NCBI GenBank assembly: GCA_001464455.1
Contig: LNEI01000010.1
Coordinates: forward strand, 62,001 to 126,000
Origin: Acidobacteria bacterium Ga0077534
GTDB lineage: Bacteria > Acidobacteriota > Blastocatellia > Pyrinomonadales > Pyrinomonadaceae
Length of the DNA: 64,000 nucleotides
Direction of reading: 5' to 3'
Below, piece by piece: positions 1 through 64,000 of this stretch. The notes under the pieces were generated by a model that worked only from the letters and a program-made list of their open reading frames with translations, had not been told where the DNA came from and did no database searches. Each line of letters starts with the position of its first letter. Positions within the stretch are counted from its first letter, which is position 1. Position numbers and translations under genes: made by a program.

Positions 1-694
1 TTACAGCCGCTTTTAATTCTTCGAGATGGTCTTTACCGGGTTCAGGAGACCTGCCCCCGAAAGTGACATCGCGCCAGTCATGGAGGGTTTCGACCTCTAA
101 TCCTCTATCTCTTAGACACTTATCGAGATATCCGCGGCCAGTGCCCCACAAGGCATCGTACGCATATTGCCCCTTGGCATCGGCGATCGTTTCAAAGTCG
201 ATCTTCTTGGTAAGATCGTCTAGATAAGCGGGCTTCGGGTCGTAACTCTCGATGGATCCGCCAGAAGCGTCGGACGCAGTACGCTTTTCGGCAATGCCTG
301 CCTCGATCTCCTTGGTAATCTCAGGCAACGCCGGAGCACCATCCGCAGTTGAAAACTTTATTCCCTGATACTCCGGAGGATTATGCGAGGCCGTGAAATT
401 CAGGCCGCCGGCGGCCCCAAGGCTGCGTATTGTGTTTGAAATAGTTGGCGTCGGCGTTGGCCCCTCACAAATAAGCACACGGAAACCGCGTTGTGATGCG
501 ATGTCTGCCGCCGCCGCCGCGAATTTCTCGCCCATAAACCGCGAGTCGTGGCCGATGATCAGATGCTGGTTCGCGTTTGGCGATTGAGTTTTCAAATAGC
601 TGCAAATCGAGTCGGTAACGATGCGAACGTTTTCGAACGTAAAAGCTTCTGCGATGATCGCCCGCCATCCGGATGTTCCAAATCGTATGGGCAT
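1..694 (-). CDS. Phosphohexomutase (phosphoglucomutase/phosphomannomutase family), partial
   Basis: The N-terminal 231 codons of an alpha-D-phosphohexomutase, which moves phosphate between C1 and C6 of a hexose through a phosphoserine. The start ATG at 694 opens with MPIRFGTSGWRA, typical of the family. The active-site loop TASHNPPEYQGIKF is present at about residues 98-111 and holds the catalytic Ser. GHDSRFMGEKF near residue 50 is also characteristic. The reading frame is still open at base 1, so the C-terminal half lies outside the window. Whether glucose or mannose phosphate is preferred cannot be judged from this part. The gene is divergent from the radical SAM gene. Confidence 0.9.
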   Translation of the reverse strand, partial: MPIRFGTSGWRAIIAEAFTFENVRIVTDSICSYLKTQSPNANQHLIIGHDSRFMGEKFAAAAADIASQRGFRVLICEGPTPTPTISNTIRSLGAAGGLNFTASHNPPEYQGIKFSTADGAPALPEITKEIEAGIAEKRTASDASGGSIESYDPKPAYLDDLTKKIDFETIADAKGQYAYDALWGTGRGYLDKCLRDRGLEVETLHDWRDVTFGGRSPEPGKDHLEELKAAV

Positions 695-946
695 AATGAC
701 CAGAGCTTCCCCAAACCTTGCTGCTTCGACTCTATTGCGTGAAGTATGAGAAAGTTACCACACAATAAAGCGCCTGTAAAGCAAGTGCTAAAGCGAGTCT
801 AAATATACAATAAATCATATATTTAAGCTCTATAAATTAAGGTGGATGGCGCTAGGAAGGCTTAAAACATGAACGAAATATGAACATTCTCCTTAACCAT
901 CGGTCATTTTGAACGAAATTGATTGGGGCGTGTGTCGCTATGGCCC

Positions 947-978
947 TTTGATACGAATTTTGTCATACGTGTATCAAA
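947..978. promoter_or_regulatory. Inverted repeat TTTGATAC-N16-GTATCAAA
   Basis: Perfect 8-bp arms (947-954 and 971-978) are separated by 16 bp, and the flanks (ggccc on both sides) extend the resemblance with small mismatches. It lies about 100 bp upstream of the sigma-54 promoter match at 1073, the usual distance for a bacterial enhancer-binding protein site. No such activator is encoded in the window, so the regulator is unknown. Confidence 0.4.
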
Positions 979-1072
979 ATGGCCCATTCTAAAAAGCGTT
1001 GAGATTGGATAGCTACTGGTTTTGTATAGGTTTCATCGTATTTTGGTCTGGTAACGTCCCACTGAGCTTTGA

Positions 1073-1088
1073 TGGCACGAGCATTGCC
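1073..1088 (+). promoter_or_regulatory. Sigma-54 (RpoN) promoter match
   Basis: TGGCACGAGCATTGCC matches the TGGCACG-N4-TTGC consensus, with the invariant GG at 1074-1075 and GC at 1086-1087 ten bases apart. Transcription would begin near 1098, giving a leader of about 75 bases before the ATG at 1175 of the radical SAM gene. The match is direct; the activity is inferred. Confidence 0.55.
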
Positions 1089-1174
1089 TTGTTCAGCCTG
1101 AATCTGTGCCCTTCGCTTTCTTATTAGGATTTTGGGGGGCCGTTGGAATATCTCGATAACAGTTGGAGAACATA

Positions 1175-3217
<2,043 letters not shown>

Positions 3218-3225
3218 TTCTTAAC

Positions 3226-3277
3226 TCCCCTCCTGCCTGAGGAGGGGTGGCACCGCTTCGGTGACGGGGTGGTGGGA
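3226..3277 (+). repeat. Palindromic element family A, copy A1 (intergenic)
   Basis: Two consecutive hairpins: CCCCTCC-N7-GGAGGGG (3227-3247), then CACCG-CTT-CGGTG, followed by ACGGGGTGGTGGGAGC. It lies between the radical SAM stop and its terminator. The same layout occurs at 4301-4361, 8971-9024 and, degraded, at 8254-8307. Confidence 0.8.
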
Positions 3278-3287
3278 GCAGTCATTA

Positions 3288-3325
3288 GAAAAGCCTCGTC
3301 GATCGATCGGCGAGGCTTTTTTGTT
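3288..3325 (+). terminator. Rho-independent terminator of the radical SAM gene
   Basis: AAGCCTCG and CGAGGCTT form a stem around a GATCGATC-type loop and are followed by a T run (3317-3322). It lies 70 bases beyond the radical SAM stop. Confidence 0.8.
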
Positions 3326-3333
3326 GGCAAGAC

Positions 3334-3424
3334 GATAGGACGGAATAGGACGGAATAGGACTCATACGACTGATAAGACCCTTATATGTCCTATCAGTCC
3401 TATCTCGTCCTATCTCGTCCTATC
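3334..3424. repeat. Word-repeat inverted tract (GGACGGAATA type)
   Basis: The left half (about 3334-3378) repeats ataggacgga and ataggactca. The right half (3381-3424) repeats the complement, tcctatctcg and tcctatcagt, so the whole forms a long imperfect hairpin. It abuts the 3' end of the four-helix-bundle gene. Related words recur inside that gene (about 3612-3650) and upstream of it (4064-4111). Confidence 0.75.
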
Positions 3425-3434
3425 AACCACTCAC

Positions 3435-4004
3435 CTAATCCTCACCCCGCCGCTGTTTGTCGCGGCGGGCTAGCCTAGCCTTGTACATATTCTCTTTCAG
3501 CCCGCCGTGTTTAAGAAAGTCCTGCTCCAACCGTTTGATCTGCTGGTCAAGGAGGTAGTTTGTTTGGTGGATCAGGCAGATGATGATGTTGGCGACGGTT
3601 TCGGGTGGGCGGGTTTCGAAATAGGGCCTGTAGGACTCATAAGACTCATTCTCGTCCCGGCCGATCTTTCGAACATACAGAGCCTGTTTCGAATTTTTAT
3701 CCCAAAGCTCGTGCCCGCGAACCCGCAAATAGTCGCGGTAATCCTCCAGCAGCTCTTCCAGACTAGCCCTCGCGACGTTCGTCAGCTTGATCTCAGTTTC
3801 CCGCGAAGTCCCGCTCGCCCGGCTGCCCTCGATAATATTCTGCTTCCCCGACCTAGCCGCCTGCACCATCTGGTCGACCGTCCGCGAATATTTATCGACA
3901 TACCGCTCGCAGAAAAACACCGTCGCATCGTAAACGATCCGCGACTTCTTAAATGAAAGCAGCTCCTCATACCCGCCATGCGGCGGAATAAACCCTTCGC
4001 TCAC
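3435..4004 (-). CDS. Four-helix-bundle protein with suffix domain (23S IVP/S23-like family)
   Basis: About 189 residues. FIPPHGGYEELLSFKKS is followed by a four-helix-bundle core (DQMVQAARSGKQNIIEG is the hallmark) and then a C-terminal suffix helix (IICLIHQTNYLLDQQIKRLE). The family is related to the intervening-sequence (S23) proteins and to the Avd accessory protein of diversity-generating retroelements; its function is unknown. I chose GTG 4004 because the conserved part begins directly after it; a longer frame to 4265 only adds translated repeat sequence. The segment RDENESYESYRPYFE between core and suffix is encoded by the same GGACT/TCCTAT words that flank the gene, so the variable middle appears repeat-derived. 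Confidence 0.8.
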   Translation of the reverse strand: MSEGFIPPHGGYEELLSFKKSRIVYDATVFFCERYVDKYSRTVDQMVQAARSGKQNIIEGSRASGTSRETEIKLTNVARASLEELLEDYRDYLRVRGHELWDKNSKQALYVRKIGRDENESYESYRPYFETRPPETVANIIICLIHQTNYLLDQQIKRLEQDFLKHGGLKENMYKARLARRDKQRRGED

Positions 4005-4063
4005 GCACCCAAGTATACTCACCGCAACCCGCCAATCAAGTTCCAGATCGCATCGATCTTTCG

Positions 4064-4111
4064 CATCGGTCCCATCCGTCTTATTTGTCCCATCTGTCCT
4101 ATATTCTCCAC
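4064..4111. repeat. Word-repeat tract (GTCCCATC type) upstream of the four-helix-bundle gene
   Basis: Reiterated catcggtcc, catccgtct, tatttgtcc, catctgtcc and tatattctc units, about 9 bases each. It matches in style the tract at 3334-3424 on the other side of the gene. Confidence 0.6.
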
Positions 4112-4143
4112 CCGCCGCCTGATCCTGATAACATCTGACCAAG

Positions 4144-4473
4144 ATGTACGTCCGCGACAAACGTTCGCCGGTTCCTAAAAACGAGGCCGTCTCGCGGGTG
4201 ATGAGCGCCAACCGCCCCCAAAACTCCAAGCCCGAAATCCACCTCCGCAAAGCCCTCTGGCACACCGGCCTAAAGGGCTATCGCCTCCACTACAAAATAA
4301 AGCTCCCCTCCCGCCCGAGGAGGGGTGGCACGCGTAATTTGCGTGACGGGGTGGTGGCAGCGGTCCGGCCTGACATCAGCTTCGTCAGCAAAAAACTCGC
4401 GATCTTCGTCCACGGTTGCTTTTGGCACCGCTGCCCGATTCATATTGCGGAAAGAGCAGTAGGTGATATATAA
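4144..4473 (+). pseudogene. Truncated Vsr (very-short-patch-repair) endonuclease carrying palindromic element A2
   Basis: The N-terminal two thirds of a Vsr mismatch endonuclease: VSRVMSANR, SKPEIHLRKALWH, YRLHYK, RPDISF and IFVHGCFWHRC. The Asp of RPDISF and the HGCFWH metal region correspond to family active-site residues. After HRCP the family sequence stops and is replaced by IHIAERAVGDI and a stop at 109 residues, so the C-terminal region with the last zinc Cys is missing. About 20 residues at 52-73 (from SRPRR to GVVAAV) interrupt the normal KLPG-RPDIS junction and are encoded by element A2. Probably a decayed gene; the frame itself is intact. Confidence 0.75.
4301..4361 (+). repeat. 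Palindromic element family A, copy A2, in frame in vsr
   Basis: CCCCTCC-CGCCCGA-GGAGGGG, then the second stem CACGC-N7-GCGTG and GACGGGGTGGTGG. It is in the same orientation as copy A1. It adds about 20 codons to the vsr frame without a stop. Confidence 0.8.
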
Positions 4474-4492
4474 AGGATGCGGAAAATCCGAT

Positions 4493-5314
4493 ATGCCAAA
4501 ATCGAGACAAATCTTACGACGCAACGTTCTTGTTACCATCATGAACAATTCGCGCGACTTTGAGATTGCGAGGGATTGTCATTGGTATCGAATTCCCAAA
4601 GATAGTGTCGATAAGTGGCTTGTAAAATCTTGGCCGCCGGAATGGTTGGCTTTTTACCAGACGAAGGTGTTCGGGAAAGAAGCTCACGCCGTAAACTACT
4701 ACGCGAAAGTCCTGGACATTAAAGAGGTTCCGCGGTCGGAACTATTTGCGGAGCATAGTCGTGGCAAGGACCCGGAAAAGATATATGCGAAGTTAATGCT
4801 TGGCCCCTTGCAGCAATTGCCAGAGCCGATATTCAGCCGACGTTTCCGCCGATTGGTTTTCATACCGACAACATGGAAGAAGTTTTCACAGGCTTTCGAG
4901 ATAAATGACCTCTATGATGAGAGTCCCTTAGAGGATAGGTTGTGGGCGGCATTCAAACGTCTCGAGATTTGTGCAGAGCGTCAGGAGTTTTTCGAAGTTG
5001 ATTCGGAATTTGTCGCGCTCGATTTCGCAATCTATTGTGTGAATGGAAAAGTAAATGTTGAAACGGATGGCGATACCTGGCACGCAAATCCCGAGAAAGC
5101 AGCCAAAGACCGTCGCCGCGACAACGCACTGGTTGTCAGAGGTTGGTCAATTCTCCGATTTGGGACCGCCCTGATAATGGAAGAGTTAGACAAACATTGT
5201 TTGCCCAAAATCGTCAGCACAGTGAACTCATTGGGTGGCCTTGATGACCACGGGCTAAGATCAGGCCGAATCGACCTTAACGACAACGACGCGATCCAAC
5301 CAAGGCTGTTCTAA
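4493..5314 (+). CDS. Putative PD-(D/E)xK endonuclease (DUF559/Vsr-like) with conserved N-terminal domain
   Basis: About 273 residues from ATG 4493; a GTG at 4463 and an ATG at 4541 are alternatives. The N-terminal domain (RNVLVTIMNN, HWYRIP, WPPEWLAFYQTKVFG, AVNYYA, then LGPLQQLP and FIPTTWKKF) is a conserved unit that, as I recall the family, often precedes nuclease domains. The C-terminal part has the restriction-endonuclease-like core: FVALDFAIYC, then NVETDGDTWH, then RRRDNALVVRGWSILRFG, as in DUF559 and Vsr. It starts where the vsr remnant ends, so it may have replaced the vsr C-terminus. A DNA repair or defence role is inferred. Confidence 0.65.
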   Translation: MPKSRQILRRNVLVTIMNNSRDFEIARDCHWYRIPKDSVDKWLVKSWPPEWLAFYQTKVFGKEAHAVNYYAKVLDIKEVPRSELFAEHSRGKDPEKIYAKLMLGPLQQLPEPIFSRRFRRLVFIPTTWKKFSQAFEINDLYDESPLEDRLWAAFKRLEICAERQEFFEVDSEFVALDFAIYCVNGKVNVETDGDTWHANPEKAAKDRRRDNALVVRGWSILRFGTALIMEELDKHCLPKIVSTVNSLGGLDDHGLRSGRIDLNDNDAIQPRLF

Positions 5315-5344
5315 GGCGGGGAATCAGATCCGAAAAGCGCCAAG

Positions 5345-5692
5345 TTATTCCAGATCGAATTTATTCAGGCGAGAGCTGATCGCGGATGGCTGACGAAGAA
5401 AGTGCCGGGCAAGCTTCTGCGTGCTCATCCCGTTTGCGCGCATCAACTTGAGTTCGGCGTCCTCTTTGGGCGACCATTTTTCATAAGCCCGTGGATGCTT
5501 TTCTTTTATTTTCGCCAGCCTTGCTTGGTAGTCAGATTGTGATTCGTTTAATTGAAGTGCTTCCTCCGCTGCGTGAAAGATGTCGAGATACGTAATGCCG
5601 GAATGACCGTCAACAATTTGGGCATAACTTTGGCCTTCCGCAATCAAAGAAAGCACTGCACGGGATTTTGGACTAAGTTGCTTTTCACCCAT
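5345..5692 (-). CDS. Small DNA-binding protein, LuxR-type HTH plus Myb/SANT-like C-terminus
   Basis: 115 residues. The N-terminal LSPKSRAVLSLIAEGQS...ITYLDIFHAAEEAL is a LuxR-like helix-turn-helix. The C-terminal YEKWSPKEDAELKLMRANG...ARHFLRQPSAISSRL is the SANT/Myb-like three-helix motif often seen at the ends of helicases and nucleases. It lies 33 bases downstream of the DUF2075 gene on the same strand and is probably co-transcribed with it. Its target is unknown; it could autoregulate the pair or load the ATPase on DNA. Confidence 0.6.
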   Translation of the reverse strand: MGEKQLSPKSRAVLSLIAEGQSYAQIVDGHSGITYLDIFHAAEEALQLNESQSDYQARLAKIKEKHPRAYEKWSPKEDAELKLMRANGMSTQKLARHFLRQPSAISSRLNKFDLE

Positions 5693-5725
5693 GTTAAATC
5701 ACCTCGGCAGATTAGGGTCGGTTCT

Positions 5726-7714
5726 TTAAATCTCTGGAATTCCAATCTCCTTTAGATATCCATACGTCTCATTATAAAACGCCGGCAGGCGTGTCTTGTC
5801 ATTCGGGTTTCCATCAGGTATGCAAATGACCATTCCCTGACGAGCCCGCGTCAAAAGAACTCGATAGGCATTTTTGAGAAACTGTCGCCGGTCAGATTTC
5901 ATTACTCGATTCCAGGTGTTACCGCGAAAAGAAAACATTCCCCAATCGTCTACTTTGAATCTGAAGTCTGCATCCCACGTCACGCAGGCCCAGTCTACCT
6001 CGAGTCCCTGAACCTGAAATTCTGTTGCCGGATCTTCTAAGAAATACGACGAACGAACATCGTTTTTCCCATCAAGAAACCAGTGAACGGGATTCATCGG
6101 AGCTTTAACATGGATTCCCGTAGCCTTTAGTCGCTCGGCACTTGATGAAGCGAGAAGACCGTATCTTTCGGTTCCACGAGCCTTTTCTCGAAGCCACTCC
6201 TTTGCTCTGTTCAAATCGCGAGTAAGGACAAGCGGGTACTTCTTTTGTATGGATGCAAAAAGTTCCGCCGCCCTTTCGCCTTCTAGATCAAGAACTGCTT
6301 TGACAAAGTCAGACACTTTCTCGGCTCGAAATGAACGCATCGATACTGACAGATGCAAACGTTCATCAAAATGTACATGCTCTTTGTCCTTTATTAAATC
6401 GATCACATGCCCTGCGGCATATTCCGAATCATACAATCGATCCGACAAATAGATTTTCCATGTTGAAAATCTTCGATTTAGCGATTCGATCCATTCTGCA
6501 ATGCCAGCCTCTCCACTATTAATCTCCTGCCCGCCACCGACCAAACAAATAACAACTGCCCAATCTTGATGACGGTCTAGGCAAGAAATTAAGAACTCGG
6601 GTTCAGACTGACTAAAATTATTGATGCGTTTTCGACGCTTCATGAAATTGGCCGTCTGCGTCAGGTTCCAGGCCCGTTGAGCTTCATCAAAAATGGCCAC
6701 GTGATCAACCGGGGCCTTTTCCGTGTCTTTGAGATATTCATCTCGATAGTGATGAACATTCTGAATGAAAGCCTTTATCTCGCCGCGTGCCTTGCCTATT
6801 TTTCTAACCGTCCCCTGTTTCTTAGCACGTTGAACATTATCACGAGCAAGAACTTCGGTTAGCACAGAAACCAAAGGTTGATTACCGGACAAGAAGACGC
6901 TAGGCTCATTTTTTTCATGCCCGAGTTTACGCATCTGCCGTGTTGCAACATCTAACCCGACAAGTGTTTTTCCTGCTCCGGGAACTCCAGTAACGAAACA
7001 AATTATCTTTTCACCACCTTTTTCAGCATTTGCGATTATTTCCGAAATAGCTCTTCCTGTTTCGCGAAGATTTCGCGCGGACGCGTCGGTGCGGGCTATG
7101 TTTTCAACAGAATGCTCCCGGTACAAGGCGGTAGCTGCTTCAATAATTGTCGGTGTCGGCGAATATTGCCCGTCGGCCCACTCGTCAGAATTAATGCCTT
7201 CTGTTTCTTCCAAGGTAAGAACTGCTTCGATTGCGTTTCGTAGGTTGGCAACATTAGCGCATAGTGGTGGAGAAATTAGCCTGTCAGGATCAAGTTTCCA
7301 GTCATTCAATGAGATACCGGACCTTGCCTCCGTCGCTATAAGCACGGGGGCAACAATCGCATCATGACTTGTTTTGTGAAAGTTTTTTAGATCCAGTCCG
7401 TAATCCCAGACTTGCTCTTTTGAACCTCGATCAAATCTTGTCGCACCAACCTTGAACTCAAGAACAAAAATGACGTGCCTGATAATCAGAACGACGTCGA
7501 TTCTGCTTCCCATCCTCGGTATCGAATATTCGAAATACAGACTTCCTGTAAAACCTCCCAAGACATTTCGAAGACACTCAATTTGGAATATCCAAGAATG
7601 CTTTTGCTCCTGAACATCATCAAAGTCACTATTTCTAGCCATGATGCCGAGAATCTCATCCGTTGACTGCTGAGAGAATTGGGCAAACGTGTTTGAATAG
7701 TAAAATCGCTTCAT
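5726..7714 (-). CDS. DUF2075 P-loop ATPase/helicase-like protein with N-terminal nuclease domain
   Basis: 662 residues. The N-terminal region at about 60-92 (YSIPRMGSRIDVVL...FVLEFKVGA) has the D...ExK arrangement of a restriction-like nuclease. The Walker A motif TGVPGAGKTLVGL is near 242-254 and the Walker B-like HVAIFDEAQRAWN near 341. A C-terminal helicase-like core ends with FQVQGLEVDWACV, WNRVMKS and AYRVLLTRARQGMVI, as in DUF2075/schlafen-type ATPases. Such proteins are probable nucleic-acid-dependent nuclease-ATPases and are common in defence islands. The leading gene of a two-gene unit with the HTH protein. Base composition looks more AT-rich than the flanking core genes, which suggests transfer. 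Confidence 0.75.
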   Translation of the reverse strand: MKRFYYSNTFAQFSQQSTDEILGIMARNSDFDDVQEQKHSWIFQIECLRNVLGGFTGSLYFEYSIPRMGSRIDVVLIIRHVIFVLEFKVGATRFDRGSKEQVWDYGLDLKNFHKTSHDAIVAPVLIATEARSGISLNDWKLDPDRLISPPLCANVANLRNAIEAVLTLEETEGINSDEWADGQYSPTPTIIEAATALYREHSVENIARTDASARNLRETGRAISEIIANAEKGGEKIICFVTGVPGAGKTLVGLDVATRQMRKLGHEKNEPSVFLSGNQPLVSVLTEVLARDNVQRAKKQGTVRKIGKARGEIKAFIQNVHHYRDEYLKDTEKAPVDHVAIFDEAQRAWNLTQTANFMKRRKRINNFSQSEPEFLISCLDRHQDWAVVICLVGGGQEINSGEAGIAEWIESLNRRFSTWKIYLSDRLYDSEYAAGHVIDLIKDKEHVHFDERLHLSVSMRSFRAEKVSDFVKAVLDLEGERAAELFASIQKKYPLVLTRDLNRAKEWLREKARGTERYGLLASSSAERLKATGIHVKAPMNPVHWFLDGKNDVRSSYFLEDPATEFQVQGLEVDWACVTWDADFRFKVDDWGMFSFRGNTWNRVMKSDRRQFLKNAYRVLLTRARQGMVICIPDGNPNDKTRLPAFYNETYGYLKEIGIPEI

Positions 7715-7824
7715 TTGTGGCAGTTTTTTCGAATTAGATTCTCACACTAACCGTTAAAAGTGAAATATTAATTCTGTGGTCGATCATGCCGACGCAGGTG
7801 CGGTCGAAGCTGGTTTTCTGACTA

Positions 7825-7880
7825 GCGAATAACGAACAACCAATAACGAATAATGAATAACGGATGACAAATAACGAATA
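7825..7880. repeat. ATAACGAAT word-repeat tract
   Basis: Reiterated, slightly varied gaataacga, caataacga, ataatgaat and aataacgaa units. A further short patch (ggataacgaatagggaatagc) lies near 7938-7958. It occupies most of the 257-bp gap between the DUF2075 gene and the ATPase gene; nothing else is visible there. Confidence 0.55.
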
Positions 7881-7971
7881 TTTTATTTTCCGAGCAGATA
7901 TCGTCGGAATGAGCCGTCGAGGACGCCGGGGGAAAGCGGATAACGAATAGGGAATAGCGAAACACGTTGAG

Positions 7972-9357
7972 CTATTCTCCTTTTAGATATCTTGCAAAAC
8001 TTCCGTCCAGAAAGCCGTCGACGAGGGCGGCTTTGCTGCTGCGGTGGGCTAGGCGTTTTATTTGGCGTTCCTGGGCGAGCTGGGCGGCTTGGGACTCGGC
8101 GGCGTAGTTGCGGAGGTGGTCTTGTTCGGTGGACGGGCCGAGGGGTTTGAGGCCGAGGAAGGGAGTTGGCGGGAGCGGCGAGTGAGGAGTGATGAGTGAC
8201 GGGTTGAGGGTGAGGCCTTGCGTTACCATCTTCGGGAGAACTGCGGCGTTAGCGGCTCCCGCCACCTCGTCAGCTGCGGCGGCCGCCACTCCTCGTTCGT
8301 TAGGATCGGCGCTCGAGGGCAAGCGGGACGCTTGCGATCCAGTCAATTTTTGCGGTTCGGTCTTTTGGAAGCCGGTGGATCTTTCTAATTCGAAGGTTAG
8401 GAGGTTTTCTGCGTGGTGGGTTATCTGGTGGGGTGAGGCGAGGTGTTTTAGGTAGCGGAAGGCGGGGCCGAAGGTGCTGGGGGCGAGGGTGAAGACGGTG
8501 TCGGCCTGCTGGCAGATCTGCGGATTGCCGAGTACGTCGTTCAGGGTCGCGGGCGTCGCACGTCGTTTCTGGCGAGCGGGAACGACGACCATGATCGAGA
8601 GGCCGTAGGTCGCGGCCCAGAGCTTTATCGACTGCATGATCTTGATCGCCCCGGACGCGACCGCGGTGAGGCGTGAGATGTACGAGAGGTCGTCGATGAT
8701 CACGACTTTGGCTTCGGAATCGAAGATGGCGTTTTCGATCGAGCGTTCGAGAAAACGCGCGATGCTCCCTTTGTATTCCGGCGGCAGGTATCCGTCCCAC
8801 TCGATCGCCGAACGGATGAGGTTTGGCGAGAAACGATACTTCACGGGCAGTTTCCCCGGAATAGGAGACGGCACGCTGTACCGCTCCGCCCACTGCCGGG
8901 CGGTGCGTTGGAAGTCGAGGTAGAGAACTTTTCGGGGCACTGTCGGGAGACTTTGGCTCCGTGACGAGAGAACCACCCCGTCAGCCGCGGCGGCTGCCAC
9001 CCCTCCTTCGTAAGGAGGGGAGCTGATGCCTCTGGCGATCGACTCGGCGATCTGGACGGCTAGGAGGCTTTTGCCGACGCCTTTTTGGCCTAGGAGGACG
9101 GCGACTTCGCCTTCGCGCCAGAGCGTGGAGAAGAGTTCGGTCGAGACGGCTTTGCGGTCGACATGTCGCGGCCGCCAGAGATTGGCGCTGCGTGTCGCGA
9201 TCATCGTTTCGGTCGGAAAAGGCTTGGCCGGATTTTTCTTTGCCTCCTTACGCTGCTTTTCATAAGGATCCTTCGGCTGCCAGCCGGCGACATCTTTGTA
9301 ACGGTCGGGTTCGGAGAGGGATTCGTTTTGTGAGTTCACGAACAAGGACTCTAACAT
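7972..9357 (-). CDS. RecA-fold (AAA_25/RepA-like) ATPase carrying inserted palindromic elements
   Basis: 461 residues. The Walker A motif LLGQKGVGKSLLA is at about 87-99, the strand KVLYLDFQ follows, and the Walker B region VVIIDDLSYISR is at about 217-228, then MVVVPARQKRR and DTVFTLAPS, as in RepA-like/AAA_25 ATPases found on plasmids and islands. Residues 112-129 (PPYEGGVAAAAADGVV) are encoded by element A3, placed in the surface region between the Walker A helix and the next strand. Residues about 342-368 come from elements D and A4. The C-terminal tail is low in complexity. No partner helicase or primase is adjacent, so the substrate is unknown. Confidence 0.65.
   Translation of the reverse strand: MLESLFVNSQNESLSEPDRYKDVAGWQPKDPYEKQRKEAKKNPAKPFPTETMIATRSANLWRPRHVDRKAVSTELFSTLWREGEVAVLLGQKGVGKSLLAVQIAESIARGISSPPYEGGVAAAAADGVVLSSRSQSLPTVPRKVLYLDFQRTARQWAERYSVPSPIPGKLPVKYRFSPNLIRSAIEWDGYLPPEYKGSIARFLERSIENAIFDSEAKVVIIDDLSYISRLTAVASGAIKIMQSIKLWAATYGLSIMVVVPARQKRRATPATLNDVLGNPQICQQADTVFTLAPSTFGPAFRYLKHLASPHQITHHAENLLTFELERSTGFQKTEPQKLTGSQASRLPSSADPNERGVAAAAADEVAGAANAAVLPKMVTQGLTLNPSLITPHSPLPPTPFLGLKPLGPSTEQDHLRNYAAESQAAQLAQERQIKRLAHRSSKAALVDGFLDGSFARYLKGE
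8254..8307 (-). repeat. Palindromic element family A, copy A4 (degenerate), in frame in the ATPase gene
   Basis: Read on the minus strand it follows the family A layout: AACGAACGAGGAGTGGC, GGCCGCCGCAGCTGAC, then GAGGTGGCGGGAGCC. Both stems have decayed. It encodes ADPNERGVAAAAADEVAGA, clearly parallel to the residues encoded by copy A3. Confidence 0.6.
8319..8335. repeat. Short palindrome GCAAGCG-GGA-CGCTTGC (family D)
   Basis: Perfect 7-bp arms with a 3-base loop, inside the ATPase gene, where it encodes SQASRLP directly before copy A4. One copy was seen in the window. Confidence 0.5.
8971..9024 (-). repeat. Palindromic element family A, copy A3, in frame in the ATPase gene
   Basis: Read on the minus strand: AGCT, CCCCTCC-TTACGAA-GGAGGGG, TGG, then the second stem CAGCC-GCCGC-GGCTG and ACGGGGTGGTT. 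The first stem and the flanks are the same as in A1 and A2. The second stem has different bases that still pair. Confidence 0.8.
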
Positions 9358-9473
9358 GAATTGCAGAGATTGTCAAATGTTGCAAGTATGAAAATCTCGG
9401 ATCAGAAGATCACACGCGCAGCCGGCCACGTTTTCGGGTTATCGAGACATTGATCTATGATGTTTACAACATT

Positions 9474-11051
9474 ATGAGAGCTTTTTTGTGTGTTTCGGTG
9501 ATCTTTGTTTCTGTTTTGGCGGGCTTTTCGCAGGCGGGGCGGAAGGACGCGGTGGCGTTTGATGCCGATTTTATGCCGGCACTTTTTGCTGACGCTGACA
9601 GGCTCGAGAAGATCAAGAAGACCTTCCCGGCGATCGAAAAGGTATGGCGTGAGCATGCCTCGCGGAATAATTATCCCGGTATTGCCTATGGGATCGTGGT
9701 CGATGGGAAGCTGGTCTTTTCGGGCTCGGACGGATTTTCTAACTTGGAAAGGAAGACGCCGGCGACGACTTCGACGCTGTTTCGCATCGCTTCGATGAGC
9801 AAGAGCGTGACTGCGATGGCGATCATGAAGCTGCGTGACGAAGGGAAGCTGCGGCTGGACGACCCTGTGTATCGCTATGTGCCGGAGATGAAGGGGCAAC
9901 GATATCTGACGTCGGATTCGACGCATGTGACCATTCGCGATCTGCTGACGCACGGGGCGGGCTTTCCTGAAGATAACCCTTGGGGCGACCGGCAGTTGGC
10001 GGACACGAACAGGGAACTGACGGAATTTCTCAACAAAGGCATCCAGTTTTCAAACCCGCCAGGCGTCGCCTACGAGTATGCAAATCTGGGCTTTGCCCTG
10101 CTAGGCCGCATCATCACGAAAGCTTCGGGCAAGCCCTATCAGCGGTACATTCGCGACAGCATCTGGCGGCCGCTTGGTATGCCGACGTCCGAGTGGGAAT
10201 ACACAAACATCTCGCCCGACAAACTCGCCCACGGCTATCGCTGGCAGGGCGGCAAGTGGATCGAGGAAGCTTTGCTTAACGACCCGGCGGACGGTTCGTG
10301 GGGAGCGATGGGCAGCATGATCTCGTCGATCGACGAGTTTAGCCGCTACATGGCTCTGCACATGTCGGCGTGGCCGGCTTCGAACGACGCGGACGCGGGG
10401 CCGGTGAAACGGGCTTCGGTCAGGGAGATGCATCACCCCTGGCGGTTCATCGGGCTGAGCCCGAACTTTGCTTACCCCGGCACGGGACGAGTTTGTGCCA
10501 CGACGAGTGCTTACGGCTACGGCATTAACTGGATGCGAGACTGCGAACGCCGCGTTTATATAGGACACGGCGGCGGATTGCCGGGCTTTGGCAGCCATTG
10601 GCGAGTGATGCCGGAGTATGGGATCGGGATCGTCGCATTTGCTAATGTGACTTACGCGGGGCTCGGGAATATCAATCTACAGATACTGGACCAGATCATA
10701 CGCGAAGCCGGATTAAAGCCACGTGAAATTCCGGTCTCGCCGATCCTAGCACAGCGAAAGGCTGAATTGCTGAAGGTGATCCCGGCGTGGGAAAACGCCG
10801 AAAAGAGCGGCATATTTGCTGAGAATTTCTTTCCCGACAACCCCGTTGACCTGCTAAAGCCACGGTACGCGGATCTTTGGGCGAAGGCGGGTCGGATCGT
10901 CTCGGTCGGCGAGATCGTGCCTGAGAATCAGCTGCGAGGGCGGTTTGTGATCGAAGGTGAAAAAGCGAACATTGAGGTCTTTTTCACGCTCAGCCCTGAA
11001 AATCCGCCGCTTATCCAGCAGCTGAATGTGCGTGAGATTCCGAAACGATGA
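9474..11051 (+). CDS. Exported serine hydrolase, beta-lactamase/S12 (class C-like) family
   Basis: 525 residues from ATG 9474; the frame opens at a TTG 24 bases earlier. The signal peptide MRAFLCVSVIFVSVLAGFSQA is followed by a penicillin-binding-protein-like fold. The catalytic motifs are all present: S-M-S-K (S107, K110), Y-A-N (Y202, N204) and HGGG in place of KTG at about 365. It probably hydrolyses a D-amino-acid peptide, ester or lactam in the periplasm; the substrate is not evident. The roughly 100-residue C-terminal domain is unassigned. Divergent from the ATPase gene and upstream of two other exported or membrane genes on the same strand. Confidence 0.85.
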   Translation: MRAFLCVSVIFVSVLAGFSQAGRKDAVAFDADFMPALFADADRLEKIKKTFPAIEKVWREHASRNNYPGIAYGIVVDGKLVFSGSDGFSNLERKTPATTSTLFRIASMSKSVTAMAIMKLRDEGKLRLDDPVYRYVPEMKGQRYLTSDSTHVTIRDLLTHGAGFPEDNPWGDRQLADTNRELTEFLNKGIQFSNPPGVAYEYANLGFALLGRIITKASGKPYQRYIRDSIWRPLGMPTSEWEYTNISPDKLAHGYRWQGGKWIEEALLNDPADGSWGAMGSMISSIDEFSRYMALHMSAWPASNDADAGPVKRASVREMHHPWRFIGLSPNFAYPGTGRVCATTSAYGYGINWMRDCERRVYIGHGGGLPGFGSHWRVMPEYGIGIVAFANVTYAGLGNINLQILDQIIREAGLKPREIPVSPILAQRKAELLKVIPAWENAEKSGIFAENFFPDNPVDLLKPRYADLWAKAGRIVSVGEIVPENQLRGRFVIEGEKANIEVFFTLSPENPPLIQQLNVREIPKR

Positions 11052-11061
11052 CCAATATTTC

Positions 11062-11090
11062 TTGACACCGCAGGCGGTCGGGAATATTCT
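11062..11090 (+). promoter_or_regulatory. Sigma-70-type promoter, TTGACA-N17-TATTCT
   Basis: A perfect -35 box at 11062-11067, a 17-base spacer and a good -10 box at 11085-11090. The start point would fall near 11097, only a few bases before the ATG at 11100, so that transcript would be nearly leaderless. Confidence 0.5.
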
Positions 11091-11099
11091 GAGGGTTAA

Positions 11100-11378
11100 A
11101 TGGACTTCTACTTTCTGCTATTTTCGCTGTTCGCTCCGCGGATAGTGATGCTTGTTTATTTTTTCGCATTTTATTCGGAATTCCCGGCTAACACGGTGCC
11201 GCAATGGGCCGATATCGTGCTCGGTGCGTTTTTCCCTCGAATTCTGATCCTGATCTACATCTATCAGAACATGGGCTATGAGAATATCTGGTTTGCGGCC
11301 CACCTGATCGTCGCACTTCTCGCATATTTTGGTGGTTCTCGGGAAACTCACAGGCGTGTCAGGCGAAGAGAGGCGTAA
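11100..11378 (+). CDS. Small membrane protein, function unknown
   Basis: 92 residues with three probable membrane segments (about 3-26, 37-53 and 63-79) and a basic tail (ETHRRVRRREA) that should stay in the cytoplasm. No family recognised. ATG 11100 directly follows the promoter at 11062 and a GAGGG that could act as ribosome-binding site. It ends 40 bases before the start of the acylase gene and is probably co-transcribed with it. Confidence 0.6.
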   Translation: MDFYFLLFSLFAPRIVMLVYFFAFYSEFPANTVPQWADIVLGAFFPRILILIYIYQNMGYENIWFAAHLIVALLAYFGGSRETHRRVRRREA

Positions 11379-11418
11379 CTTTCGCTCGTTATTCCGCGTA
11401 ACACCCGTAACAGTTGTA

Positions 11419-13572
11419 ATGAAAAGAAAAAAATGTTCCAGTGTGCTGGCGATCCTATTGCTGGTTTCGGCGGTATCCGCTTTCTCTCAAGGCGAGCTGT
11501 GGCGGCAGGTTGAGGTTATCAGGACGGATAAGGGCGTCCCGCATATCCGGGCAGAGAATTTGCGGGCGGCCGGGTACGCTTTGGCGTGGCTGCAACTTGA
11601 GGATCACGGGCCGGGGACGGCGATGAACGTTCTGCGGGCGAGCGGCCGCGGAGCTCTGGTTTTGGGCTACGAAGCGATCGAAGCCGATCTTGTAAATCGT
11701 CGTTTTCGCGACCGGCATCTCCAGGGATATGACAAGCTGCAGAAGGAAACGCGGGATGTTTATGAGGGATTTGCCGCGGGCGTCAACCGATTTATCGAGC
11801 TGAATCCAGAGAAGTTTCCGCCGGGAATGCCGAAGGACATGACAGGCCGCGATGTTTCGTGTCTGGAGATAGTCGCTCCGAACGCTCGAAAGGTTCGCGA
11901 TCTGATCGCAAAGCTAAATCCGGCAGCAGCTCCGCAGCGTTCCGCACTGGACGGCGATGAAGAGGGCGAAGGGCCGGATGATGGCTCGAACGCGTGGGCT
12001 CTCGCTCCGTCACGGACAAAGTCCGGCAAGGCAATCCTGCTTCGAAACCCGCACCTGAATTGGAACGCCGGTTATTACGAAGCCCACATGACAGTGCCGG
12101 GTGTGATCGATTTTTATGGCGATTTTCGTATCGGCGGCCCGTTTGCGGTGATTGGCGGGTTTAATAAGGATCTGGGATTCTCGACGACGAATAACGCCCA
12201 AGACCTAGATCAGTTCTATGCCCTGGACGCCGATCCGGCTAAGGCTGATCATTACCTTTTTGACGGCGGCTCGGTGCCTTTGAAACGCGACCTGGTCACC
12301 ACTCAATTCAAGAACGGCGACGGCGTTTCGTCTGAAACCCGTGAATTCTGGTCGACTCCGCTCGGCCCGGTCGTTTATCGCGGCGGCGGCAAGATCTACA
12401 TAATGAAATACGCCGGTGATGGTGAGTATCGTGCGGGCGAGCAGTTTCTACGGATGATGCGGGCGAAAAGCCTCGCGGAATGGAAGGATGCGATGAGGAT
12501 GCGGGCTCGTTTGACATCGAACTTCACGTACGCCGACCGTGCCGGAAACATCTTTTACGTCTGGAACGCTTCGCTGCCCAAGCTGCCGCATCCGCCGACA
12601 GACGAAACCACTGCGGTTTCGGCACGCAAGACCGCGGACGTATGGACCGAGTATGTGCCGTTCGATTCGCTGCCGCAATTTCTGAATCCTGCGGGCGGGT
12701 ATGTTCATAACGAGAACAGCTCGCCGCACTATACAAATGTTCGCACGCCCGTGAATACGGTTGATGCGTACCCAAATTTCGAGCCCGCTCGCCTTTCGCT
12801 CCGCAGCCAACTCGCCCTCCAACTGATCGATAACGACGAGAAGTTTAGTCTCGAAGACATTGTCAGGTTGAAGCACAATTACCGTGCATTGACCGCCGAT
12901 CGCGTCAAACCCGATCTGATCGCAGCGGTCAAAGGTTCGAATCCAAATGCGGAAACGGCGTCGGCATTGGAGCTGATCGAGAAATGGGATAATACGGCCT
13001 CGGCAGAGAGTCGCGGCTCTGTTTTATTTCAGATATGGTGGACGCATTATTCCGGTATTCGCCCGCCTGAGCGTCAGCAGCCGTTTCCGGAATCGCAGCG
13101 ATTTGCCAAGGTTTGGACTACTGCCGAACCCTTGACAACGCCTTCGGGGTTGGCTGATAAGAAGCGTGCGGTCGGGTCTTTTGCCTGGGCGATCGACGAG
13201 ATCAAACGGCGTCACGGAGCAGTCGACGTTGCCTGGGGCGATGTTCATCGCGTGAGGCGTGGCAAGGTCGATGTACCGATCGGCGGGTGTGGGAATGACC
13301 TCGGCTGTTTCCGGATCATGGGCTTTACGCGTGCCGATGACGGCAAGATGATCGCAAATAGCGGTGATTGCTGGGTGATAGCGGTCGAATTTGGCGACAC
13401 GCCCCGTGCGTACAGCGTTTTAGCCTACGGGCAGAGCCCTTTGCCAACGTCGCCGTACCACGCGGATCAGGCAGAGATGTTTGCGAAAGGCGAGATGAAA
13501 AAAGTCGCCTTTACACGAGCTGACATCGATGCGGGAGCGATCGTGAGATTTCGGCCGGGCGAGAAGAAATAA
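11419..13572 (+). CDS. Exported penicillin acylase family (S45) N-terminal-nucleophile amidohydrolase
   Basis: 717 residues from ATG 11419, which opens a signal peptide (MKRKKCSSVLAILLLVSAVSAFS); the upstream in-frame codons overlap the previous gene and are ignored. The GVPHIRAENLRAAGYALAWLQLEDH segment, then DDGSNAWALAPSRTKSGKAILLRNPHL with the presumed autocatalytic nucleophile Ser190, and later VWGDVH-like WGDVHRVRRG, mark the S45 family, which includes penicillin G acylases and acyl-homoserine-lactone acylases. The proenzyme is expected to cleave itself before Ser190 in the periplasm. The substrate (an N-acyl amide such as a quorum signal) cannot be read from sequence. Confidence 0.85.
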   Translation: MKRKKCSSVLAILLLVSAVSAFSQGELWRQVEVIRTDKGVPHIRAENLRAAGYALAWLQLEDHGPGTAMNVLRASGRGALVLGYEAIEADLVNRRFRDRHLQGYDKLQKETRDVYEGFAAGVNRFIELNPEKFPPGMPKDMTGRDVSCLEIVAPNARKVRDLIAKLNPAAAPQRSALDGDEEGEGPDDGSNAWALAPSRTKSGKAILLRNPHLNWNAGYYEAHMTVPGVIDFYGDFRIGGPFAVIGGFNKDLGFSTTNNAQDLDQFYALDADPAKADHYLFDGGSVPLKRDLVTTQFKNGDGVSSETREFWSTPLGPVVYRGGGKIYIMKYAGDGEYRAGEQFLRMMRAKSLAEWKDAMRMRARLTSNFTYADRAGNIFYVWNASLPKLPHPPTDETTAVSARKTADVWTEYVPFDSLPQFLNPAGGYVHNENSSPHYTNVRTPVNTVDAYPNFEPARLSLRSQLALQLIDNDEKFSLEDIVRLKHNYRALTADRVKPDLIAAVKGSNPNAETASALELIEKWDNTASAESRGSVLFQIWWTHYSGIRPPERQQPFPESQRFAKVWTTAEPLTTPSGLADKKRAVGSFAWAIDEIKRRHGAVDVAWGDVHRVRRGKVDVPIGGCGNDLGCFRIMGFTRADDGKMIANSGDCWVIAVEFGDTPRAYSVLAYGQSPLPTSPYHADQAEMFAKGEMKKVAFTRADIDAGAIVRFRPGEKK

Positions 13573-13580
13573 CGCTAGGC

Positions 13581-14660
13581 TCAGGCCGCTCCTACCGCTT
13601 CGGCTTTTAGCTTTTCGGTTTGGTAATGGGTTCTGAGGGCTTCGACGAATTCGTCGATCTGGCCTTCCATTACGAGTTCGAGCTGGTGGACGGTCATGCC
13701 GATGCGGTGGTCGGTGACTCGATTTTCTTTGAAATTATAAGTGCGGATCTTTTCGCTTCGATCGCCGCTGCCGACCATTGATTTACGCTCGGCTGAGAGT
13801 TCGTCGTGCTGACGCTGCTCTTCCAGTTCCTGCAGACGGGCACGCAGGATTCGCATAGCCTTTTCCTTGTTCTTTATCTGCGACTTTTCGTCCTGCATCG
13901 AAACGACTACGTTCGTCGGCAGGTGTGTGAGACGAACTGCGGAATACGTCGTATTTACCGATTGTCCGCCGGGGCCGGACGAGCAAAAATAATCTACACG
14001 CAGATCCTTCGGATCCACCTGAACATCGACTTCTTCTGCCTCAGGCAGCACGGCAACCGTGATCGCCGACGTATGAATACGGCCCTGAGTTTCGGTCTGC
14101 GGCACGCGTTGGACGCGGTGGACGCCGGATTCGAATCGCATTCTCGAATAAACGTTATCCCCCTCGATGACGGCGGTCGCGTCTTTGATGCCGCCCATGC
14201 CGTTGTCGGACATTTCGAGTATGTCCATTTTCCAGCCCTGGCGTTCGGCGTAGCGGGCGTACATTCGCAGAATTTCCGCTGCAAAGAGGGTCGCCTCGTC
14301 GCCGCCAGTTCCGGCACGGATCTCAAGGATCACGTTCTTCTCGTCGTTCGGGTCTTTTGGCAGGAGGAGCGTCTTTAGCTGCTCTTCAGCCGCCGGCAAT
14401 TTTTCTTCGATCGCGGCGATCTCGAGATTTGCCATCTCGATCATATCCTCGTCATCCGCAAGGGCAAGAAGGTCTTTTGCACCCTGAAGGTCCTCGGTCA
14501 TTTTGCGGACCTCGCGGTATTTTTCGACGATCTCACCGAGGCTGCGGTGCTGCTTCATCAGACGCGCATAGGCCGACATGTCGGACATAAATTCCGGCTG
14601 CGAGATCTGCTCGGTTAGTTCGTCGTAGGATTTTTCGATTTGGGCTAACTTCTCAAACAT
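13581..14660 (-). CDS. prfA: Peptide chain release factor 1
   Basis: 359 residues, full length. It terminates translation at UAA and UAG. GPGGQ with the catalytic GGQ at 231-233 is intact. The codon-recognition loop reads [14 protein letters not shown], keeping the P-x-T of RF1 (RF2 has SPF). It heads a neighbourhood with DUF1385 and rpmE that is conserved in many bacteria. Confidence 0.97.
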
Positions 14661-14671
14661 AAGATTTTTTT

Positions 14672-14740
14672 GCCACGAATTACACGAATGGCACGAATAA
14701 TATTTGCTTCCTAATTCGTGTCATTCGTGCAATTCGTGAC
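14672..14740. repeat. CACGAAT inverted repeat, copy 1
   Basis: The left arm 14672-14698 holds three CACGAAT words; the right arm 14714-14740 holds their complements, giving 27-base arms with few mismatches. It fills the gap between DUF1385 and prfA. A near-identical structure lies at 24707-24774. Confidence 0.85.
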
Positions 14741-14747
14741 TAATTTT

Positions 14748-15902
14748 TTAGGCCGTCTGCGGCTCTAGTTTTAGTGACTCGTCGAGGGCCCGGATCGCGA
14801 CTTCGAGCTGTTCGTCATCCGGTTCCTGGGTCGTGATGTTCTGGAGCCAGATGCCGGGGAGGGTCATCATCTTGAAGATCGAGCCCGACTCTTTTTTCGC
14901 GGCGTAGCGGATAACCTCGTACGAAAGCCCAGCGACGAGCGGCATCAACGCGATTCGAACGAGCAGATTGAGCCAGGTCGCTTCGAACGTAATGACCGAA
15001 AAAAGCACGATGGAAACGATCATCACAACCATCAGGAACGACGTTCCGCAACGCGGATGCTGACGGCTCTGGAGCGTAGCGTTCGCGGGCGTCAGATCAA
15101 GGCCTTTTTCCCACGTGAATACCGTCTTGTGCTCCGCACCGTGATATTCGAACACGCGGCGAATATCCTTTAGGAAGGACATCGAGAAGATCATAATGAC
15201 GAAAAATATCGTCCTGATGATGCCATCGATAAGGTTAAAGCCGACCCACAGGCCGAACGTGTCGAGTTTGATCTCCCAGACGTAGGCCATCGCGGTCTGC
15301 CACCAGCTTGCATCAGCCGCGACCGTCGGGCCACCCGCCCAGCCGAGCCAAATGAATAAAACATTGGTCAGGACGAGGGGAGCAACGACAAAAAGCAGAA
15401 TGTTAAAAGCCAGAGCGAAGATGATGGAACCGACAGCACTCGCCGACTGGCCCACCTTGCTTTCTTTCTTCTTAGGCTCGTCGGGCATCACGACCTTGAC
15501 CGGAGCTTTGGTGAAGTTCGGATCATCGGTACCGTCAACGTAGGCAAGCTGCGTTTCGCCCGCTTTTGCCTTTTCGGCTGCTTCCGCCGCCGCAATATCT
15601 TCTTCGTAAATACGAGCCGAAAAATTCAGAGCTTTTACCCCGAGAGCCATCGACTGGATCAACGTCGCCCCGCCGCGGAGCACGGGCGTGTTCATCCACT
15701 TATACTTATCGCTCCAACGAGGCAACTTTTCGGCCGTCGTGACGATCGAGCCGTCCTGCCGGCGGCAAGCGATCGCATACGCCGACGGCGTACGCATCAT
15801 GACACCTTCCATCACGGCCTGGCCGCCCACGATGAGGTCGCGTTCCATTGCGAACACGGTGTGAAGAAATTTTAGTTTGCGAGAACTGACGCGTTTATTC
15901 AT
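14748..15902 (-). CDS. DUF1385 integral membrane protein
   Basis: About 384 residues from ATG 15902; a longer frame to 15956 would overlap the DUF421 gene by 50 bases. The hallmark [20 protein letters not shown] opens the conserved part. [14 protein letters not shown] and HPRCGTSFL are the other signature motifs, with His and Cys residues that suggest metal binding. At least four membrane segments are seen (about residues 160-185, 220-245, 285-310 and 315-335). An Ala/Lys-rich insertion at about 100-140 is unusual. The molecular function is unknown, but the family is often next to prfA and rpmE, as here. Confidence 0.85.
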
Positions 15903-15906
15903 ACCA

Positions 15907-16446
15907 TTAATTGACGGTTCTACGGCTTGCTGTGTTGTCTGTATCTTTTTCGTCATCGTACCTAATTATACTGATCTCGCCATTGCCTTCGAGGCAGGCC
16001 TGCTTGACCTTGGTGCGGTCGTCGATGCCCTGCAGGCGAAGCTGTGCATCCAGTTCATCCTCCGTCATCAGTTCTTTTTCAAGATTCCGCCTCAGGACGC
16101 GGCCGTTTTTTATCAATTCAAGTGGTTCGGATTCGAGAACCTTGGCGGCGAATTTCGACTTAAACCCAAGCCAGTCGAGGAGCCAATCCCACATGACGAC
16201 GACCGTTATGACGACAAGGGCCTCGGTTATCGAAAATCCTTCGCCCGTGAATCCGTTCGATCCAGCGTCAGCGATGATCACGATCACCAGCAGGTCCGCT
16301 GTTCCGAGAGCACCAGCCTGTCGCCGGAAGATTCTCAACAGAGCGAAAACTGCGAAAAACATGATCGTGCCGCGAATGAACATCTCCAAAACGGAGTCGT
16401 TCGGCACGAAGAGTTTCTGCCAGTCGACCTTGAAAAAGTGATCCAT
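15907..16446 (-). CDS. DUF421/YetF family membrane protein
   Basis: 179 residues. The N-terminal half has three membrane segments ([54 protein letters not shown]). The C-terminal half is the soluble YetF domain ([31 protein letters not shown]). The function is unknown, with envelope or spore-related roles suggested for relatives. It ends four bases before the chosen DUF1385 start, so the two are co-transcribed. Confidence 0.85.
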
Positions 16447-16610
16447 CCAACACTGACAAAAAAGAACTAACGCCGCCCTTTTTTCACCTTTCGCGGGCGT
16501 ATATTTAGATACACCATCATCGATCGGCCAAGGGGCGGCGCCAGTTTGTTAGCTAATATTTGCTGGTAACTTTGGTCACCTAACACGGCGGGTTTCTGCC
16601 CGCAACTCAG
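16447..16610. other. Intergenic region downstream of rpmE
   Basis: No gene seen. A GC-rich hairpin, GGCGGG-TTTCTG-CCCGC near 16577-16594, lies just past the rpmE stop on the minus strand. It lacks a clear T run, so it is a doubtful terminator. Confidence 0.35.
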
Positions 16611-16838
16611 TTAATTGGTCTCAGTTGCTGCCGCAGCACCACGAGCATAACGCTTGTTAAAGCGATCAACGCGTCCGGCGGTGTCGACCAGTTTCTGCTT
16701 ACCGGTAAAGAACGGATGGCAAGCCGAACAAATTTCTATGTGAAGGTCATCTTTCATCGTCGAACGAGTCTGAAAGGTGCTTCCGCAAGCACAAACGACC
16801 GAGATTTCGTTGTAATTTGGATGTATATCAGGTTTCAT
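16611..16838 (-). CDS. rpmE: 50S ribosomal protein L31
   Basis: 75 residues. The zinc-binding (C+) form of L31: CAC at 16-18 and CSAC at 37-40 provide the four Cys ligands, and the [19 protein letters not shown] ending is typical. A strong ribosome-binding site (GGAGGAAGTG) precedes ATG 16838. The short Ala-rich tail is variable in the family. Confidence 0.97.
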
Positions 16839-16940
16839 AATAGTTTCACTTCCTCCGCCGTATATAAGCGAGTGAACTTTGCGAAAAGACGCAATCTCTA
16901 ATCATACTGACAATGCCCGGTTAGGTCAATAGTGGCCGCG

Positions 16941-19900
16941 TTACTCCAGCCCCACGAGATCGCCCATAGCCGTGTTTCCATTTACCAAGATTGTCCGCGG
17001 AGCAAATCGGTAACGCTTCGAGCTGACCGTGACCGTATAGTCAGTTCCGTTGGCGATATTGTCAAACGAAAACAGGCCAAACGAACTAGTCGTTGCGGTC
17101 CGACGCTGACCTTGAGGCGTGATCAACGAAACAGTCGCGTTTCGCAGAGCTAGGCCCGAAGGAGTTAAAACACGACCGGAGACGCTTGCCAGGGACGCAA
17201 GTTTGGCGAGAAACAGGTCCGACGCTCCACCCGCGTTGGCTGGTTGAAGTGGGTTCGCCGTTAAAAAGTTCGTAGAGTTGGTGGCCCCCAGAATATAAAC
17301 GCTGCCAAACTGATCGATAGCCGTGTCGGCGGCAAAATCATAGCCGCTGCCGCCGATAAAGGTCGAATACTCGAAAGCATTGCCCGCAGCGTTCAATTTT
17401 GCGGCAAACGCGTCTGCGTCACCGCCGCCGTATTGGGGCTGGATCGATTGCACTTGTGGAAAATTCGTGGAACCGGTTGACCCCGAAAGAAAGGCATTTC
17501 CGGCCGTGTCTACCGTAATACCCGTTAGAAAGTCGGCCCCGCTGCCGCCCCAATATGTGGAGTAGGCAATTGTTCCGGCCGCTGTGAACTTTGTCACAAA
17601 ACTGTCCGAATTTCCGCCGCCAAAAGTCTGCTGTACCGCAGAGGTCATTGGGAAGTTTGTCGAAGCGGTCAAGCCGCCAAGATAGACGTTATTTTGAGCA
17701 TCGAGGGCGATGCGGTTAGCTCTGTCATCGCCGCCGCCACCAAGGAAGGTTGAAAACGAGATGGCTGAACCGGTTCCATTTATCTTAGTGAGGAACGCAT
17801 CGAAGACTCCACCGCTAAATTCAGCTTGTGAAGCTCCGGTCGTTACCGGATAATTCATCGAGAAAGTCCCGCCGGTCAGGTACACAACGCCGCTGCTGTC
17901 GATCGCGATGTCGTTGACAATGTCATTGCCATTACCGCCCAGCAGCGATGAGTAGATCACCTGATTGCCCGCCGGATTCAGCTTCACGACGAAGCCGTCG
18001 GAAAGCAGTCCACCGTACTCCGCTTGAACGCCGCCGGTTCGCGGAAAGTCCGGTGAAGAACTGATGCCGCCAAGAAAAACTGCTCCCGTCGAATCGACCG
18101 CGATCGACGTTCCAAACTCGCCGAAAGAACCGCCATAGTAGGTGGAATAAACTATCGCGGAGCCAGCTGCATTAAGCTTTGTCACAAACGCGTTGTAGAG
18201 GCCCGTTCGTTCGCTTTGGATCGCACCGGCGACCGGATAGTTGGACGAACCGGTGTAACCGGTCAAATAGGCGTTGCCGGTCGAATCGATCGCAATATCC
18301 GAAGCATAATCCTGACCATCGCCGCCTATGTATGTCGAATAAACGATTCCCGTGCCACTTGGATCGATCTTAGAGACAAAAATATCCTGCGGGTCGCCGC
18401 CATAACCGGATTGAACAGCACCTACAAGAGGAAAGTTGGTCGAATCGGTAAACCCGGTAATATAAGCGTTGCCTGTCGCGTCGACAGTGATCGCCGAAGC
18501 CTGATCGTTTCCGCTGCCACCGAAATACGTCGAATAAACGAGAATCGGATCGATGACAAGCGGTCGCTTCTTATCGTACGGATCGAGAGCGAACCCAACC
18601 TTGGGCAAAGGGCCGTTTGTGGAATGAAGTTCATAGCGGCTTCCGATCTCGCGACGAACTCCGTTCGATACCTGGTAGCTCACAGGAGCTTTAAGTTGAA
18701 CTTCGCGTCCGCTGACTCGCAGGATCAGGTCGCCGCCTTTGTTAAGTTTGATCGATTCCGCTCCAGCAAAATCCATTTTGATCGCCTTCGGATCGCTGCC
18801 AGGTGCCACGACAAAGTCGTACTCAAGCTGACGCTGGTTGCCGTAATACACGAGGTCGACACCTTTGTAGACATCCTGCATTTCGATCTTGCTGTAATTT
18901 GGTACTTCAGTTCGCCATTTACTCTTGTCCTGTCCAACGAAGTAATTAGTGCGCGTTGGCAGTTTATTGATCGGCCGCATACGCGGTGAACGAATTGCTC
19001 CGTCTAATTTCATGCGAAGCGTCGCTTCCTCTCGATCCTCCGACCGAGAATTATCAGCAACACTTCCATTTTCTTTCCTCAACGAGATCACGAGTTCATC
19101 GGACGTAACGAAGAGATTATAGCCGGCACCGCGGGCAAGATACTTAACGCTGTCATCCACTTGGCCGCGATTTGCCTCGAAGGAAAGTGGAAGCTGTCCG
19201 TAAGCGCCTGCCAGGGTCTGAAGCTTCGGATCAGCCGCTCTTTCTTTCGACACCTCCGCTGTGGATCCGGTTTTGGCGGAACCTGAAAAATATGAGATCG
19301 GCGAAGAGATCTTCTGAAGGAGGCTGCTTAACCCCCAGCTTTCGGAAAGCTCTCTTTTAGCGCCCGGCACCACGCGGATGCCCAGTTCGCCCCGCACTTG
19401 AGGGTCCCGCACGTCTTGGCGAAGTTTGGACAGCTTTTCACGCAACGAATCACTAGCGTGCAGCATAAAGTCCGTTATCAGGGCTTCGACATCGTCGATC
19501 TCAGCCTCGTAAACGAGTGTCGGCTCCACTTCGTGCGACTCGGACAGTACGGAATTTCGAGCGCGTTGGCCCTCTTTCTCGATCATAGATCGCACAACCG
19601 GCTGGTAACGATCGAGAACCTCGCGGGACCGGAACATCAGTTGCGGGTTAAAGATCATCGTTCTCATGATCTCGCCGCTATGCTCGTAGTAGTCACTAAC
19701 ATACTCACGAACGAGTGGCGTTCGAGTAAGGACTACATCTCGGAAACCGCGCAGCTCATCAAGGCGATCACGACTATCACCGGCGTTCATCGTCTTCGCG
19801 GCCCCCATCGCGGCGTCCATCTCGGGATCGAGCAGGCGAACGGCCGGGCATATCGCAAATGACTCTTGTGACAACGAAGTCTGCATCAACAACAAAACGC

Positions 19901-22847
19901 CCGCCGTATCAGGGATCGAGAAAGCCGCAAACCGCGGGTTATCAAAGGAGATCTCAGATGGGAAAAGTGGATGAGCTTGAGCTAGGTACGTAAATTCCCC
20001 TTCCCCAACACCGCTTACCGGCGACGGTGAGCCAACCCAGTCACCGGTTTTGGACAGGGTCCACGGACACCCGGGCTGAGTTAAGACGTAAGCGGTATAT
20101 GTGCCGCCAGCTCCAGTCATAAGTGTGAGCGGCCACGCCACGTTGGTGTCCCTTTCCTGATACAAACTATACGTGCAGTTTGACGTGTTTCCGCGTTGTG
20201 TGACCGAGATCTTCTGTCGGACACCGGTGTCGTTAATGACTTCGACGATACCCGAGCGACCTGTCGCTGCTGGATTCTGTCCTACCGATATCTGAAAGGT
20301 TCCATTTCCCGAACCCGAAGTATTGCCGCCAAGTGATATGAAAGGCTGCGTCGTAGGCTCGACAACGGCCCGCCAAGTACACGGGGCTCCTGAAGACTGA
20401 GTTACAGCGATCGTCGCCGTGCCACCGGCAGGGTCGAAGTCGCGACTCGTTGGGCTGAGCGATACCGAACAACCGTTCGACACGTTTATACTTCCGGGTT
20501 CGTAAGACGTGGGCAGAAGAAGGCCGTTAATATTCGACACGCTTTGAACAGTGGGAACGCTTCCGAACGAAAATGCCGATGAACCGGGTGTAGCATTAGT
20601 CGGGATCCTTCCTGATACCGCTAAAAGTTGTATCGTGCTGGTCGGCGGGGCGTCGAATTCGATAAGGACGCCAAGCCTTCCACTCGACAACTGAGTCCTA
20701 TTGAGGGAAAGAACAGCCCCGAGACGCTGAGCTATCGGTCCAAGTGCGGCGTTGACGTCAGTGAATTTATTTGGGTCGAAATTTATCGAGAAGCTAAAAG
20801 TTACTTCGTTGGCAAGACCGCTAAATGCGACGGGCATAGATATCGGATCACCTGGTTTGCCGGTTTTGCTGAAAGCAAAAATATTTCGGTCTGGAGCTGG
20901 AGTTGGGGTCGGCGTCGGGGTCGGGGTCGGGGTCGGATTTCCCGTCGAGCGATTCCAATCCGGGAAGTTGCCGATGCTGCGGGCGGCCCCGCTGGATCCG
21001 TCGGCGTTGCGGGTCGTTATATTGGAGAAATCGTCGTCGTGGACTATTTTTAGGCCATCGGGCGACCACGCGGGATTGCTGTTGCTGATCGATGCGTTGT
21101 TAGTGATGCGGGTTTGGTTCGTTCCGTCGGGGTTCATCGTGTAGATCTCGCCGCGATTGGTTGCCCGGTTGCTGGCGAAAACGATCTTTGAGGAATTTGG
21201 CGACCAATCCGGGGCGTACGCACTGACCGGGTCGTCGGTCAGTCTGGTAAAGGTCGTCGTGCCCGAAACGCTGGTCAGCCCCGTCCCTTCAACGGTCCAA
21301 ATATCGCCGACGGAAGCCAGATTGCCATTTACGATCTTTCGCGAGAGTGCCCTGAACACGATCTTTCCGTTCGAACCCCATGATGGCTGACCATTGCTGA
21401 ATGAACCGGTCGGACTGGTTTCAGTTGCGATATTCGTGAGTTTTATCGGCGGATTGCCATCGGGAACTACCCGCAGTACAAAAAGATCGGTGAAAGAGGT
21501 GCCTCGCGTAAAAACGATAAAGTCGCCTTGCGGAGACCACGACGGGTTGTCACCGACCACTCCGGTCGAGACCTGACTCGAGCAGTCCGCATTGGCTGTC
21601 CATATCGCACCGTCCCTCATGAAAGCAAGCTTTTGCCCGTCATGAGAATACGCCGGGCGTCGGCTCTCGCTCGTTCCGCCGCACAGAATACTTGCAGTGG
21701 CTCCCGCAGAGTCAGACACGCGGTATATCTGCACCACACCGGCTCCATCCGAAAAGCGTTCGAAAGCGATCATGCCATTTGCGACTGCGGGAGTAGGAGT
21801 TGGAGTAGCGGCGACGACGGCGGCTCCCCAATTTGGGAATACGTCGCCGGATCCAAAGTTGGTAATGATGGCCGGTGTGGTCCCATTGCTGCCGTCGGCG
21901 TTGACGGTTCGAATAGTCGCGTTTTGCGAGCCTTGCGTACCGCCACGGGAGTAGGCGATCCTTGTGCCGTCGGGCGACCAGGTTGGCTGAGATTTAAAAT
22001 CGACCGTGTTGGTAAGCCGCTTGGGGCTCGAGCCGTCAGGGTTCGCCGAGTATATCTCTGAGGCGTTGAACATCGGGTAATCGCGTGTGCTCATGAACGC
22101 GATCTTGCTGCCATCCGGCGACCATGTTGCCTCGCGATCGTTAGTGTTTTGCCCTGAGATAAGAGTAAACGTGGGCGGATTTGCGGTAATAGCCGCCGGA
22201 GTATTCGGGATCGGATCAGTCACGCAGACACCTTTTGGATCGGTCCCACCGCCAGAAAATGGATCGTAACAGGCCGCGACGATCCGGTTTGTTGAGCCCC
22301 AAGCCGGCTTCGAGATCGTCCGCGTACCAGTCGGGATCAAAACTTCGTTGGAGCCCTCGCTGCCCTGCGTCATGTCGACTATGTGAATTTGTCCCTTACC
22401 ATTGTCTCCAACGCTGATGAAATCTCCGCGTATGAACGCAAGTCGAGAGCCGTCGGGTGACCACGTCGGTGTAAATCCCTGTCTAGGGGTCGCAAGCTGA
22501 CGGACGTTCGTGCCGTCAGCGTTCATGATCATTAGAAAGCCGTTCGTCGCGCCCGCAGTATTGTCTGTAAATACGATCTTCGTACCATCGGGTGAGTATG
22601 CGGGATGAAACCCTCGACGCAAGCCGGTCGAGATGCCAGTTCCTGGCGTGATCGTGTATAGCTCGGAAGCCGTCCGACCGCCTTGCTGATAGACGATCTT
22701 CCCATTAGCTGCCGATGGAGAAAGTGCAATGTCTGCACTCTGAGCAAGGGCGTCAAACCAGAAAGAACTGCCCCAAAAGCCAAGGCCTACAATAAACGCA
22801 ACGCCAAGAAACCGAACATTGAACCGCGAACCGACTTTATGAAGCAT
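16941..22847 (-). CDS. Giant exported multidomain protein: TolB/PD40 propeller, cohesin-like, BACON, DUF7948/SBBP propeller, carboxypeptidase-regulatory domain
   Basis: 1968 residues with an N-terminal signal/anchor segment (about 8-36) and a GGAGG-type site before ATG 22847. In order: TolB-type PD40 repeats (about 60-630), with a short PTPTP break near 345; a (PTP)n linker near 645; a cohesin-like beta domain (about 655-790); a BACON domain (CSVSLSPTSRDFDPAGG, about 795-900) and a second BACON-like one; a charged helical stretch (about 1010-1190); a DUF7948 domain (SFEANRGQVDDSVKYLARG, about 1215-1460); seven SBBP repeats (YSTYFGGSGNDQA..ITVDATGNAYITG) that would make a propeller to about 1880; and a carboxypeptidase-regulatory-like domain at the C-terminus. 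Probably an envelope or secreted binding protein. No catalytic motif seen. Confidence 0.85.
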   Translation of the reverse strand: MLHKVGSRFNVRFLGVAFIVGLGFWGSSFWFDALAQSADIALSPSAANGKIVYQQGGRTASELYTITPGTGISTGLRRGFHPAYSPDGTKIVFTDNTAGATNGFLMIMNADGTNVRQLATPRQGFTPTWSPDGSRLAFIRGDFISVGDNGKGQIHIVDMTQGSEGSNEVLIPTGTRTISKPAWGSTNRIVAACYDPFSGGGTDPKGVCVTDPIPNTPAAITANPPTFTLISGQNTNDREATWSPDGSKIAFMSTRDYPMFNASEIYSANPDGSSPKRLTNTVDFKSQPTWSPDGTRIAYSRGGTQGSQNATIRTVNADGSNGTTPAIITNFGSGDVFPNWGAAVVAATPTPTPAVANGMIAFERFSDGAGVVQIYRVSDSAGATASILCGGTSESRRPAYSHDGQKLAFMRDGAIWTANADCSSQVSTGVVGDNPSWSPQGDFIVFTRGTSFTDLFVLRVVPDGNPPIKLTNIATETSPTGSFSNGQPSWGSNGKIVFRALSRKIVNGNLASVGDIWTVEGTGLTSVSGTTTFTRLTDDPVSAYAPDWSPNSSKIVFASNRATNRGEIYTMNPDGTNQTRITNNASISNSNPAWSPDGLKIVHDDDFSNITTRNADGSSGAARSIGNFPDWNRSTGNPTPTPTPTPTPTPAPDRNIFAFSKTGKPGDPISMPVAFSGLANEVTFSFSINFDPNKFTDVNAALGPIAQRLGAVLSLNRTQLSSGRLGVLIEFDAPPTSTIQLLAVSGRIPTNATPGSSAFSFGSVPTVQSVSNINGLLLPTSYEPGSINVSNGCSVSLSPTSRDFDPAGGTATIAVTQSSGAPCTWRAVVEPTTQPFISLGGNTSGSGNGTFQISVGQNPAATGRSGIVEVINDTGVRQKISVTQRGNTSNCTYSLYQERDTNVAWPLTLMTGAGGTYTAYVLTQPGCPWTLSKTGDWVGSPSPVSGVGEGEFTYLAQAHPLFPSEISFDNPRFAAFSIPDTAGVLLLMQTSLSQESFAICPAVRLLDPEMDAAMGAAKTMNAGDSRDRLDELRGFRDVVLTRTPLVREYVSDYYEHSGEIMRTMIFNPQLMFRSREVLDRYQPVVRSMIEKEGQRARNSVLSESHEVEPTLVYEAEIDDVEALITDFMLHASDSLREKLSKLRQDVRDPQVRGELGIRVVPGAKRELSESWGLSSLLQKISSPISYFSGSAKTGSTAEVSKERAADPKLQTLAGAYGQLPLSFEANRGQVDDSVKYLARGAGYNLFVTSDELVISLRKENGSVADNSRSEDREEATLRMKLDGAIRSPRMRPINKLPTRTNYFVGQDKSKWRTEVPNYSKIEMQDVYKGVDLVYYGNQRQLEYDFVVAPGSDPKAIKMDFAGAESIKLNKGGDLILRVSGREVQLKAPVSYQVSNGVRREIGSRYELHSTNGPLPKVGFALDPYDKKRPLVIDPILVYSTYFGGSGNDQASAITVDATGNAYITGFTDSTNFPLVGAVQSGYGGDPQDIFVSKIDPSGTGIVYSTYIGGDGQDYASDIAIDSTGNAYLTGYTGSSNYPVAGAIQSERTGLYNAFVTKLNAAGSAIVYSTYYGGSFGEFGTSIAVDSTGAVFLGGISSSPDFPRTGGVQAEYGGLLSDGFVVKLNPAGNQVIYSSLLGGNGNDIVNDIAIDSSGVVYLTGGTFSMNYPVTTGASQAEFSGGVFDAFLTKINGTGSAISFSTFLGGGGDDRANRIALDAQNNVYLGGLTASTNFPMTSAVQQTFGGGNSDSFVTKFTAAGTIAYSTYWGGSGADFLTGITVDTAGNAFLSGSTGSTNFPQVQSIQPQYGGGDADAFAAKLNAAGNAFEYSTFIGGSGYDFAADTAIDQFGSVYILGATNSTNFLTANPLQPANAGGASDLFLAKLASLASVSGRVLTPSGLALRNATVSLITPQGQRRTATTSSFGLFSFDNIANGTDYTVTVSSKRYRFAPRTILVNGNTAMGDLVGLE

Positions 22848-22948
22848 GTCAAAACAATCCTCCGTTTTGACCTACATGCGACAAGCCGAAGGGTTTTGGC
22901 TCAAAAAAACTGTCAGATGGGTAAAAAGAATTAAAATTCGATCGAAAA

Positions 22949-23404
22949 CTATCGTTTCATAGTTTTTTCGTAGATCTGTATCCACTCTTCAGCAGACATC
23001 TTGGCGGCGAGTTTACCGATCAGTTTTACGGGAATATCGGCGGGTTTTTTGAAGCGGATGCAGGATCTTCCCATGTCGAGTTTTCGGGGTGTTGCCTTGC
23101 TCCATTCGTCCTGAAACCACGCCAGCAAGACCGGATCGGCATAGATGCCCATGTGGTAGAGGGCGATGAAATTCTTTTGCGAAGCGAGGCCGAGAAACGG
23201 AAGCGGCGTTTTCGGGTCGCAATGATAGCCGGGCGGATAAACCTCGTGCGGGATGACCCAGCCAAAATGGCCGTAGCCCATCGATTCCTCGAACCCGTCA
23301 GGGATGTTTGCATTAATAGCGTCGCGGAGTTCAGCTAATACTTGACGGCGGTCGTCGGGGGCGGTGGCAATGTATTCTTCCGGGGTTTTCGCGTCTGATT
23401 GCAT
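22949..23404 (-). CDS. DUF1801 family protein
   Basis: About 151 residues from ATG 23404; an ATG at 23440 would add 12. TPEEYIATAPDDRRQVLAELRDAINANIPDGFEE, GYGHFGWVIP and FKKPADIPVKLIGKLAAKMSAEEWI are typical of DUF1801 (YdhG/YjhX-like fold). The biochemical role is unknown. Stands alone between two other minus-strand genes. Confidence 0.8.
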   Translation of the reverse strand: MQSDAKTPEEYIATAPDDRRQVLAELRDAINANIPDGFEESMGYGHFGWVIPHEVYPPGYHCDPKTPLPFLGLASQKNFIALYHMGIYADPVLLAWFQDEWSKATPRKLDMGRSCIRFKKPADIPVKLIGKLAAKMSAEEWIQIYEKTMKR

Positions 23405-23446
23405 AGGCTCTGATTTTTTTGACAGATTAGCATAGGACAACGTGGT

Positions 23447-23477
23447 TGGGACAAATAGGACGGATATGACGGATTGG
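23447..23477. repeat. Short GGACGGATA word-repeat patch
   Basis: Reiterated ggttgggac, aaataggac and ggatatgacgg words upstream of the DUF1801 gene. They resemble the tract at 3334-3424 in word content. Confidence 0.35.
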
Positions 23478-23485
23478 AACCTTCG

Positions 23486-24688
23486 TCAGGTGCTTTTCTT
23501 ATGCGTGTTCATCTGCGATCTATTTGCAAGCAATCTCTCAAGATGCTGTTGCTCGATGCCGTACATCTGTTTGATCTCTGAGATCTGTCGCTGAGATTGC
23601 TCGGGATGGGTTGGTGTTTTTAACCGCGTTCCAACAAGCATGTTGTTCTTTGGCGTGTGTTCAATGCCGACGAATTCAAAAAGCTTGGTTGAGTAGCCGC
23701 TGCGTTCGAGCAGGAGCGAGCGAATGCCGTCGGTGAGGGTTTCGGCGGTTCGTTCGAGCATGACTCCGTGTTTTAGGATATCGCGAAGCATCTCCGGAGA
23801 TTTGATCTGCGGACGGATCTCCTGGTGACAGCAAGGGGCGGCGACGATGAGGTCGGCTTTGGCGGTGATCCCTTTGAAAATGGCGTCGTCGGTTGCAGTG
23901 TTGCAGGCGTGAAGTGCGATGAGAATATCGACCTCGCCCACGTCGTAGTCCGCGATGCTGCCCAATTCAAATTTCAGCCCATCAAAACCCGCTGCTGCGG
24001 CCACCCCGTTACCGAGATCGACCAGGTCGCGTTTCGTATCGACGCCGGTCAGTTGGATGTCGACATTTCGCGTGTTCTTGAAATAGTCATAGGCGGCAAA
24101 TGTCAGGTAACCTTTGCCCGAGCCCATATCGATGACCCGCAGGTTCGTACGGTCGCGCAGTTCCGATTTGTCGACGAGGCTCGCCAGAACCTCGACAAAT
24201 TTGTTTATCTGTTTCCACTTGTGCTGTTCACGATCGCGGATGCGGCCGTTGTCGTCGGTTATGCCGAGTGATCGCAGGTAGAAGCTGTTCGGGTCGATCT
24301 GCTCTTTCTTCTCTCTATTATGAGCCGCTGCCGGAGCCGCCGTAAACGTAGGTTTGCCAACGTTTAGTCGCGATTTGCCCTTTTTGCCCACCTCAAGCTG
24401 ATAATCATTCTCCGTGGTAAACAAATGCCCGCTGCGAAAGCCATTGTCGAGAGCGTCGCCGATCAAGGCTATTCCCGTGTCGAGGTCGTAGTTTTTCGCC
24501 GTGTCGCGGGTCGCTCCGCGATAAAGAAAATAAAGCCGCTGCCCCTTTTTTGTAGAAACCGGCCGTACCAGGATTTTTTGCAGATGCTCGTCAGGGCCTT
24601 TATAATTGCCGAGTGTGAGTTTGACGAAGGATTCGTTTTTCAGACTTTCGGCGAGTGCTGCGATGAATTTGTCTAGGTTTTCGGTCAT
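23486..24688 (-). CDS. Class I SAM-dependent methyltransferase (METTL25/RRNAD1-like)
   Basis: 400 residues. The SAM site is at about 185-200 (RVIDMGSGKGYLTFAAYDYF), with TGVDTKRDLVDLGN and then DILIALHACNTATDDAIFKGI and LIVAAPCCHQEIRPQI, the CCHQE motif of METTL25/RRNAD1-like enzymes. The N-terminal about 100 residues form an extra domain with TLGNYKGPDEHLQKILVRPV. The substrate is unknown; RNA is plausible from relatives. Confidence 0.75.
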   Translation of the reverse strand: MTENLDKFIAALAESLKNESFVKLTLGNYKGPDEHLQKILVRPVSTKKGQRLYFLYRGATRDTAKNYDLDTGIALIGDALDNGFRSGHLFTTENDYQLEVGKKGKSRLNVGKPTFTAAPAAAHNREKKEQIDPNSFYLRSLGITDDNGRIRDREQHKWKQINKFVEVLASLVDKSELRDRTNLRVIDMGSGKGYLTFAAYDYFKNTRNVDIQLTGVDTKRDLVDLGNGVAAAAGFDGLKFELGSIADYDVGEVDILIALHACNTATDDAIFKGITAKADLIVAAPCCHQEIRPQIKSPEMLRDILKHGVMLERTAETLTDGIRSLLLERSGYSTKLFEFVGIEHTPKNNMLVGTRLKTPTHPEQSQRQISEIKQMYGIEQQHLERLLANRSQMNTHKKST

Positions 24689-24706
24689 TAGGCTAAATGA
24701 TATTTA

Positions 24707-24774
24707 GCCACGAATTTCACGAATTACACGAATGAGAAATGCTTTTTATTCGTGCCATTCGTGTAATTCGTGGC
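24707..24774. repeat. CACGAAT inverted repeat, copy 2
   Basis: The left arm 24707-24733 holds CACGAAT words, with complementary ATTCGTG words at 24748-24774. It sits between divergently oriented genes, just upstream of the VOC gene. The in-frame extension upstream of that gene is translated repeat and not protein. Confidence 0.85.
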
Positions 24775-24785
24775 AAAAACACCAA

Positions 24786-25202
24786 ATGAATAATCTATTT
24801 CACCTTGCGTTTCCCGTTCACGATCTCGATGCGGCTCGGGAGTTTTATGGCGGGCTTTTAGGATGTGCTGAGGGGCGGAACTCGGATCGGTGGATCGACT
24901 TTGATCTTTTCGGTCATCAGATAGTGACCCACCTTAACCCGGCGAAGGCTGGCATCGCAATGACAAATCCGGTCGACGGTGACGATGTGCCCGTTCCGCA
25001 TTTTGGCGTGATACTGCCGATGGACGAATGGCGTGAATTTTCGGAACGTTTACGCAGCCAGGGCGTGAAATTTGTCATCGAGCCGCACATTCGCTTTGCA
25101 GGCGAGGTTGGGGAGCAGGCGACGATGTTCTTTCTGGACCCGAGCGGTAACGCGTTGGAATTCAAGGCGTTTGGCGATTTTTCGCAGGTTTTTGCTAAGT
25201 AG
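24786..25202 (+). CDS. VOC (glyoxalase/bleomycin-resistance) family protein
   Basis: 138 residues from ATG 24786. Paired beta-alpha-beta-beta-beta modules: [24 protein letters not shown] and a second half with [30 protein letters not shown]. His6, and Glu near the end (NALEFKAF), fit the metal sites of the fold. The substrate is unknown. Confidence 0.85.
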
Positions 25203-25213
25203 AATGATTTTTT

Positions 25214-25284
25214 CAGCCCGCGCGTCAGCAGAGGCGATATATCCAGCGTGAGCGTATCGCCCTTGCTGACGCGCGGGCCTTTGC
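25214..25284 (+). repeat. Palindromic element family B, copy B1 (intergenic)
   Basis: The left arm 25214-25239 (GCCCGCGCGTCAGCAGAGGC...) is matched by the right arm 25254-25278 (...CGCCCTTGCTGACGCGCGGGC), followed by CTTTGC. It fills the gap up to the ATG of the deacetylase gene at 25288. Confidence 0.85.
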
Positions 25285-25287
25285 ATT

Positions 25288-26232
25288 ATGAAGATCTTTG
25301 AGGCTTTTCTGATCGCTTCGGTGGCGACGATCACCATTTTCGGGCAGCAGCCCAACCGCACGGTCGCCGTTACTATCGACGATCTGCCGGTTGTTTCCAC
25401 GCGTGGCGATCTTAAGAATCGGCGAGAGATCACGAAAAAGCTGCTTGGCCATATTAAGAAAGCAGGCGTTCCGGCGATCGGGTTTGTGAATGAGAACAAG
25501 CTTTACGTGGGTGAAAAGCGTAGCGAAACGCAGATGGATCTGCTAAAGATGTGGCTCGATGCCGGGCTCGAACTTGGCAATCACACTTACTCTCATCGTA
25601 GTCTCAACCGTATTGAACTCGCCGAATATCAGGAAGATCTGCTAAAGGGTGAAACGATCACAAAGCAGCTTTTGGCGGCGAAGGGTAGGCAAATGCGGTA
25701 CTTTCGCCATCCGTTCCTGCAAACAGGGCGGACGATGGAGGTCAAAGCAAACTTCGACGAGTTTCTCAAAAAGCACGGCTACACGATCGCTCCGGTCACG
25801 CATGACAATGCGGACTACATCTTTTCGCGGGCGTATGACATTGCTTTTGACCGCAAAGACACGAAGCTGATGAAGCAGGTCGGCGACGCTTACGTGCCGT
25901 ACATGGAAGCGAAGCTCGACTATTGGGAACGGCAGTCGGTAAAGCTTTTCGGCAGGGAAGTAAGTCAAACGTTGCTTATCCACGCGAACTTTATAAATTC
26001 AGATTATTTTGACGACCTCGCAGCGATGTTCAAGAGACGCGGGTACAAGTTCGTCGACCTCGAAACTGCTTTGAAAGATGAAGCGTACCGTCTGCCCGAC
26101 AAGTTTACGGGAGCCGCCGGAATCTCATGGCTCCACCGCTGGACACTCGACAGAGGAAGGGAATTCCTGCTGCCGAGTGAACCGATGGTCCCTGAGTTCG
26201 TGCTTAAACTCTCGGGTTTTGAAAGCGAATGA
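25288..26232 (+). CDS. Exported polysaccharide deacetylase (CE4/NodB) family protein
   Basis: 314 residues with an N-terminal hydrophobic segment (about 4-20, ending FGQQP). VAVTIDDLPV supplies the metal-binding Asp pair and ELGNHTYSHRSLN the H-x3-H metal motif. RYFRHPFLQTGR and a C-terminal LLIHANFIN complete the CE4 motifs. It should remove acetyl groups from a cell-wall or capsular polymer outside the membrane. The start lies immediately after element B1. Confidence 0.85.
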   Translation: MKIFEAFLIASVATITIFGQQPNRTVAVTIDDLPVVSTRGDLKNRREITKKLLGHIKKAGVPAIGFVNENKLYVGEKRSETQMDLLKMWLDAGLELGNHTYSHRSLNRIELAEYQEDLLKGETITKQLLAAKGRQMRYFRHPFLQTGRTMEVKANFDEFLKKHGYTIAPVTHDNADYIFSRAYDIAFDRKDTKLMKQVGDAYVPYMEAKLDYWERQSVKLFGREVSQTLLIHANFINSDYFDDLAAMFKRRGYKFVDLETALKDEAYRLPDKFTGAAGISWLHRWTLDRGREFLLPSEPMVPEFVLKLSGFESE

Positions 26233-26244
26233 ACCCGTGTCGAA

Positions 26245-26817
26245 CTATCTCGGTTTTATCGAGACGTTGAGTTTGAAGTCTCCCGCGGTCAGGCCTTTGG
26301 CTCCGGCGACGCCGATGAGGATGCTGTAGGGCGAATTGACGGAAATGTACTCGATCTTTCTGACGCCGTCGTCTTTGTTTTTTACAGTCCGGCCGCCGGG
26401 AAGATTTGCATAGATCGGATACTTGGCCTCGCACGAGATCGCTTGTTGAACGTTTGGTGGAACGCTCTGGTCGATCGGCTTGCTGCCCTGTCGCAAGGCG
26501 TACAGATTGATCTGAGCATCGTCTTTTGGCGTCAGGGTGATCGTCATCGACGAAGCCGCCGGCATCGTGACGCGATAAAGAACGTGATTGCCCGAAAACA
26601 TCTCAAAACGTGTTCCCGGAAAACAGGCTACCTGGCTGCTCTCTGCCCATCGTAGTGGAATGATCTGCCCATCTTTGATATTACCGACTATCTCGCCACC
26701 GGCAACCGGATCAGCGGGCATCGTCAGTTGGGTCACCTTGGGTGCAGTCGCCGTTTGAGCCAGGGCGACTGTGCCCAGAACCATCATCAACGTAAATAAC
26801 TTGATCATTAACTTCAT
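26245..26817 (-). CDS. Exported protein of unknown function
   Basis: 190 residues with a clear signal peptide (MKLMIKLFTLMMVLGTVALAQ) and a strong ribosome-binding site (AGGAGAAGG) before ATG 26817. The mature part is beta-rich (TMTITLTPKDDAQINLYALRQG; SPYSILIGVAGAKGL) and resembles a small carbohydrate- or lipid-binding beta-sandwich. No family recognised. Two Cys residues could form a disulfide. Downstream partner of 26856-27230 with a 38-base gap. Confidence 0.7.
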   Translation of the reverse strand: MKLMIKLFTLMMVLGTVALAQTATAPKVTQLTMPADPVAGGEIVGNIKDGQIIPLRWAESSQVACFPGTRFEMFSGNHVLYRVTMPAASSMTITLTPKDDAQINLYALRQGSKPIDQSVPPNVQQAISCEAKYPIYANLPGGRTVKNKDDGVRKIEYISVNSPYSILIGVAGAKGLTAGDFKLNVSIKPR

Positions 26818-26855
26818 AATTCCTTCTCCTTTCTTGAAACAGTTTTATTGCGAAT

Positions 26856-27230
26856 TTAATCTTTATTAGTTACGGAAAACGCGACGCTTTCTGGTTTTGT
26901 CGATTTGTTGACGATCGCCCAGGTATACATGCTTTTTCCGTCGCTCGTTATCACACCTGATGTGCTGGTTCGACCGGCAGACATTACTCGACTGCCTTGT
27001 CTGATCTCGTATCTCAGCTCGTTCCCGCTTGTTTGCTTGATATTCAGTTTCGTGAACTTTTTGCCAGAAATTCGCCATGTGTACTCGCCGTTCGCCCCGA
27101 CCGTCCCTCTAAGGGATGCCCGGCCGCTAGAGTCTAGATTGATCGAAGATTGGGCAGATGCATCGGCTGCGGAAAACACGAGCACGACAATCGCTATCGC
27201 AAGAAGCTGCATGGTTATTTTAGGGTTCAT
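26856..27230 (-). CDS. Small exported protein of unknown function
   Basis: 124 residues with a signal peptide (to about 26, ADASAQ) and a short beta-rich mature domain (GTVGANGEYTWRISGKKFTKLNIKQTSGNELRYEIRQG). A good ribosome-binding site (AAGGAGAAA) precedes the ATG. First gene of a two-gene unit of exported proteins transcribed away from the winged-helix/TolB sensor gene, which may control it. Confidence 0.7.
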   Translation of the reverse strand: MNPKITMQLLAIAIVVLVFSAADASAQSSINLDSSGRASLRGTVGANGEYTWRISGKKFTKLNIKQTSGNELRYEIRQGSRVMSAGRTSTSGVITSDGKSMYTWAIVNKSTKPESVAFSVTNKD

Positions 27231-27318
27231 ATTTTTCTCCTTGAAACTTAATTGAAAGACGTGAACTGATCTTAGTGCTAAACTAGAAAAATAATCTTTA
27301 ATTTGCCCTGATTTTTGA

Positions 27319-27336
27319 CGTCAGATTTTCGTCAGA
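27319..27336. promoter_or_regulatory. 11-bp direct repeat CGTCAGA-N4-CGTCAGA, possible winged-helix operator
   Basis: Two perfect CGTCAGA copies start at 27319 and 27330, an 11-base period, which is the spacing typical of tandem OmpR/PhoB-type winged-helix sites. It lies 8 bases upstream of the ATG of a gene encoding such a winged-helix domain and in the gap shared with the divergent exported-protein genes. Confidence 0.4.
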
Positions 27337-27343
27337 AAACGCT

Positions 27344-29524
27344 ATGTCGCCTAATTTCAACAAGTTGTATCTGTTTGACGATTACGTTTTGAATGCGAAA
27401 GACAAGACGCTGTGGTTTGGTGACGATCGCGTTCACCTTCCGGCCAAGGCATTCGAAACTCTTCAACTGCTCTTAGAAAGAAACGGTGATGTGGTATCAA
27501 AAGAGGAAATGATCGAGAAAATTTGGGAAGGTGCTTTCGTTGAAGAAAACAACCTATCTCAAAAGATAAGTATTCTGCGTCGAATATTCGGAAAAGATAA
27601 GGAGTTTATCGAAACCATTCCGAAGATCGGATTCCGCTTTGTTGAACCGGTCAGGCTAAACCAGAACGAGCTTGCCGAACGATCCGAGACGGCCGTTCCC
27701 CCCTTAGGCGATACCCAAAAGATCGAGCGGCCCCGCTCCAGTGTTTCCCTGATATCCATGGGACTGTTGGTGGCCCTGCTCGTGGGAGGTGTGACGTATT
27801 TTATTTTAGGATCCTACGGCAGATCTACAGCTACAAGGCCTTCCGCCTCGTTTGATTACACCGAACTGACCGACACCGGGGACATTACGTCTTCCGCCAT
27901 TTCGAATGACGGGAAATTTATTGTATTCACTAAACTCTCAAAAGGCGCCGGGGAGGGAAGAACGAGCCTCAGATTGATGGACACCGCGTCGAAGAACGAT
28001 ATTGAGATCGAAATAGATGGAGGTATACAACCGGGTTTTGTCACGTTTGCCCCGGATGGCAAGTCGATCTATTTTCGGACCCGCGGGAATCTGATCCAAT
28101 ATGAAAAGATCTACCGGATTTCGATATTTGGAGGAGCTCCGACCTTGATCGCAGAGAGTGTTTGGGGAACGTTCGCAGTCTCGCCTGACGGTAAAGAGCT
28201 GACCTTTGTGCAGAGGGAAATTTCTGGCGACAGGCGGAAGATCATCATTCAAAACATCGAAAGCGGTGAAAAAGAGGTGGTCGTCGATTCGCTCGAATCT
28301 CCGGAGCTGAAACCGAAACATGTTGCCGCTTTTTCTCCCGACCAAAAATTATTGGCTTTCTCGCCGCTGGAACGGACTAATGGAAACGCGACCATCGCCA
28401 TTTTTGACCGAGGCTCAAAACGCACGCGATCGATCCAGACCTCTCTTTATTCGATCTCGGACATTGTTTGGGAGCCAGGCGGTGATGGACTCTATATCAA
28501 TGCTCTCGAGATAGGGAAGCGATTTCAGATCTGGAATATTTCTTACCCGAATGGCGAATTATCCCGCGTAACAAGCGATGCCGACTCATATCACGACCTG
28601 AGCGTTGCAAAAGACGGGACGATCGTCTCTAATCGCTCGAATTTGTACTCAAATGTTTGGATCGTGCCGGGAGCAAAGCTGGAAAATGCGGTCCAGTTGA
28701 CCCGCGGCGAGGCTGAGATCGGAGGTTTGCTGACGACACAGTTTATTCCGAACGGGGACATACTTTACAACGCGCGATTCAGTGGCGGTTCAAATATTCG
28801 AACAATGAGGTCAAATGGCGAGAACGGCCGTTTATTTGTAGATAAGCAACTGGTGACCGAACATCATTTCGCTTTTTCTAAAGCTCGCGAACTGATCTTT
28901 TTCGAGTTTGAAGATCGCATCTGGAGTGTGAGATTTGATGGTTCCAGAGCGAAAAAAGTAGATCTCGGGGAGGCTCTTCAGATGAGCAAGCCCGCCGTTT
29001 CGCACGACGACAAATGGCTCTACTACGTAAAGCGAGAAAAAGACCGGGACGCGATATGGAGGATGCCCCTGGACGGCGGCGAGGCCGAATTGCTGTACGC
29101 CGCAGAAAATTTCAGCCCCCAGAGCTTTCTATCGGCTTCGCCCGACGGTAAATACCTTGCTTTTGAATACGAAAAACGAGGGAAATTAGGAGACGACCGT
29201 GAAAACTCCCGTCTTCTCAGAAATTTCGGATTCTTAAATTTAGTTACAAATGAGATCAAGGTAATGGAATTGCGGGCTTCTCGTTCGATACTACGCTGGA
29301 GACCCGACGGCAGATCGTTCGATTATCTGATGTTCTCAGACAATTCATCTGCGATCTACAGAAAGGACATCGAAAAAGAAGCTGAACCGGTCAAAATATT
29401 CGAACTCCAGAACGAACTAATATATCGTTTCGATTGGTCTCCTGACGGCAAAGATCTCTTGATCGGACGTGGAAATTCAAAAATGGATATGGTATCTATC
29501 CGATCAAGGTCAGAAGGCCGGTAG
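27344..29524 (+). CDS. CadC-like transmembrane regulator: winged-helix domain, one membrane segment, TolB/PD40 propeller
   Basis: 726 residues. Residues about 5-105 are an OmpR/CadC-type winged-helix domain (VHLPAKAFETLQLLLERNGDVVSKEEMIEKIW, then LSQKISILRRIFG and TIPKIGFRF). One membrane helix follows at about 134-157. The rest carries PD40/TolB-like blades (SAISNDGKFIVFTKL, FAPDGKSIYFRTRG, SPDGKYLAFEYE, SPDGKDLLIGRG). The layout suggests a one-component sensor: DNA binding inside, propeller sensing outside. The direct repeat just upstream suggests autoregulation. The ligand is unknown. Confidence 0.85.
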   Translation: MSPNFNKLYLFDDYVLNAKDKTLWFGDDRVHLPAKAFETLQLLLERNGDVVSKEEMIEKIWEGAFVEENNLSQKISILRRIFGKDKEFIETIPKIGFRFVEPVRLNQNELAERSETAVPPLGDTQKIERPRSSVSLISMGLLVALLVGGVTYFILGSYGRSTATRPSASFDYTELTDTGDITSSAISNDGKFIVFTKLSKGAGEGRTSLRLMDTASKNDIEIEIDGGIQPGFVTFAPDGKSIYFRTRGNLIQYEKIYRISIFGGAPTLIAESVWGTFAVSPDGKELTFVQREISGDRRKIIIQNIESGEKEVVVDSLESPELKPKHVAAFSPDQKLLAFSPLERTNGNATIAIFDRGSKRTRSIQTSLYSISDIVWEPGGDGLYINALEIGKRFQIWNISYPNGELSRVTSDADSYHDLSVAKDGTIVSNRSNLYSNVWIVPGAKLENAVQLTRGEAEIGGLLTTQFIPNGDILYNARFSGGSNIRTMRSNGENGRLFVDKQLVTEHHFAFSKARELIFFEFEDRIWSVRFDGSRAKKVDLGEALQMSKPAVSHDDKWLYYVKREKDRDAIWRMPLDGGEAELLYAAENFSPQSFLSASPDGKYLAFEYEKRGKLGDDRENSRLLRNFGFLNLVTNEIKVMELRASRSILRWRPDGRSFDYLMFSDNSSAIYRKDIEKEAEPVKIFELQNELIYRFDWSPDGKDLLIGRGNSKMDMVSIRSRSEGR

Positions 29525-29623
29525 ATCGAAATTGAGACTTATCAACGGCAGTGTTTTGCCGACTATTAAGCGCGACTGACCCGATTTCAGGCTATAACGA
29601 AAAAAATGAGCTCGGAGTAAAGT

Positions 29624-31198
29624 CTATCTTCCCATTTCCCCATCCGTCATTCGCCAGATCGCAAGCGGATTTGAGTCTTTCAGTTCTTCTGGCAAAGCAC
29701 TGTCCGGAAAATTCTGAAAACAAACCAATCGTGCAAATCGTGTGATCGCCCTTGATCCGACGGCCGTTGAACGTGAATCCGAAGTCGCCGGATACGGGCC
29801 GCCGTGGACCATTGACGGGCAGACCTCGACGCCAGTTGAGAAGCCGTTAAAGATCAGGCGGCCGACCTTTGTTTCGAGGATCGCGATCAGGTCTGCGTAT
29901 TCAGCGAGGTCCGCTTCATCGCCGTGTACGGAAGCCGCAAGCTGGCCTTCGAGATCGCCGGCGATCTGGAGCATTTCTTCCTTGCTGTCAGCGTTTACGA
30001 TCAGTGTTGTTGGGCCGAAGATCTCATCGCCGAGATCAGGTTTGCTCAGAAAATCTGCTGCTGAAACTTCAAAAACTGACGGATTTACGTCGAAGCCTTT
30101 CAGTTCCGTCGAAGTAGTTTCCGTAAATCCATCAACCTCGCTTTTTCGCGTCTCGCTCGCATCTTTGTACGCTTTTTGAATGCCTCCGGTCAGCAGAGGA
30201 GCGGGTTTGGTGTTTGCGATCTGATATCTGAAATTTGAGATAAAGGCTGAAGTTTCAGCCGTTTGCGGCAAAAATACCAGTCCCGGCTTCGTGCAGAATT
30301 GTCCGACACCGCCGGTGACCGACGCATGTAGGTCGCTCGCGAGAGCTTCGCTCCGCTTTTCGATCGCACTGGGAAGAAAGAAAGTAGGATTCACCGAACT
30401 CATTTCCGTGTAAACCGGTATTGGTTCAGGCCGGGCAGCTGCGAGGTCCATTAGGGCACGGCCGCCGCGCCGTGAGCCGGTGAAGCCGACGGCTCTGATC
30501 GCGGGGTGTTTTACGAGTGCCTGGCCGATCTCATAGCCCTTTGAAAATAATAAGCTAAACGTGCCCTCGGGCATTTCGTGATCTTTGACCGCTTTTGCAA
30601 TGGCCGAGGCGACGAATTCGGCGGTTCCGGGGTGCGCCGTGTGGGCGATGACGATGACTGGACAGCCGGCCGCGAGTGCCGACGCCGTGTCTCCGCCCGC
30701 CACGGAATATGCGAGCGGGAAATTGCTGGCGCAAAAGACCGCCACTGGGCCGAGCGGGCGATACATCGAACGAACGTCGGGTTTTGGTATCGGCTGACGG
30801 TCGGGGATCGCGTGATCGATCCGGGCTTCGACCCACGAGCCTTCCTCGAGCAGGTCGGCGAACATTCTTAATTGGCCACAGGTTCGTGCGCGTTCGCCAA
30901 CGAAACGGGCATTCGGGAGCGAGGTCTCGAGCGTTGCGCGTTCGATCAGTGTGTCGCCGAGGGCTTCGATATTGTCGGCGACAGAGCGGAGGAAATTCGC
31001 ACGGGTTTTTCCGGGCAGATTTCCGTACGGAATGCGTGCCGCATCAGCGAGGTTCGCCGCCTTTTCCAGTTCTTCGATCGATGCCGAGTGGAACGCGGGC
31101 TCGACTGCGTTGCCGGTTGTCGGGTCGAATGCGTTGAATGTCTCGTCGGTTTTGGCGCCGCGAGTAGAGCCGATAAATGATGTGCCGTATAAGTTCAT
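29624..31198 (-). CDS. 2-oxoglutarate semialdehyde (2,5-dioxovalerate) dehydrogenase
   Basis: 524 residues from ATG 31198; upstream in-frame sequence comes from element C1 and the next gene. An aldehyde dehydrogenase of the type III KGSADH group: YGTSFIGS start, PLGPVAVFCASNFPLAYSVAGGDTASALAAGCPVIV, FTGSRRGGRALMD, YTEMSSVNPTFF with the Glu, and GVGQFCTKPGLVF with the catalytic Cys. It oxidises 2-oxoglutarate semialdehyde to 2-oxoglutarate with NAD(P), the last step of hydroxyproline degradation. It is the last gene of the operon. Confidence 0.9.
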   Translation of the reverse strand: MNLYGTSFIGSTRGAKTDETFNAFDPTTGNAVEPAFHSASIEELEKAANLADAARIPYGNLPGKTRANFLRSVADNIEALGDTLIERATLETSLPNARFVGERARTCGQLRMFADLLEEGSWVEARIDHAIPDRQPIPKPDVRSMYRPLGPVAVFCASNFPLAYSVAGGDTASALAAGCPVIVIAHTAHPGTAEFVASAIAKAVKDHEMPEGTFSLLFSKGYEIGQALVKHPAIRAVGFTGSRRGGRALMDLAAARPEPIPVYTEMSSVNPTFFLPSAIEKRSEALASDLHASVTGGVGQFCTKPGLVFLPQTAETSAFISNFRYQIANTKPAPLLTGGIQKAYKDASETRKSEVDGFTETTSTELKGFDVNPSVFEVSAADFLSKPDLGDEIFGPTTLIVNADSKEEMLQIAGDLEGQLAASVHGDEADLAEYADLIAILETKVGRLIFNGFSTGVEVCPSMVHGGPYPATSDSRSTAVGSRAITRFARLVCFQNFPDSALPEELKDSNPLAIWRMTDGEMGR

Positions 31199-31207
31199 GT
31201 TCAACAA

Positions 31208-31317
31208 TGCGGAAGCCCGCACGCAGTGAGGGCTCCCGATAGTTTTGGTATTCGCGAGGCCTTTGCAAGAAACGCGCGGGATCCTCGACGGAGCCTTTAC
31301 TGCGTGCGGGCTTCTGC
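31208..31317. repeat. Palindromic element family C, copy C1; provides the stop of the deaminase gene
   Basis: The left arm 31208-31237 (GCGGAAGCCCGCACGCAGTG...) and the right arm 31290-31317, whose complement reads GCAGAAGCCCGCACGCAGTA, enclose a 52-base centre. The complement of the right arm encodes AEARTQ and the TAA of the gene ending at 31297. The other arm lies just upstream of the dehydrogenase start. Confidence 0.85.
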
Positions 31318-32220
31318 GATCTTTTCCGTGGGTCGCGTTGCCAAGGCATGGTCGATCAGTCGAAGCGTTTCGGCCAGTTCGTTGCCCGTTAGTTCCATTC
31401 GGGGCGGGCGTACCCTGGCATTGCCCATTCCGACCTGTTCCTGGACAAGTTTGATGAGCTGGACGAATTTTGGCACCGTGTCGAGCCGGAGCAACGGCAG
31501 GAACCATTTGTATAGTTCGTGTGCCTTTTCCTTTTCGCCGTTCAACGCATAATTGAACAGATCGACCGATTCCTTTGGAAACGCACTAACGAGCCCCGCG
31601 ATCCACCCTGTCGCTCCGGCTTCAACGCCTTCGACGATGCAGTCGTCGACACCGACGAAGATCTTCAAACGATCGCCGATCAAAGCCTTGATGGCGGTCA
31701 CGCGACGGACGTCCGTGCTCGACTCTTTAGCGGCGTGGAGATTTGGGAGCTCGGCGGCTAATTCGGCCACGTGTTCGGGGAGGAAGTCGGTGCCGTAGGC
31801 GACGGGATTGTTGTAGAGCATGCACGAAAGATCGGTCGCCTGACAGACGGCGACGATGTGATGCTTCATCTCTCGCCAATCGCCGCGATAGACATACGGC
31901 GGCAGCACCATCAGTCCGGCACAACCTGCGGAAGCGGCCTCGACCGCCTGTGCACAGGCGTCGTCAGTCGTCATCGACGCGATCGCGGCAACGACCGGAA
32001 CGCGTTCGCCGACAGCCTCGACGACAGTCTTCCACAAGGCGATCTTCTCATCGATGGACAAGGCTCCGCCCTCGCCGAGGCTGCCGTTGGTCACGATGCC
32101 AGTGCAGCCGTTGTCGACGAGCCAGTTTACGTGTTTTGCCGTGAAAGCGTGGTCGATCTGCAGGTTTTCATCAAAACAGGTGGTGATCGCGGGCATCACG
32201 CCTTGCCAGTTCATTGTCAT
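31297..32220 (-). CDS. Delta1-pyrroline-4-hydroxy-2-carboxylate deaminase (DHDPS/NAL family)
   Basis: 307 residues from ATG 32220, which overlaps the previous stop as ATGA. A TIM-barrel lyase of the dihydrodipicolinate synthase family: GIVTNGSLGEGGALSIDEK, CMLYNNPVAYG with the proton-relay Tyr, and LHAAKESSTDVRR with the Schiff-base Lys. Genomic context fixes the reaction: it deaminates the D-hydroxyproline oxidation product to 2-oxoglutarate semialdehyde. The last six residues (AEARTQ) and the stop come from palindromic element C1; the same tail occurs on the unrelated gene ending at 36928. Confidence 0.88.
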   Translation of the reverse strand: MTMNWQGVMPAITTCFDENLQIDHAFTAKHVNWLVDNGCTGIVTNGSLGEGGALSIDEKIALWKTVVEAVGERVPVVAAIASMTTDDACAQAVEAASAGCAGLMVLPPYVYRGDWREMKHHIVAVCQATDLSCMLYNNPVAYGTDFLPEHVAELAAELPNLHAAKESSTDVRRVTAIKALIGDRLKIFVGVDDCIVEGVEAGATGWIAGLVSAFPKESVDLFNYALNGEKEKAHELYKWFLPLLRLDTVPKFVQLIKLVQEQVGMGNARVRPPRMELTGNELAETLRLIDHALATRPTEKIAEARTQ

Positions 32221-33551
32221 AAGGTCTCCAATTTTACAGGAAAAATAGGCTGGCGCACACTTCCGGGCTGCCATCCGAAGAGAAACTCCGTCGCGGGCCC
32301 GCAAACCCGGCCTTGACACGGGCCCATTCCGCAGCGAGTTTGCAGTTTTGCCTCTCGAGCATTAGAAAATTCGCAAAGGCTCGCGTAGCTAACATCCTCG
32401 CACCTACAAACTGTCGTCGTCGCATCGGCGAGCGTTTTTAGCTCATCACGCAAGGCGAAAGTGGAATTGAGACTATCCGCAAAACGACTCGTCCGGTCGC
32501 GTTTTACAAAGAGCGACTCGGCTTTGCGAGTCTCGCCGGCGGCCGCATATCCGGCGATACGACCCTCGATAAGCGAAGCTTCGACGCCGCCAATGCCGGT
32601 TGGTTCGCCGACGGCAAAGATGTTGTGTTTCGATGTGCGCTGGAGTTTATCTACCAACACAAATCCGTCGCCGATCGAACACCCGAGTACGACGGCAAGC
32701 TCTGTGTTTGGCACGAGATGAAAGCCAACCGCAAGGTAATCGCACTCTATAGACCATGATCTTCCCTTTTGGGTGAGCATCACGGAAAGTGCCTCCTTGG
32801 TCGACTTCGAGTAGCCGTGCGAAAGCCCGTGCGTGAGCGAGGGCGATACGCGCATGTCGGATGTTTCGCCCTTGCTTACGCGCGGACTTTTGCATTTGGC
32901 CGCAGTGACCCAGCAATCTTTCAAATAGGGAATCCCGCCGAGGCTTGAACGGAGTTCGAGACCTTGTGCGATCTTCGTCGGATAACGCCACAGGCCAAGG
33001 GCGAAACGGTTTATCTTCGACGCCGAGGCTTGCTCTGCGATGGCGACGACCTTGGCACCTTTCTGCTTTAGATATTCCGCAACGACGAGTAGCAAAGGGC
33101 CGGTTCCAGCGACCAAAATGCGTTTTCCAGAAACGTTAAAACCACCCTTCACCAGAGCCTGCAAGCCGCCCGCGCCGAAAACCCGAGGCGACGTCCAGCC
33201 GGGAAACGGCAGAAAATGCTCACGTGCTCCGGTCGCCAGGATCAGCTTGTTGTAGTGGAGTTTTATCGTTTCGTCCCGAACTACGCCGAGGAGCGAGCCA
33301 TCATTGGCGGTGCCAAAAATTTGCGTTCCGTTCAGGATGCTAAATTTGCCCGACGTGATCGCGGAAATGAGCCGGTCGGCTTCGGATGACTTACTTTTGC
33401 CCAGTTCCGCCCGCCAGATCTGTCCGCCGAGTCGCGGGTTGTCGTCAACGATCGTCACGCGAAGCCCCTTCGATTCGGAAGCTGCAAGAGCCGCTGACAT
33501 CCCGGCGGCTCCGCCGCCAATGACCAGAATATCCGTCGAATGCTCAATCAC
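32217..33551 (-). CDS. D-hydroxyproline dehydrogenase, FAD/BFD subunit (HcnB/SoxA-like)
   Basis: 444 residues. An N-terminal FAD dinucleotide fold (ILVIGGGAAGMSAALAA) and a second nucleotide site near 140 (KRILVAGTGPLLLVVA). The C-terminal BFD-type 2Fe-2S region is TVCRCEDVSY with RCGMGPCQGRVCGP. It starts at GTG 33551, overlapping the small ferredoxin gene. It acts in a heteromeric membrane-linked D-hydroxyproline dehydrogenase. Residues about 219-243 (CKSPRVSKGE...THGLSHGYS) interrupt a normally continuous loop and are encoded by palindromic element B2, still in frame. Confidence 0.85.
   Translation of the reverse strand: MIEHSTDILVIGGGAAGMSAALAASESKGLRVTIVDDNPRLGGQIWRAELGKSKSSEADRLISAITSGKFSILNGTQIFGTANDGSLLGVVRDETIKLHYNKLILATGAREHFLPFPGWTSPRVFGAGGLQALVKGGFNVSGKRILVAGTGPLLLVVAEYLKQKGAKVVAIAEQASASKINRFALGLWRYPTKIAQGLELRSSLGGIPYLKDCWVTAAKCKSPRVSKGETSDMRVSPSLTHGLSHGYSKSTKEALSVMLTQKGRSWSIECDYLAVGFHLVPNTELAVVLGCSIGDGFVLVDKLQRTSKHNIFAVGEPTGIGGVEASLIEGRIAGYAAAGETRKAESLFVKRDRTSRFADSLNSTFALRDELKTLADATTTVCRCEDVSYASLCEFSNAREAKLQTRCGMGPCQGRVCGPATEFLFGWQPGSVRQPIFPVKLETL
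32824..32893. repeat. Palindromic element family B, copy B2, in frame in the FAD/BFD subunit gene
   Basis: The left arm 32824-32849 (AGCCCGTGCGTGAGCGAGGG...) and the right arm 32863-32889 (...CGCCCTTGCTTACGCGCGGA), followed by TTTTGCATT as after copy B1. It adds about 24 codons without a stop. Confidence 0.8.
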
Positions 33552-33783
33552 CAGTCAAGACCTCCATGTCATTTTCGACTAGCGTCGTACAGCTCCGCTG
33601 ATGTTTTTGACCGTTGATGGTTACGCGGCATTCGAAACAGATTCCCATTCCGCACAGCGGTGCGCGAGGCTCCCGGCTGACCGAAGTGCGAAAAGCGTCG
33701 ATACCCGAATTGAGTATCGCCGCAGCCACGGTCGTGCCGGGTTCAGCCGAAACTAAATTATCGTTGATAGTAAGATCTATCAT
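33544..33783 (-). CDS. D-hydroxyproline dehydrogenase, 2Fe-2S subunit (HcnA-like)
   Basis: 79 residues from ATG 33783 (AGGTGG six bases upstream; a GTG at 33789 is possible). A plant-type ferredoxin fold: APLCGMGICFECRVTINGQKHQRSC gives three closely placed Cys ligands and one distal. The small electron-transfer subunit between the two FAD subunits, encoded between them. It overlaps the next gene by 8 bases. Confidence 0.85.
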   Translation of the reverse strand: MIDLTINDNLVSAEPGTTVAAAILNSGIDAFRTSVSREPRAPLCGMGICFECRVTINGQKHQRSCTTLVENDMEVLTGD

Positions 33784-33789
33784 TTCCAC

Positions 33790-34887
33790 CTAAACTTTTC
33801 GTGACGGTCTGTACGGCTCGCGATCGATCGCTGAACTTCTTCCCAGGATCTCGTCAACGATCAGCTCAGCCGTTCCTAGCGACGTCGTTATCCCGAGCCC
33901 CTCATGCCCGGCGGCGGCGAAAACGTTTGTGTCGCCGATGCAGCCGATGTACGGTAATTTGTCGGGCGTTGCCGGGCGAAAGCCGGTCCATGTGCGAACC
34001 GCCGAAAGTTCTCGTAGCTTTGGCATATACTCGAATGCCCGCGATGTCATGCTCCGCACTAATGCCGGGTCGATATCAGTATTATCGACGCCAAATTGCC
34101 GCGACGAGCCGAGTAAGATCTGGCCAGTGCTTCGCGGCTGGACGTTGAATGCCACCGAGTCGGCGTCTTTGCCGTGAGCCGATCTCAGATAGCCGAGTTC
34201 GATAAGTTGGTGCGAGACAAATCCTGGATAGCGGTCGGTGATCACGAGATGACCTTTTCGCTTGACAACGCTTAATTCCGCAGAGAGATCGGGAGCGGAA
34301 ACACCCGCCGCGTTCACGATTCGATCGCATAAGATGGTTTCGCCGCGGCTTAGTTTTACACCTTCCGCTGAAAAACCGACCGCTTTCGCATCGATGAATT
34401 TTGTTCCGTTGGCCATCGCTTTCTCGGCAAGATATTTAGTCGCGCACAGTTGATACACCACGCTGTCATTCTTGACCCGAAGCCCACCTGCGAGGCCTTC
34501 GCGGAGGTTTGGCTCCGCTTCGCGAAGTGATCTTTCATCGAGGATCTCGCAGGGCAGACCGCGATCCGCATAAAATGCTTGTTTTCGCCTGACCTCAGCC
34601 ATTTCTTCCTCGTCAGTCGCAACCCAGATCGTTCCGCAATGCTCGTATTCGCTGTTTTGCGGTAGCTCGGCCGCCAGATCATTCCAAAGTTTTTGCGAAT
34701 AATCCGTCAACGCAAACTGAGCATCGCTGTCATCCATCACGACGATATGGCCCATACCGGCCGCGGTCGAGCCAGTCGCGATGCCGTTTGGGTCGATCAG
34801 AGCGACCGACAATCCCTCGCGGGAAAGTCCCGCGGCGCAGGCCGCACCGACGATACCGGCTCCAACAATTGCTACGTCGAAATTCAC
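33790..34887 (-). CDS. D-hydroxyproline dehydrogenase, catalytic FAD subunit (HcnC/DAO-like)
   Basis: 365 residues of the D-amino-acid oxidase (DAO) superfamily: FDVAIVGAGIVGAACAAGLSREGLSVALID at the N-terminus, GSTAAGMGHI, then VNAAGVSAPDLS and the C-terminal GFRPATPDKLPYIG...AAGHEGLGIT. It oxidises cis-4-hydroxy-D-proline to the pyrroline. The stop TAG is followed directly by the ribosome-binding site of the 2Fe-2S gene. Confidence 0.88.
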   Translation of the reverse strand: MNFDVAIVGAGIVGAACAAGLSREGLSVALIDPNGIATGSTAAGMGHIVVMDDSDAQFALTDYSQKLWNDLAAELPQNSEYEHCGTIWVATDEEEMAEVRRKQAFYADRGLPCEILDERSLREAEPNLREGLAGGLRVKNDSVVYQLCATKYLAEKAMANGTKFIDAKAVGFSAEGVKLSRGETILCDRIVNAAGVSAPDLSAELSVVKRKGHLVITDRYPGFVSHQLIELGYLRSAHGKDADSVAFNVQPRSTGQILLGSSRQFGVDNTDIDPALVRSMTSRAFEYMPKLRELSAVRTWTGFRPATPDKLPYIGCIGDTNVFAAAGHEGLGITTSLGTAELIVDEILGRSSAIDREPYRPSRKV

Positions 34888-34938
34888 TTGGTATTTGAAG
34901 AATATTAGCTAATAGCCTTTAGTTAGATAGCTTTTAGC

Positions 34939-35868
34939 TTATCGGATCCCGTAACGAAACGGGTCGTTAGGATCCAATATCAGTTCGATCTCAGCGGTGA
35001 CGAACGCGTTTCCCTTTATCGATGGAATTATCCTGTTGTCTTTGATCGCAACACTTCCCTCGAATAAGCTGCCGATCACGCTTTCCTGCCGCCAGACCTC
35101 GCCTTCGCGAAGCTTGCTGTCGGCATAGAGGCAGGCGAGTTTTGCACTCGTGCCCGTTCCGCACGGCGAACGGTCGTACTCGATGCCGGGACAAAGTACA
35201 AAATTGCGACTATCCGCCGTCGGCGTTGGCGAAAAAAGTTCTATATGATCGATCTCGGCTTCATTGTCACCGGTGATATTGTTCGAACGTAAACTGTTTC
35301 GGATCGCGACCGAAAACGCGGTTAGTTCGTGCAGATTTTCTAGTTCGATCGCCTTACCGTGATCGCCAACCAGGAAGAACCAATTGCCGCCGTAAGCCAC
35401 ATCACCGGTCACGGTACTATATCCGTCGACGTCGACGGACACGCTTTTTCGCGTGCGATAGCTTGCGACGTTGGTGATCGTTACCGAGCCATCCGGGTTT
35501 AAGGCTGCGTTGATGTTACCGACAGGCGTTTCGATCGTGTGTGTTCCGGTTGAGATGCGGTTTAGGTACTCAAGCGTCTTTACCAGTCCGATCGTACCGT
35601 GGCCGCACATCCCTAGATAGCCGACGTTGTTAAAAAATATGACACCCGCTGCCGAATCCGGATCAACTGGCTCACACAATAGAGCTCCTACCACGGCGTC
35701 ATGCCCACGCGGCTCGCGAACGATCGCTGAGCGTAGATGATCGTGCTCACGTCGAAAAATCTCCAATCGGTCGGCCATCGGACCGTTACCTAGATCGGGA
35801 AAACCTTGTATGACAACTCGCGTCGGTTCGCCGCCGGTATGTGAGTCAATTACCCTTATGTTCTGCAT
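34939..35868 (-). CDS. lhpA: 4-hydroxyproline 2-epimerase (proline racemase family)
   Basis: 309 residues. The two-base catalytic pair is Cys/Cys: MCGHGTIG with C88 and DRSPCGTGTSAK with C236, which distinguishes 4-hydroxyproline epimerases from the Cys/Thr dehydratases of the family. MQNIRVIDSHTGGEPTRVV is the normal start. It converts trans-4-hydroxy-L-proline to cis-4-hydroxy-D-proline. First gene of the operon. Confidence 0.92.
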   Translation of the reverse strand: MQNIRVIDSHTGGEPTRVVIQGFPDLGNGPMADRLEIFRREHDHLRSAIVREPRGHDAVVGALLCEPVDPDSAAGVIFFNNVGYLGMCGHGTIGLVKTLEYLNRISTGTHTIETPVGNINAALNPDGSVTITNVASYRTRKSVSVDVDGYSTVTGDVAYGGNWFFLVGDHGKAIELENLHELTAFSVAIRNSLRSNNITGDNEAEIDHIELFSPTPTADSRNFVLCPGIEYDRSPCGTGTSAKLACLYADSKLREGEVWRQESVIGSLFEGSVAIKDNRIIPSIKGNAFVTAEIELILDPNDPFRYGIR

Positions 35869-35880
35869 GGTCTCTATGAA

Positions 35881-35960
35881 ACTACCAACTAAGAACTGTA
35901 AACTACTAACTGTTTTTGAGAAAACCGATTTGAACAGTTAGTAGTCGTTAGTTGTTAGTT
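35881..35960. repeat. AACTACTAACT word-repeat inverted tract
   Basis: The left half 35881-35912 (accaactaag, aactgtaaact, actaactg) and the right half 35935-35960 (cagttagtag, tcgttagttg, ttagtt) are complementary. It fills the divergent gap between the epimerase and the HDAC-fold gene. A poorer tract of similar type (attagctaat, tttagttaga, tagcttttagct) lies at 34900-34940 after the FAD subunit start. Confidence 0.7.
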
Positions 35961-35971
35961 AATACTTTGTG

Positions 35972-36928
35972 ATGAAAACCGCGATTGTCCACCACCCGAT
36001 CTACGCAAAACATGATACCGGTTTTGGCCATCCCGAGACGCCGGTCAGGTATACCGCAGTAATGGAGGCGCTGAAAGAGGATGCCGGCGTTTGGGAGAGC
36101 CTTACGGAGATTACTCCAGAAAAGGCTTCTAAGGGGCTGATACAAGCTGCCCACTCGCCCCAGCACTACAAGCGTGTCGAGGGTGCGATCGAAAGCGGGC
36201 TCGACCGACTCGATGCGGATACCGTTATTTCATTTCAGTCTTTCGATGCGGCGTTAGCGGCGGCCGGCGGGGCGGTCGCGGCGGTCGACGCGGTAATGAG
36301 CGGGAAGGTCGACAACGCATTTGTCGCAGCCCGACCTCCAGGTCATCACGCAACGTCTGAACACGCGATGGGCTTTTGCCTGTTCAATAACGTCGCTGTC
36401 GCGGCGAGGCACGCGCAAAATTACAAAGGTATTGAGCGAGTTGCGATCATTGACTGGGATGTTCACCATGGCAACGGGACGCAGGGGATTTTCTACTCCG
36501 ACCCGACCGTTCATTTTTTCTCGATGCACCAATATCCCTGGTATCCGGGAACGGGCAGCCGCGGCGAATCGGGACAAGGGCGTGGGCTGGGTTCGACGCT
36601 GAATGTACCGGTCAAAGCAAACACCGATTCCCGCGAACAGAAACGAATGTTCGAAGCCGCAATTCAGGATATTTCACGTAACTTCCAGCCGGACTTCATC
36701 TTCATCTCGGCCGGTTTCGATGGCCACCTGACCGACCCGCTCGGCCAACTACGGCTCGAAAATGACGACTATATTTCGATGACGAAAACCGTAATGGACT
36801 GGGCAAACGAGGCCTGCGATGGGCGAATCGTGTCGGTGCTGGAAGGCGGTTACAACCTGGATACGTTGGGCGGAACTGTAAAAGCCCACGTGGCGGCAAT
36901 GTCCACTGCGGAAGCCCGCACGAAGTAA
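35972..36928 (+). CDS. Histone deacetylase-fold amidohydrolase (1)
   Basis: 318 residues from ATG 35972 (a GTG is just upstream). A zinc-dependent deacetylase of the HDAC/acetylpolyamine amidohydrolase family: RPPGHHA, IIDWDVHHGNGTQ with the zinc Asp and His, FISAGFDGH, and LEGGYNLDTL. The bacterial substrate may be acetylpolyamine or acetyl-lysine. Divergent from the hydroxyproline operon. The last residues TAEARTK and the TAA are encoded by element C2, so the native C-terminus has been replaced. Confidence 0.88.
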   Translation: MKTAIVHHPIYAKHDTGFGHPETPVRYTAVMEALKEDAGVWESLTEITPEKASKGLIQAAHSPQHYKRVEGAIESGLDRLDADTVISFQSFDAALAAAGGAVAAVDAVMSGKVDNAFVAARPPGHHATSEHAMGFCLFNNVAVAARHAQNYKGIERVAIIDWDVHHGNGTQGIFYSDPTVHFFSMHQYPWYPGTGSRGESGQGRGLGSTLNVPVKANTDSREQKRMFEAAIQDISRNFQPDFIFISAGFDGHLTDPLGQLRLENDDYISMTKTVMDWANEACDGRIVSVLEGGYNLDTLGGTVKAHVAAMSTAEARTK

Positions 36929-37048
36929 GGGCTCCCTCCGGAGGGAGACTGTGTCCTAGCAAATAGAAGGGTTATTAACGAACCTTTCTTCGTACTTATC
37001 AGCTTGGTTTTTCGTCGAGGGAGCCCTCACTTCGTGCGGCCCTCTGCA
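36907..37048. repeat. Palindromic element family C, copy C2; provides the stop of the HDAC-fold gene
   Basis: The left arm 36907-36935 (TGCGGAAGCCCGCACGAAGT..., then AAGGGCTCCC) and the right arm 37018-37048 (GGGAGCCCTCACTTCGTGCG, then GCCCTCTGCA), with an 80-base centre that has no visible gene. The TAA at 36926-36928 lies within the left arm. Confidence 0.85.
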
Positions 37049-37051
37049 TTA

Positions 37052-37846
37052 TTAAAAAAGCGACTTAGTCCAACCACCATCGACAGCGATCGAATTTCCG
37101 GTCATATAGCTCGCCCGTTCAGATACCAGAAACGCCGCCAGAGCGGCAAATTCTCTAGGTTCGCCGAGGCGACGCATCGGGATCTCCGAATGCCACCGAT
37201 CCTTGACCTGATCGGGCGAAATATTCTCCTTGTTAGCGATAAACTCGATCAATTCTTCGAGACGCTCGGTTCTTGTGTAGCCGGGAAGGATGTTATTAAC
37301 GGTCACGCCGTCGGCAGCGACCTCGTTTGCGAGGGTTTTGGCGAATCCTGTGACCGCCGCTCGTAAACTGTTGGAGAGCATTAGGTTGTCGACTGGCTGT
37401 TTTGATGCGATCGACGTGATGTTGAGGATGCGTCCCCATTTCCGTTCTTTCATGCCTGGAAGGACGAGCCGCGTAAATCGGACCACACTTGATAGTAGGA
37501 TCTGCGTGGCTTCATCCCACGAGGCCTCGCTCAATCCATCAAAATTACCGGCGGGAGGGCCTCCGCTGTTGGTTACGAGAATGTCGACGCGACCAAATTT
37601 TTCTAGAGCGGCCGTGACGATGCGTTCGATATCGGCCGATACCGAAACATCGCCAGCTACCCCGAGAATTTCCGCTTCATGCCGAGAGCGTATCGATGCC
37701 GCCGCTTGTTCGATCGATACGGCACGACGCGAACAGATGACGAGCGAACAGCCTTCTGCGGCGAGCTCATCAGCAACCGCAAAGCCTAACCCCTGACTCG
37801 CCGCGCAGACCAGGGCGACTTTTCCTTTCAATCCGAGATCCATCAT
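37052..37846 (-). CDS. SDR-fold oxidoreductase with atypical active site
   Basis: 264 residues from ATG 37846 (ATGATG overlaps the cupin stop). A Rossmann start (ALVCAASQGLGFAVADELA) and LVTNSGGPP. The ending YMTGNSIAVDGGWTKS is as in FabG-like reductases. The usual YxxxK is replaced by DNLMLSNSLRAAV: no Tyr, and Arg instead of Lys, a feature of one SDR subgroup. The substrate is unknown. Co-transcribed with the cupin; the 3' end abuts element C2. Confidence 0.82.
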   Translation of the reverse strand: MMDLGLKGKVALVCAASQGLGFAVADELAAEGCSLVICSRRAVSIEQAAASIRSRHEAEILGVAGDVSVSADIERIVTAALEKFGRVDILVTNSGGPPAGNFDGLSEASWDEATQILLSSVVRFTRLVLPGMKERKWGRILNITSIASKQPVDNLMLSNSLRAAVTGFAKTLANEVAADGVTVNNILPGYTRTERLEELIEFIANKENISPDQVKDRWHSEIPMRRLGEPREFAALAAFLVSERASYMTGNSIAVDGGWTKSLF

Positions 37847-38214
37847 TTCTGCCTCAGATAGTCGTCCGTCTTGTCGATCCAATCTTGTCGAGGCGGGCTG
37901 AAAATGTCGACGTCTAGGGTATCTTCGAGGGCTTCGGCCTTGTGGAGAACGCCGCCGGGGATGACCAAAACCTCGCCCGCACTGACGATCTGCTCGCGCA
38001 TTTCTTCGCCGATCCAGAATTTTAGCGAGCCTTCGAGAATGTAGGTCAGCTGCTCATTTTCATGCGAGTGCTGAGGTACGATGCAGCCTTTCTTGAGATA
38101 CACGTGTGCGAGCATCATCTTATCGGCGGTGATCAGGCGGCGGTCGAGCAGGTCGGTGACCGACTCTTTGGGCATGTCTTCCCAGCGAAAGAACGAGGTG
38201 GTTTTTTGTTCCAT
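37843..38214 (-). CDS. Cupin-domain protein
   Basis: 123 residues, one conserved beta-barrel: PQHSHENEQLTYILEGSLKFWIG (cupin motif 1 with His, His and Glu) and PGGVLHKAEAL (motif 2 His). Metal binding is likely. Of the type that accompanies sugar or aromatic catabolism. Its stop overlaps the SDR start (ATGATG), so the two are translationally coupled and probably act on the same substrate. Confidence 0.85.
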   Translation of the reverse strand: MEQKTTSFFRWEDMPKESVTDLLDRRLITADKMMLAHVYLKKGCIVPQHSHENEQLTYILEGSLKFWIGEEMREQIVSAGEVLVIPGGVLHKAEALEDTLDVDIFSPPRQDWIDKTDDYLRQK

Positions 38215-38326
38215 ATTGAGACAAATATATGTCGAGAGTGTTCACGAAGCAAGGAGGCTTGTTGCTCGCGACGAGTGTGCTATTATCGAGACATAAACCG
38301 ACAGATTTGCCCTTTGGAGTTTTGCT

Positions 38327-38608
38327 ATGCCTGACGTCGAAATCTCATGTGTTCAATGCAAGGACATCTTTCTCTTCTCAGAAAAAGAACAGGAAATGTT
38401 CTATCAAAGGAACATGATGCAGCCGCAGCGGTGCCCTAAATGCCGCTCGAAAAAGGCGGCTCTCAGGCCTGACGCCCCGACGCGTTACGAGATAGTCTGC
38501 GACAACTGCGGCAAGCACGACACGGTTCCGTTTCAACCGAAGGTCGGCCGGTCGGTCATGTGCAAAGAGTGTCACGAGGCAAGCCGCTCGCGAGCAAGAC
38601 ACGCCTGA
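38327..38608 (+). CDS. Zinc-ribbon protein
   Basis: 93 residues with three Cys pairs: CVQC (8-11), CPKC near 36-39, and CDNC with CKEC further on, so probably two zinc ribbons. The last ribbon (YEIVCDNCGKHDTVPFQPKVGRSVMCKECH) is the CxxCx(n)CxxC small zinc-binding type often seen as a free-standing protein. Function unknown; nucleic-acid binding is plausible. Confidence 0.75.
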   Translation: MPDVEISCVQCKDIFLFSEKEQEMFYQRNMMQPQRCPKCRSKKAALRPDAPTRYEIVCDNCGKHDTVPFQPKVGRSVMCKECHEASRSRARHA

Positions 38609-38709
38609 GAGGGGAAAAGGGAAAAGGGGAAAGAGTGTAAAAGCTCTCGTGAGTCTGCAGTCTTGTCCTTTTCAACTTTTCGACTTTTTCACTTTTAACC
38701 TTTTCCACC
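38608..38709. repeat. GGGAAAAGG / CCTTTTC word-repeat inverted tract
   Basis: The left half 38608-38643 repeats ggggaaaag and ggaaagag. The right half 38665-38709 repeats tccttttcaa, cttttcgac, tttttcac and ccttttcc. It fills the gap between the zinc-ribbon and enoyl-CoA hydratase genes. Confidence 0.65.
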
Positions 38710-38723
38710 GTTAAACTTCCTTT

Positions 38724-39518
38724 ATGAACTTCGAAACAGTCATTTACGAATTGAAAGACAGCGTCGCGACAGTGACGATGAATCGCCCTGATGCTTTGAA
38801 CGCACTGTCGATGCAGTTGACAGTCGATCTTGACCGAGCGTTTCGGCAGTCGATCCTGGATGGAGCAAGGGCAGTCGTTTTGACCGGTACCGGCCGGGCT
38901 TTTTGCTCTGGAGGCGACCTTCGTGAGATGCAGTCGATGTGGGAAAAAGAAGGCCGCATCGAGGCTTTTCTCGAAGATCCGCTCGGGGCTCTGCACGGCG
39001 TGATAAGGCTTATTCGTGACACACCGATCCCGTTTGTCGCTGCGGTCAATGGTGTTTGTGCCGGAGCCGGGGTTAATTTTGCCCTTGCCTGCGACATCGT
39101 TATCGCTGCCGAAGATGCTTCATTTCGCGAGGCGTTTGTTCGTATCGGACTGTCGCCGGATTGCGGCGGAACGTTCTTCCTCCCGCGAGCTGTCGGTGAA
39201 AAGATCGCTGCCGAGTTATTCATGACAGGTGATTCCGTTTCCGCCGAGCGAGCCCTTCGAATCGGCATGATCAATCACGTCGTGCAACCTCAATTGCTCG
39301 CGGTCGAGGCCGCAAAGATGGCCGCAAAACTCGCCGCCGGCCCGACCGGGTCGATCGCCCGCATCAAACAGATGCTCAACGCCTCATTCTCAAACGACCT
39401 CGCCGCCCAGCTCGCGCTCGAACACGAATGTCAGATCGAATCGGGCAAATCCGAGGATTTTCGAGAGGGCGTCGCTGCGTTCTTCGAAAAACGTCCGCCG
39501 AACTTTAGCGGCCGATAG
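38724..39518 (+). CDS. Enoyl-CoA hydratase/isomerase family protein
   Basis: 264 residues of the crotonase fold: TVTMNRPDALNALS, GTGRAFCSGGDLREM and NGVCAGAGVNFALACDIVIA form the oxyanion hole, then FVRIGLSPDCGGTFFLPR. The Asp of SPDCGG resembles PaaG-type hydratases/isomerases. A role in fatty-acid or aromatic CoA-thioester degradation is likely; the specific substrate is not evident. Confidence 0.88.
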   Translation: MNFETVIYELKDSVATVTMNRPDALNALSMQLTVDLDRAFRQSILDGARAVVLTGTGRAFCSGGDLREMQSMWEKEGRIEAFLEDPLGALHGVIRLIRDTPIPFVAAVNGVCAGAGVNFALACDIVIAAEDASFREAFVRIGLSPDCGGTFFLPRAVGEKIAAELFMTGDSVSAERALRIGMINHVVQPQLLAVEAAKMAAKLAAGPTGSIARIKQMLNASFSNDLAAQLALEHECQIESGKSEDFREGVAAFFEKRPPNFSGR

Positions 39519-39546
39519 AGCGAGTGAAGATCGAGAAGCTATTGAA

Positions 39547-39576
39547 GGGCACCGCCTGCGGGTTGGTGCCCTCTTT
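39547..39576 (+). terminator. Probable terminator after the enoyl-CoA hydratase gene
   Basis: GGGCACC-N11-GGTGCCC is followed by TCTTTA. The stem is strong and the T tail short. It lies about 30 bases past the stop. Confidence 0.45.
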
Positions 39577-39599
39577 AGCGCTTTTCGTAGAATAAACTG

Positions 39600-40508
39600 A
39601 TGGCAAATTACCGCGTTTTCTATTCACCAAACTACTACGCCGACATTGGCGAGGGCCATGTATTTCCGATCCGTAAGTTTGAGATAGCAAAGGATATTTT
39701 GCTTGGTGAGGGAACACTGAGACCCGAGGAGATAGTGGCTCCGGACCTAGTGGCGAGAGAGGACCTGTTGCTTGTACATACGCCCGATTACATTGATCGA
39801 CTTTCGGCCGGCGAACTTACGGCAAAAGAAGTGAGAAAGTTGGGATTGCCGTGGTCCGACGCTCTCGTTAGGCGGTCCTTTACGGCGATCTCTGGGACAA
39901 TAAATGCCTCACGTCGGGCTTTGGTGGACGGCGTTTCTTCAAATCTGGCAGGCGGCACACATCATGCGTATCCGGATCGTGGCGAAGGGTTTTGCGTACT
40001 GAATGACGTCGCGGTTTCGATTCGCCTACTACAGCGGGAACGCCTCGCGTCGAGGTTTCTGATCATCGACCTCGATGTTCATCAGGGCAATGGGACGGCA
40101 TTCATTTTTCGTGATTCACCTGAGGTTTTCACTTTTTCGATGCACGGGGCGAAGAACTTTCCGCTGTTCAAGGAGACTTCGCGGCTTGATATCGAACTCG
40201 CCGACGGCACCGGCGACGATGAATATCTCGAAACGCTCGACCACGCACTATCGCGGCTTCGGCTCCATAACGCAGACATCATCTTTTACCTCGCCGGTGC
40301 CGACCCATATCTCCATGACCGGCTGGGCCGGTTATGCCTTACTAAAGAAGGCTTAAAACGCCGGGACGAGACCGTGCTGCGCTTTGCTCGCGAAGAGGGA
40401 ATCCCGATCGTCACAACCCTCAGCGGCGGCTACGCCGAAGATATCGCGGATACGGTAGATATTCATTGCAATACGATCAGGGCGGTTAAGGATGTCATGT
40501 TTAGCTAA
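39600..40508 (+). CDS. Histone deacetylase-fold amidohydrolase (2)
   Basis: 302 residues of the class IV-like bacterial HDAC group: AGGTHHAYPDRGEGFCVLNDVAV with the His pair, LIIDLDVHQGNGTAF with the zinc ligands, GADPYLHDRLGRL and TTLSGGYAEDI. The sequence is distant from the HDAC-fold gene at 35972, so it is not a recent duplicate. The 3' end overlaps the convergent ParE gene by 8 bases. Confidence 0.88.
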   Translation: MANYRVFYSPNYYADIGEGHVFPIRKFEIAKDILLGEGTLRPEEIVAPDLVAREDLLLVHTPDYIDRLSAGELTAKEVRKLGLPWSDALVRRSFTAISGTINASRRALVDGVSSNLAGGTHHAYPDRGEGFCVLNDVAVSIRLLQRERLASRFLIIDLDVHQGNGTAFIFRDSPEVFTFSMHGAKNFPLFKETSRLDIELADGTGDDEYLETLDHALSRLRLHNADIIFYLAGADPYLHDRLGRLCLTKEGLKRRDETVLRFAREEGIPIVTTLSGGYAEDIADTVDIHCNTIRAVKDVMFS

Positions 40509-40791
40509 AAAGCTCGTCTAGATCCCGAGCTGCATGGAGAATCCTTGCGATGCAAACAGTTCCGGCCCAGATTCGGTAGAAGACGACGTAATTATCCTCG
40601 GGAAAGCTGCGGAGACCTTGACTGATCTCAGGCCGTTCGCGGCCCATCTCGGGATTTTCTGCCATTAGTTCAAAAAGGCTAGTGAAGCGGTCGTTGAGTC
40701 TAATCGCGGCATCAATATCCTCACCTGCGATGTAAACTAAGATCTCCGCGAAATCGCCTTCAGCCTGAGAAGTTAAATTGTATTTAGGCAT
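40501..40791 (-). CDS. parE: ParE/RelE-family toxin
   Basis: 96 residues. A ParE-type fold: NLTSQAEGDFAEILVYIA, LFELMAENPEMGRERPEI, LRSFPEDNYVVFYRI and IARILHAARDLDELF (the typical end). ParE toxins inhibit gyrase; RelE relatives cut mRNA. Starts 8 bases inside the antitoxin gene. The last codons overlap the convergent HDAC-fold gene. Confidence 0.88.
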   Translation of the reverse strand: MPKYNLTSQAEGDFAEILVYIAGEDIDAAIRLNDRFTSLFELMAENPEMGRERPEISQGLRSFPEDNYVVFYRIWAGTVCIARILHAARDLDELFS

Positions 40792-41047
40792 CTTGTTTCT
40801 GACTTAACAGCTGAGCCCGAAAGGCGGCCATGACTTCCGCTCCGTCTCGCATTCGTCCGCCTTCCATATCGTCGATGCCCTTCTGAATTTCGATTTGCAG
40901 AGCCTCGAGTTTGCGTGCCCGCAACTCGTCGCGCTCACTGAGAAGCCTTAGGCCTTCACGGACGACTTCGCTGGCCGAGGTGTACATACCGGTTCTAACT
41001 TTCGCTGCAATTAGATTTTCAAGTTCGGGTGTGATCGATACATTCAT
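40784..41047 (-). CDS. parD: ParD-family antitoxin
   Basis: 87 residues. An N-terminal ribbon-helix-helix (MNVSITPELENLIAAKVRTGMYTSASEVVREGLRLL) for dimerisation and operator binding, and a flexible C-terminal part that would bind ParE. Upstream partner of the toxin gene; the pair should repress its own promoter. Confidence 0.9.
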   Translation of the reverse strand: MNVSITPELENLIAAKVRTGMYTSASEVVREGLRLLSERDELRARKLEALQIEIQKGIDDMEGGRMRDGAEVMAAFRAQLLSQKQDA

Positions 41048-41153
41048 TCACCCACTATAACAGAAGTTGCTACTGATAACGAAAATTAGCATAGGCGACT
41101 CAAATCGTGCGTCTCGCTCTGACAACCGACTCTTCACGCCGTATCCTATTGAG

Positions 41154-42500
41154 ATGCATTCGCTGACCTATTGGGAGCTGATTCGCGGGAACCGAAATTT
41201 TCGCAATCTGCTGGCCGGGCAATTTATTTCGGAGCTTGGGAACTGGTTCAATTTTATTGCGGGCCTCGGTTTGGTGCGGTTGGTTTCGGATGCTTCGCCG
41301 ACGGCGGCGGGGTTGTTTTTTGTGGCGCGGTTGATACCGTTTGCGATCACTTCGCCTTTCGCAGGGACATTTGTAGACAGGTTTTCGCGGCGGCAGGTGA
41401 TGATCTGGACAGATATCTTCCGGGTCGTCATCGCACTTTCGTTCTTGCTTGTAAACGATCCAGGCGACCTTTGGATAGCTTATCTTGCGACTGTTTTACT
41501 TCACTTCTTTGGAGCTTTTTTCGATGGCGCGAAGAACGCAGCGGCTCCGAATCTGGCGGGGAAGGAAGGTTTGCTCGCGGCGACCGCTCTTTTATTTTCA
41601 ACCAGGTTTTTACTAATGGCGATCGGGTCGGCGCTCGGCGGATGGGCGGCTTACGCGTTTGGTTATAAGGCAGCTTTCATCATCAATGCCGCTTCGTTCG
41701 CGGTTTCAGCGTACACGGTTTGGCTGATACCGGAAGAAGCAACGAGGGACGAGGAAACAGGCGAGCGGATGCGCCAGCTGAAACGGCGTCGATCTGGGGA
41801 GCAGACGGAGAACGACGCCACGGACAAATCAGGGACTCTTTCAAACGAGCAGCCCTCGTTCATGGCCGAACTCCGCGAGGGGCTTGTTTACACGGTGAAA
41901 AACCATTTTGCGTTCACGATCTTGATCATGAACGTGATCTGGGCGACGGGCGGTGGTTCGATCAATGTGATCTTCGAGCGGCTGGGCGGGGTTTATTTTG
42001 CCGAGACTGAGAAATGGCATCCTGACGTAGCGGTCGCGATGATGTGGACGGCGACGGGTTTTGGCCTGGCGTTTGGGATGCTGATCGCGAGGCGGACATC
42101 GATGTACCTCGACCGCAAGGGCCGCAACTACGGCTTCATCGGATGGGCCTTGATCGTTCATGGGATAATGTTCGCATTTGGCGGTCTGGCGACCACTCTG
42201 TGGGTCTTTGCGTTGATCGCTTTCGTTTCGAGGGCGCTGGTCGGCGTCGAATACGCGGTGCAGGAGACGATGTTCCAGCGCAGCCTCCCCGATTACATTC
42301 GCGGAAGAATTTCGACGCTCGACCGTGGAGCGGAGTTAACGATGTTTGGACTGTCGAGTTACGTTTCGAGCGAATTGATGTATTACATAACGCCACAGAC
42401 GCTGACCGTTTTATCCGGGTTGCTTTCGGCGATGGCGGGCGTGGTTTGGTTCTGCCGCGAACGGGGACGGCATCCGGCTCAGGTGGAGGAAACGGCCTGA
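41154..42500 (+). CDS. MFS transporter (macrolide-efflux/enterobactin exporter-like)
   Basis: 448 residues from ATG 41154; earlier in-frame codons are unlikely to be used. It begins LTYWELIRGNRNFRNLLAGQFISELGNWFNFIAGLGLV, typical of the MFS_3 group of drug/siderophore exporters, and has about 11-12 membrane segments with a long central cytoplasmic loop (about 190-240, charged). FVDRFSRRQVMIWTDIFR is the loop 2-3 signature. Substrate unknown. Confidence 0.88.
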   Translation: MHSLTYWELIRGNRNFRNLLAGQFISELGNWFNFIAGLGLVRLVSDASPTAAGLFFVARLIPFAITSPFAGTFVDRFSRRQVMIWTDIFRVVIALSFLLVNDPGDLWIAYLATVLLHFFGAFFDGAKNAAAPNLAGKEGLLAATALLFSTRFLLMAIGSALGGWAAYAFGYKAAFIINAASFAVSAYTVWLIPEEATRDEETGERMRQLKRRRSGEQTENDATDKSGTLSNEQPSFMAELREGLVYTVKNHFAFTILIMNVIWATGGGSINVIFERLGGVYFAETEKWHPDVAVAMMWTATGFGLAFGMLIARRTSMYLDRKGRNYGFIGWALIVHGIMFAFGGLATTLWVFALIAFVSRALVGVEYAVQETMFQRSLPDYIRGRISTLDRGAELTMFGLSSYVSSELMYYITPQTLTVLSGLLSAMAGVVWFCRERGRHPAQVEETA

Positions 42501-42502
42501 TA

Positions 42503-42820
42503 CTAACGCTTGAGTTTTACTGCGGTACCATAAACGAGGATCTCGGATGCATTGCTCATTATCGAACTTGTCGTGAAACGCAGCCCGATGACTGCGTCAG
42601 CATTTAGGTCGAGAGCGGCCGCAACCAGCCGTTTAATGGCCGTTTGGCGGGCTTCGGTGAGCATTTCGGTGTAGCCTGAGATCTCGCCGCCGACGAGAGA
42701 CTTTAGTCCGGCCATGATGTCCTTGCCGACGTGTTTCGTCTGCACAACGTTGCCGGTCACAACGCCAACTATCTCGCTGACTTCCCATCCAGGGATCGAT
42801 TCCGTCGTGGTGTAGATCAT
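42503..42820 (-). CDS. YbjQ/UPF0145 family protein
   Basis: 105 residues: TTTESIPGWEVSEIVGVVTGNVVQTKHVGKDIMAGLKSLVGGEISGYTEML and ALDLNADAVIGLRF. The family forms pentameric rings and is sometimes called heavy-metal-binding; function unproven. Convergent with the transporter gene. Confidence 0.92.
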   Translation of the reverse strand: MIYTTTESIPGWEVSEIVGVVTGNVVQTKHVGKDIMAGLKSLVGGEISGYTEMLTEARQTAIKRLVAAALDLNADAVIGLRFTTSSIMSNASEILVYGTAVKLKR

Positions 42821-42852
42821 TTACACTCGCCCTCCTAAATTGGCTTAGTGGT

Positions 42853-43785
42853 TCAAGCCGTAATGATGACAGCTTTGGTGCCGGTCAGCTCCGAAAAATC
42901 CTTTGTAAAAACGGTGTCGACCCGGCGGATCTTGGCGATCGTGTCCGCGATATCTTGAGTCTGGATGAAGCCGTCCTCGACATGGGCGATGGCCCATTTC
43001 TTTATATGAGACGCCCGGCTGAGGGTTTCCTCGAGCAAGTGAAGATACTGTGATTTAGTTTCCGTCGCCGCCCCAAGTTTTCCGTGAAGGCGCGATTCGA
43101 GTTCGGGCCAGAAATCACTTCCGCCCCGCAGCCATTCCTCGCGCCAAGCTGCACGGCCGAGATGCGTTCTCTCGCTCTGTGCATGCGGGTGCGGAAGACG
43201 CAGGAACATCAGATCAGCTGTGGTCTCGACGACAAACTCGTCGGCGATCATGTTATGGCAGGTGTTGTTTTGGCCGTTGATATAGCTCGACGGATGCACT
43301 GCGAGCAGCCGCCGAAAAACATTCGAAAGCGGTTGCCGGATCTCACGGGAGTCCTTATCGAACGACATTGCGTAATCGCCAGTTGACATCGCGACGGTTG
43401 CCGCAATGGCCCTCGTCATCGGCGTTGCGAGACGGTCGATGTTGCGGCGAACATTATCAAACCACCACGCATCGGTCTCACTAAACCAAGAGGTAAGTGC
43501 CGGATTTTGAAGGCGATAGCCGGGGACATATGCGTCTTCGAGAACGCATTCGATGTTATCCGTGGAAAGAGATTCTCCTCCGCCTACGAGATCAGCTAGG
43601 GAACGCGTATAAGCCGATTGCAGAGCGTCATTCGCGGCAACTTTGACGTTCCAACGCTTAAGATAGGCTCCGAGGGAAGTCTGCTCCGAAAATGGCAATG
43701 CTACGGAGGAAAACGTGAGGCGCCGCAAGACATTTAGGTCAAAGGCGAGCCAGCTTTTCGGTGAGATCTTTGTTTGGCCGTGCAT
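42853..43785 (-). CDS. Protein of unknown function, faintly similar to D12-class DNA adenine methylases
   Basis: 310 residues. The N-terminal segment with TSLGAYLKRWNVKVAANDALQSAYTRS looks like the first Rossmann strands of a D12 adenine-specific methyltransferase, and the C-terminal IRRVDTVFTKDFSELTGTKAVIITA recalls the end of such enzymes. No DPPY or NPPY catalytic motif is found in between, so activity as a methylase is unlikely. It follows the HD-GYP gene by 8 bases and is probably its partner. The resemblance is weak and from memory only. Confidence 0.5.
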   Translation of the reverse strand: MHGQTKISPKSWLAFDLNVLRRLTFSSVALPFSEQTSLGAYLKRWNVKVAANDALQSAYTRSLADLVGGGESLSTDNIECVLEDAYVPGYRLQNPALTSWFSETDAWWFDNVRRNIDRLATPMTRAIAATVAMSTGDYAMSFDKDSREIRQPLSNVFRRLLAVHPSSYINGQNNTCHNMIADEFVVETTADLMFLRLPHPHAQSERTHLGRAAWREEWLRGGSDFWPELESRLHGKLGAATETKSQYLHLLEETLSRASHIKKWAIAHVEDGFIQTQDIADTIAKIRRVDTVFTKDFSELTGTKAVIITA

Positions 43786-43793
43786 AGAAACTG

Positions 43794-44414
43794 TTAGGCG
43801 GTTTGGGCTTGCCTTGCCGGTTGAGCCTCCGCTTTTGCCTTTTCCGCAGCGGCAAGAAAGGCTATGACAATGGTCGGGTCAAACTCGATCCCGGCCCATT
43901 CGATCAAATATTGCTTTGCTTCGACTGCGGTTTTCGCCGGCCTGTAAGGCCGGGCCGCGGTAAGTGACGCATAGGTGTCCGAAACGCGAAGAATCCTGGC
44001 AGCTAACGGTATTTCTTCTGATTCTAAAGCGTCAGGATAACCGAGCCCGTTCCACCATTCGTGGTGCCAGCGGATTATTAACTGAGTTCCGCGAGGCAGC
44101 CCGAGTTTTGCGGCTTCCTGCTCGCCGATCACGGGGTGACGCTGAAGGTCGAGTCGCTCGTTTTCCGCAAGCCGTCGCGGTGCTCGAATGTAATCACGGT
44201 TCATCGACATCTCACCGATGTCGTGGATCAAAGCCGCCTGCTGCAGGAAAAAACGATCGCGAGACGCAAGGTTAAAGTGGGTGGCCATCACGTCGGCGAT
44301 GGCCGCGATCCGCTGGCCGTGTGGGCTGTGATACCCTTCGAATCCGTCTATTTTGGCTGCGAGCTGGAGCAGATCCTGATCGCTTTCGCCTTTTTTTGTG
44401 AGAATGCTATCCAC
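43794..44414 (-). CDS. HD-GYP domain phosphohydrolase
   Basis: 206 residues. An HD-GYP domain: YHSPHGQRIA, LIHDIGEMSMN with the HD pair, HPVIGEQEA, HHEWWNGLGYPDAL (the HHExxxGxGYP signature) and LRVSDTYASLTAARPYRP. Proteins with this signature hydrolyse cyclic di-GMP. It has no receiver domain; the C-terminus is a short basic/Ala-rich tail. Lies between the DUF4388-DnaJ-TPR gene and the unknown at 42853. Confidence 0.9.
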   Translation of the reverse strand: MDSILTKKGESDQDLLQLAAKIDGFEGYHSPHGQRIAAIADVMATHFNLASRDRFFLQQAALIHDIGEMSMNRDYIRAPRRLAENERLDLQRHPVIGEQEAAKLGLPRGTQLIIRWHHEWWNGLGYPDALESEEIPLAARILRVSDTYASLTAARPYRPAKTAVEAKQYLIEWAGIEFDPTIVIAFLAAAEKAKAEAQPARQAQTA

Positions 44415-44469
44415 GCTCGATAGTTTCGCCTGTTTTGGGCAAGACTTTCAAGTCTTAAGTTACATAAGG

Positions 44470-46023
44470 CTATCTCGACTGAACCTTAAGGCTGTCGAGC
44501 AGCACACGAGCTTCGCGATTGCTTGGAAATATTGCGAGCAGACGCGAAAGTTCACCTTCGGCCCGTTTCATCAGGTTGTATTGGATAAAGAACTCAGCGA
44601 GCATAATGCGGAAGGAAGCATTGTCCGGGTCGAGTTTGATCGCTGCCTGCATCTCGGCTTCGGCCTTGTGGCGTTTCGTTTCGTCAAACGCGAGAGCTCT
44701 GCCATGGTAGGCACGATATTTTGCACTTTTGGGCGAGAAGTGCGCCGCACGGGCGAGGAAAGGCAAGGCTCCGTCGATATCGTTTTCCATCAGCAGGCTA
44801 AAGCCGCGGTCGAAATTCTCGTTAGCCTGTTCACGGGTTCGCTGTTCGGTAGTCGTCTCTCCTGTCGAACTGCGCGCTTCGCGATCGGCGATCTCTTTTC
44901 GCGCTCGATAATCGTACACTTCACGTGATTCCGGATTCTTCAGCGTCTCGTGAGCGTGAGCAAGTTCAGTGAACGCATTTTGGATGCGCTTTAGATTCTC
45001 AGTCGTTTCGGAGCGAAAGCGGTCGGGGTGGAAGTTCTTTGCGAGATGCAGGTATGCCTTTTTAAGCTCATCCGTCTCTGCCTTCGCATCGACGCCTAGG
45101 ATATCGTAATACGTCGCGGCGTTCTCGACTCGCCGCAGATACTCCGAGAGCGAGATGACTGTTTCAACCACTTTTTCGGGAACGGCCGGGATCGGTGCCT
45201 CGGGCTTTGGCTCTGGAACGGTGCCCTTTTCCAAGCTGCGATCTTTTGCCTCAGTACGCAGTTCTAGCTTTGCGGACTTAATTGCCGTCACAAGAGTGGG
45301 TGAGAAGGCTGCGTTCCAGTGATCGCGCACGAGCAAACCGCCCAGCCAAAGGGTGTAAAGACTGTGCAGGACCTTAACCTCGGGCATTGACGAAAGCGAA
45401 ACGAGGTCGGTGGCCGAAATTGGAGCCTGATCAACACGCGACAGAATGAAACCCTCTTCCATCGTCAGGTCTGAGCCAAGTTCGGACATTTCCGAACGCC
45501 GAAAGGTTTCGTCCATCGTTCGAAACCGTCCCAACACAAAGTCGGGGGTAAGGCACCGGCCGTAATAGAGCAGGTTTTTGGCTGTCGCGATATCGAACAC
45601 CAAGCCGTCGCGAATACGAGCCAGCGGACTGAATATCCAATCACCGTTTGTCCACGCGAGAATGTCGACGACGATCCCTTCAACCTGTTCACGGAAGATC
45701 AGGTCACGCTCGGACTGGGACAGCATCCGGTGCTTGACCAAAAAATCGCTTATCTCAAAGTCGTTTGAAAAGTTCGGGATCTTAACGAGATCATCCTTCG
45801 AAAGCTTTCCTCGCCGTAGAAGGATGTCAAAGATACGCGTCGACCGTTGATTGGAAACCGCAAAGACTATCTGGCCGGACTTAAAGTAGACAACGCATTT
45901 TTTTTCGTGATCGGACACCCGCAGAGAACCGTTTAGCCGTGCTTGACCTATCTCGGCCAGAAGCTCGGCGAAGGGATGAGAAACGAAATTTCCTTTTAGT
46001 TCTAGTTCGGATTGCGGTGCCAT
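44470..46023 (-). CDS. DUF4388 - DnaJ - TPR multidomain protein
   Basis: 517 residues. The N-terminal DUF4388/PATAN-like domain (about 5-110: LKGNFVSHPFAELLAEIGQARLNGSLRV) is typical of two-component and motility-linked signalling. A linker rich in Pro/Glu follows near 270-290. A J-domain at about 305-370 has YYDILGVDAKAETDELKKAYLHLAKNFHPDRF, with the intact HPD motif that activates DnaK. TPR-like helices close the protein (about 410-510). It should recruit DnaK to a signalling partner. First gene of a four-gene minus-strand group with HD-GYP. Confidence 0.85.
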   Translation of the reverse strand: MAPQSELELKGNFVSHPFAELLAEIGQARLNGSLRVSDHEKKCVVYFKSGQIVFAVSNQRSTRIFDILLRRGKLSKDDLVKIPNFSNDFEISDFLVKHRMLSQSERDLIFREQVEGIVVDILAWTNGDWIFSPLARIRDGLVFDIATAKNLLYYGRCLTPDFVLGRFRTMDETFRRSEMSELGSDLTMEEGFILSRVDQAPISATDLVSLSSMPEVKVLHSLYTLWLGGLLVRDHWNAAFSPTLVTAIKSAKLELRTEAKDRSLEKGTVPEPKPEAPIPAVPEKVVETVISLSEYLRRVENAATYYDILGVDAKAETDELKKAYLHLAKNFHPDRFRSETTENLKRIQNAFTELAHAHETLKNPESREVYDYRARKEIADREARSSTGETTTEQRTREQANENFDRGFSLLMENDIDGALPFLARAAHFSPKSAKYRAYHGRALAFDETKRHKAEAEMQAAIKLDPDNASFRIMLAEFFIQYNLMKRAEGELSRLLAIFPSNREARVLLDSLKVQSR

Positions 46024-46146
46024 TAGAAAACCGGTGCAGGACGGGGCGGCGTGAGAGCCAACGTAATCATAGCAAATCCCACCGACAAAAGTTAAGACAT
46101 TTTTAGCGTTTCATTTTTACATTTGATACGATTTCGATGTAATAAA

Positions 46147-46887
46147 ATGCAGAACCCGATCGAAATTAGAGAGTGCACGACGCTCGACGAACTATCAGCC
46201 TGTGTTCAACTGCAACGCGATGTTTTTGCGTTGCCCGAAGTTGAGTTGTCTCCTGTGCGGCATCTGATCGTGACCAAAAACGCGGGCGGCTTTACGCTCG
46301 GGGCGTATGACGCTGAACGGCTGGTTGGGTTTGTGCTGAGCGTTCCGGCATTTATGCGAGGCGAGCGTGCTTTGTACTCGCACATGACTGCAGTTGACAC
46401 GGAATATCAAAGCTACGGCATCGGCGGCCGATTGAAATGGGGCCAGAGACAACGGGCTCTCCAGGACGGCATAAAGTATATAAAATGGACATTTGAGCCG
46501 GTGAAATCGCGAAATGCCTACTTCAATCTCGAAAAGCTAGGTGCCATCGTCAGTGAATACGAGGTGAATTTCTACGGCGTCGACTACACGACGGCTCCGG
46601 GCAAGAAGGTCGGCCTCGCGAGCGACCGGTTGTTTGCCGAATGGCATCTGGAAAGCGAAAAAGTCAAAGCCCTGGCGGCCGGCGAAAAATACCTCGAGGA
46701 GCGGGAAACCGCAACCGAGATCGTCATTATGCCAGACTGGCTAGAACTCGTTGAACGGGATGCCGAAGCGGCTTTTACTCAGCAGATAAGAATTCGCGGT
46801 GAGTTTCAGGCGGCACTTGCGGCCGGACTCGTTGGGCGAGGCTTCCGACGCGACCCGGAGCGGCCCGCGTATTTAATGACCAAATAG
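46147..46887 (+). CDS. GNAT-fold protein (COG3375-like)
   Basis: 246 residues from ATG 46147 (the frame opens at a TTG 24 bases earlier). IEIRECTTLDELSACVQLQRDVF, LVGFVLSVPAF and HMTAVDTEYQSYGIGGRLKWGQRQRAL contain the acetyl-CoA binding Q/R-x-x-G-x-G/A segment in the form YQSYGIGG. WTFEPVKSRNAYFNLEKLGAI is a conserved COG3375 feature. The substrate is unknown. It is 19 bases upstream of the Rieske gene. Confidence 0.8.
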   Translation: MQNPIEIRECTTLDELSACVQLQRDVFALPEVELSPVRHLIVTKNAGGFTLGAYDAERLVGFVLSVPAFMRGERALYSHMTAVDTEYQSYGIGGRLKWGQRQRALQDGIKYIKWTFEPVKSRNAYFNLEKLGAIVSEYEVNFYGVDYTTAPGKKVGLASDRLFAEWHLESEKVKALAAGEKYLEERETATEIVIMPDWLELVERDAEAAFTQQIRIRGEFQAALAAGLVGRGFRRDPERPAYLMTK

Positions 46888-46906
46888 AATATAGAATACT
46901 GCGAGA

Positions 46907-49944
<3,038 letters not shown>

Positions 49945-49954
49945 ATTCTTGTCG

Positions 49955-50089
49955 TCAATCCATCTTTTCTGACCTTTCGTTATCTCGGGCTTTGTACATT
50001 TCCGATACGACCTGAGTGAAGATGCCGTATACCACTAGGATACTCACGAGTACCCCGACGCAAAAGACTATCAAATTTAAGTTATTCAT
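49955..50089 (-). CDS. 44-residue single-pass membrane protein
   Basis: The frame MNNLNLIVFCVGVLVSILV, then VYGIFTQVVSEMYKARDNERSEKMD: one N-terminal membrane helix and a charged tail. The ribosome-binding site TAGGAGAAT is directly upstream. ATG 50089 overlaps the stop of the upstream 61-residue gene (ATGA), so the pair is translationally coupled. No family recognised. Confidence 0.6.
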   Translation of the reverse strand: MNNLNLIVFCVGVLVSILVVYGIFTQVVSEMYKARDNERSEKMD

Positions 50090-50271
50090 ATTCTCCTACG
50101 CGTTGTCGTTCCATAGAGTCCTAACGCAAGGATCGAAGGAACCCAGAGTCCAACAAATATTGCGGTATCCCGATTTCCTTCTCCTAAAAGTCCGAACCAA
50201 AGCGATATGGAAAAGAGGAACGAGAAGAAGGCCGCGGCCAGAATAAAGAGATCCGATTTTTCGAGTTTCAT
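50086..50271 (-). CDS. 61-residue two-helix membrane protein
   Basis: MKLEKSDLFILAAAFFSFLF begins a first membrane helix (about 8-28); a second lies at about 36-54 (TAIFVGLWVPSILALGLYG), and a basic tail TTTRRRI ends the protein. No ribosome-binding site precedes ATG 50271, which lies inside another open frame (50096-50455). Stop overlaps the start of the 44-residue gene. No family recognised. Confidence 0.5.
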   Translation of the reverse strand: MKLEKSDLFILAAAFFSFLFSISLWFGLLGEGNRDTAIFVGLWVPSILALGLYGTTTRRRI

Positions 50272-50455
50272 ATTTTTTAATAATAAAGACGAGCGTTAGA
50301 TTAAATTGACTAATACCTTCTTTCGTGAATTGCCGAGCTTCGGATTCGAACTTTTCGCTTTTCAAGGTCGCCAGCACGATCGGAATTGTTTCTTTTGGTC
50401 GCTCCAAGTAAGAATATTCTTCTGGTAAACTTTTGTTGTGAGAATTTTGTGACAT
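50096..50455 (-). CDS. Possible gene, 5' part plausible, 3' part probably out of frame
   Basis: The first about 60 residues (MSQNSHNKSLPEEYSYLERP through KEGISQFNLTLVFIIK) look like a natural polar protein. From near 50270 the frame runs antisense-like through the two-helix gene in another frame and loses protein character. Either the true product was once fused to the 61-residue frame and a frameshift near the A6 run at 50272-50280 separated them, or the end is accidental. Confidence 0.3.
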   Translation of the reverse strand: MSQNSHNKSLPEEYSYLERPKETIPIVLATLKSEKFESEARQFTKEGISQFNLTLVFIIKKYETRKIGSLYSGRGLLLVPLFHIALVRTFRRRKSGYRNICWTLGSFDPCVRTLWNDNA

Positions 50456-50472
50456 CGATAACAGGACCCTCC

Positions 50473-51036
50473 ATGATCGAGACCTTGCGAGACTTTGTCG
50501 AAAAGATGAATCGACTCGGCGTCGAGTAAATGGTGACCGGCTCATATGCGATGGCCGCCTACGGTGAGATAAGGATGACGCAGGATATTGATATCGTAGT
50601 CGAGCTTTTGCCTCCCGATGCTCAGCGTTTTTTCACAGCCTTTGAAGGTGACAAATATTACATCAGCGACACGTCGATCCGACGTGCCATCGACCGGCTT
50701 TCGATGTTCAATATTGTCAATAACACGCAAGGCGGTAAGATTGGTTGTATAATCAAGAAAGACACAGCGTTTGCCGCAGCGAGTTTTTCGAGGAGATACC
50801 GCGTGTCGGTTGCGGGCGTAGAATACTGGAATTCAACCCGGGAAGATCTGATCGTTTCTAAGCTCCTCTGGGCCAAAGATACGAAATCAGAAATACAGAT
50901 TCGCGATATTGCGAACCTTACGGATGCGGACTACGATTCCAATTACGTGGAGAAATGGATCAGTCAACTTGAGCTAGACGAAATTTGGGGCGATGTTGAA
51001 CAATGGAAGATACAACACAAACCGCTCGACGACTAG
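50473..51036 (+). pseudogene. Nucleotidyltransferase-fold protein interrupted by an in-frame TAA
   Basis: ATG 50473 opens MIETLRDFVEKMNRLGVE, then TAA (50527-50529), then in the same frame MVTGSYAMAAYGEIRMTQDIDIVVEL. The GS-x10-DIDIVV pattern is the nucleotidyltransferase active site (MNT/DUF6036-like). Relatives read through GVxYMVTGS, so one Tyr codon has probably become TAA. The part after the stop begins with ATG 50530 and continues 168 residues to 51036; re-initiation (TAAATG) could still give most of the protein. It pairs with the small helical gene 51003-51221. Confidence 0.7.
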
Positions 51037-51221
51037 CTCGCGAGATCGTCATGTCGAAATCGGTGGAAGAACGGGTTTTGATGTGCGCACAGATGTTTGA
51101 GGACGCAAAGGAGTTTGCACGCATCGGCATGCCAGAAAATCTCTCCGAGGCTGAGCAGAAGCAATTTATTTTTCGACGTATTCACGGTGCGTCGCCTGAA
51201 GAACTCGCTAACCGAAATTAA
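51003..51221 (+). CDS. Small helical partner of the nucleotidyltransferase
   Basis: 72 residues, all-helical: [45 protein letters not shown]. Overlaps the nucleotidyltransferase gene by 34 bases. Short proteins of this look follow such nucleotidyltransferase genes in many genomes, so a toxin-antitoxin-like or substrate-presenting complex is possible. No catalytic motif. Confidence 0.65.
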
Positions 51222-51235
51222 AGCATTCAACTTTT

Positions 51236-52528
51236 ATGGATAATTTTTTTGCAGCCGATATCGCAACCGTCGACCCGTTGATCAGTAGAGCCATCGACGA
51301 CGAGGTGCGTCGCCAGACCAACGGCCTCGAGCTTATCGCTTCGGAGAATTTTGTTTCCGAGGCAGTCCTTCAAACGATGGGCACGGTTTTTACTAATAAA
51401 TACGCCGAAGGGTATCCAGCGAAGCGGTATTACGGCGGTTGTGAGTATGCCGACGTCGTCGAGAACGCCGCGATCGACCGGGCGAAGGAGATATTTGGGG
51501 CGGAGCATGCCAACGTTCAGCCGCACAGCGGGGCCCAGGCAAACATGGCGGTGCTGATGACAGCCCTGGATCACGGCGACACAATTTTAGGGATGAATCT
51601 GTCGCACGGCGGGCATTTGACGCATGGCCATCCCCTGAATTTTTCCGGGATCAATTACAAGGTTGCCGATTACGGAGTCAACAAGGAGACCGAACAGATC
51701 GACTACGACGAACTGCAAAAAAAAGCAGAGGAATCGAGACCGACATTACTTATCTGCGGTGCGTCAGCGTATCCGCGCACGATCGACTTCGAGCGGATCG
51801 GTGAGATCGCTCGATCCGTCGGGGCAAAGGTGATGGCCGACATTGCGCATATTGCCGGACTCGTTGCGACCGGCCTGCATCCTTCGCCGGTCCCGCATTG
51901 CGAGTTTGTCACGACGACGACGCACAAGACCCTGCGTGGCCCGCGTGGTGGGCTGATCCTTTGTCGGGAGGAATTTGCGGCCGATATCAATCGCAGCGTC
52001 TTTCCCGGCGTTCAGGGCGGGCCGCTTGTTCATATTATCGCCGCTAAGGCTGTGGCCTTTGGGGAAGCACTTCGCGGCGACTTTAAGGCCTATCAGCAGC
52101 AGGTCATCGACAATGCTAAGGTTCTCGCCGAGACGCTTGCAGCGGCGGGGCTACGGATCGTCTCGGGCGGAACGGACAATCATCTTCTGCTCGTCGATGT
52201 CTTTATGGATGGGAAGGGAATCACGGGTAAAGTCGCCGAAAAGGCTCTTGACGAGGTGCATATCACCGTCAACAAAAACACGATCCCGTTCGACACTCAA
52301 AAGCCGTTTGTCGCATCGGGCATTCGAATCGGAACACCGGCATTGACAACTCGCGGTATGAAAACCGACGAGATGAGACAGATCGGTGAGATGATCGCCG
52401 CGATAATTCATGAGCCGGAATCTGAGGCGGTCAAGACGCGGGTGAAACAGGGCGTCGCGGAGATCACAGCACGGTTTCCGATGTATCCCGGAAGGCTTAA
52501 ACGCGAAGAAGCAATATCGGCGGCTTAG
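51236..52528 (+). CDS. glyA: Serine hydroxymethyltransferase
   Basis: 430 residues, full length. A PLP enzyme that interconverts serine and glycine with tetrahydrofolate. The PLP Lys is K231 in [41 protein letters not shown] and [13 protein letters not shown] are family signatures. It starts 14 bases after the small helical gene. Confidence 0.97.
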
Positions 52529-52549
52529 AAATTTTAGAAGTGTTTCGAG

Positions 52550-52921
52550 ATGTTAAAGGTCGTATTGATCTCTTTTGTTATTCTCGTCGGATCCTACACG
52601 GCATCTGCTCAAACTGAAGCTGATCGCCGGTTGCCGGACGGTTCTCTCAGCGACCGCTGCAGTTGGTTTTTTGACGGCGATTGGGGAGATTGCTGTATCG
52701 CCCATGATAAGGACTACTATGCGGGCGGAACGAAGGCTATGCGAAAAGCGTCTGATCGGCGTCTTCGTCAATGTATCGAAGGCAAAGGGCATAAATACAT
52801 CTCAAAAATGATGTACTTAGGGGTAAGGATAGGCGGAGTCGGGTTTCTGAAATTACCGTTTAGTTGGGGATTCGGAAAGGGCCGTAAACCTAAAGCCGAA
52901 CCCCATATCCCCGTAAAATAG
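52550..52921 (+). CDS. Exported phospholipase A2-fold protein
   Basis: 123 residues with a signal peptide (MLKVVLISFVILVGSYTASA). The mature part has CSWFFDGDWGDCCIAHDKDYYAGG, matching the CCxxHDxxYxxGG active-site helix of secreted phospholipase A2, with the His-Asp dyad, and a Cys later (LRQCIEG) for a disulfide. The calcium loop of animal enzymes is not obvious. A lipase activity is inferred. Ends one base before the convergent gene. Confidence 0.65.
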   Translation: MLKVVLISFVILVGSYTASAQTEADRRLPDGSLSDRCSWFFDGDWGDCCIAHDKDYYAGGTKAMRKASDRRLRQCIEGKGHKYISKMMYLGVRIGGVGFLKLPFSWGFGKGRKPKAEPHIPVK

Positions 52922-53542
52922 CTACTGCCCGTCGGTTCGATTTTCTTCGTCGAACTGATCGAGAAGATCGCGGGCCTCATCCGACTCAAATTCGAAGGCC
53001 TTTTGCTCAAGAGACGCCGCCGCTATCCCTGCATATAGCGGATCGTCGAGCAGCGGCAAAAGTGCAGGAACGGGCATCATCGCAAGTGTTTCGTAGGCGA
53101 TCGCACGGATCTGGGGCATTTCTGTCTGACGAACGATCTCAGCGATCTCGCCAGCGGAGTATCTTTCAGCCAGGTGGTCCCCGAGCCGGTCGAGCCGGTT
53201 GTAGTCGTTTTGCTTGATCGCACGCTCAGCAAGCTGGATAAAGACTTCAGCCGATGCCGATTGTGCTTCGAGGACCCGAACACACGTGTCGGCTAACTGC
53301 TTGATCTCAGTAAGTTTATTGGTATCAAGTCGGACGTCAGAGCTTCGCGACTGTTCGTCGAGAGCGGTTAGAAGGCGGCTAACTTCCCAGTCAGCGTGAG
53401 CATCGTAAGAGAATTTTTGGGGCTTCGCAGTTATCGAGCCCGCTCCTGAAGATTGTAGGGCTCCGACCAGCATTTTTCTTGTCACCGGCCGCAAGCCTTC
53501 CCAAACGCTGGTCACTCTGGGGCCGAGTTCATGGATAGTCAT
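52922..53542 (-). CDS. Protein of unknown function, helical
   Basis: 206 residues from ATG 53542, with GAGAG upstream; the longer frame to 53602 would run into the previous gene. The sequence is mostly helical with TPR/HEAT-like texture (EVFIQLAERAIKQNDYNRLDRLGDHLAERYSAGEIAEIV; IRAIAYETLAMMPVPALLPLLDDP). No motif or signal peptide. Third gene of a minus-strand group with 53571 and 53897. Confidence 0.6.
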   Translation of the reverse strand: MTIHELGPRVTSVWEGLRPVTRKMLVGALQSSGAGSITAKPQKFSYDAHADWEVSRLLTALDEQSRSSDVRLDTNKLTEIKQLADTCVRVLEAQSASAEVFIQLAERAIKQNDYNRLDRLGDHLAERYSAGEIAEIVRQTEMPQIRAIAYETLAMMPVPALLPLLDDPLYAGIAAASLEQKAFEFESDEARDLLDQFDEENRTDGQ

Positions 53543-53570
53543 TTCAATGCTCTCAAGTTTGCAGTCGGCG

Positions 53571-53900
53571 TTAACGCTTGTCAAGCTTGCCCTTGACCGC
53601 ATCTCTTAGACGCATTTCAACAGCCTGCCGTTTGGAGGAAAAGTCAGGATCGTGCTCATCAAGGCTTTCGAGCAAGGCAAAAGGCGGATCACCGAGGTAT
53701 CTTATCTCCCACGCGATCATTCCATCTTTAGGCTGACGCGAAAACCAGGCGGCTGCAATTTCGAATTCATCAAACGGCACATCGGAACCGATCTCCTTGA
53801 GACTGGTCGAAGATCCTGCGGGGCCGAGAAGGCGGCGAAACAGCCAGCCGTATTTTTGGTAGGTAGCGATGATCTCCTTGATTGTTTCCATCGTGATCAT
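53571..53900 (-). CDS. Protein of unknown function
   Basis: 109 residues: METIKEIIATYQKYGWLFRRLLGP, then FDEFEIAAAWFSRQPKDGMIAWEIRYLGDPPFALLESLDEHD. No family recognised; soluble. Its ATG overlaps the upstream stop (ATGA), so it is translationally coupled to the lipoprotein gene. Confidence 0.6.
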   Translation of the reverse strand: MITMETIKEIIATYQKYGWLFRRLLGPAGSSTSLKEIGSDVPFDEFEIAAAWFSRQPKDGMIAWEIRYLGDPPFALLESLDEHDPDFSSKRQAVEMRLRDAVKGKLDKR

Positions 53901-54466
53901 TGCTTTGCCGGCGGAGGTGGGCCGGGAACTTCAATGACCCTTGGTGTGGAGCGATTTGCGTTTGCATTCATATTGATAGCCGGGCTTTGAGGGGCCATCG
54001 CATTGGCGGCCTCCTTCTCGATCTCGCCACGGCCTTTACCCGGAGATTTATAGATACCCGCGAAGGTGTCGCCGATCGCCAGTTTCCACGTACCGTCCTC
54101 TATCATAAACGGAAGGTCCTCCCAGATACTTTTTTGAGAGTTCCAAACTTCGACCGCACCCATATTCCCGTTGACCCTTTCATCACGGATGGTCGGCATG
54201 GTGGCGGCGAACGTAGTTTCGGAAAAACCGTTCTCATAAACGCGCTCGATCGGCGTACCGCTTCGGTCGGATTGTAATTTGGCGAGATCGTGAGTCTTTT
54301 TGGTCATATTCGACTTGATCGCTTCGGTGTCTTTTGACTTTACCGCCTCAAAAAGCTTCTTGTAGGCGTCGGTCGGCGAACTTCCGCCGCCCGCGATCTC
54401 TTTCGCGCATGCCATGCCGAGGGCGACTATCGCAAGGATTGAAAATAGGACAATGATTCGGTACAT
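53897..54466 (-). CDS. Putative lipoprotein
   Basis: 189 residues from ATG 54466. A lipoprotein-type signal (MYRIIVLFSILAIVALGMAC) with the presumed lipidated Cys after GMA. A DUF4878/NTF2-like mature domain (SSPTDAYKKLFEAVKSKDTEAIKSNMTKKT; DLPFMIEDGTWKLAIGD) is followed by an Asn/Pro-rich tail. Function unknown. Confidence 0.65.
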   Translation of the reverse strand: MYRIIVLFSILAIVALGMACAKEIAGGGSSPTDAYKKLFEAVKSKDTEAIKSNMTKKTHDLAKLQSDRSGTPIERVYENGFSETTFAATMPTIRDERVNGNMGAVEVWNSQKSIWEDLPFMIEDGTWKLAIGDTFAGIYKSPGKGRGEIEKEAANAMAPQSPAINMNANANRSTPRVIEVPGPPPPAKQ

Positions 54467-54593
54467 ATTTCTTCGATGCAAAAACTTTGGCTTCCCGAAA
54501 GTATAGTTTTCACAGAACTCATTGTAAATTTTGAGACCTGGTTCGCCTATTTACTTTCGCGGTTGAGCGGTTTAACATCGAGCACGAACGGAA

Positions 54594-55310
54594 ATGAAGA
54601 CATGCCCGAGCTGCGGCTCACGATACACAGACGACACGTTGTTATTTTGCCTGAGCGATGGCTCGAGGTTGGCGGACGAAACGTCGGCCGGCGAGGTAAC
54701 TGTCGTCCTTGGCGAGACCGAGACCGTCGCACGGCCGCGGGCTTCGAGCGGCACTTCGGCTCATCCTTCGCAGCCTGTTGGTCCGCCGGCAAGTCGCACT
54801 TGGATAGCAGTTTTGGTGACGGCGGTTGGGATGCTTGGTTTATTTGTCCTCATCGCTGTCGTCGGGTTTTTTGTCTGGAGAAATCTCGGCACGCAGGGCG
54901 CGCCGCCGATCTCGGAGAATCGCAACGGCGGCAGCACCACAACGACCCCGTACTCATCACCGACCCAGCGGCCGACGGCAACGCCGGCAAAGCCAAGTCC
55001 TGAACCAACGATCGCCCGGACGCCTGAGCCGCGAGCGAATTATCGTTCAACCACGCGGCTTACAATGGGCAAGGGCAGCTACTCGGCTCCGTTTTCGGGC
55101 GAGATTAATCCTGGTGACACTCGAACTTTTGTGCTCGCCTGCCGCAGCGGGCAATCGCTGTCAGCGACCGTCAGCGGCGGCCCTTGTGTAACCTTCTCCG
55201 GTGGCGGCACCTCGCTTTCGCGTACGACCACTGCGGGAGATAATTCGGTATCCGTCATCAACACTTGCACTCAAATCACTCGCTTTAGCGTCCGGATATC
55301 GGTTATTTGA
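54594..55310 (+). CDS. Zinc-ribbon, single-pass membrane protein with exported beta domain
   Basis: 238 residues. An N-terminal zinc ribbon (MKTCPSCGSRYTDDTLLFCLSDG), one membrane helix at about 70-94, a Thr/Pro linker (PTQRPTATPAKPSPEPT) and a C-terminal beta-sandwich (YSAPFSGEINPGDTRTFVLACRSGQSLSATVSGG). This CPxCG-TM-PTP layout is frequent in the group. Function unknown; the zinc ribbon should be cytoplasmic and the sandwich outside. Confidence 0.7.
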   Translation: MKTCPSCGSRYTDDTLLFCLSDGSRLADETSAGEVTVVLGETETVARPRASSGTSAHPSQPVGPPASRTWIAVLVTAVGMLGLFVLIAVVGFFVWRNLGTQGAPPISENRNGGSTTTTPYSSPTQRPTATPAKPSPEPTIARTPEPRANYRSTTRLTMGKGSYSAPFSGEINPGDTRTFVLACRSGQSLSATVSGGPCVTFSGGGTSLSRTTTAGDNSVSVINTCTQITRFSVRISVI

Positions 55311-55315
55311 TCCAA

Positions 55316-56272
55316 ATGAAAGCTCTTCGGTTCGAAAATGGACGGCTCTCTCTCGACGACATTGCGTTCCCGCGGCGTGATGGTGAGGCCCTGGTTCGCG
55401 TAACTCTCTCGGGTATTTGTAACACTGATATCGAGATCGTCAGGGGTTACGCCGGGTTTGAAGGAACGATCGGGCATGAATTTGTCGGCGTGGTCGAGGA
55501 AGCGGACGATGAGCAAATTGTTGGCAAGCGAGTCGTAGGTGAGATCAATGCCGGATGCGGGACGTGTGTACTATGTCTCGGCGGTGACCCGCGGCATTGT
55601 CCTGATCGCACGGTGCTGGGGATAGTCAGGCGAGATGGCGCTCACGCCGAGTTTTTGAGCCTGCCGTCACGCAATCTTCTTCCTGTGCCCGACGACGTGT
55701 CGGACCGCCACGCCGTATTTGCCGAGCCGCTTGCAGCCGCGATCGGTATCAGTGAACAGGTCAATATCGGTCCCGAAACCAAATTGGCTGTCATCGGTGA
55801 CGGCAAACTCGGGCTGCTTTGTGCGATGGGCCTTTCGCTAAAATGCAGTAACGTTACAGCGATCGGCAAGCACGAAAACAAACTGAATATCCTAGACAAG
55901 TACGATATCGAAACTACAATGCTGAGCGACGTTAACGCGACAATGAACGGACGGTTCGATGTCATCGTCGAGGCGAGCGGGTCTGAATCAGGTTTTGCGA
56001 CGGCGCTGGATCTGGTCAAGCCGCGCGGGAAGATCGTACTCAAATCCACCTTCCACGGTACCCCAACGTGGGCAGCGGCTCGCGTCGTGGTCGATGAGAT
56101 CACGATCGTCGGTTCCCGCTGCGGTAGATTCGGCCCGGCTCTCGACATCCTCAAAGGTGGGGCGATAAGCGTGGAAGACCTCATAGAAGACGAGATGAGA
56201 CTCGCCCACGGGGTTTTAGCTATGAATAAGGCCGCTCAAAAAGGCTCCCTAAAATATATGCTGCAGCCGTGA
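55316..56272 (+). CDS. Zinc-type medium-chain dehydrogenase
   Basis: 318 residues from ATG 55316. GICNTDIEIVRGYAGFEGTIGHEFVGVVEE carries the catalytic-zinc Cys and the GHE motif. AGCGTCVLCLGGDPRHCPDR is the structural-zinc Cys set. KLAVIGDGKLGLLCAMGL is the Rossmann site. Of the threonine dehydrogenase/alcohol dehydrogenase superfamily; substrate unknown. Begins 6 bases past the previous stop. Confidence 0.88.
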   Translation: MKALRFENGRLSLDDIAFPRRDGEALVRVTLSGICNTDIEIVRGYAGFEGTIGHEFVGVVEEADDEQIVGKRVVGEINAGCGTCVLCLGGDPRHCPDRTVLGIVRRDGAHAEFLSLPSRNLLPVPDDVSDRHAVFAEPLAAAIGISEQVNIGPETKLAVIGDGKLGLLCAMGLSLKCSNVTAIGKHENKLNILDKYDIETTMLSDVNATMNGRFDVIVEASGSESGFATALDLVKPRGKIVLKSTFHGTPTWAAARVVVDEITIVGSRCGRFGPALDILKGGAISVEDLIEDEMRLAHGVLAMNKAAQKGSLKYMLQP

Positions 56273-56390
56273 TAAATTCGAGCCCACGGTAACATCGGAA
56301 AAACAAAAGATCGATACCGTTCCCAACTTTGATATAATCTTTCTTCAGCAGTCAGGCTTTTTCGTGTTTTGAGTTTTTTCGGAGAGCATT

Positions 56391-57881
56391 ATGTTGAAAA
56401 CCCGCTTTAGAGACCCCATCATTTTCACTGCATTTCTAGCTTCTTTGTGCGTTTCGTTCGTTTCAGGCCAGCCCGATCGTGTGCGAACTTCCTTCGCCGA
56501 GATCGCTAAGCGTGTCGAACCCGCGGTGGTCAGCATCGACGCTAAGAGCTCCGCACCGGTCAACGTAAGAGGAGCGACGCCTCGGGGCGGCAGCAGCGGG
56601 GATAGTGAGGTGATGGATTTTCTTCGCCGTCAGATGCAGCAAAAGCCCGTACGGGCGGTCGGCAGCGGATTCATCGTCGACAAGGCCGGCTATATCGTTA
56701 CGAATGCTCATGTCGTCGAGAACACTTCGAGGGTAACGGTTAAACTCGACAGCGGCGAGGAATTTACGGCCCGCGTTGTCGGAACAGACGAGCAGACCGA
56801 TATCGCTGTATTAAAGATCGATGCTGGCAGGGAACTTCCAACCGTCAAATTTGGTGATTCGGACAAAGCGGAGGTCGGTGATTGGGTTTTGGCTATCGGA
56901 TCGCCGTTTGGATTGGAAAAAACAGTAACCGCGGGGATCATTTCGCAGAAACAGCGTGAAACGCCCTTCGCTTCGGCTTTTCAACGGTTTATTCAGACCG
57001 ACGCTGCCATTAATCGTGGGAATTCGGGTGGTCCGCTCGTGAACGTTGATGGCGAAGTTATCGGCGTAAATTCACAGATCGCGACCTCGACTGGCGATTA
57101 CAACGGCATCGGCTTTGCCTTGCCATCAAGGGTTACCGAGAACGTCCTCTCTCAGATCATCGAAAACGGCAAGGTCCGCCGCGGTTATCTTGGGGCGTAT
57201 CTCGATTCGGTAAAAGTTGAATTTGCAAAGGTTTATGGCCTGAAGGATGCGAAAGGAGCCATCATAACGGACGTTCGCGACCCGGCGAGTCCCGCAGCGA
57301 CCGCGGGGCTAAAGATCGGCGACATCATCGTCGACTTTAACGGTCAGCAAGTAGCATCTGCCCAGGACCTCATTTCCAAGATCGCTTCGACGCCGCCGGA
57401 CCAGAGCGTCACGATCGGCTATCTCAGAGAGAACGGCGTGAAACTCGACGCCAAAACCGCATCGATCAAACTTCGGGAACGTCCCTCGAACCGAAATGAA
57501 CGTGACGACGACGAAGGTGATCGGCGTGTCTTGCCGGTCGACGGTGTGAAGGGTGAACCGAAACCCTTCGGTATGACCTTAAGCGAGGTTTCGCCAATAG
57601 TTGCGGAAAAATACAAGCTCGGTGATAAGAAAGGCCTTGTCGTTAGAGAGATCAATCCGTCCAGTTTTATTGCCGACGTGAAGGACTCGCTTGGCGGCGA
57701 AGCTCTTGGCGAAGGCGATCTGATCCAGCGATTCAACCGCGTCATCGTTACTGATCTCAAGGCCTTTAGTGATGCCGTTTCCAAGTTAAAGCCCGGCGAC
57801 CCTGTCGTGCTGCACATCATCTCCTACAACCCGCGAGCTGCGAGCCAGGAGACGAAGATCGTGCAGTTTACCGTAAGGTAA
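56391..57881 (+). CDS. Periplasmic HtrA/Deg-type serine protease with two PDZ domains
   Basis: 496 residues with a signal peptide (to about 26). The catalytic triad is intact: H107 in VTNAHVV, Asp in TDIAVLK and S212 in GNSGGPL. The first PDZ is at about 265-350 (GAIITDVRDPASPAATAGLKIGDIIV), the second at about 390-490 (GLVVREINPSSFIADV). A quality-control protease-chaperone of the envelope. A Glu/Arg-rich linker joins the PDZ domains. Confidence 0.93.
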   Translation: MLKTRFRDPIIFTAFLASLCVSFVSGQPDRVRTSFAEIAKRVEPAVVSIDAKSSAPVNVRGATPRGGSSGDSEVMDFLRRQMQQKPVRAVGSGFIVDKAGYIVTNAHVVENTSRVTVKLDSGEEFTARVVGTDEQTDIAVLKIDAGRELPTVKFGDSDKAEVGDWVLAIGSPFGLEKTVTAGIISQKQRETPFASAFQRFIQTDAAINRGNSGGPLVNVDGEVIGVNSQIATSTGDYNGIGFALPSRVTENVLSQIIENGKVRRGYLGAYLDSVKVEFAKVYGLKDAKGAIITDVRDPASPAATAGLKIGDIIVDFNGQQVASAQDLISKIASTPPDQSVTIGYLRENGVKLDAKTASIKLRERPSNRNERDDDEGDRRVLPVDGVKGEPKPFGMTLSEVSPIVAEKYKLGDKKGLVVREINPSSFIADVKDSLGGEALGEGDLIQRFNRVIVTDLKAFSDAVSKLKPGDPVVLHIISYNPRAASQETKIVQFTVR

Positions 57882-57904
57882 CGGTAATCGGAACCTGTTG
57901 ATTT

Positions 57905-57955
57905 CAAAGTCCAAAGTTGTCGCTCTTCGCGAGGCTTTGGACTTTGAGCTTTTTT
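57905..57955 (+). terminator. Terminator after htrA
   Basis: CAAAGTCCAAAG pairs with CTTTGGACTTTG around a loop containing CGCTCTTCGCGAG, followed by AGCTTTTTT (57946-57954). It lies about 25 bases past the stop. Confidence 0.75.
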
Positions 57956-57974
57956 GACCTTAAACTAGGCGTTT

Positions 57975-59480
57975 ATGGCAAAAACTGAGATCAAAAAGTA
58001 CAAAAACTATATTGGCGGCGAATGGATCAAATCGTCGTCGAACGAATGGTTTGACAACGTAAACCCTGCGGACACGACGGATATCATCGGTCGGTTTCCG
58101 GCTTCAAACGCTGAAGATGTGAATGCGGCGGTCCAAGCTGCTAAAGATGCCGCGACGCGTTGGCGACGGACTCCGGCTCCAAAACGGGCCGAGCTGCTTT
58201 TTAGCCTCGCCCAGATCCTCGCTAAAAACAAAGACGCGTTCACACAGCAGATGACCCGCGAAATGGGCAAGGTGCTCAAGGAAGCGGGTGGCGACGTGCA
58301 GGAAGCGATCGACTGCACCTACTACACCGCCGGCGAAGGCCGCCGTTTGCATGGTTTTACGACACCGGCCGAGATGCCGAATAAGTTTGCGATGTGTGTT
58401 CGTCAGCCTGTCGGGTTGTGCGGCCTGATCACGCCGTTCAATTTCCCGATGGCGATACCGTCGTGGAAGTTGATCCCGGCATTGGTTTGCGGCAACACGG
58501 TCGTGCTCAAGTCAGGCGAGGATGTGCCGCTTTCATCGCTGAACCTTGTTAAGGCGTGTGAAGAAGCTGGGATTCCGAAAGGCGTAGTTAATCTCGTTAA
58601 CGGCTTTTCCGAACCTGGAGCGGCTCTTGTCGATCACCATGATGTACGACTGATCTCCTTTACGGGATCGACTACCACCGGCCGCATAATCGCCGAGCGC
58701 TGTGCTCAGGACAACAAGATCGTCAGCCTGGAAATGGGTGGTAAAAATGCGATCATCGTCATGGATGACGCGGATGTTGATAACGCGGTCGAAGGTTCGC
58801 TTTGGGGAGCTTTCGGCACTAGCGGCCAGCGATGCACTGCGTCATCACGGCTCGTCGTTCACAAAAAGATCTATAAAAAGTTCTGTGAAAAGCTGGTTGA
58901 AAAGGTCAAACAGCTACGTGTCGGCAACGGCCTTGATGCCAAGACTGAGGTCGGCCCGGTGATCCACGAGGACGCGATGCAGAAGATCCTCGGTTACATT
59001 CACATCGGAAAGGATATCGACAAAGCCACACTCGCCGTCGGCGGAAATCGTCTGACGAAGGGCGATATGAAGAAAGGCTGGTTTATCGAACCGACGGTTT
59101 TCACCGACGTAAAACCGGGGATGCGCATCGAGCAGGAAGAGATATTCGGCCCGGTCACGTGCGTCATTCCGTTCTCGACCCTAGACGAAGCGATCGATAT
59201 CGTCAACGGCGTAAATTACGGCCTCTCGTCAGCTATCTACACGCAGGATGTGAACAATGCATTCTATGCAATGCAGGAGCTCTACACCGGGATCTGCTAT
59301 GTAAACTCCGCAACGATCGGTGCCGAAGTTCATCTACCGTTCGGCGGAACAAAAGGAACTGGCAACGGCCACCGCGAAGCCGGAACGCAAGTTCTCGACA
59401 TCTTCAGCGAATGGAAGGCTCTTTATATCGATTACAGCGGGAAACTTCAGAAGGCCCAGATCGATGCGGTTGAGATATAG
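57975..59480 (+). CDS. NAD(P)-dependent aldehyde dehydrogenase
   Basis: 501 residues of the ALDH superfamily: [63 protein letters not shown] with the Glu, [16 protein letters not shown] with the catalytic Cys, and [13 protein letters not shown]. The KGSADH-like/ALDH7-like texture suggests a semialdehyde substrate, but it is distinct from the operon enzyme at 29624. It stands alone behind the htrA terminator. Confidence 0.9.
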
Positions 59481-59511
59481 GGTAAGTCGATTCTGAATTT
59501 CGAGGGAAATA

Positions 59512-59599
59512 GGCCGCGGATAAAACGGATACGACGGATCTGCACGGATAGTTATTTTCAGATCCGTGGAAAACCGTCAGATCCGTTGGATCTGCGGCC
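59512..59599. repeat. CGGATCTG / ACGGAT word-repeat inverted tract
   Basis: The left half 59512-59550 (ggccgcgga, aaacggata, cgacggatctg) and the right half 59559-59599 (cagatccgt, ccgtcagatcc, ggatctgcggcc) pair with each other. It occupies the gap between the aldehyde dehydrogenase and recQ. Confidence 0.75.
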
Positions 59600-59608
59600 A
59601 AATCTCAT

Positions 59609-61777
59609 ATGACCATCGAAAAAGCACGCCAAATCCTCAAACATCAGTTCGGCTACGATTCATTTCGCATGAATCAGGAGGCCGTTATAGAGGCTGTTCT
59701 CAATAAGAAGGATTGCGTCGTACTGATGCCAACGGGCGGGGGGAAATCGCTGTGTTATCAGATACCGGCGATGATCTTTGACGGGGTGACGATAGTCGTT
59801 TCGCCACTGATCGCTCTGATGAAGGACCAGGTCGAGGCTTTACGGGCAAATGGGGTTGAAGCAGCTTTTCTGAATTCTACCCAATCAGCCTCGGAGCAGG
59901 TAGCAGTATTTCGTTCGGTTCGGGGCGGCCAGACGAAACTCTTGTACGTTGCACCGGAGCGGCTTTTTCAGGGCGGTGATCAGTTTCTGGAGTTCCTGCG
60001 GGAACTAAAGGTATCGCTTTTTGCGATCGATGAGGCTCATTGTATTTCGAGCTGGGGCCACGATTTCCGGCCGGAATACATGCGGCTCGCGATCCTGAAG
60101 AAGGAATTCCCGGGCGTTCCATTGATCGCCTTGACCGCGACTGCGGACAAACTTGTACGCAAGGATATCTTCGAGCGGCTCGCGATACCCGAAGCCGACC
60201 TGTATATTTCCAGCTTTAACCGGCCAAACATTTACTATCAGGTTGAGCCAAAGCGAAAGTCCTACGACCAATTATTAGACTTCCTCGAAAAGCGAAAAGA
60301 AGAGAGCGGCATCATATATTGTTTGAGCCGAAACTCGGTCGATGCGCTCGCGGCGGATCTTCGGGATCAGGGCTTTAGTGCTCTCGCCTACCATGCCGGA
60401 CTCGACAAGACGACTCGCGAGAAGAACCAGGAATCGTTCCTCAAGGACGAAACAAAGATAGTCGTCGCCACGATCGCTTTTGGCATGGGTATAGACAAAT
60501 CGAACGTTAGGTTTGTCGTCCACATGGATCTGCCGAAGAACATCGAAAGCTATTATCAGGAAACGGGCCGTGCAGGTCGCGACGGTTTGCCGAGCGACGC
60601 TTTACTGTTTTTTAGCTGGGGCGATGTGACTAAGCTCAAAGGGTTTGCTGAAGTTGAAGGAAATGCCGCTCAATCCGCGATCATGCTGAAAAAGCTTGAT
60701 ACGATGGGCACCTTTGGCGATCTTCGCACCTGTCGCCGCAAGTTTCTTCTCAATTATTTTTCCGAGGAGTTTACAGACGATTGCGGCAGTTGTGACAACT
60801 GTACGACCGAGGTCGCGAAATTTGACGGAACGGTCATCGCGCAGAAAGCTCTGAGTGCGGTTTACCGGACGAACCAGCGATTCGGCTTGAGCTATATCGT
60901 CGATTTTCTGCGCGGTTCTCGTTCGGAAAAGATCCGCGACGAGCATAAGAATATCAAGACGTACGGCATCGGCGCCGATATTTCGAAGGACGCGTGGTAC
61001 GAGTATTTCCGCGACTTAATGGCGCAGGGTTTTGTTGCTCAGACGGACGGGCAATATCCTGTTCTCGTTTTGACCGAGACGAGTATGGACGTTCTCGCGG
61101 GAAAAACGCCTGTCCAGTTAACTAAGTCTCGGGTCAGGGAAGAAAAGTTGACCCGCGTCGCTCGCGAGGTCGCTTTCCCGCATATCCCTGAGCTTTTCAA
61201 CGAACTTCGGCGTGTTCGCAGTGTTTTCGCACGCGAAGAGAATGTGCCGCCGTATGTTGTTTTCTCGGACGCGACGCTTGTCGAGATGGCGACCTATCTT
61301 CCGCAGACCGACTCCGAAATGAGACAGATCTCCGGAGTCGGGGACCTGAAATTCGAGCGATACGGTGCAGACTTTCTCAATGAGGTCCGAAATTACTGCT
61401 CGCGGAACGGCCTCAGATCACGGATCGATCTAAAATCTAAACGACGCGAAAGGCGACCGCGGACCAAACGCGACGTTGACGGCCGAGACACATCTCGCAT
61501 CTCGCTAGATTTGTTCCAAGCGGGCCGCTCGATCCCGGACATTGCCCGCGAACGCGGCTTGGCGGTCTCGACAATAGAGAATCACCTCGCCCGATTTATT
61601 CCGACGGGCGAGGTCAGTCTGGAACAGTTTGTACAGGCTGAGAAAGTGGAACCGATACGAAAAGCCATTGACAAATTTGCCGAGTCGAACGCACTTTCGC
61701 CGATCAAAGAATATCTCGGCGAAGATTATTCTTACGGCGAGATCAGGGCGGTGATGGCTGCGGTTTCGGGCCGTTGA
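59609..61777 (+). CDS. recQ: ATP-dependent DNA helicase RecQ
   Basis: 722 residues. Helicase motifs: PTGGGKSLCYQIPA (K46), DEAHCISSWGHDFRPEY, the ATIAFGMGIDKSNVRFVVH and QETGRAGRDGLPS motifs. The RQC zinc site is CRRKFLLNYFSEEF with CGSCDNC, then an HRDC domain at about 530-600 (FARENVPPYVVFSDATLVEMA in family style) and a C-terminal HTH_40-like region (DLFQAGRSIPDIARERGLAVSTIENHLARF). It unwinds DNA in recombinational repair. Confidence 0.96.
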   Translation: MTIEKARQILKHQFGYDSFRMNQEAVIEAVLNKKDCVVLMPTGGGKSLCYQIPAMIFDGVTIVVSPLIALMKDQVEALRANGVEAAFLNSTQSASEQVAVFRSVRGGQTKLLYVAPERLFQGGDQFLEFLRELKVSLFAIDEAHCISSWGHDFRPEYMRLAILKKEFPGVPLIALTATADKLVRKDIFERLAIPEADLYISSFNRPNIYYQVEPKRKSYDQLLDFLEKRKEESGIIYCLSRNSVDALAADLRDQGFSALAYHAGLDKTTREKNQESFLKDETKIVVATIAFGMGIDKSNVRFVVHMDLPKNIESYYQETGRAGRDGLPSDALLFFSWGDVTKLKGFAEVEGNAAQSAIMLKKLDTMGTFGDLRTCRRKFLLNYFSEEFTDDCGSCDNCTTEVAKFDGTVIAQKALSAVYRTNQRFGLSYIVDFLRGSRSEKIRDEHKNIKTYGIGADISKDAWYEYFRDLMAQGFVAQTDGQYPVLVLTETSMDVLAGKTPVQLTKSRVREEKLTRVAREVAFPHIPELFNELRRVRSVFAREENVPPYVVFSDATLVEMATYLPQTDSEMRQISGVGDLKFERYGADFLNEVRNYCSRNGLRSRIDLKSKRRERRPRTKRDVDGRDTSRISLDLFQAGRSIPDIARERGLAVSTIENHLARFIPTGEVSLEQFVQAEKVEPIRKAIDKFAESNALSPIKEYLGEDYSYGEIRAVMAAVSGR

Positions 61778-61790
61778 CCGAGTGACTAAT

Positions 61791-62852
61791 ATGCGAAAAT
61801 ACCTTTCCCTTTTAGTTTTGATAGTGCTGGTGATGGCGCCGTTTAGCGGTTTCGGGCAGAAACGGACTTTTACCGTGTTGAATCAGCTTCAGGGCCCTCA
61901 GAATCCTCGTTTGGGTTTTATGATCCACGGCGGAGCCGGTGTTTTGTCTAAGTCGACGATGACGCCTGAGAAGGAGAAAGCCTATCGTGCCGACCTCGAA
62001 AAGGCTGTTGTCGCGGGCTACAAAGCGTTGCAGGAAGGCAAGACCAGTCTCGACGCGGTTGAGATAGCGATCAGGATCCTCGAAGACTCTCCGCTTTTTA
62101 ATGCAGGCAAGGGAGCGGTCTTTACCAATGACGGCAAAAATGAACTGGACGCGTCGATCATGGACGGAAAAACGCTCGGAGCCGGTGCTGTCGCTGGGTT
62201 GAGGCAGATCAAAAATCCGATCTCGCTGGCACGTGCCGTTATGGAGAAAAGCGAGCATGTGATGATGATCGGCGAAGGGGCCGAGAAGTTCGCACGGACC
62301 CAAAAGATCGATCTGGTGGATGAGAAGTATTTTTGGACGCAGCACCGCTGGGATGCTCTTCAAAACATCCTCAAGGAAGAAAAAGAGAAAGGTAAGCCGG
62401 GCCATGTCGGAGTGAGTTCGGCAAGCAGGGAATCGCAGAACCGATTTGGCACCGTTGGTGCGGTGGCTCTCGATAAAAACGGAAATCTCGCGGCCGGAAC
62501 CTCAACCGGCGGGATGACAAACAAGCGGTTCGGCCGCGTTGGCGATGCTCCCATCATCGGAGCCGGAACTTATGCCGATAACAAGTCATGCGCCGTTTCG
62601 GCGACCGGTTGGGGCGAGTATTTCATCCGTCTCGGTGTTGCTCGCGACGTCTGTTCGATGGTCGAGTATCGCCTGATGCCGATCCAGAAGGCCGCTGATA
62701 CCGTGATCAAGGAAAAACTTCAAAAACTCGGCGGCGACGGCGGGGTGATCGCGCTGGATAAGTTTGGTTTTATGGGTGTTTCGTTCAACTCAGAAGGGAT
62801 GTACCGAGCCTATATCGATGCTAATGGCAAGGCGGTCGTTGAGATCTACTAA
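61791..62852 (+). CDS. Exported isoaspartyl peptidase / plant-type L-asparaginase
   Basis: 353 residues from ATG 61791 (a GTG 9 bases upstream is possible). Signal peptide to about 23. The N-terminal-nucleophile hydrolase of the asparaginase 2 family: FMIHGGAGVLSKS, ILEDSPLFNAGKGAVFTNDGKNELDASIMDG, and NRFGTVGAVALDKNGNLAAGTSTGG, in which the Thr of FGTVGAV becomes the N-terminal nucleophile after self-cleavage. Close behind recQ (13 bases), but functionally separate. Confidence 0.92.
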   Translation: MRKYLSLLVLIVLVMAPFSGFGQKRTFTVLNQLQGPQNPRLGFMIHGGAGVLSKSTMTPEKEKAYRADLEKAVVAGYKALQEGKTSLDAVEIAIRILEDSPLFNAGKGAVFTNDGKNELDASIMDGKTLGAGAVAGLRQIKNPISLARAVMEKSEHVMMIGEGAEKFARTQKIDLVDEKYFWTQHRWDALQNILKEEKEKGKPGHVGVSSASRESQNRFGTVGAVALDKNGNLAAGTSTGGMTNKRFGRVGDAPIIGAGTYADNKSCAVSATGWGEYFIRLGVARDVCSMVEYRLMPIQKAADTVIKEKLQKLGGDGGVIALDKFGFMGVSFNSEGMYRAYIDANGKAVVEIY

Positions 62853-62935
62853 GGCTCAACGATCGTCATATGCGAACTGGGTTTTGAGTTTCTTGCGAGT
62901 TTTGCCACCCGCTTTAGCGGACGGTACTGCCAAAT

Positions 62936-64000
62936 ATGCTTTCTGCTGAAATAATCGCCATCGGTTCTGAGCTTTTGACTCCGGAAAAGACCGACACCAA
63001 CAGTCTTTGGCTGACCGCACGGCTAAACGAGATCGGTATCGACGTCAAGTTGAAGACCATCGTCGGCGACGATGGTGCACGGCTTGAGGAAACGGTGAAG
63101 GACGCGATGCGGCGTTCGGATCTGGTTATCACGACCGGCGGGCTTGGCCCGACTGAGGACGATATCACCCGCCATTTTACTGCAAACGCCGTCGGTCGGG
63201 AGCTCGTTTATCACGACGAGATCGAACAGCATCTGCGCGAACGCTTTCGCTTATGGGGGCGCGAGATGCCTGAGATCAATAAGCGTCAGGCTTTTGTCAT
63301 CGAAGGTGCGGAGATCCTGCCTAACCCGAATGGTTCCGCCGTCGGCATGTACGTTGAGATGGACGGGAAGATGCTTGCGATCTTGCCCGGGCCGCCGCGC
63401 GAGAATCAGCCGATGTTCAACGAGTATGTTTTCCCGAAGCTACAGGCAGTTTCGGGTGACGTATTTGTTCGCCGGCGAATGCTGAAGGTTTCGGGTAAAG
63501 GAGAATCGGCGGTAGATGAGGTCGCAGCTCCGATCTATACTGCGTACCCCAATGTTCAAACGTCGGTGCTGTTCAATAAGAGCGAGGTCGAGATACACGT
63601 CGCCGCAACGGCTGATACGGCGGATAAAGCACAGGCGATCGCTGACGAACTCGCGGAAAAGCTCGCTGAAGCGCTCGGAAGCGCAGTTTTCTCGACCCAT
63701 GGCGAGTCGATGGAAGAGGTTGTCGGAAAGAGACTCGCCGCTCTCGGCCAAACGGTCGCTGTCGCCGAAAGCTGCACTGGCGGGCTGGTCGGTGAGCGGC
63801 TGACCAACGTTCCGGGCTCGTCCGCTTACTTTATCGAAGGTGCGATCACATACTCCAACGAAGCCAAGATGCGGACTCTCGGTGTTCCGGCTGAGATACT
63901 CGACTCGCACGGGGCAGTGAGTGCTCAATGTGCCGAGGCGATGGCCGCGGGCATGCGTGCGCACGCTGGCACCGATCACGCTATCTCGGTTACCGGGATC
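62936..64000 (+). CDS. cinA: CinA (competence/damage-inducible protein, NMN amidohydrolase), partial
   Basis: 355 codons from ATG 62936; the frame is open at the right edge. The N-terminal MoCF-like domain begins MLSAEIIAIGSELLTPEKTDTNSLW and contains VITTGGLGPTEDD. The C-terminal CinA/PncC domain begins at about 260 with VGKRLAALGQTVAVAESCTGGLVGERLTNVPGSSAYFIEG. It deamidates nicotinamide mononucleotide in pyridine-nucleotide recycling. The last about 60 residues are outside the window. Confidence 0.93.
   Translation, partial: MLSAEIIAIGSELLTPEKTDTNSLWLTARLNEIGIDVKLKTIVGDDGARLEETVKDAMRRSDLVITTGGLGPTEDDITRHFTANAVGRELVYHDEIEQHLRERFRLWGREMPEINKRQAFVIEGAEILPNPNGSAVGMYVEMDGKMLAILPGPPRENQPMFNEYVFPKLQAVSGDVFVRRRMLKVSGKGESAVDEVAAPIYTAYPNVQTSVLFNKSEVEIHVAATADTADKAQAIADELAEKLAEALGSAVFSTHGESMEEVVGKRLAALGQTVAVAESCTGGLVGERLTNVPGSSAYFIEGAITYSNEAKMRTLGVPAEILDSHGAVSAQCAEAMAAGMRAHAGTDHAISVTGI

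Follow-up and report, generated by a model that had tools for sequence, protein, structure and literature searches.

The palindromic copies present in the window (the whole stretch of DNA analysed, 64 kb in length) are best read, with a probability we put at roughly 0.57, as the ends and non-autonomous derivatives of a mobile element encoding a nuclease. The complete form would consist of a copy in plus orientation, a short DUF559 nuclease gene and a copy in minus orientation, with the tails pointing inward and a length of about 450–700 bp in the cases seen, and the copies in the window would be its terminal palindromes, mostly orphaned. The DUF559 nuclease is of the EDxHD/Vsr-like, PD-(D/E)XK type. 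The features concerned are the following:

Copy 1, 3227–3273, plus strand: intergenic, 3' of an ORF ending at 3217
Copy 1, stem 1: CCCCTCC (3227–3233), loop TGCCTGA, GGAGGGG (3241–3247), then TGG
Copy 1, stem 2: CACCG/CGGTG (3251–3255/3259–3263), tail up to 3273
Copy 2, 4305–4355, plus strand: in frame within a Vsr-type endonuclease gene
Copy 2, stem 1: 4305–4311/4319–4325
Copy 2, stem 2: CACGC/GCGTG (4329–4333/4341–4345), tail up to 4355
Copy 3, 8972–9020, minus strand: in frame within an AAA_25 ATPase gene
Copy 3, parts: stem 1 loop TTACGAA; stem 2 CAGCC/GGCTG; tail GACGGGGTGGT at 8972–8982
Decayed fourth copy, about 8262–8306 (limits approximate), minus strand: in frame within the same AAA_25 ATPase gene as copy 3; peptide ERGVAAAAADEVAG
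Host gene of copy 2, 4144–4473, plus strand: Vsr-like endonuclease (PF03852), with Pfam Vsr in two stretches
Host gene of copy 3 and of the decayed copy, 7972–9357, minus strand: AAA_25 ATPase (Pfam)
DUF559 unit of the source genome: G000:C25 (L030/L301)

Three copies sharing stem 1 and tail, with second stems that differ in sequence and still pair, had been proposed in the sequence-only reading, and both points were confirmed, as was the in-frame position of two copies and of the degraded fourth one within Pfam-backed ORFs. The window contains three exact matches to the tail GACGGGGTGGT, one in each copy, and a further one-mismatch occurrence elsewhere; at ≤1 mismatch, these four matches compare with a mean of 0.89 in shuffles. 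The single-stranded DNA fold gave z values of -3.57, -1.89 and -3.48 for copies 1, 2 and 3, respectively, and was weak in the decayed fourth copy (z -1.57); in the lowest-energy fold of copy 1, part of stem 2 pairs with the tail rather than forming a simple stem. No DUF559 unit between inverted copies was found inside the window.

Because the length of stem 2 is too variable for a covariance model, copies were instead searched with a scaffold pattern whose centre was left free, and pairs were counted. In the genome, the exact pattern GGAGGGGTGGC-N6..30-GACGGGGTGGT returned 40 matches and a looser scaffold pattern 84, with 0 for the reversed-pattern control in both cases, a distribution unlike that of random GC-rich hairpins. 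The invariant part is represented by the hairpin CCCCTCC/GGAGGGG plus GGGGTG...CGGGGTGG. Stem 2 measures 3–10 bp in the copies of the genus, mostly has G-C as its first pair, and varies by the replacement of entire stems, besides that of single pairs. Its arms pair over at least 4 bp in 79/92 distinct copies of the genus, where the arm-swap null gave 22 on average and 35 at most, the other 13, some of which are short forms, having stems below 4 bp; in 28 aligned copies, 94% of cells are paired and two-sided changes occur in 5/6 pairs, compared with 0/500 shuffles. The compensatory second-stem changes claimed for the window thus extend to the genus, and the second stem does not lose its pairing genome-wide. 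Selection or recognition may maintain this pairing, or template-switch correction of the hairpin may do so, and we retain both readings.

The copies had also been taken for a mobile-type palindromic family: the family is real, but it is not phylum-specific, the scaffold being found in about ten phyla, often with host-dependent second stems. Paired centres account for 62 of the 109 distinct ones across phyla (null mean 9) and for 50/101 in viral contigs (null mean 8). Of the 30 best-matching orthologous loci fetched for one intergenic Chryseobacterium copy, 23 retain it, with the loop TTT in 20 of these 23, AAA in two (L415, L427) and TTC in one; the AAA-for-TTT loops allow for hairpin inversion, which would be expected to produce them, and replacement by another copy is also possible.

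ORF clustering of 161 element-bearing loci, with no candidate preset, gave a largest cross-phylum cluster containing DUF559; it covers 14 loci, a DUF559 domain being present at 11 distinct places, at a median distance of 0. Within the genus, 15 strong DUF559 genes are spread over 11/13 genomes, with scaffold copies on both sides of 12 of them, on one side of two and on neither side of one; the two genomes from which strong DUF559 is absent (G181 and G219) are both copy-poor. The inverted flanking geometry is also found around DUF559 genes of other phyla, in unrelated hosts, with Hymenobacter translucens (L084) as one example of a flanked unit. Units and short inverted pairs have a common orientation, tails inward, and the latter may well derive from complete units. 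A scaffold-blind test detected flanking inverted repeats (score ≥40) at 39/57 DUF559 domains and none in shuffles, and further domains had flanking inverted repeats in 17/22 cases, a strong flanking repeat being missing at 18/57 and 5/22, respectively. Nuclease and repeat subtypes are matched as well, with stem-1 loops of 2–3 nt in 7/7 cases for the FDRQK type and long loops in 31/34 for the other types; outside the genus the match is 7/0 versus 3/17 (p = 1.4e-4, shared ancestry not corrected for). In L518, a unit from Chryseobacterium sp. ZHDP1, the stems are AT-rich, resembling those of L089, a dispersed copy in that genome.

When compared with the PDB, the DUF559 profile matched 3hrl with an E value of 2.5e-31 and 3r3p, a mobile-intron protein, with one of 5.6e-4, and the invariant residues in A2 include E63, D92, E103, D105, G106 and H109; an AlphaFold single-sequence model, run with no alignment, failed (pLDDT 37). 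As DUF559 is common in Bacteroidota (109/198 genomes), its bare co-occurrence with the scaffold across phyla is weak evidence; in a Bacteroidota sample, flanking inverted repeats (≥40) were found at 6/25 scored loci, 19/25 were above their own shuffles, and most flanking arms were palindromes of other scaffolds. Among 50 element-bearing named genomes, 11 gave no strong DUF559 match, six of these giving none at all. The association of DUF559 with the scaffold is strong. Among the papers listed by full-text searches, mostly of open-access journals, no title or abstract opening ties DUF559 to palindromic repeats.

In-frame copies lie in Pfam-backed genes, and those in coding genes take either orientation. 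In 13 species of the genus, the RluD loop is variable in length and carries several repeat types, the scaffold element being present in only two (L323, L327), with differing stems; homing to one site, with this loop as the target, was therefore set aside, and the loop looks like a permissive site. No clean empty site was found in the RluD, ATPase and L147 comparisons. DUF559 domains also stand in frame within restriction genes and those of LeuRS and MetH; many of these domains are accompanied by palindromes of other kinds or by none that was detected, and often Pfam finds no splicing domain; an intein-like context was seen only at L295 and L305, with Pfam Hint_2 in L305 alone. The same loop is hit in the LeuRS of three genera and in a ValRS-like enzyme of a fourth genus, and the MetH insertions occupy two different sites. 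The MetH site filled in C. takakiae is empty in 29/29 other Chryseobacterium loci read; at this site, the one resolved for target duplication, none was seen, about 33 nt of host linker were lost or replaced, and the ends of the insertion are degenerate and of another scaffold. The DUF559 domain in this MetH, with its other palindromes, is the sole one found in C. takakiae, though the genome has scaffold copies.

In the mechanism we propose, the nuclease would recognise the ends, reading the invariant bases by sequence and stem 2 by shape, and would cut DNA, after which host repair would insert the unit, or the ends alone as MITE-like derivatives, leaving no target duplication. Stem 2 would be free to drift in sequence and length while its arms pair because it is read by shape, and in-frame copies would be found because insertions keeping the frame in permissive loops survive. 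Mobilisation by the DUF559 nuclease is what we infer from sequence comparison. More tentatively, and at slightly less than even odds, these elements may form a new class of mobile DNA in bacteria, with a single-domain EDxHD/Vsr-type nuclease, shape-recognised palindromic double-hairpin ends, in-frame insertion into essential genes without a splicing domain and orphan hairpins seeded across many phyla. This class would take in several of the common palindromic repeats rich in GC, among them the CCCTCTCC..GGAGAGGG types and others near DUF559 genes.

The palindromes might instead be moved in trans by another enzyme, such as a Y1/RAYT transposase, the DUF559 genes being cargo or trapped targets. 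Indeed, the genome contains 10 Y1_Tnp matches, some DUF559 genes are unflanked, and REP-type palindromes are linked to RAYTs in the available sections of PMC3733652. However, scaffold strings occur on both sides of 0/10 Y1_Tnp loci (1.5 kb fetched), with a one-sided copy about 0.9–1 kb off at 2/10, the element subtype follows the nuclease subtype across phyla, and the flanking geometry recurs in unrelated hosts. RAYT was set aside as the mobiliser for lack of flanking copies at the Y1_Tnp loci, and mobilisation by any enzyme other than the DUF559 nuclease is regarded as rather unlikely. Template-switch correction, by which hairpin-templated synthesis would copy arm to arm and produce pairing with neither selection nor recognition, is compatible with a nuclease-encoding element. 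It would fit both the replacement of entire stems, besides single pairs, and the AAA loops of Chryseobacterium (2/23, versus TTT in 20/23), but it leaves the invariant scaffold, its spread and the nuclease arrangement unexplained, and some copies do decay, as in the fourth copy of the window and the 13/92 short genus stems; we hold it to be improbable.

A function at the RNA level, in which copies would act on stability or termination through the structure of the transcript and pairing would be selected in RNA, is suggested by copy 1, with a stop codon on one side and a terminator-like hairpin on the other, and by the intergenic Chryseobacterium copy kept in most of the orthologous loci. It is at odds with the occurrence of coding-gene copies in both orientations, with the absence of copy 1 from 18/18 readable orthologous downstream stretches in the genus (for a 19th, no readable sequence was left) and with the lack of any Rfam family at gathering score in the window, and appears very improbable. 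That the copies are random GC-rich hairpins forming no family would agree with stem 1 alone (GGAGGGGTG, ≤1 mismatch) not being enriched in the window (10 matches versus 9.47 expected), but is practically untenable, being refuted by the genome counts, for which the controls were at or near zero, and by the pairing against arm-swap and shuffle nulls.

The mover of palindromic repeats with no dedicated transposase is left open in the available sections of Di Nocera et al. (PMC3733652). The DUF559 nuclease would be a concrete candidate enzyme for one very widespread repeat family, with a match between enzyme and repeat subtypes. A nuclease-encoding element would also account for stray peptides, e.g. 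PPYEGGV..DGVV, in predicted proteins, and it draws attention to in-frame nuclease domains in leucyl-tRNA synthetase and methionine synthase genes with no Pfam-detected intein domain, while a hairpin recognised by shape and free in sequence would offer a useful model of DNA that is read by structure.

Among known systems, the scaffold family resembles CGTC-tagged REPs, a group that includes RPE-4/RPE-6 of Rickettsia and dRS3 of Neisseria (Di Nocera 2013, PMC3733652). Both consist of short palindromes rich in GC, frequently arranged as inverted dimers, with complementary changes in the stem; both also have copies lying in frame inside genes (such palindromes being known outside Rickettsia too), occur in several phyla and, in the sections of that paper available, have no assigned transposase. 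Membership was considered because many copies read CGTC..CCA on the reverse strand, and was rejected on tag and stem. On the reverse strand, CCCCGTC precedes the stem in 47/84 genome copies, the CGTC (GACGGGG) motif being missing in 37/84; where CGTC seems to be present, its C is base-paired inside the variable stem 2, and CCCG..CGGG-type copies have no CGTC. The family thus has neither an unpaired CGTC end tag nor an 8–9 bp stem with A/T pairs at the first two positions, and a reverse-strand CCA is present in TGG-type copies but not in those of the TGC and TGT types. Unlike CGTC-tagged REPs, it has a second hairpin plus GGGGTG...CGGGGTGG as its invariant part and a linked gene, the Rickettsia RPEs being compared by description only.

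GTAG REPs/REPINs with RAYT similarly combine orphan palindromes and inverted pairs with an autonomous unit in which the enzyme lies between palindromes (PMC3733652, available sections). Unlike them, the scaffold family has no GTAG in its invariant part, it is associated with a nuclease of the PD-(D/E)XK type and not with a Y1 HUH transposase, and none of the 10 Y1 loci of the source genome is flanked on both sides. As in MITEs and DNA transposons, inverted terminal repeats are found together with what would be internally deleted derivatives; target-site duplication was not seen at MetH, where the ends belong to a different scaffold. Mitochondrial double-hairpin elements and GC clusters are likewise mobile elements of one or two hairpins, for which intron endonucleases have been proposed as helpers of GC-cluster movement, but they are organellar and, in the available parts of the sources (PMC4478555, PMC2800124), no nuclease gene is described between the hairpins. 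EDxHD homing endonucleases (I-Bth0305I, PDB 3r3p) have a homologous nuclease domain, and the sections available of PMC3943268 and PMC9403480 deal with introns and inteins and link DUF559 domains to inteins, in line with the intein-like context of two units; in contrast to these endonucleases, the scaffold family has inverted palindromes as its ends, and its orphan ends are dispersed.

The window carries three good copies of the element and one decayed copy:

3227–3273 (+), copy 1
4305–4355 (+), copy 2, in the Vsr gene
8262–8306, approximately (−), decayed copy
8972–9020 (−), copy 3, in the AAA_25 ATPase gene

The element runs CCCCTCC, loop, GGAGGGG, TG(G), variable stem-loop and (A)CGGGGTGGT, so that the variable stem is flanked on both sides by GGGGTG(G) strings. 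In the genome of the window (G000; 4.2 Mb, 32 contigs), 40 matches were retrieved with GGAGGGGTGGC-N6..30-GACGGGGTGGT and 84 with the looser GGAGGGGTG-N4..34-CGGGGTGGT, the reversed-pattern control giving 0 in both cases. Adjacent copies frequently form inverted pairs with the tails pointing inward, as in the following, and copies also occur in arrays with a period of ~190–220 bp.

G000:C12:21443/21537 (+/−), inverted pair, tails inward
G000:C18:312810/312910 (+/−), inverted pair, tails inward
G000:C27:64988/65082 (+/−), inverted pair, tails inward

Since the search patterns place no constraint on the element centre, pairing of the second stem is an independent test. A stem of at least 4 bp was found in 81/84 G000 copies (35 distinct among the 84) and, genus-wide, in 79 of the 92 distinct copies among the matches listed for each relative, which are part of the genus total (arm-swap null: mean 22, maximum 35). 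Among the remaining 13 are short forms with 3 bp as well as copies that pair poorly; the longest clean second stems reach 10 bp. The sequence-only reading had proposed that this stem changes its bases and stays paired through compensatory substitution, and both parts are borne out: in 28 distinct 35-nt copies, two-sided changes were observed in five of six pairs, with none of 500 shuffles reaching the score, and 94% of cells were paired versus 76% in shuffles and at most 49% in slid controls. Copies with the identical loop GTCTTTT carry quite different stem arms. Template-switching may help to keep second stems paired. At one Chryseobacterium intergenic site (L413–L442), where 23 of the 30 loci taken hold the same copy, the loop reads TTT in 20, AAA in two (L415, L427) and TTC in one, as if the hairpin had been flipped.

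In a scan of 297 genomes of the phylum, the scaffold was present in all 13 genomes of the genus (3–84 matches each) and in 0/6 genomes from other genera of the same family; a genome of a distant family (G198) gave 18 matches and two others one each, the reversed pattern matching once in each of two genomes. Among named genomes, at least 118 stretches matched. Of the matches listed, 101/150 have a stem-1 arm upstream (CCTCC at up to 30 nt), and pairing was seen in 62 of 109 distinct centres (null: mean 9, maximum 18). Stem 1 is visible in groups that include Acidobacteriota, Bacteroidota (isolates included), Chlamydiota, Planctomycetota, Verrucomicrobiota/Lentisphaerota, Bacillota, Actinomycetota, Deferribacterota, Pseudomonadota and Patescibacteria. 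Outside Bacteroidota nearly all element-bearing genomes are MAGs, whose phylum assignments may reflect binning errors. Streptomyces matches, with neither stem present, look like chance. Viral contigs gave 105 stretches, with 50 of 101 distinct centres paired (null mean 8). The second stem is often host-specific (CAGCC types in the window's genus versus CAAAAATTC/GAATTTTTG in Chryseobacterium); short CCC..GGG second stems recur in many different hosts, and an Acidobacteriota record (L109) has a loop and tail flank identical to those of copy 3, which makes Acidobacteriota the probable phylum of the window.

Within G000, 48/84 copies fall inside ORFs of 180 aa or more and have 30 aa or more to either side, a raw count that takes in arrays and antisense frames and overstates real genes. 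Copies were located in the following genes, by Pfam in the same frame as the copy unless stated; two further candidate host ORFs (L021, L452) had no Pfam match.

L001, AtuA
L012/L013, CoaBC, inverted pair between its two domains
L017, amidohydrolase
L018, permease
L019 and L025, AMP-binding enzymes
L026, NAD(P)H-hydrate dehydratase, pair
L036, RluD, by alignment
L449, peptidase M1
L450, Eco57I methylase, pair
Window, Vsr and AAA_25

Across 13 species of the genus (L323–L335), one loop of RluD, preceding GIVHRLDKDTSG, differs in both length and content, always in frame: two species have the present element there, three have GAACCGCC..GGCGGTTC-like sequence, five have AATTCC/AATCTGGAAT-like sequence and the remainder have other sequence. 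In L328 the loop resembles a separate repeat family, GCGGAAGCCCGCACG..AGTGAGGGCTCCC, found in both orientations in the window (31205–31237, 31287–31317, 36904–36938, 37017–37056). Further inverted and dispersed repeats lie at 25215–25285/32818–32888 (71 nt at 79%) and at 14658–14709 and 24703–24788 (GCCACGAATTACACGAATGGCACGAA type). Y1 (RAYT-like) transposase genes occur at L036 and L037; next to the latter, sequence encoding GQDARAP/AGTLPA-type peptides possibly represents a separate REP family of G000.

ORFs from 161 of 193 element-bearing loci, those of G000 being left out, were clustered with no prior candidate. The leading cluster (14 loci) had a DUF559 nuclease domain at 11 distinct places, at a median distance of 0, and most of its DUF559 genes, L181 being an exception, are flanked by two inverted copies. 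In 40 genomes chosen by kinship, PF04480 gave 15 strong (>90 bit) matches in 11/13 genus genomes, with the scaffold (relaxed pattern) on both sides in 12, on one side in two and on neither in one (L293, within HsdR). Matches of at least 70 bit occurred in 12/14 element-bearing versus 4/26 element-free genomes (p = 2e-5, ignoring shared ancestry in this kinship-picked set). Beyond the genus, at loci partly picked for elements, ten further domains are flanked on either side by scaffold-like copies, in Bacteroidota, Actinomycetota, Planctomycetota, Bacillota, Gammaproteobacteria, a distant family of the window's phylum, two viral contigs and one unclassified bacterium; so are six of a later set of 22. 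A scaffold-blind inverted-repeat test scored at least 40 in 39/57 domains (loci partly picked for elements) and 17/22 of the later set; no shuffle reached 40 in either, and same-locus controls of the 57 peaked at 38. Among Bacteroidota sampled irrespective of elements, 109/198 genomes had a DUF559 match; of the 28 best loci newly taken, three lay at contig edges, and of the 25 scored, six reached 40 and 19 exceeded their own shuffles, the flanking repeats being mostly CCCTCTCC..GGAGAGGG-like palindromes. Altogether, we put the probability of the element–nuclease association at about 0.9. In the window, a weak DUF559/MTES_1575 nuclease-like protein (4463–5314, +) adjoins the Vsr gene, and 5726–7714 (−) encodes a Schlafen group 3 helicase; the surroundings of copies 2 and 3 are possibly a defence island.

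Nuclease and repeat subtypes also match. Among 41 domains with a readable motif and stem-1 head, the stem-1 loop was 2–3 nt in 7/7 FDRQK nucleases and long in 31/34 of other types (p = 5e-6); outside the genus, short and long loops numbered 7/0 versus 3/17 (p = 1.4e-4). In the later set, judged by eye, short loops recurred in the FDRQ-type nucleases whose heads could be read, and long loops were seen in L519 and L528 (FxRQH), with one exception (L522, FWRQV, short). Chryseobacterium units L516–L518 are FDRQR with short loops; the L518 stems CAAAAATTT..AAATTTTTG and CGAAAATTC..GAATTTTTG resemble that of L089, a dispersed copy in the L518 genome; one side of L517 has an L089-like stem, and L516 is more diverged. 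C. takakiae is a counter-case: the genome does have scaffold copies, but the sole DUF559 found is in MetH, with other palindromes.

DUF559 domains were also found inside other genes, in the same open frame unless stated:

L387, L391, L407, L490 and L493, LeuRS
L389, ValRS-like (class I synthetase by Pfam, ValRS from sequence)
L386, L390 and L515, MetH
L293, L494 and L496, HsdR
L294, HsdS
L504, HsdM
L080 and L488, Type ISP enzymes
L113, L489 and L491, other methylases
L295 and L305, FAD-binding proteins with an intein-like segment
L499, GATase_5 ORF ending in a DUF559 domain
L388, amidohydrolase preceded by a DUF559 domain

No splicing domain was detected by Pfam in the synthetase and MetH ORFs, and the flanking inverted repeat of LeuRS L387, L490 and L493 was not above shuffles. 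LeuRS of three genera and L389 all carry the insert in one and the same loop, which precedes the editing domain. The MetH sites of L386 (C. takakiae) and L390 differ, each being the empty site of the other. Chryseobacterium MetH was matched in 147/148 genomes and 30 loci were taken: the L386 site measures 720 nt versus 264 nt in all 29 others, a net in-frame gain of 456 nt (152 codons) in which a ~33-nt linker was replaced, with no target duplication relative to those 29.

Taken together, we see slightly better than even odds that the nuclease is the mobiliser, with the element ends being read by shape. Vsr acts on T:G mismatches. Speculatively, a T:G pair would arise if the head CCCCTCC paired with the tail GGGGTGG. 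A DUF559 gene also lies between long hairpin-bearing inverted repeats at L409, in the genome of a Rickettsiales MAG record (L123), with the highest score of the 57-domain test (109); this arrangement might bear on the origin of the Rickettsia palindromic elements. The DUF559 profile matches PDB 3hrl and 3r3p. The Caulobacter DUF559 protein VsrA is reported to be a PD-(D/E)XK endonuclease of Vsr-like type that accounts for the SOS response in cells without a cytosine methylase (PMC12907096), and a DUF559 gene is placed in the EDxHD homing family (PMC9403480).
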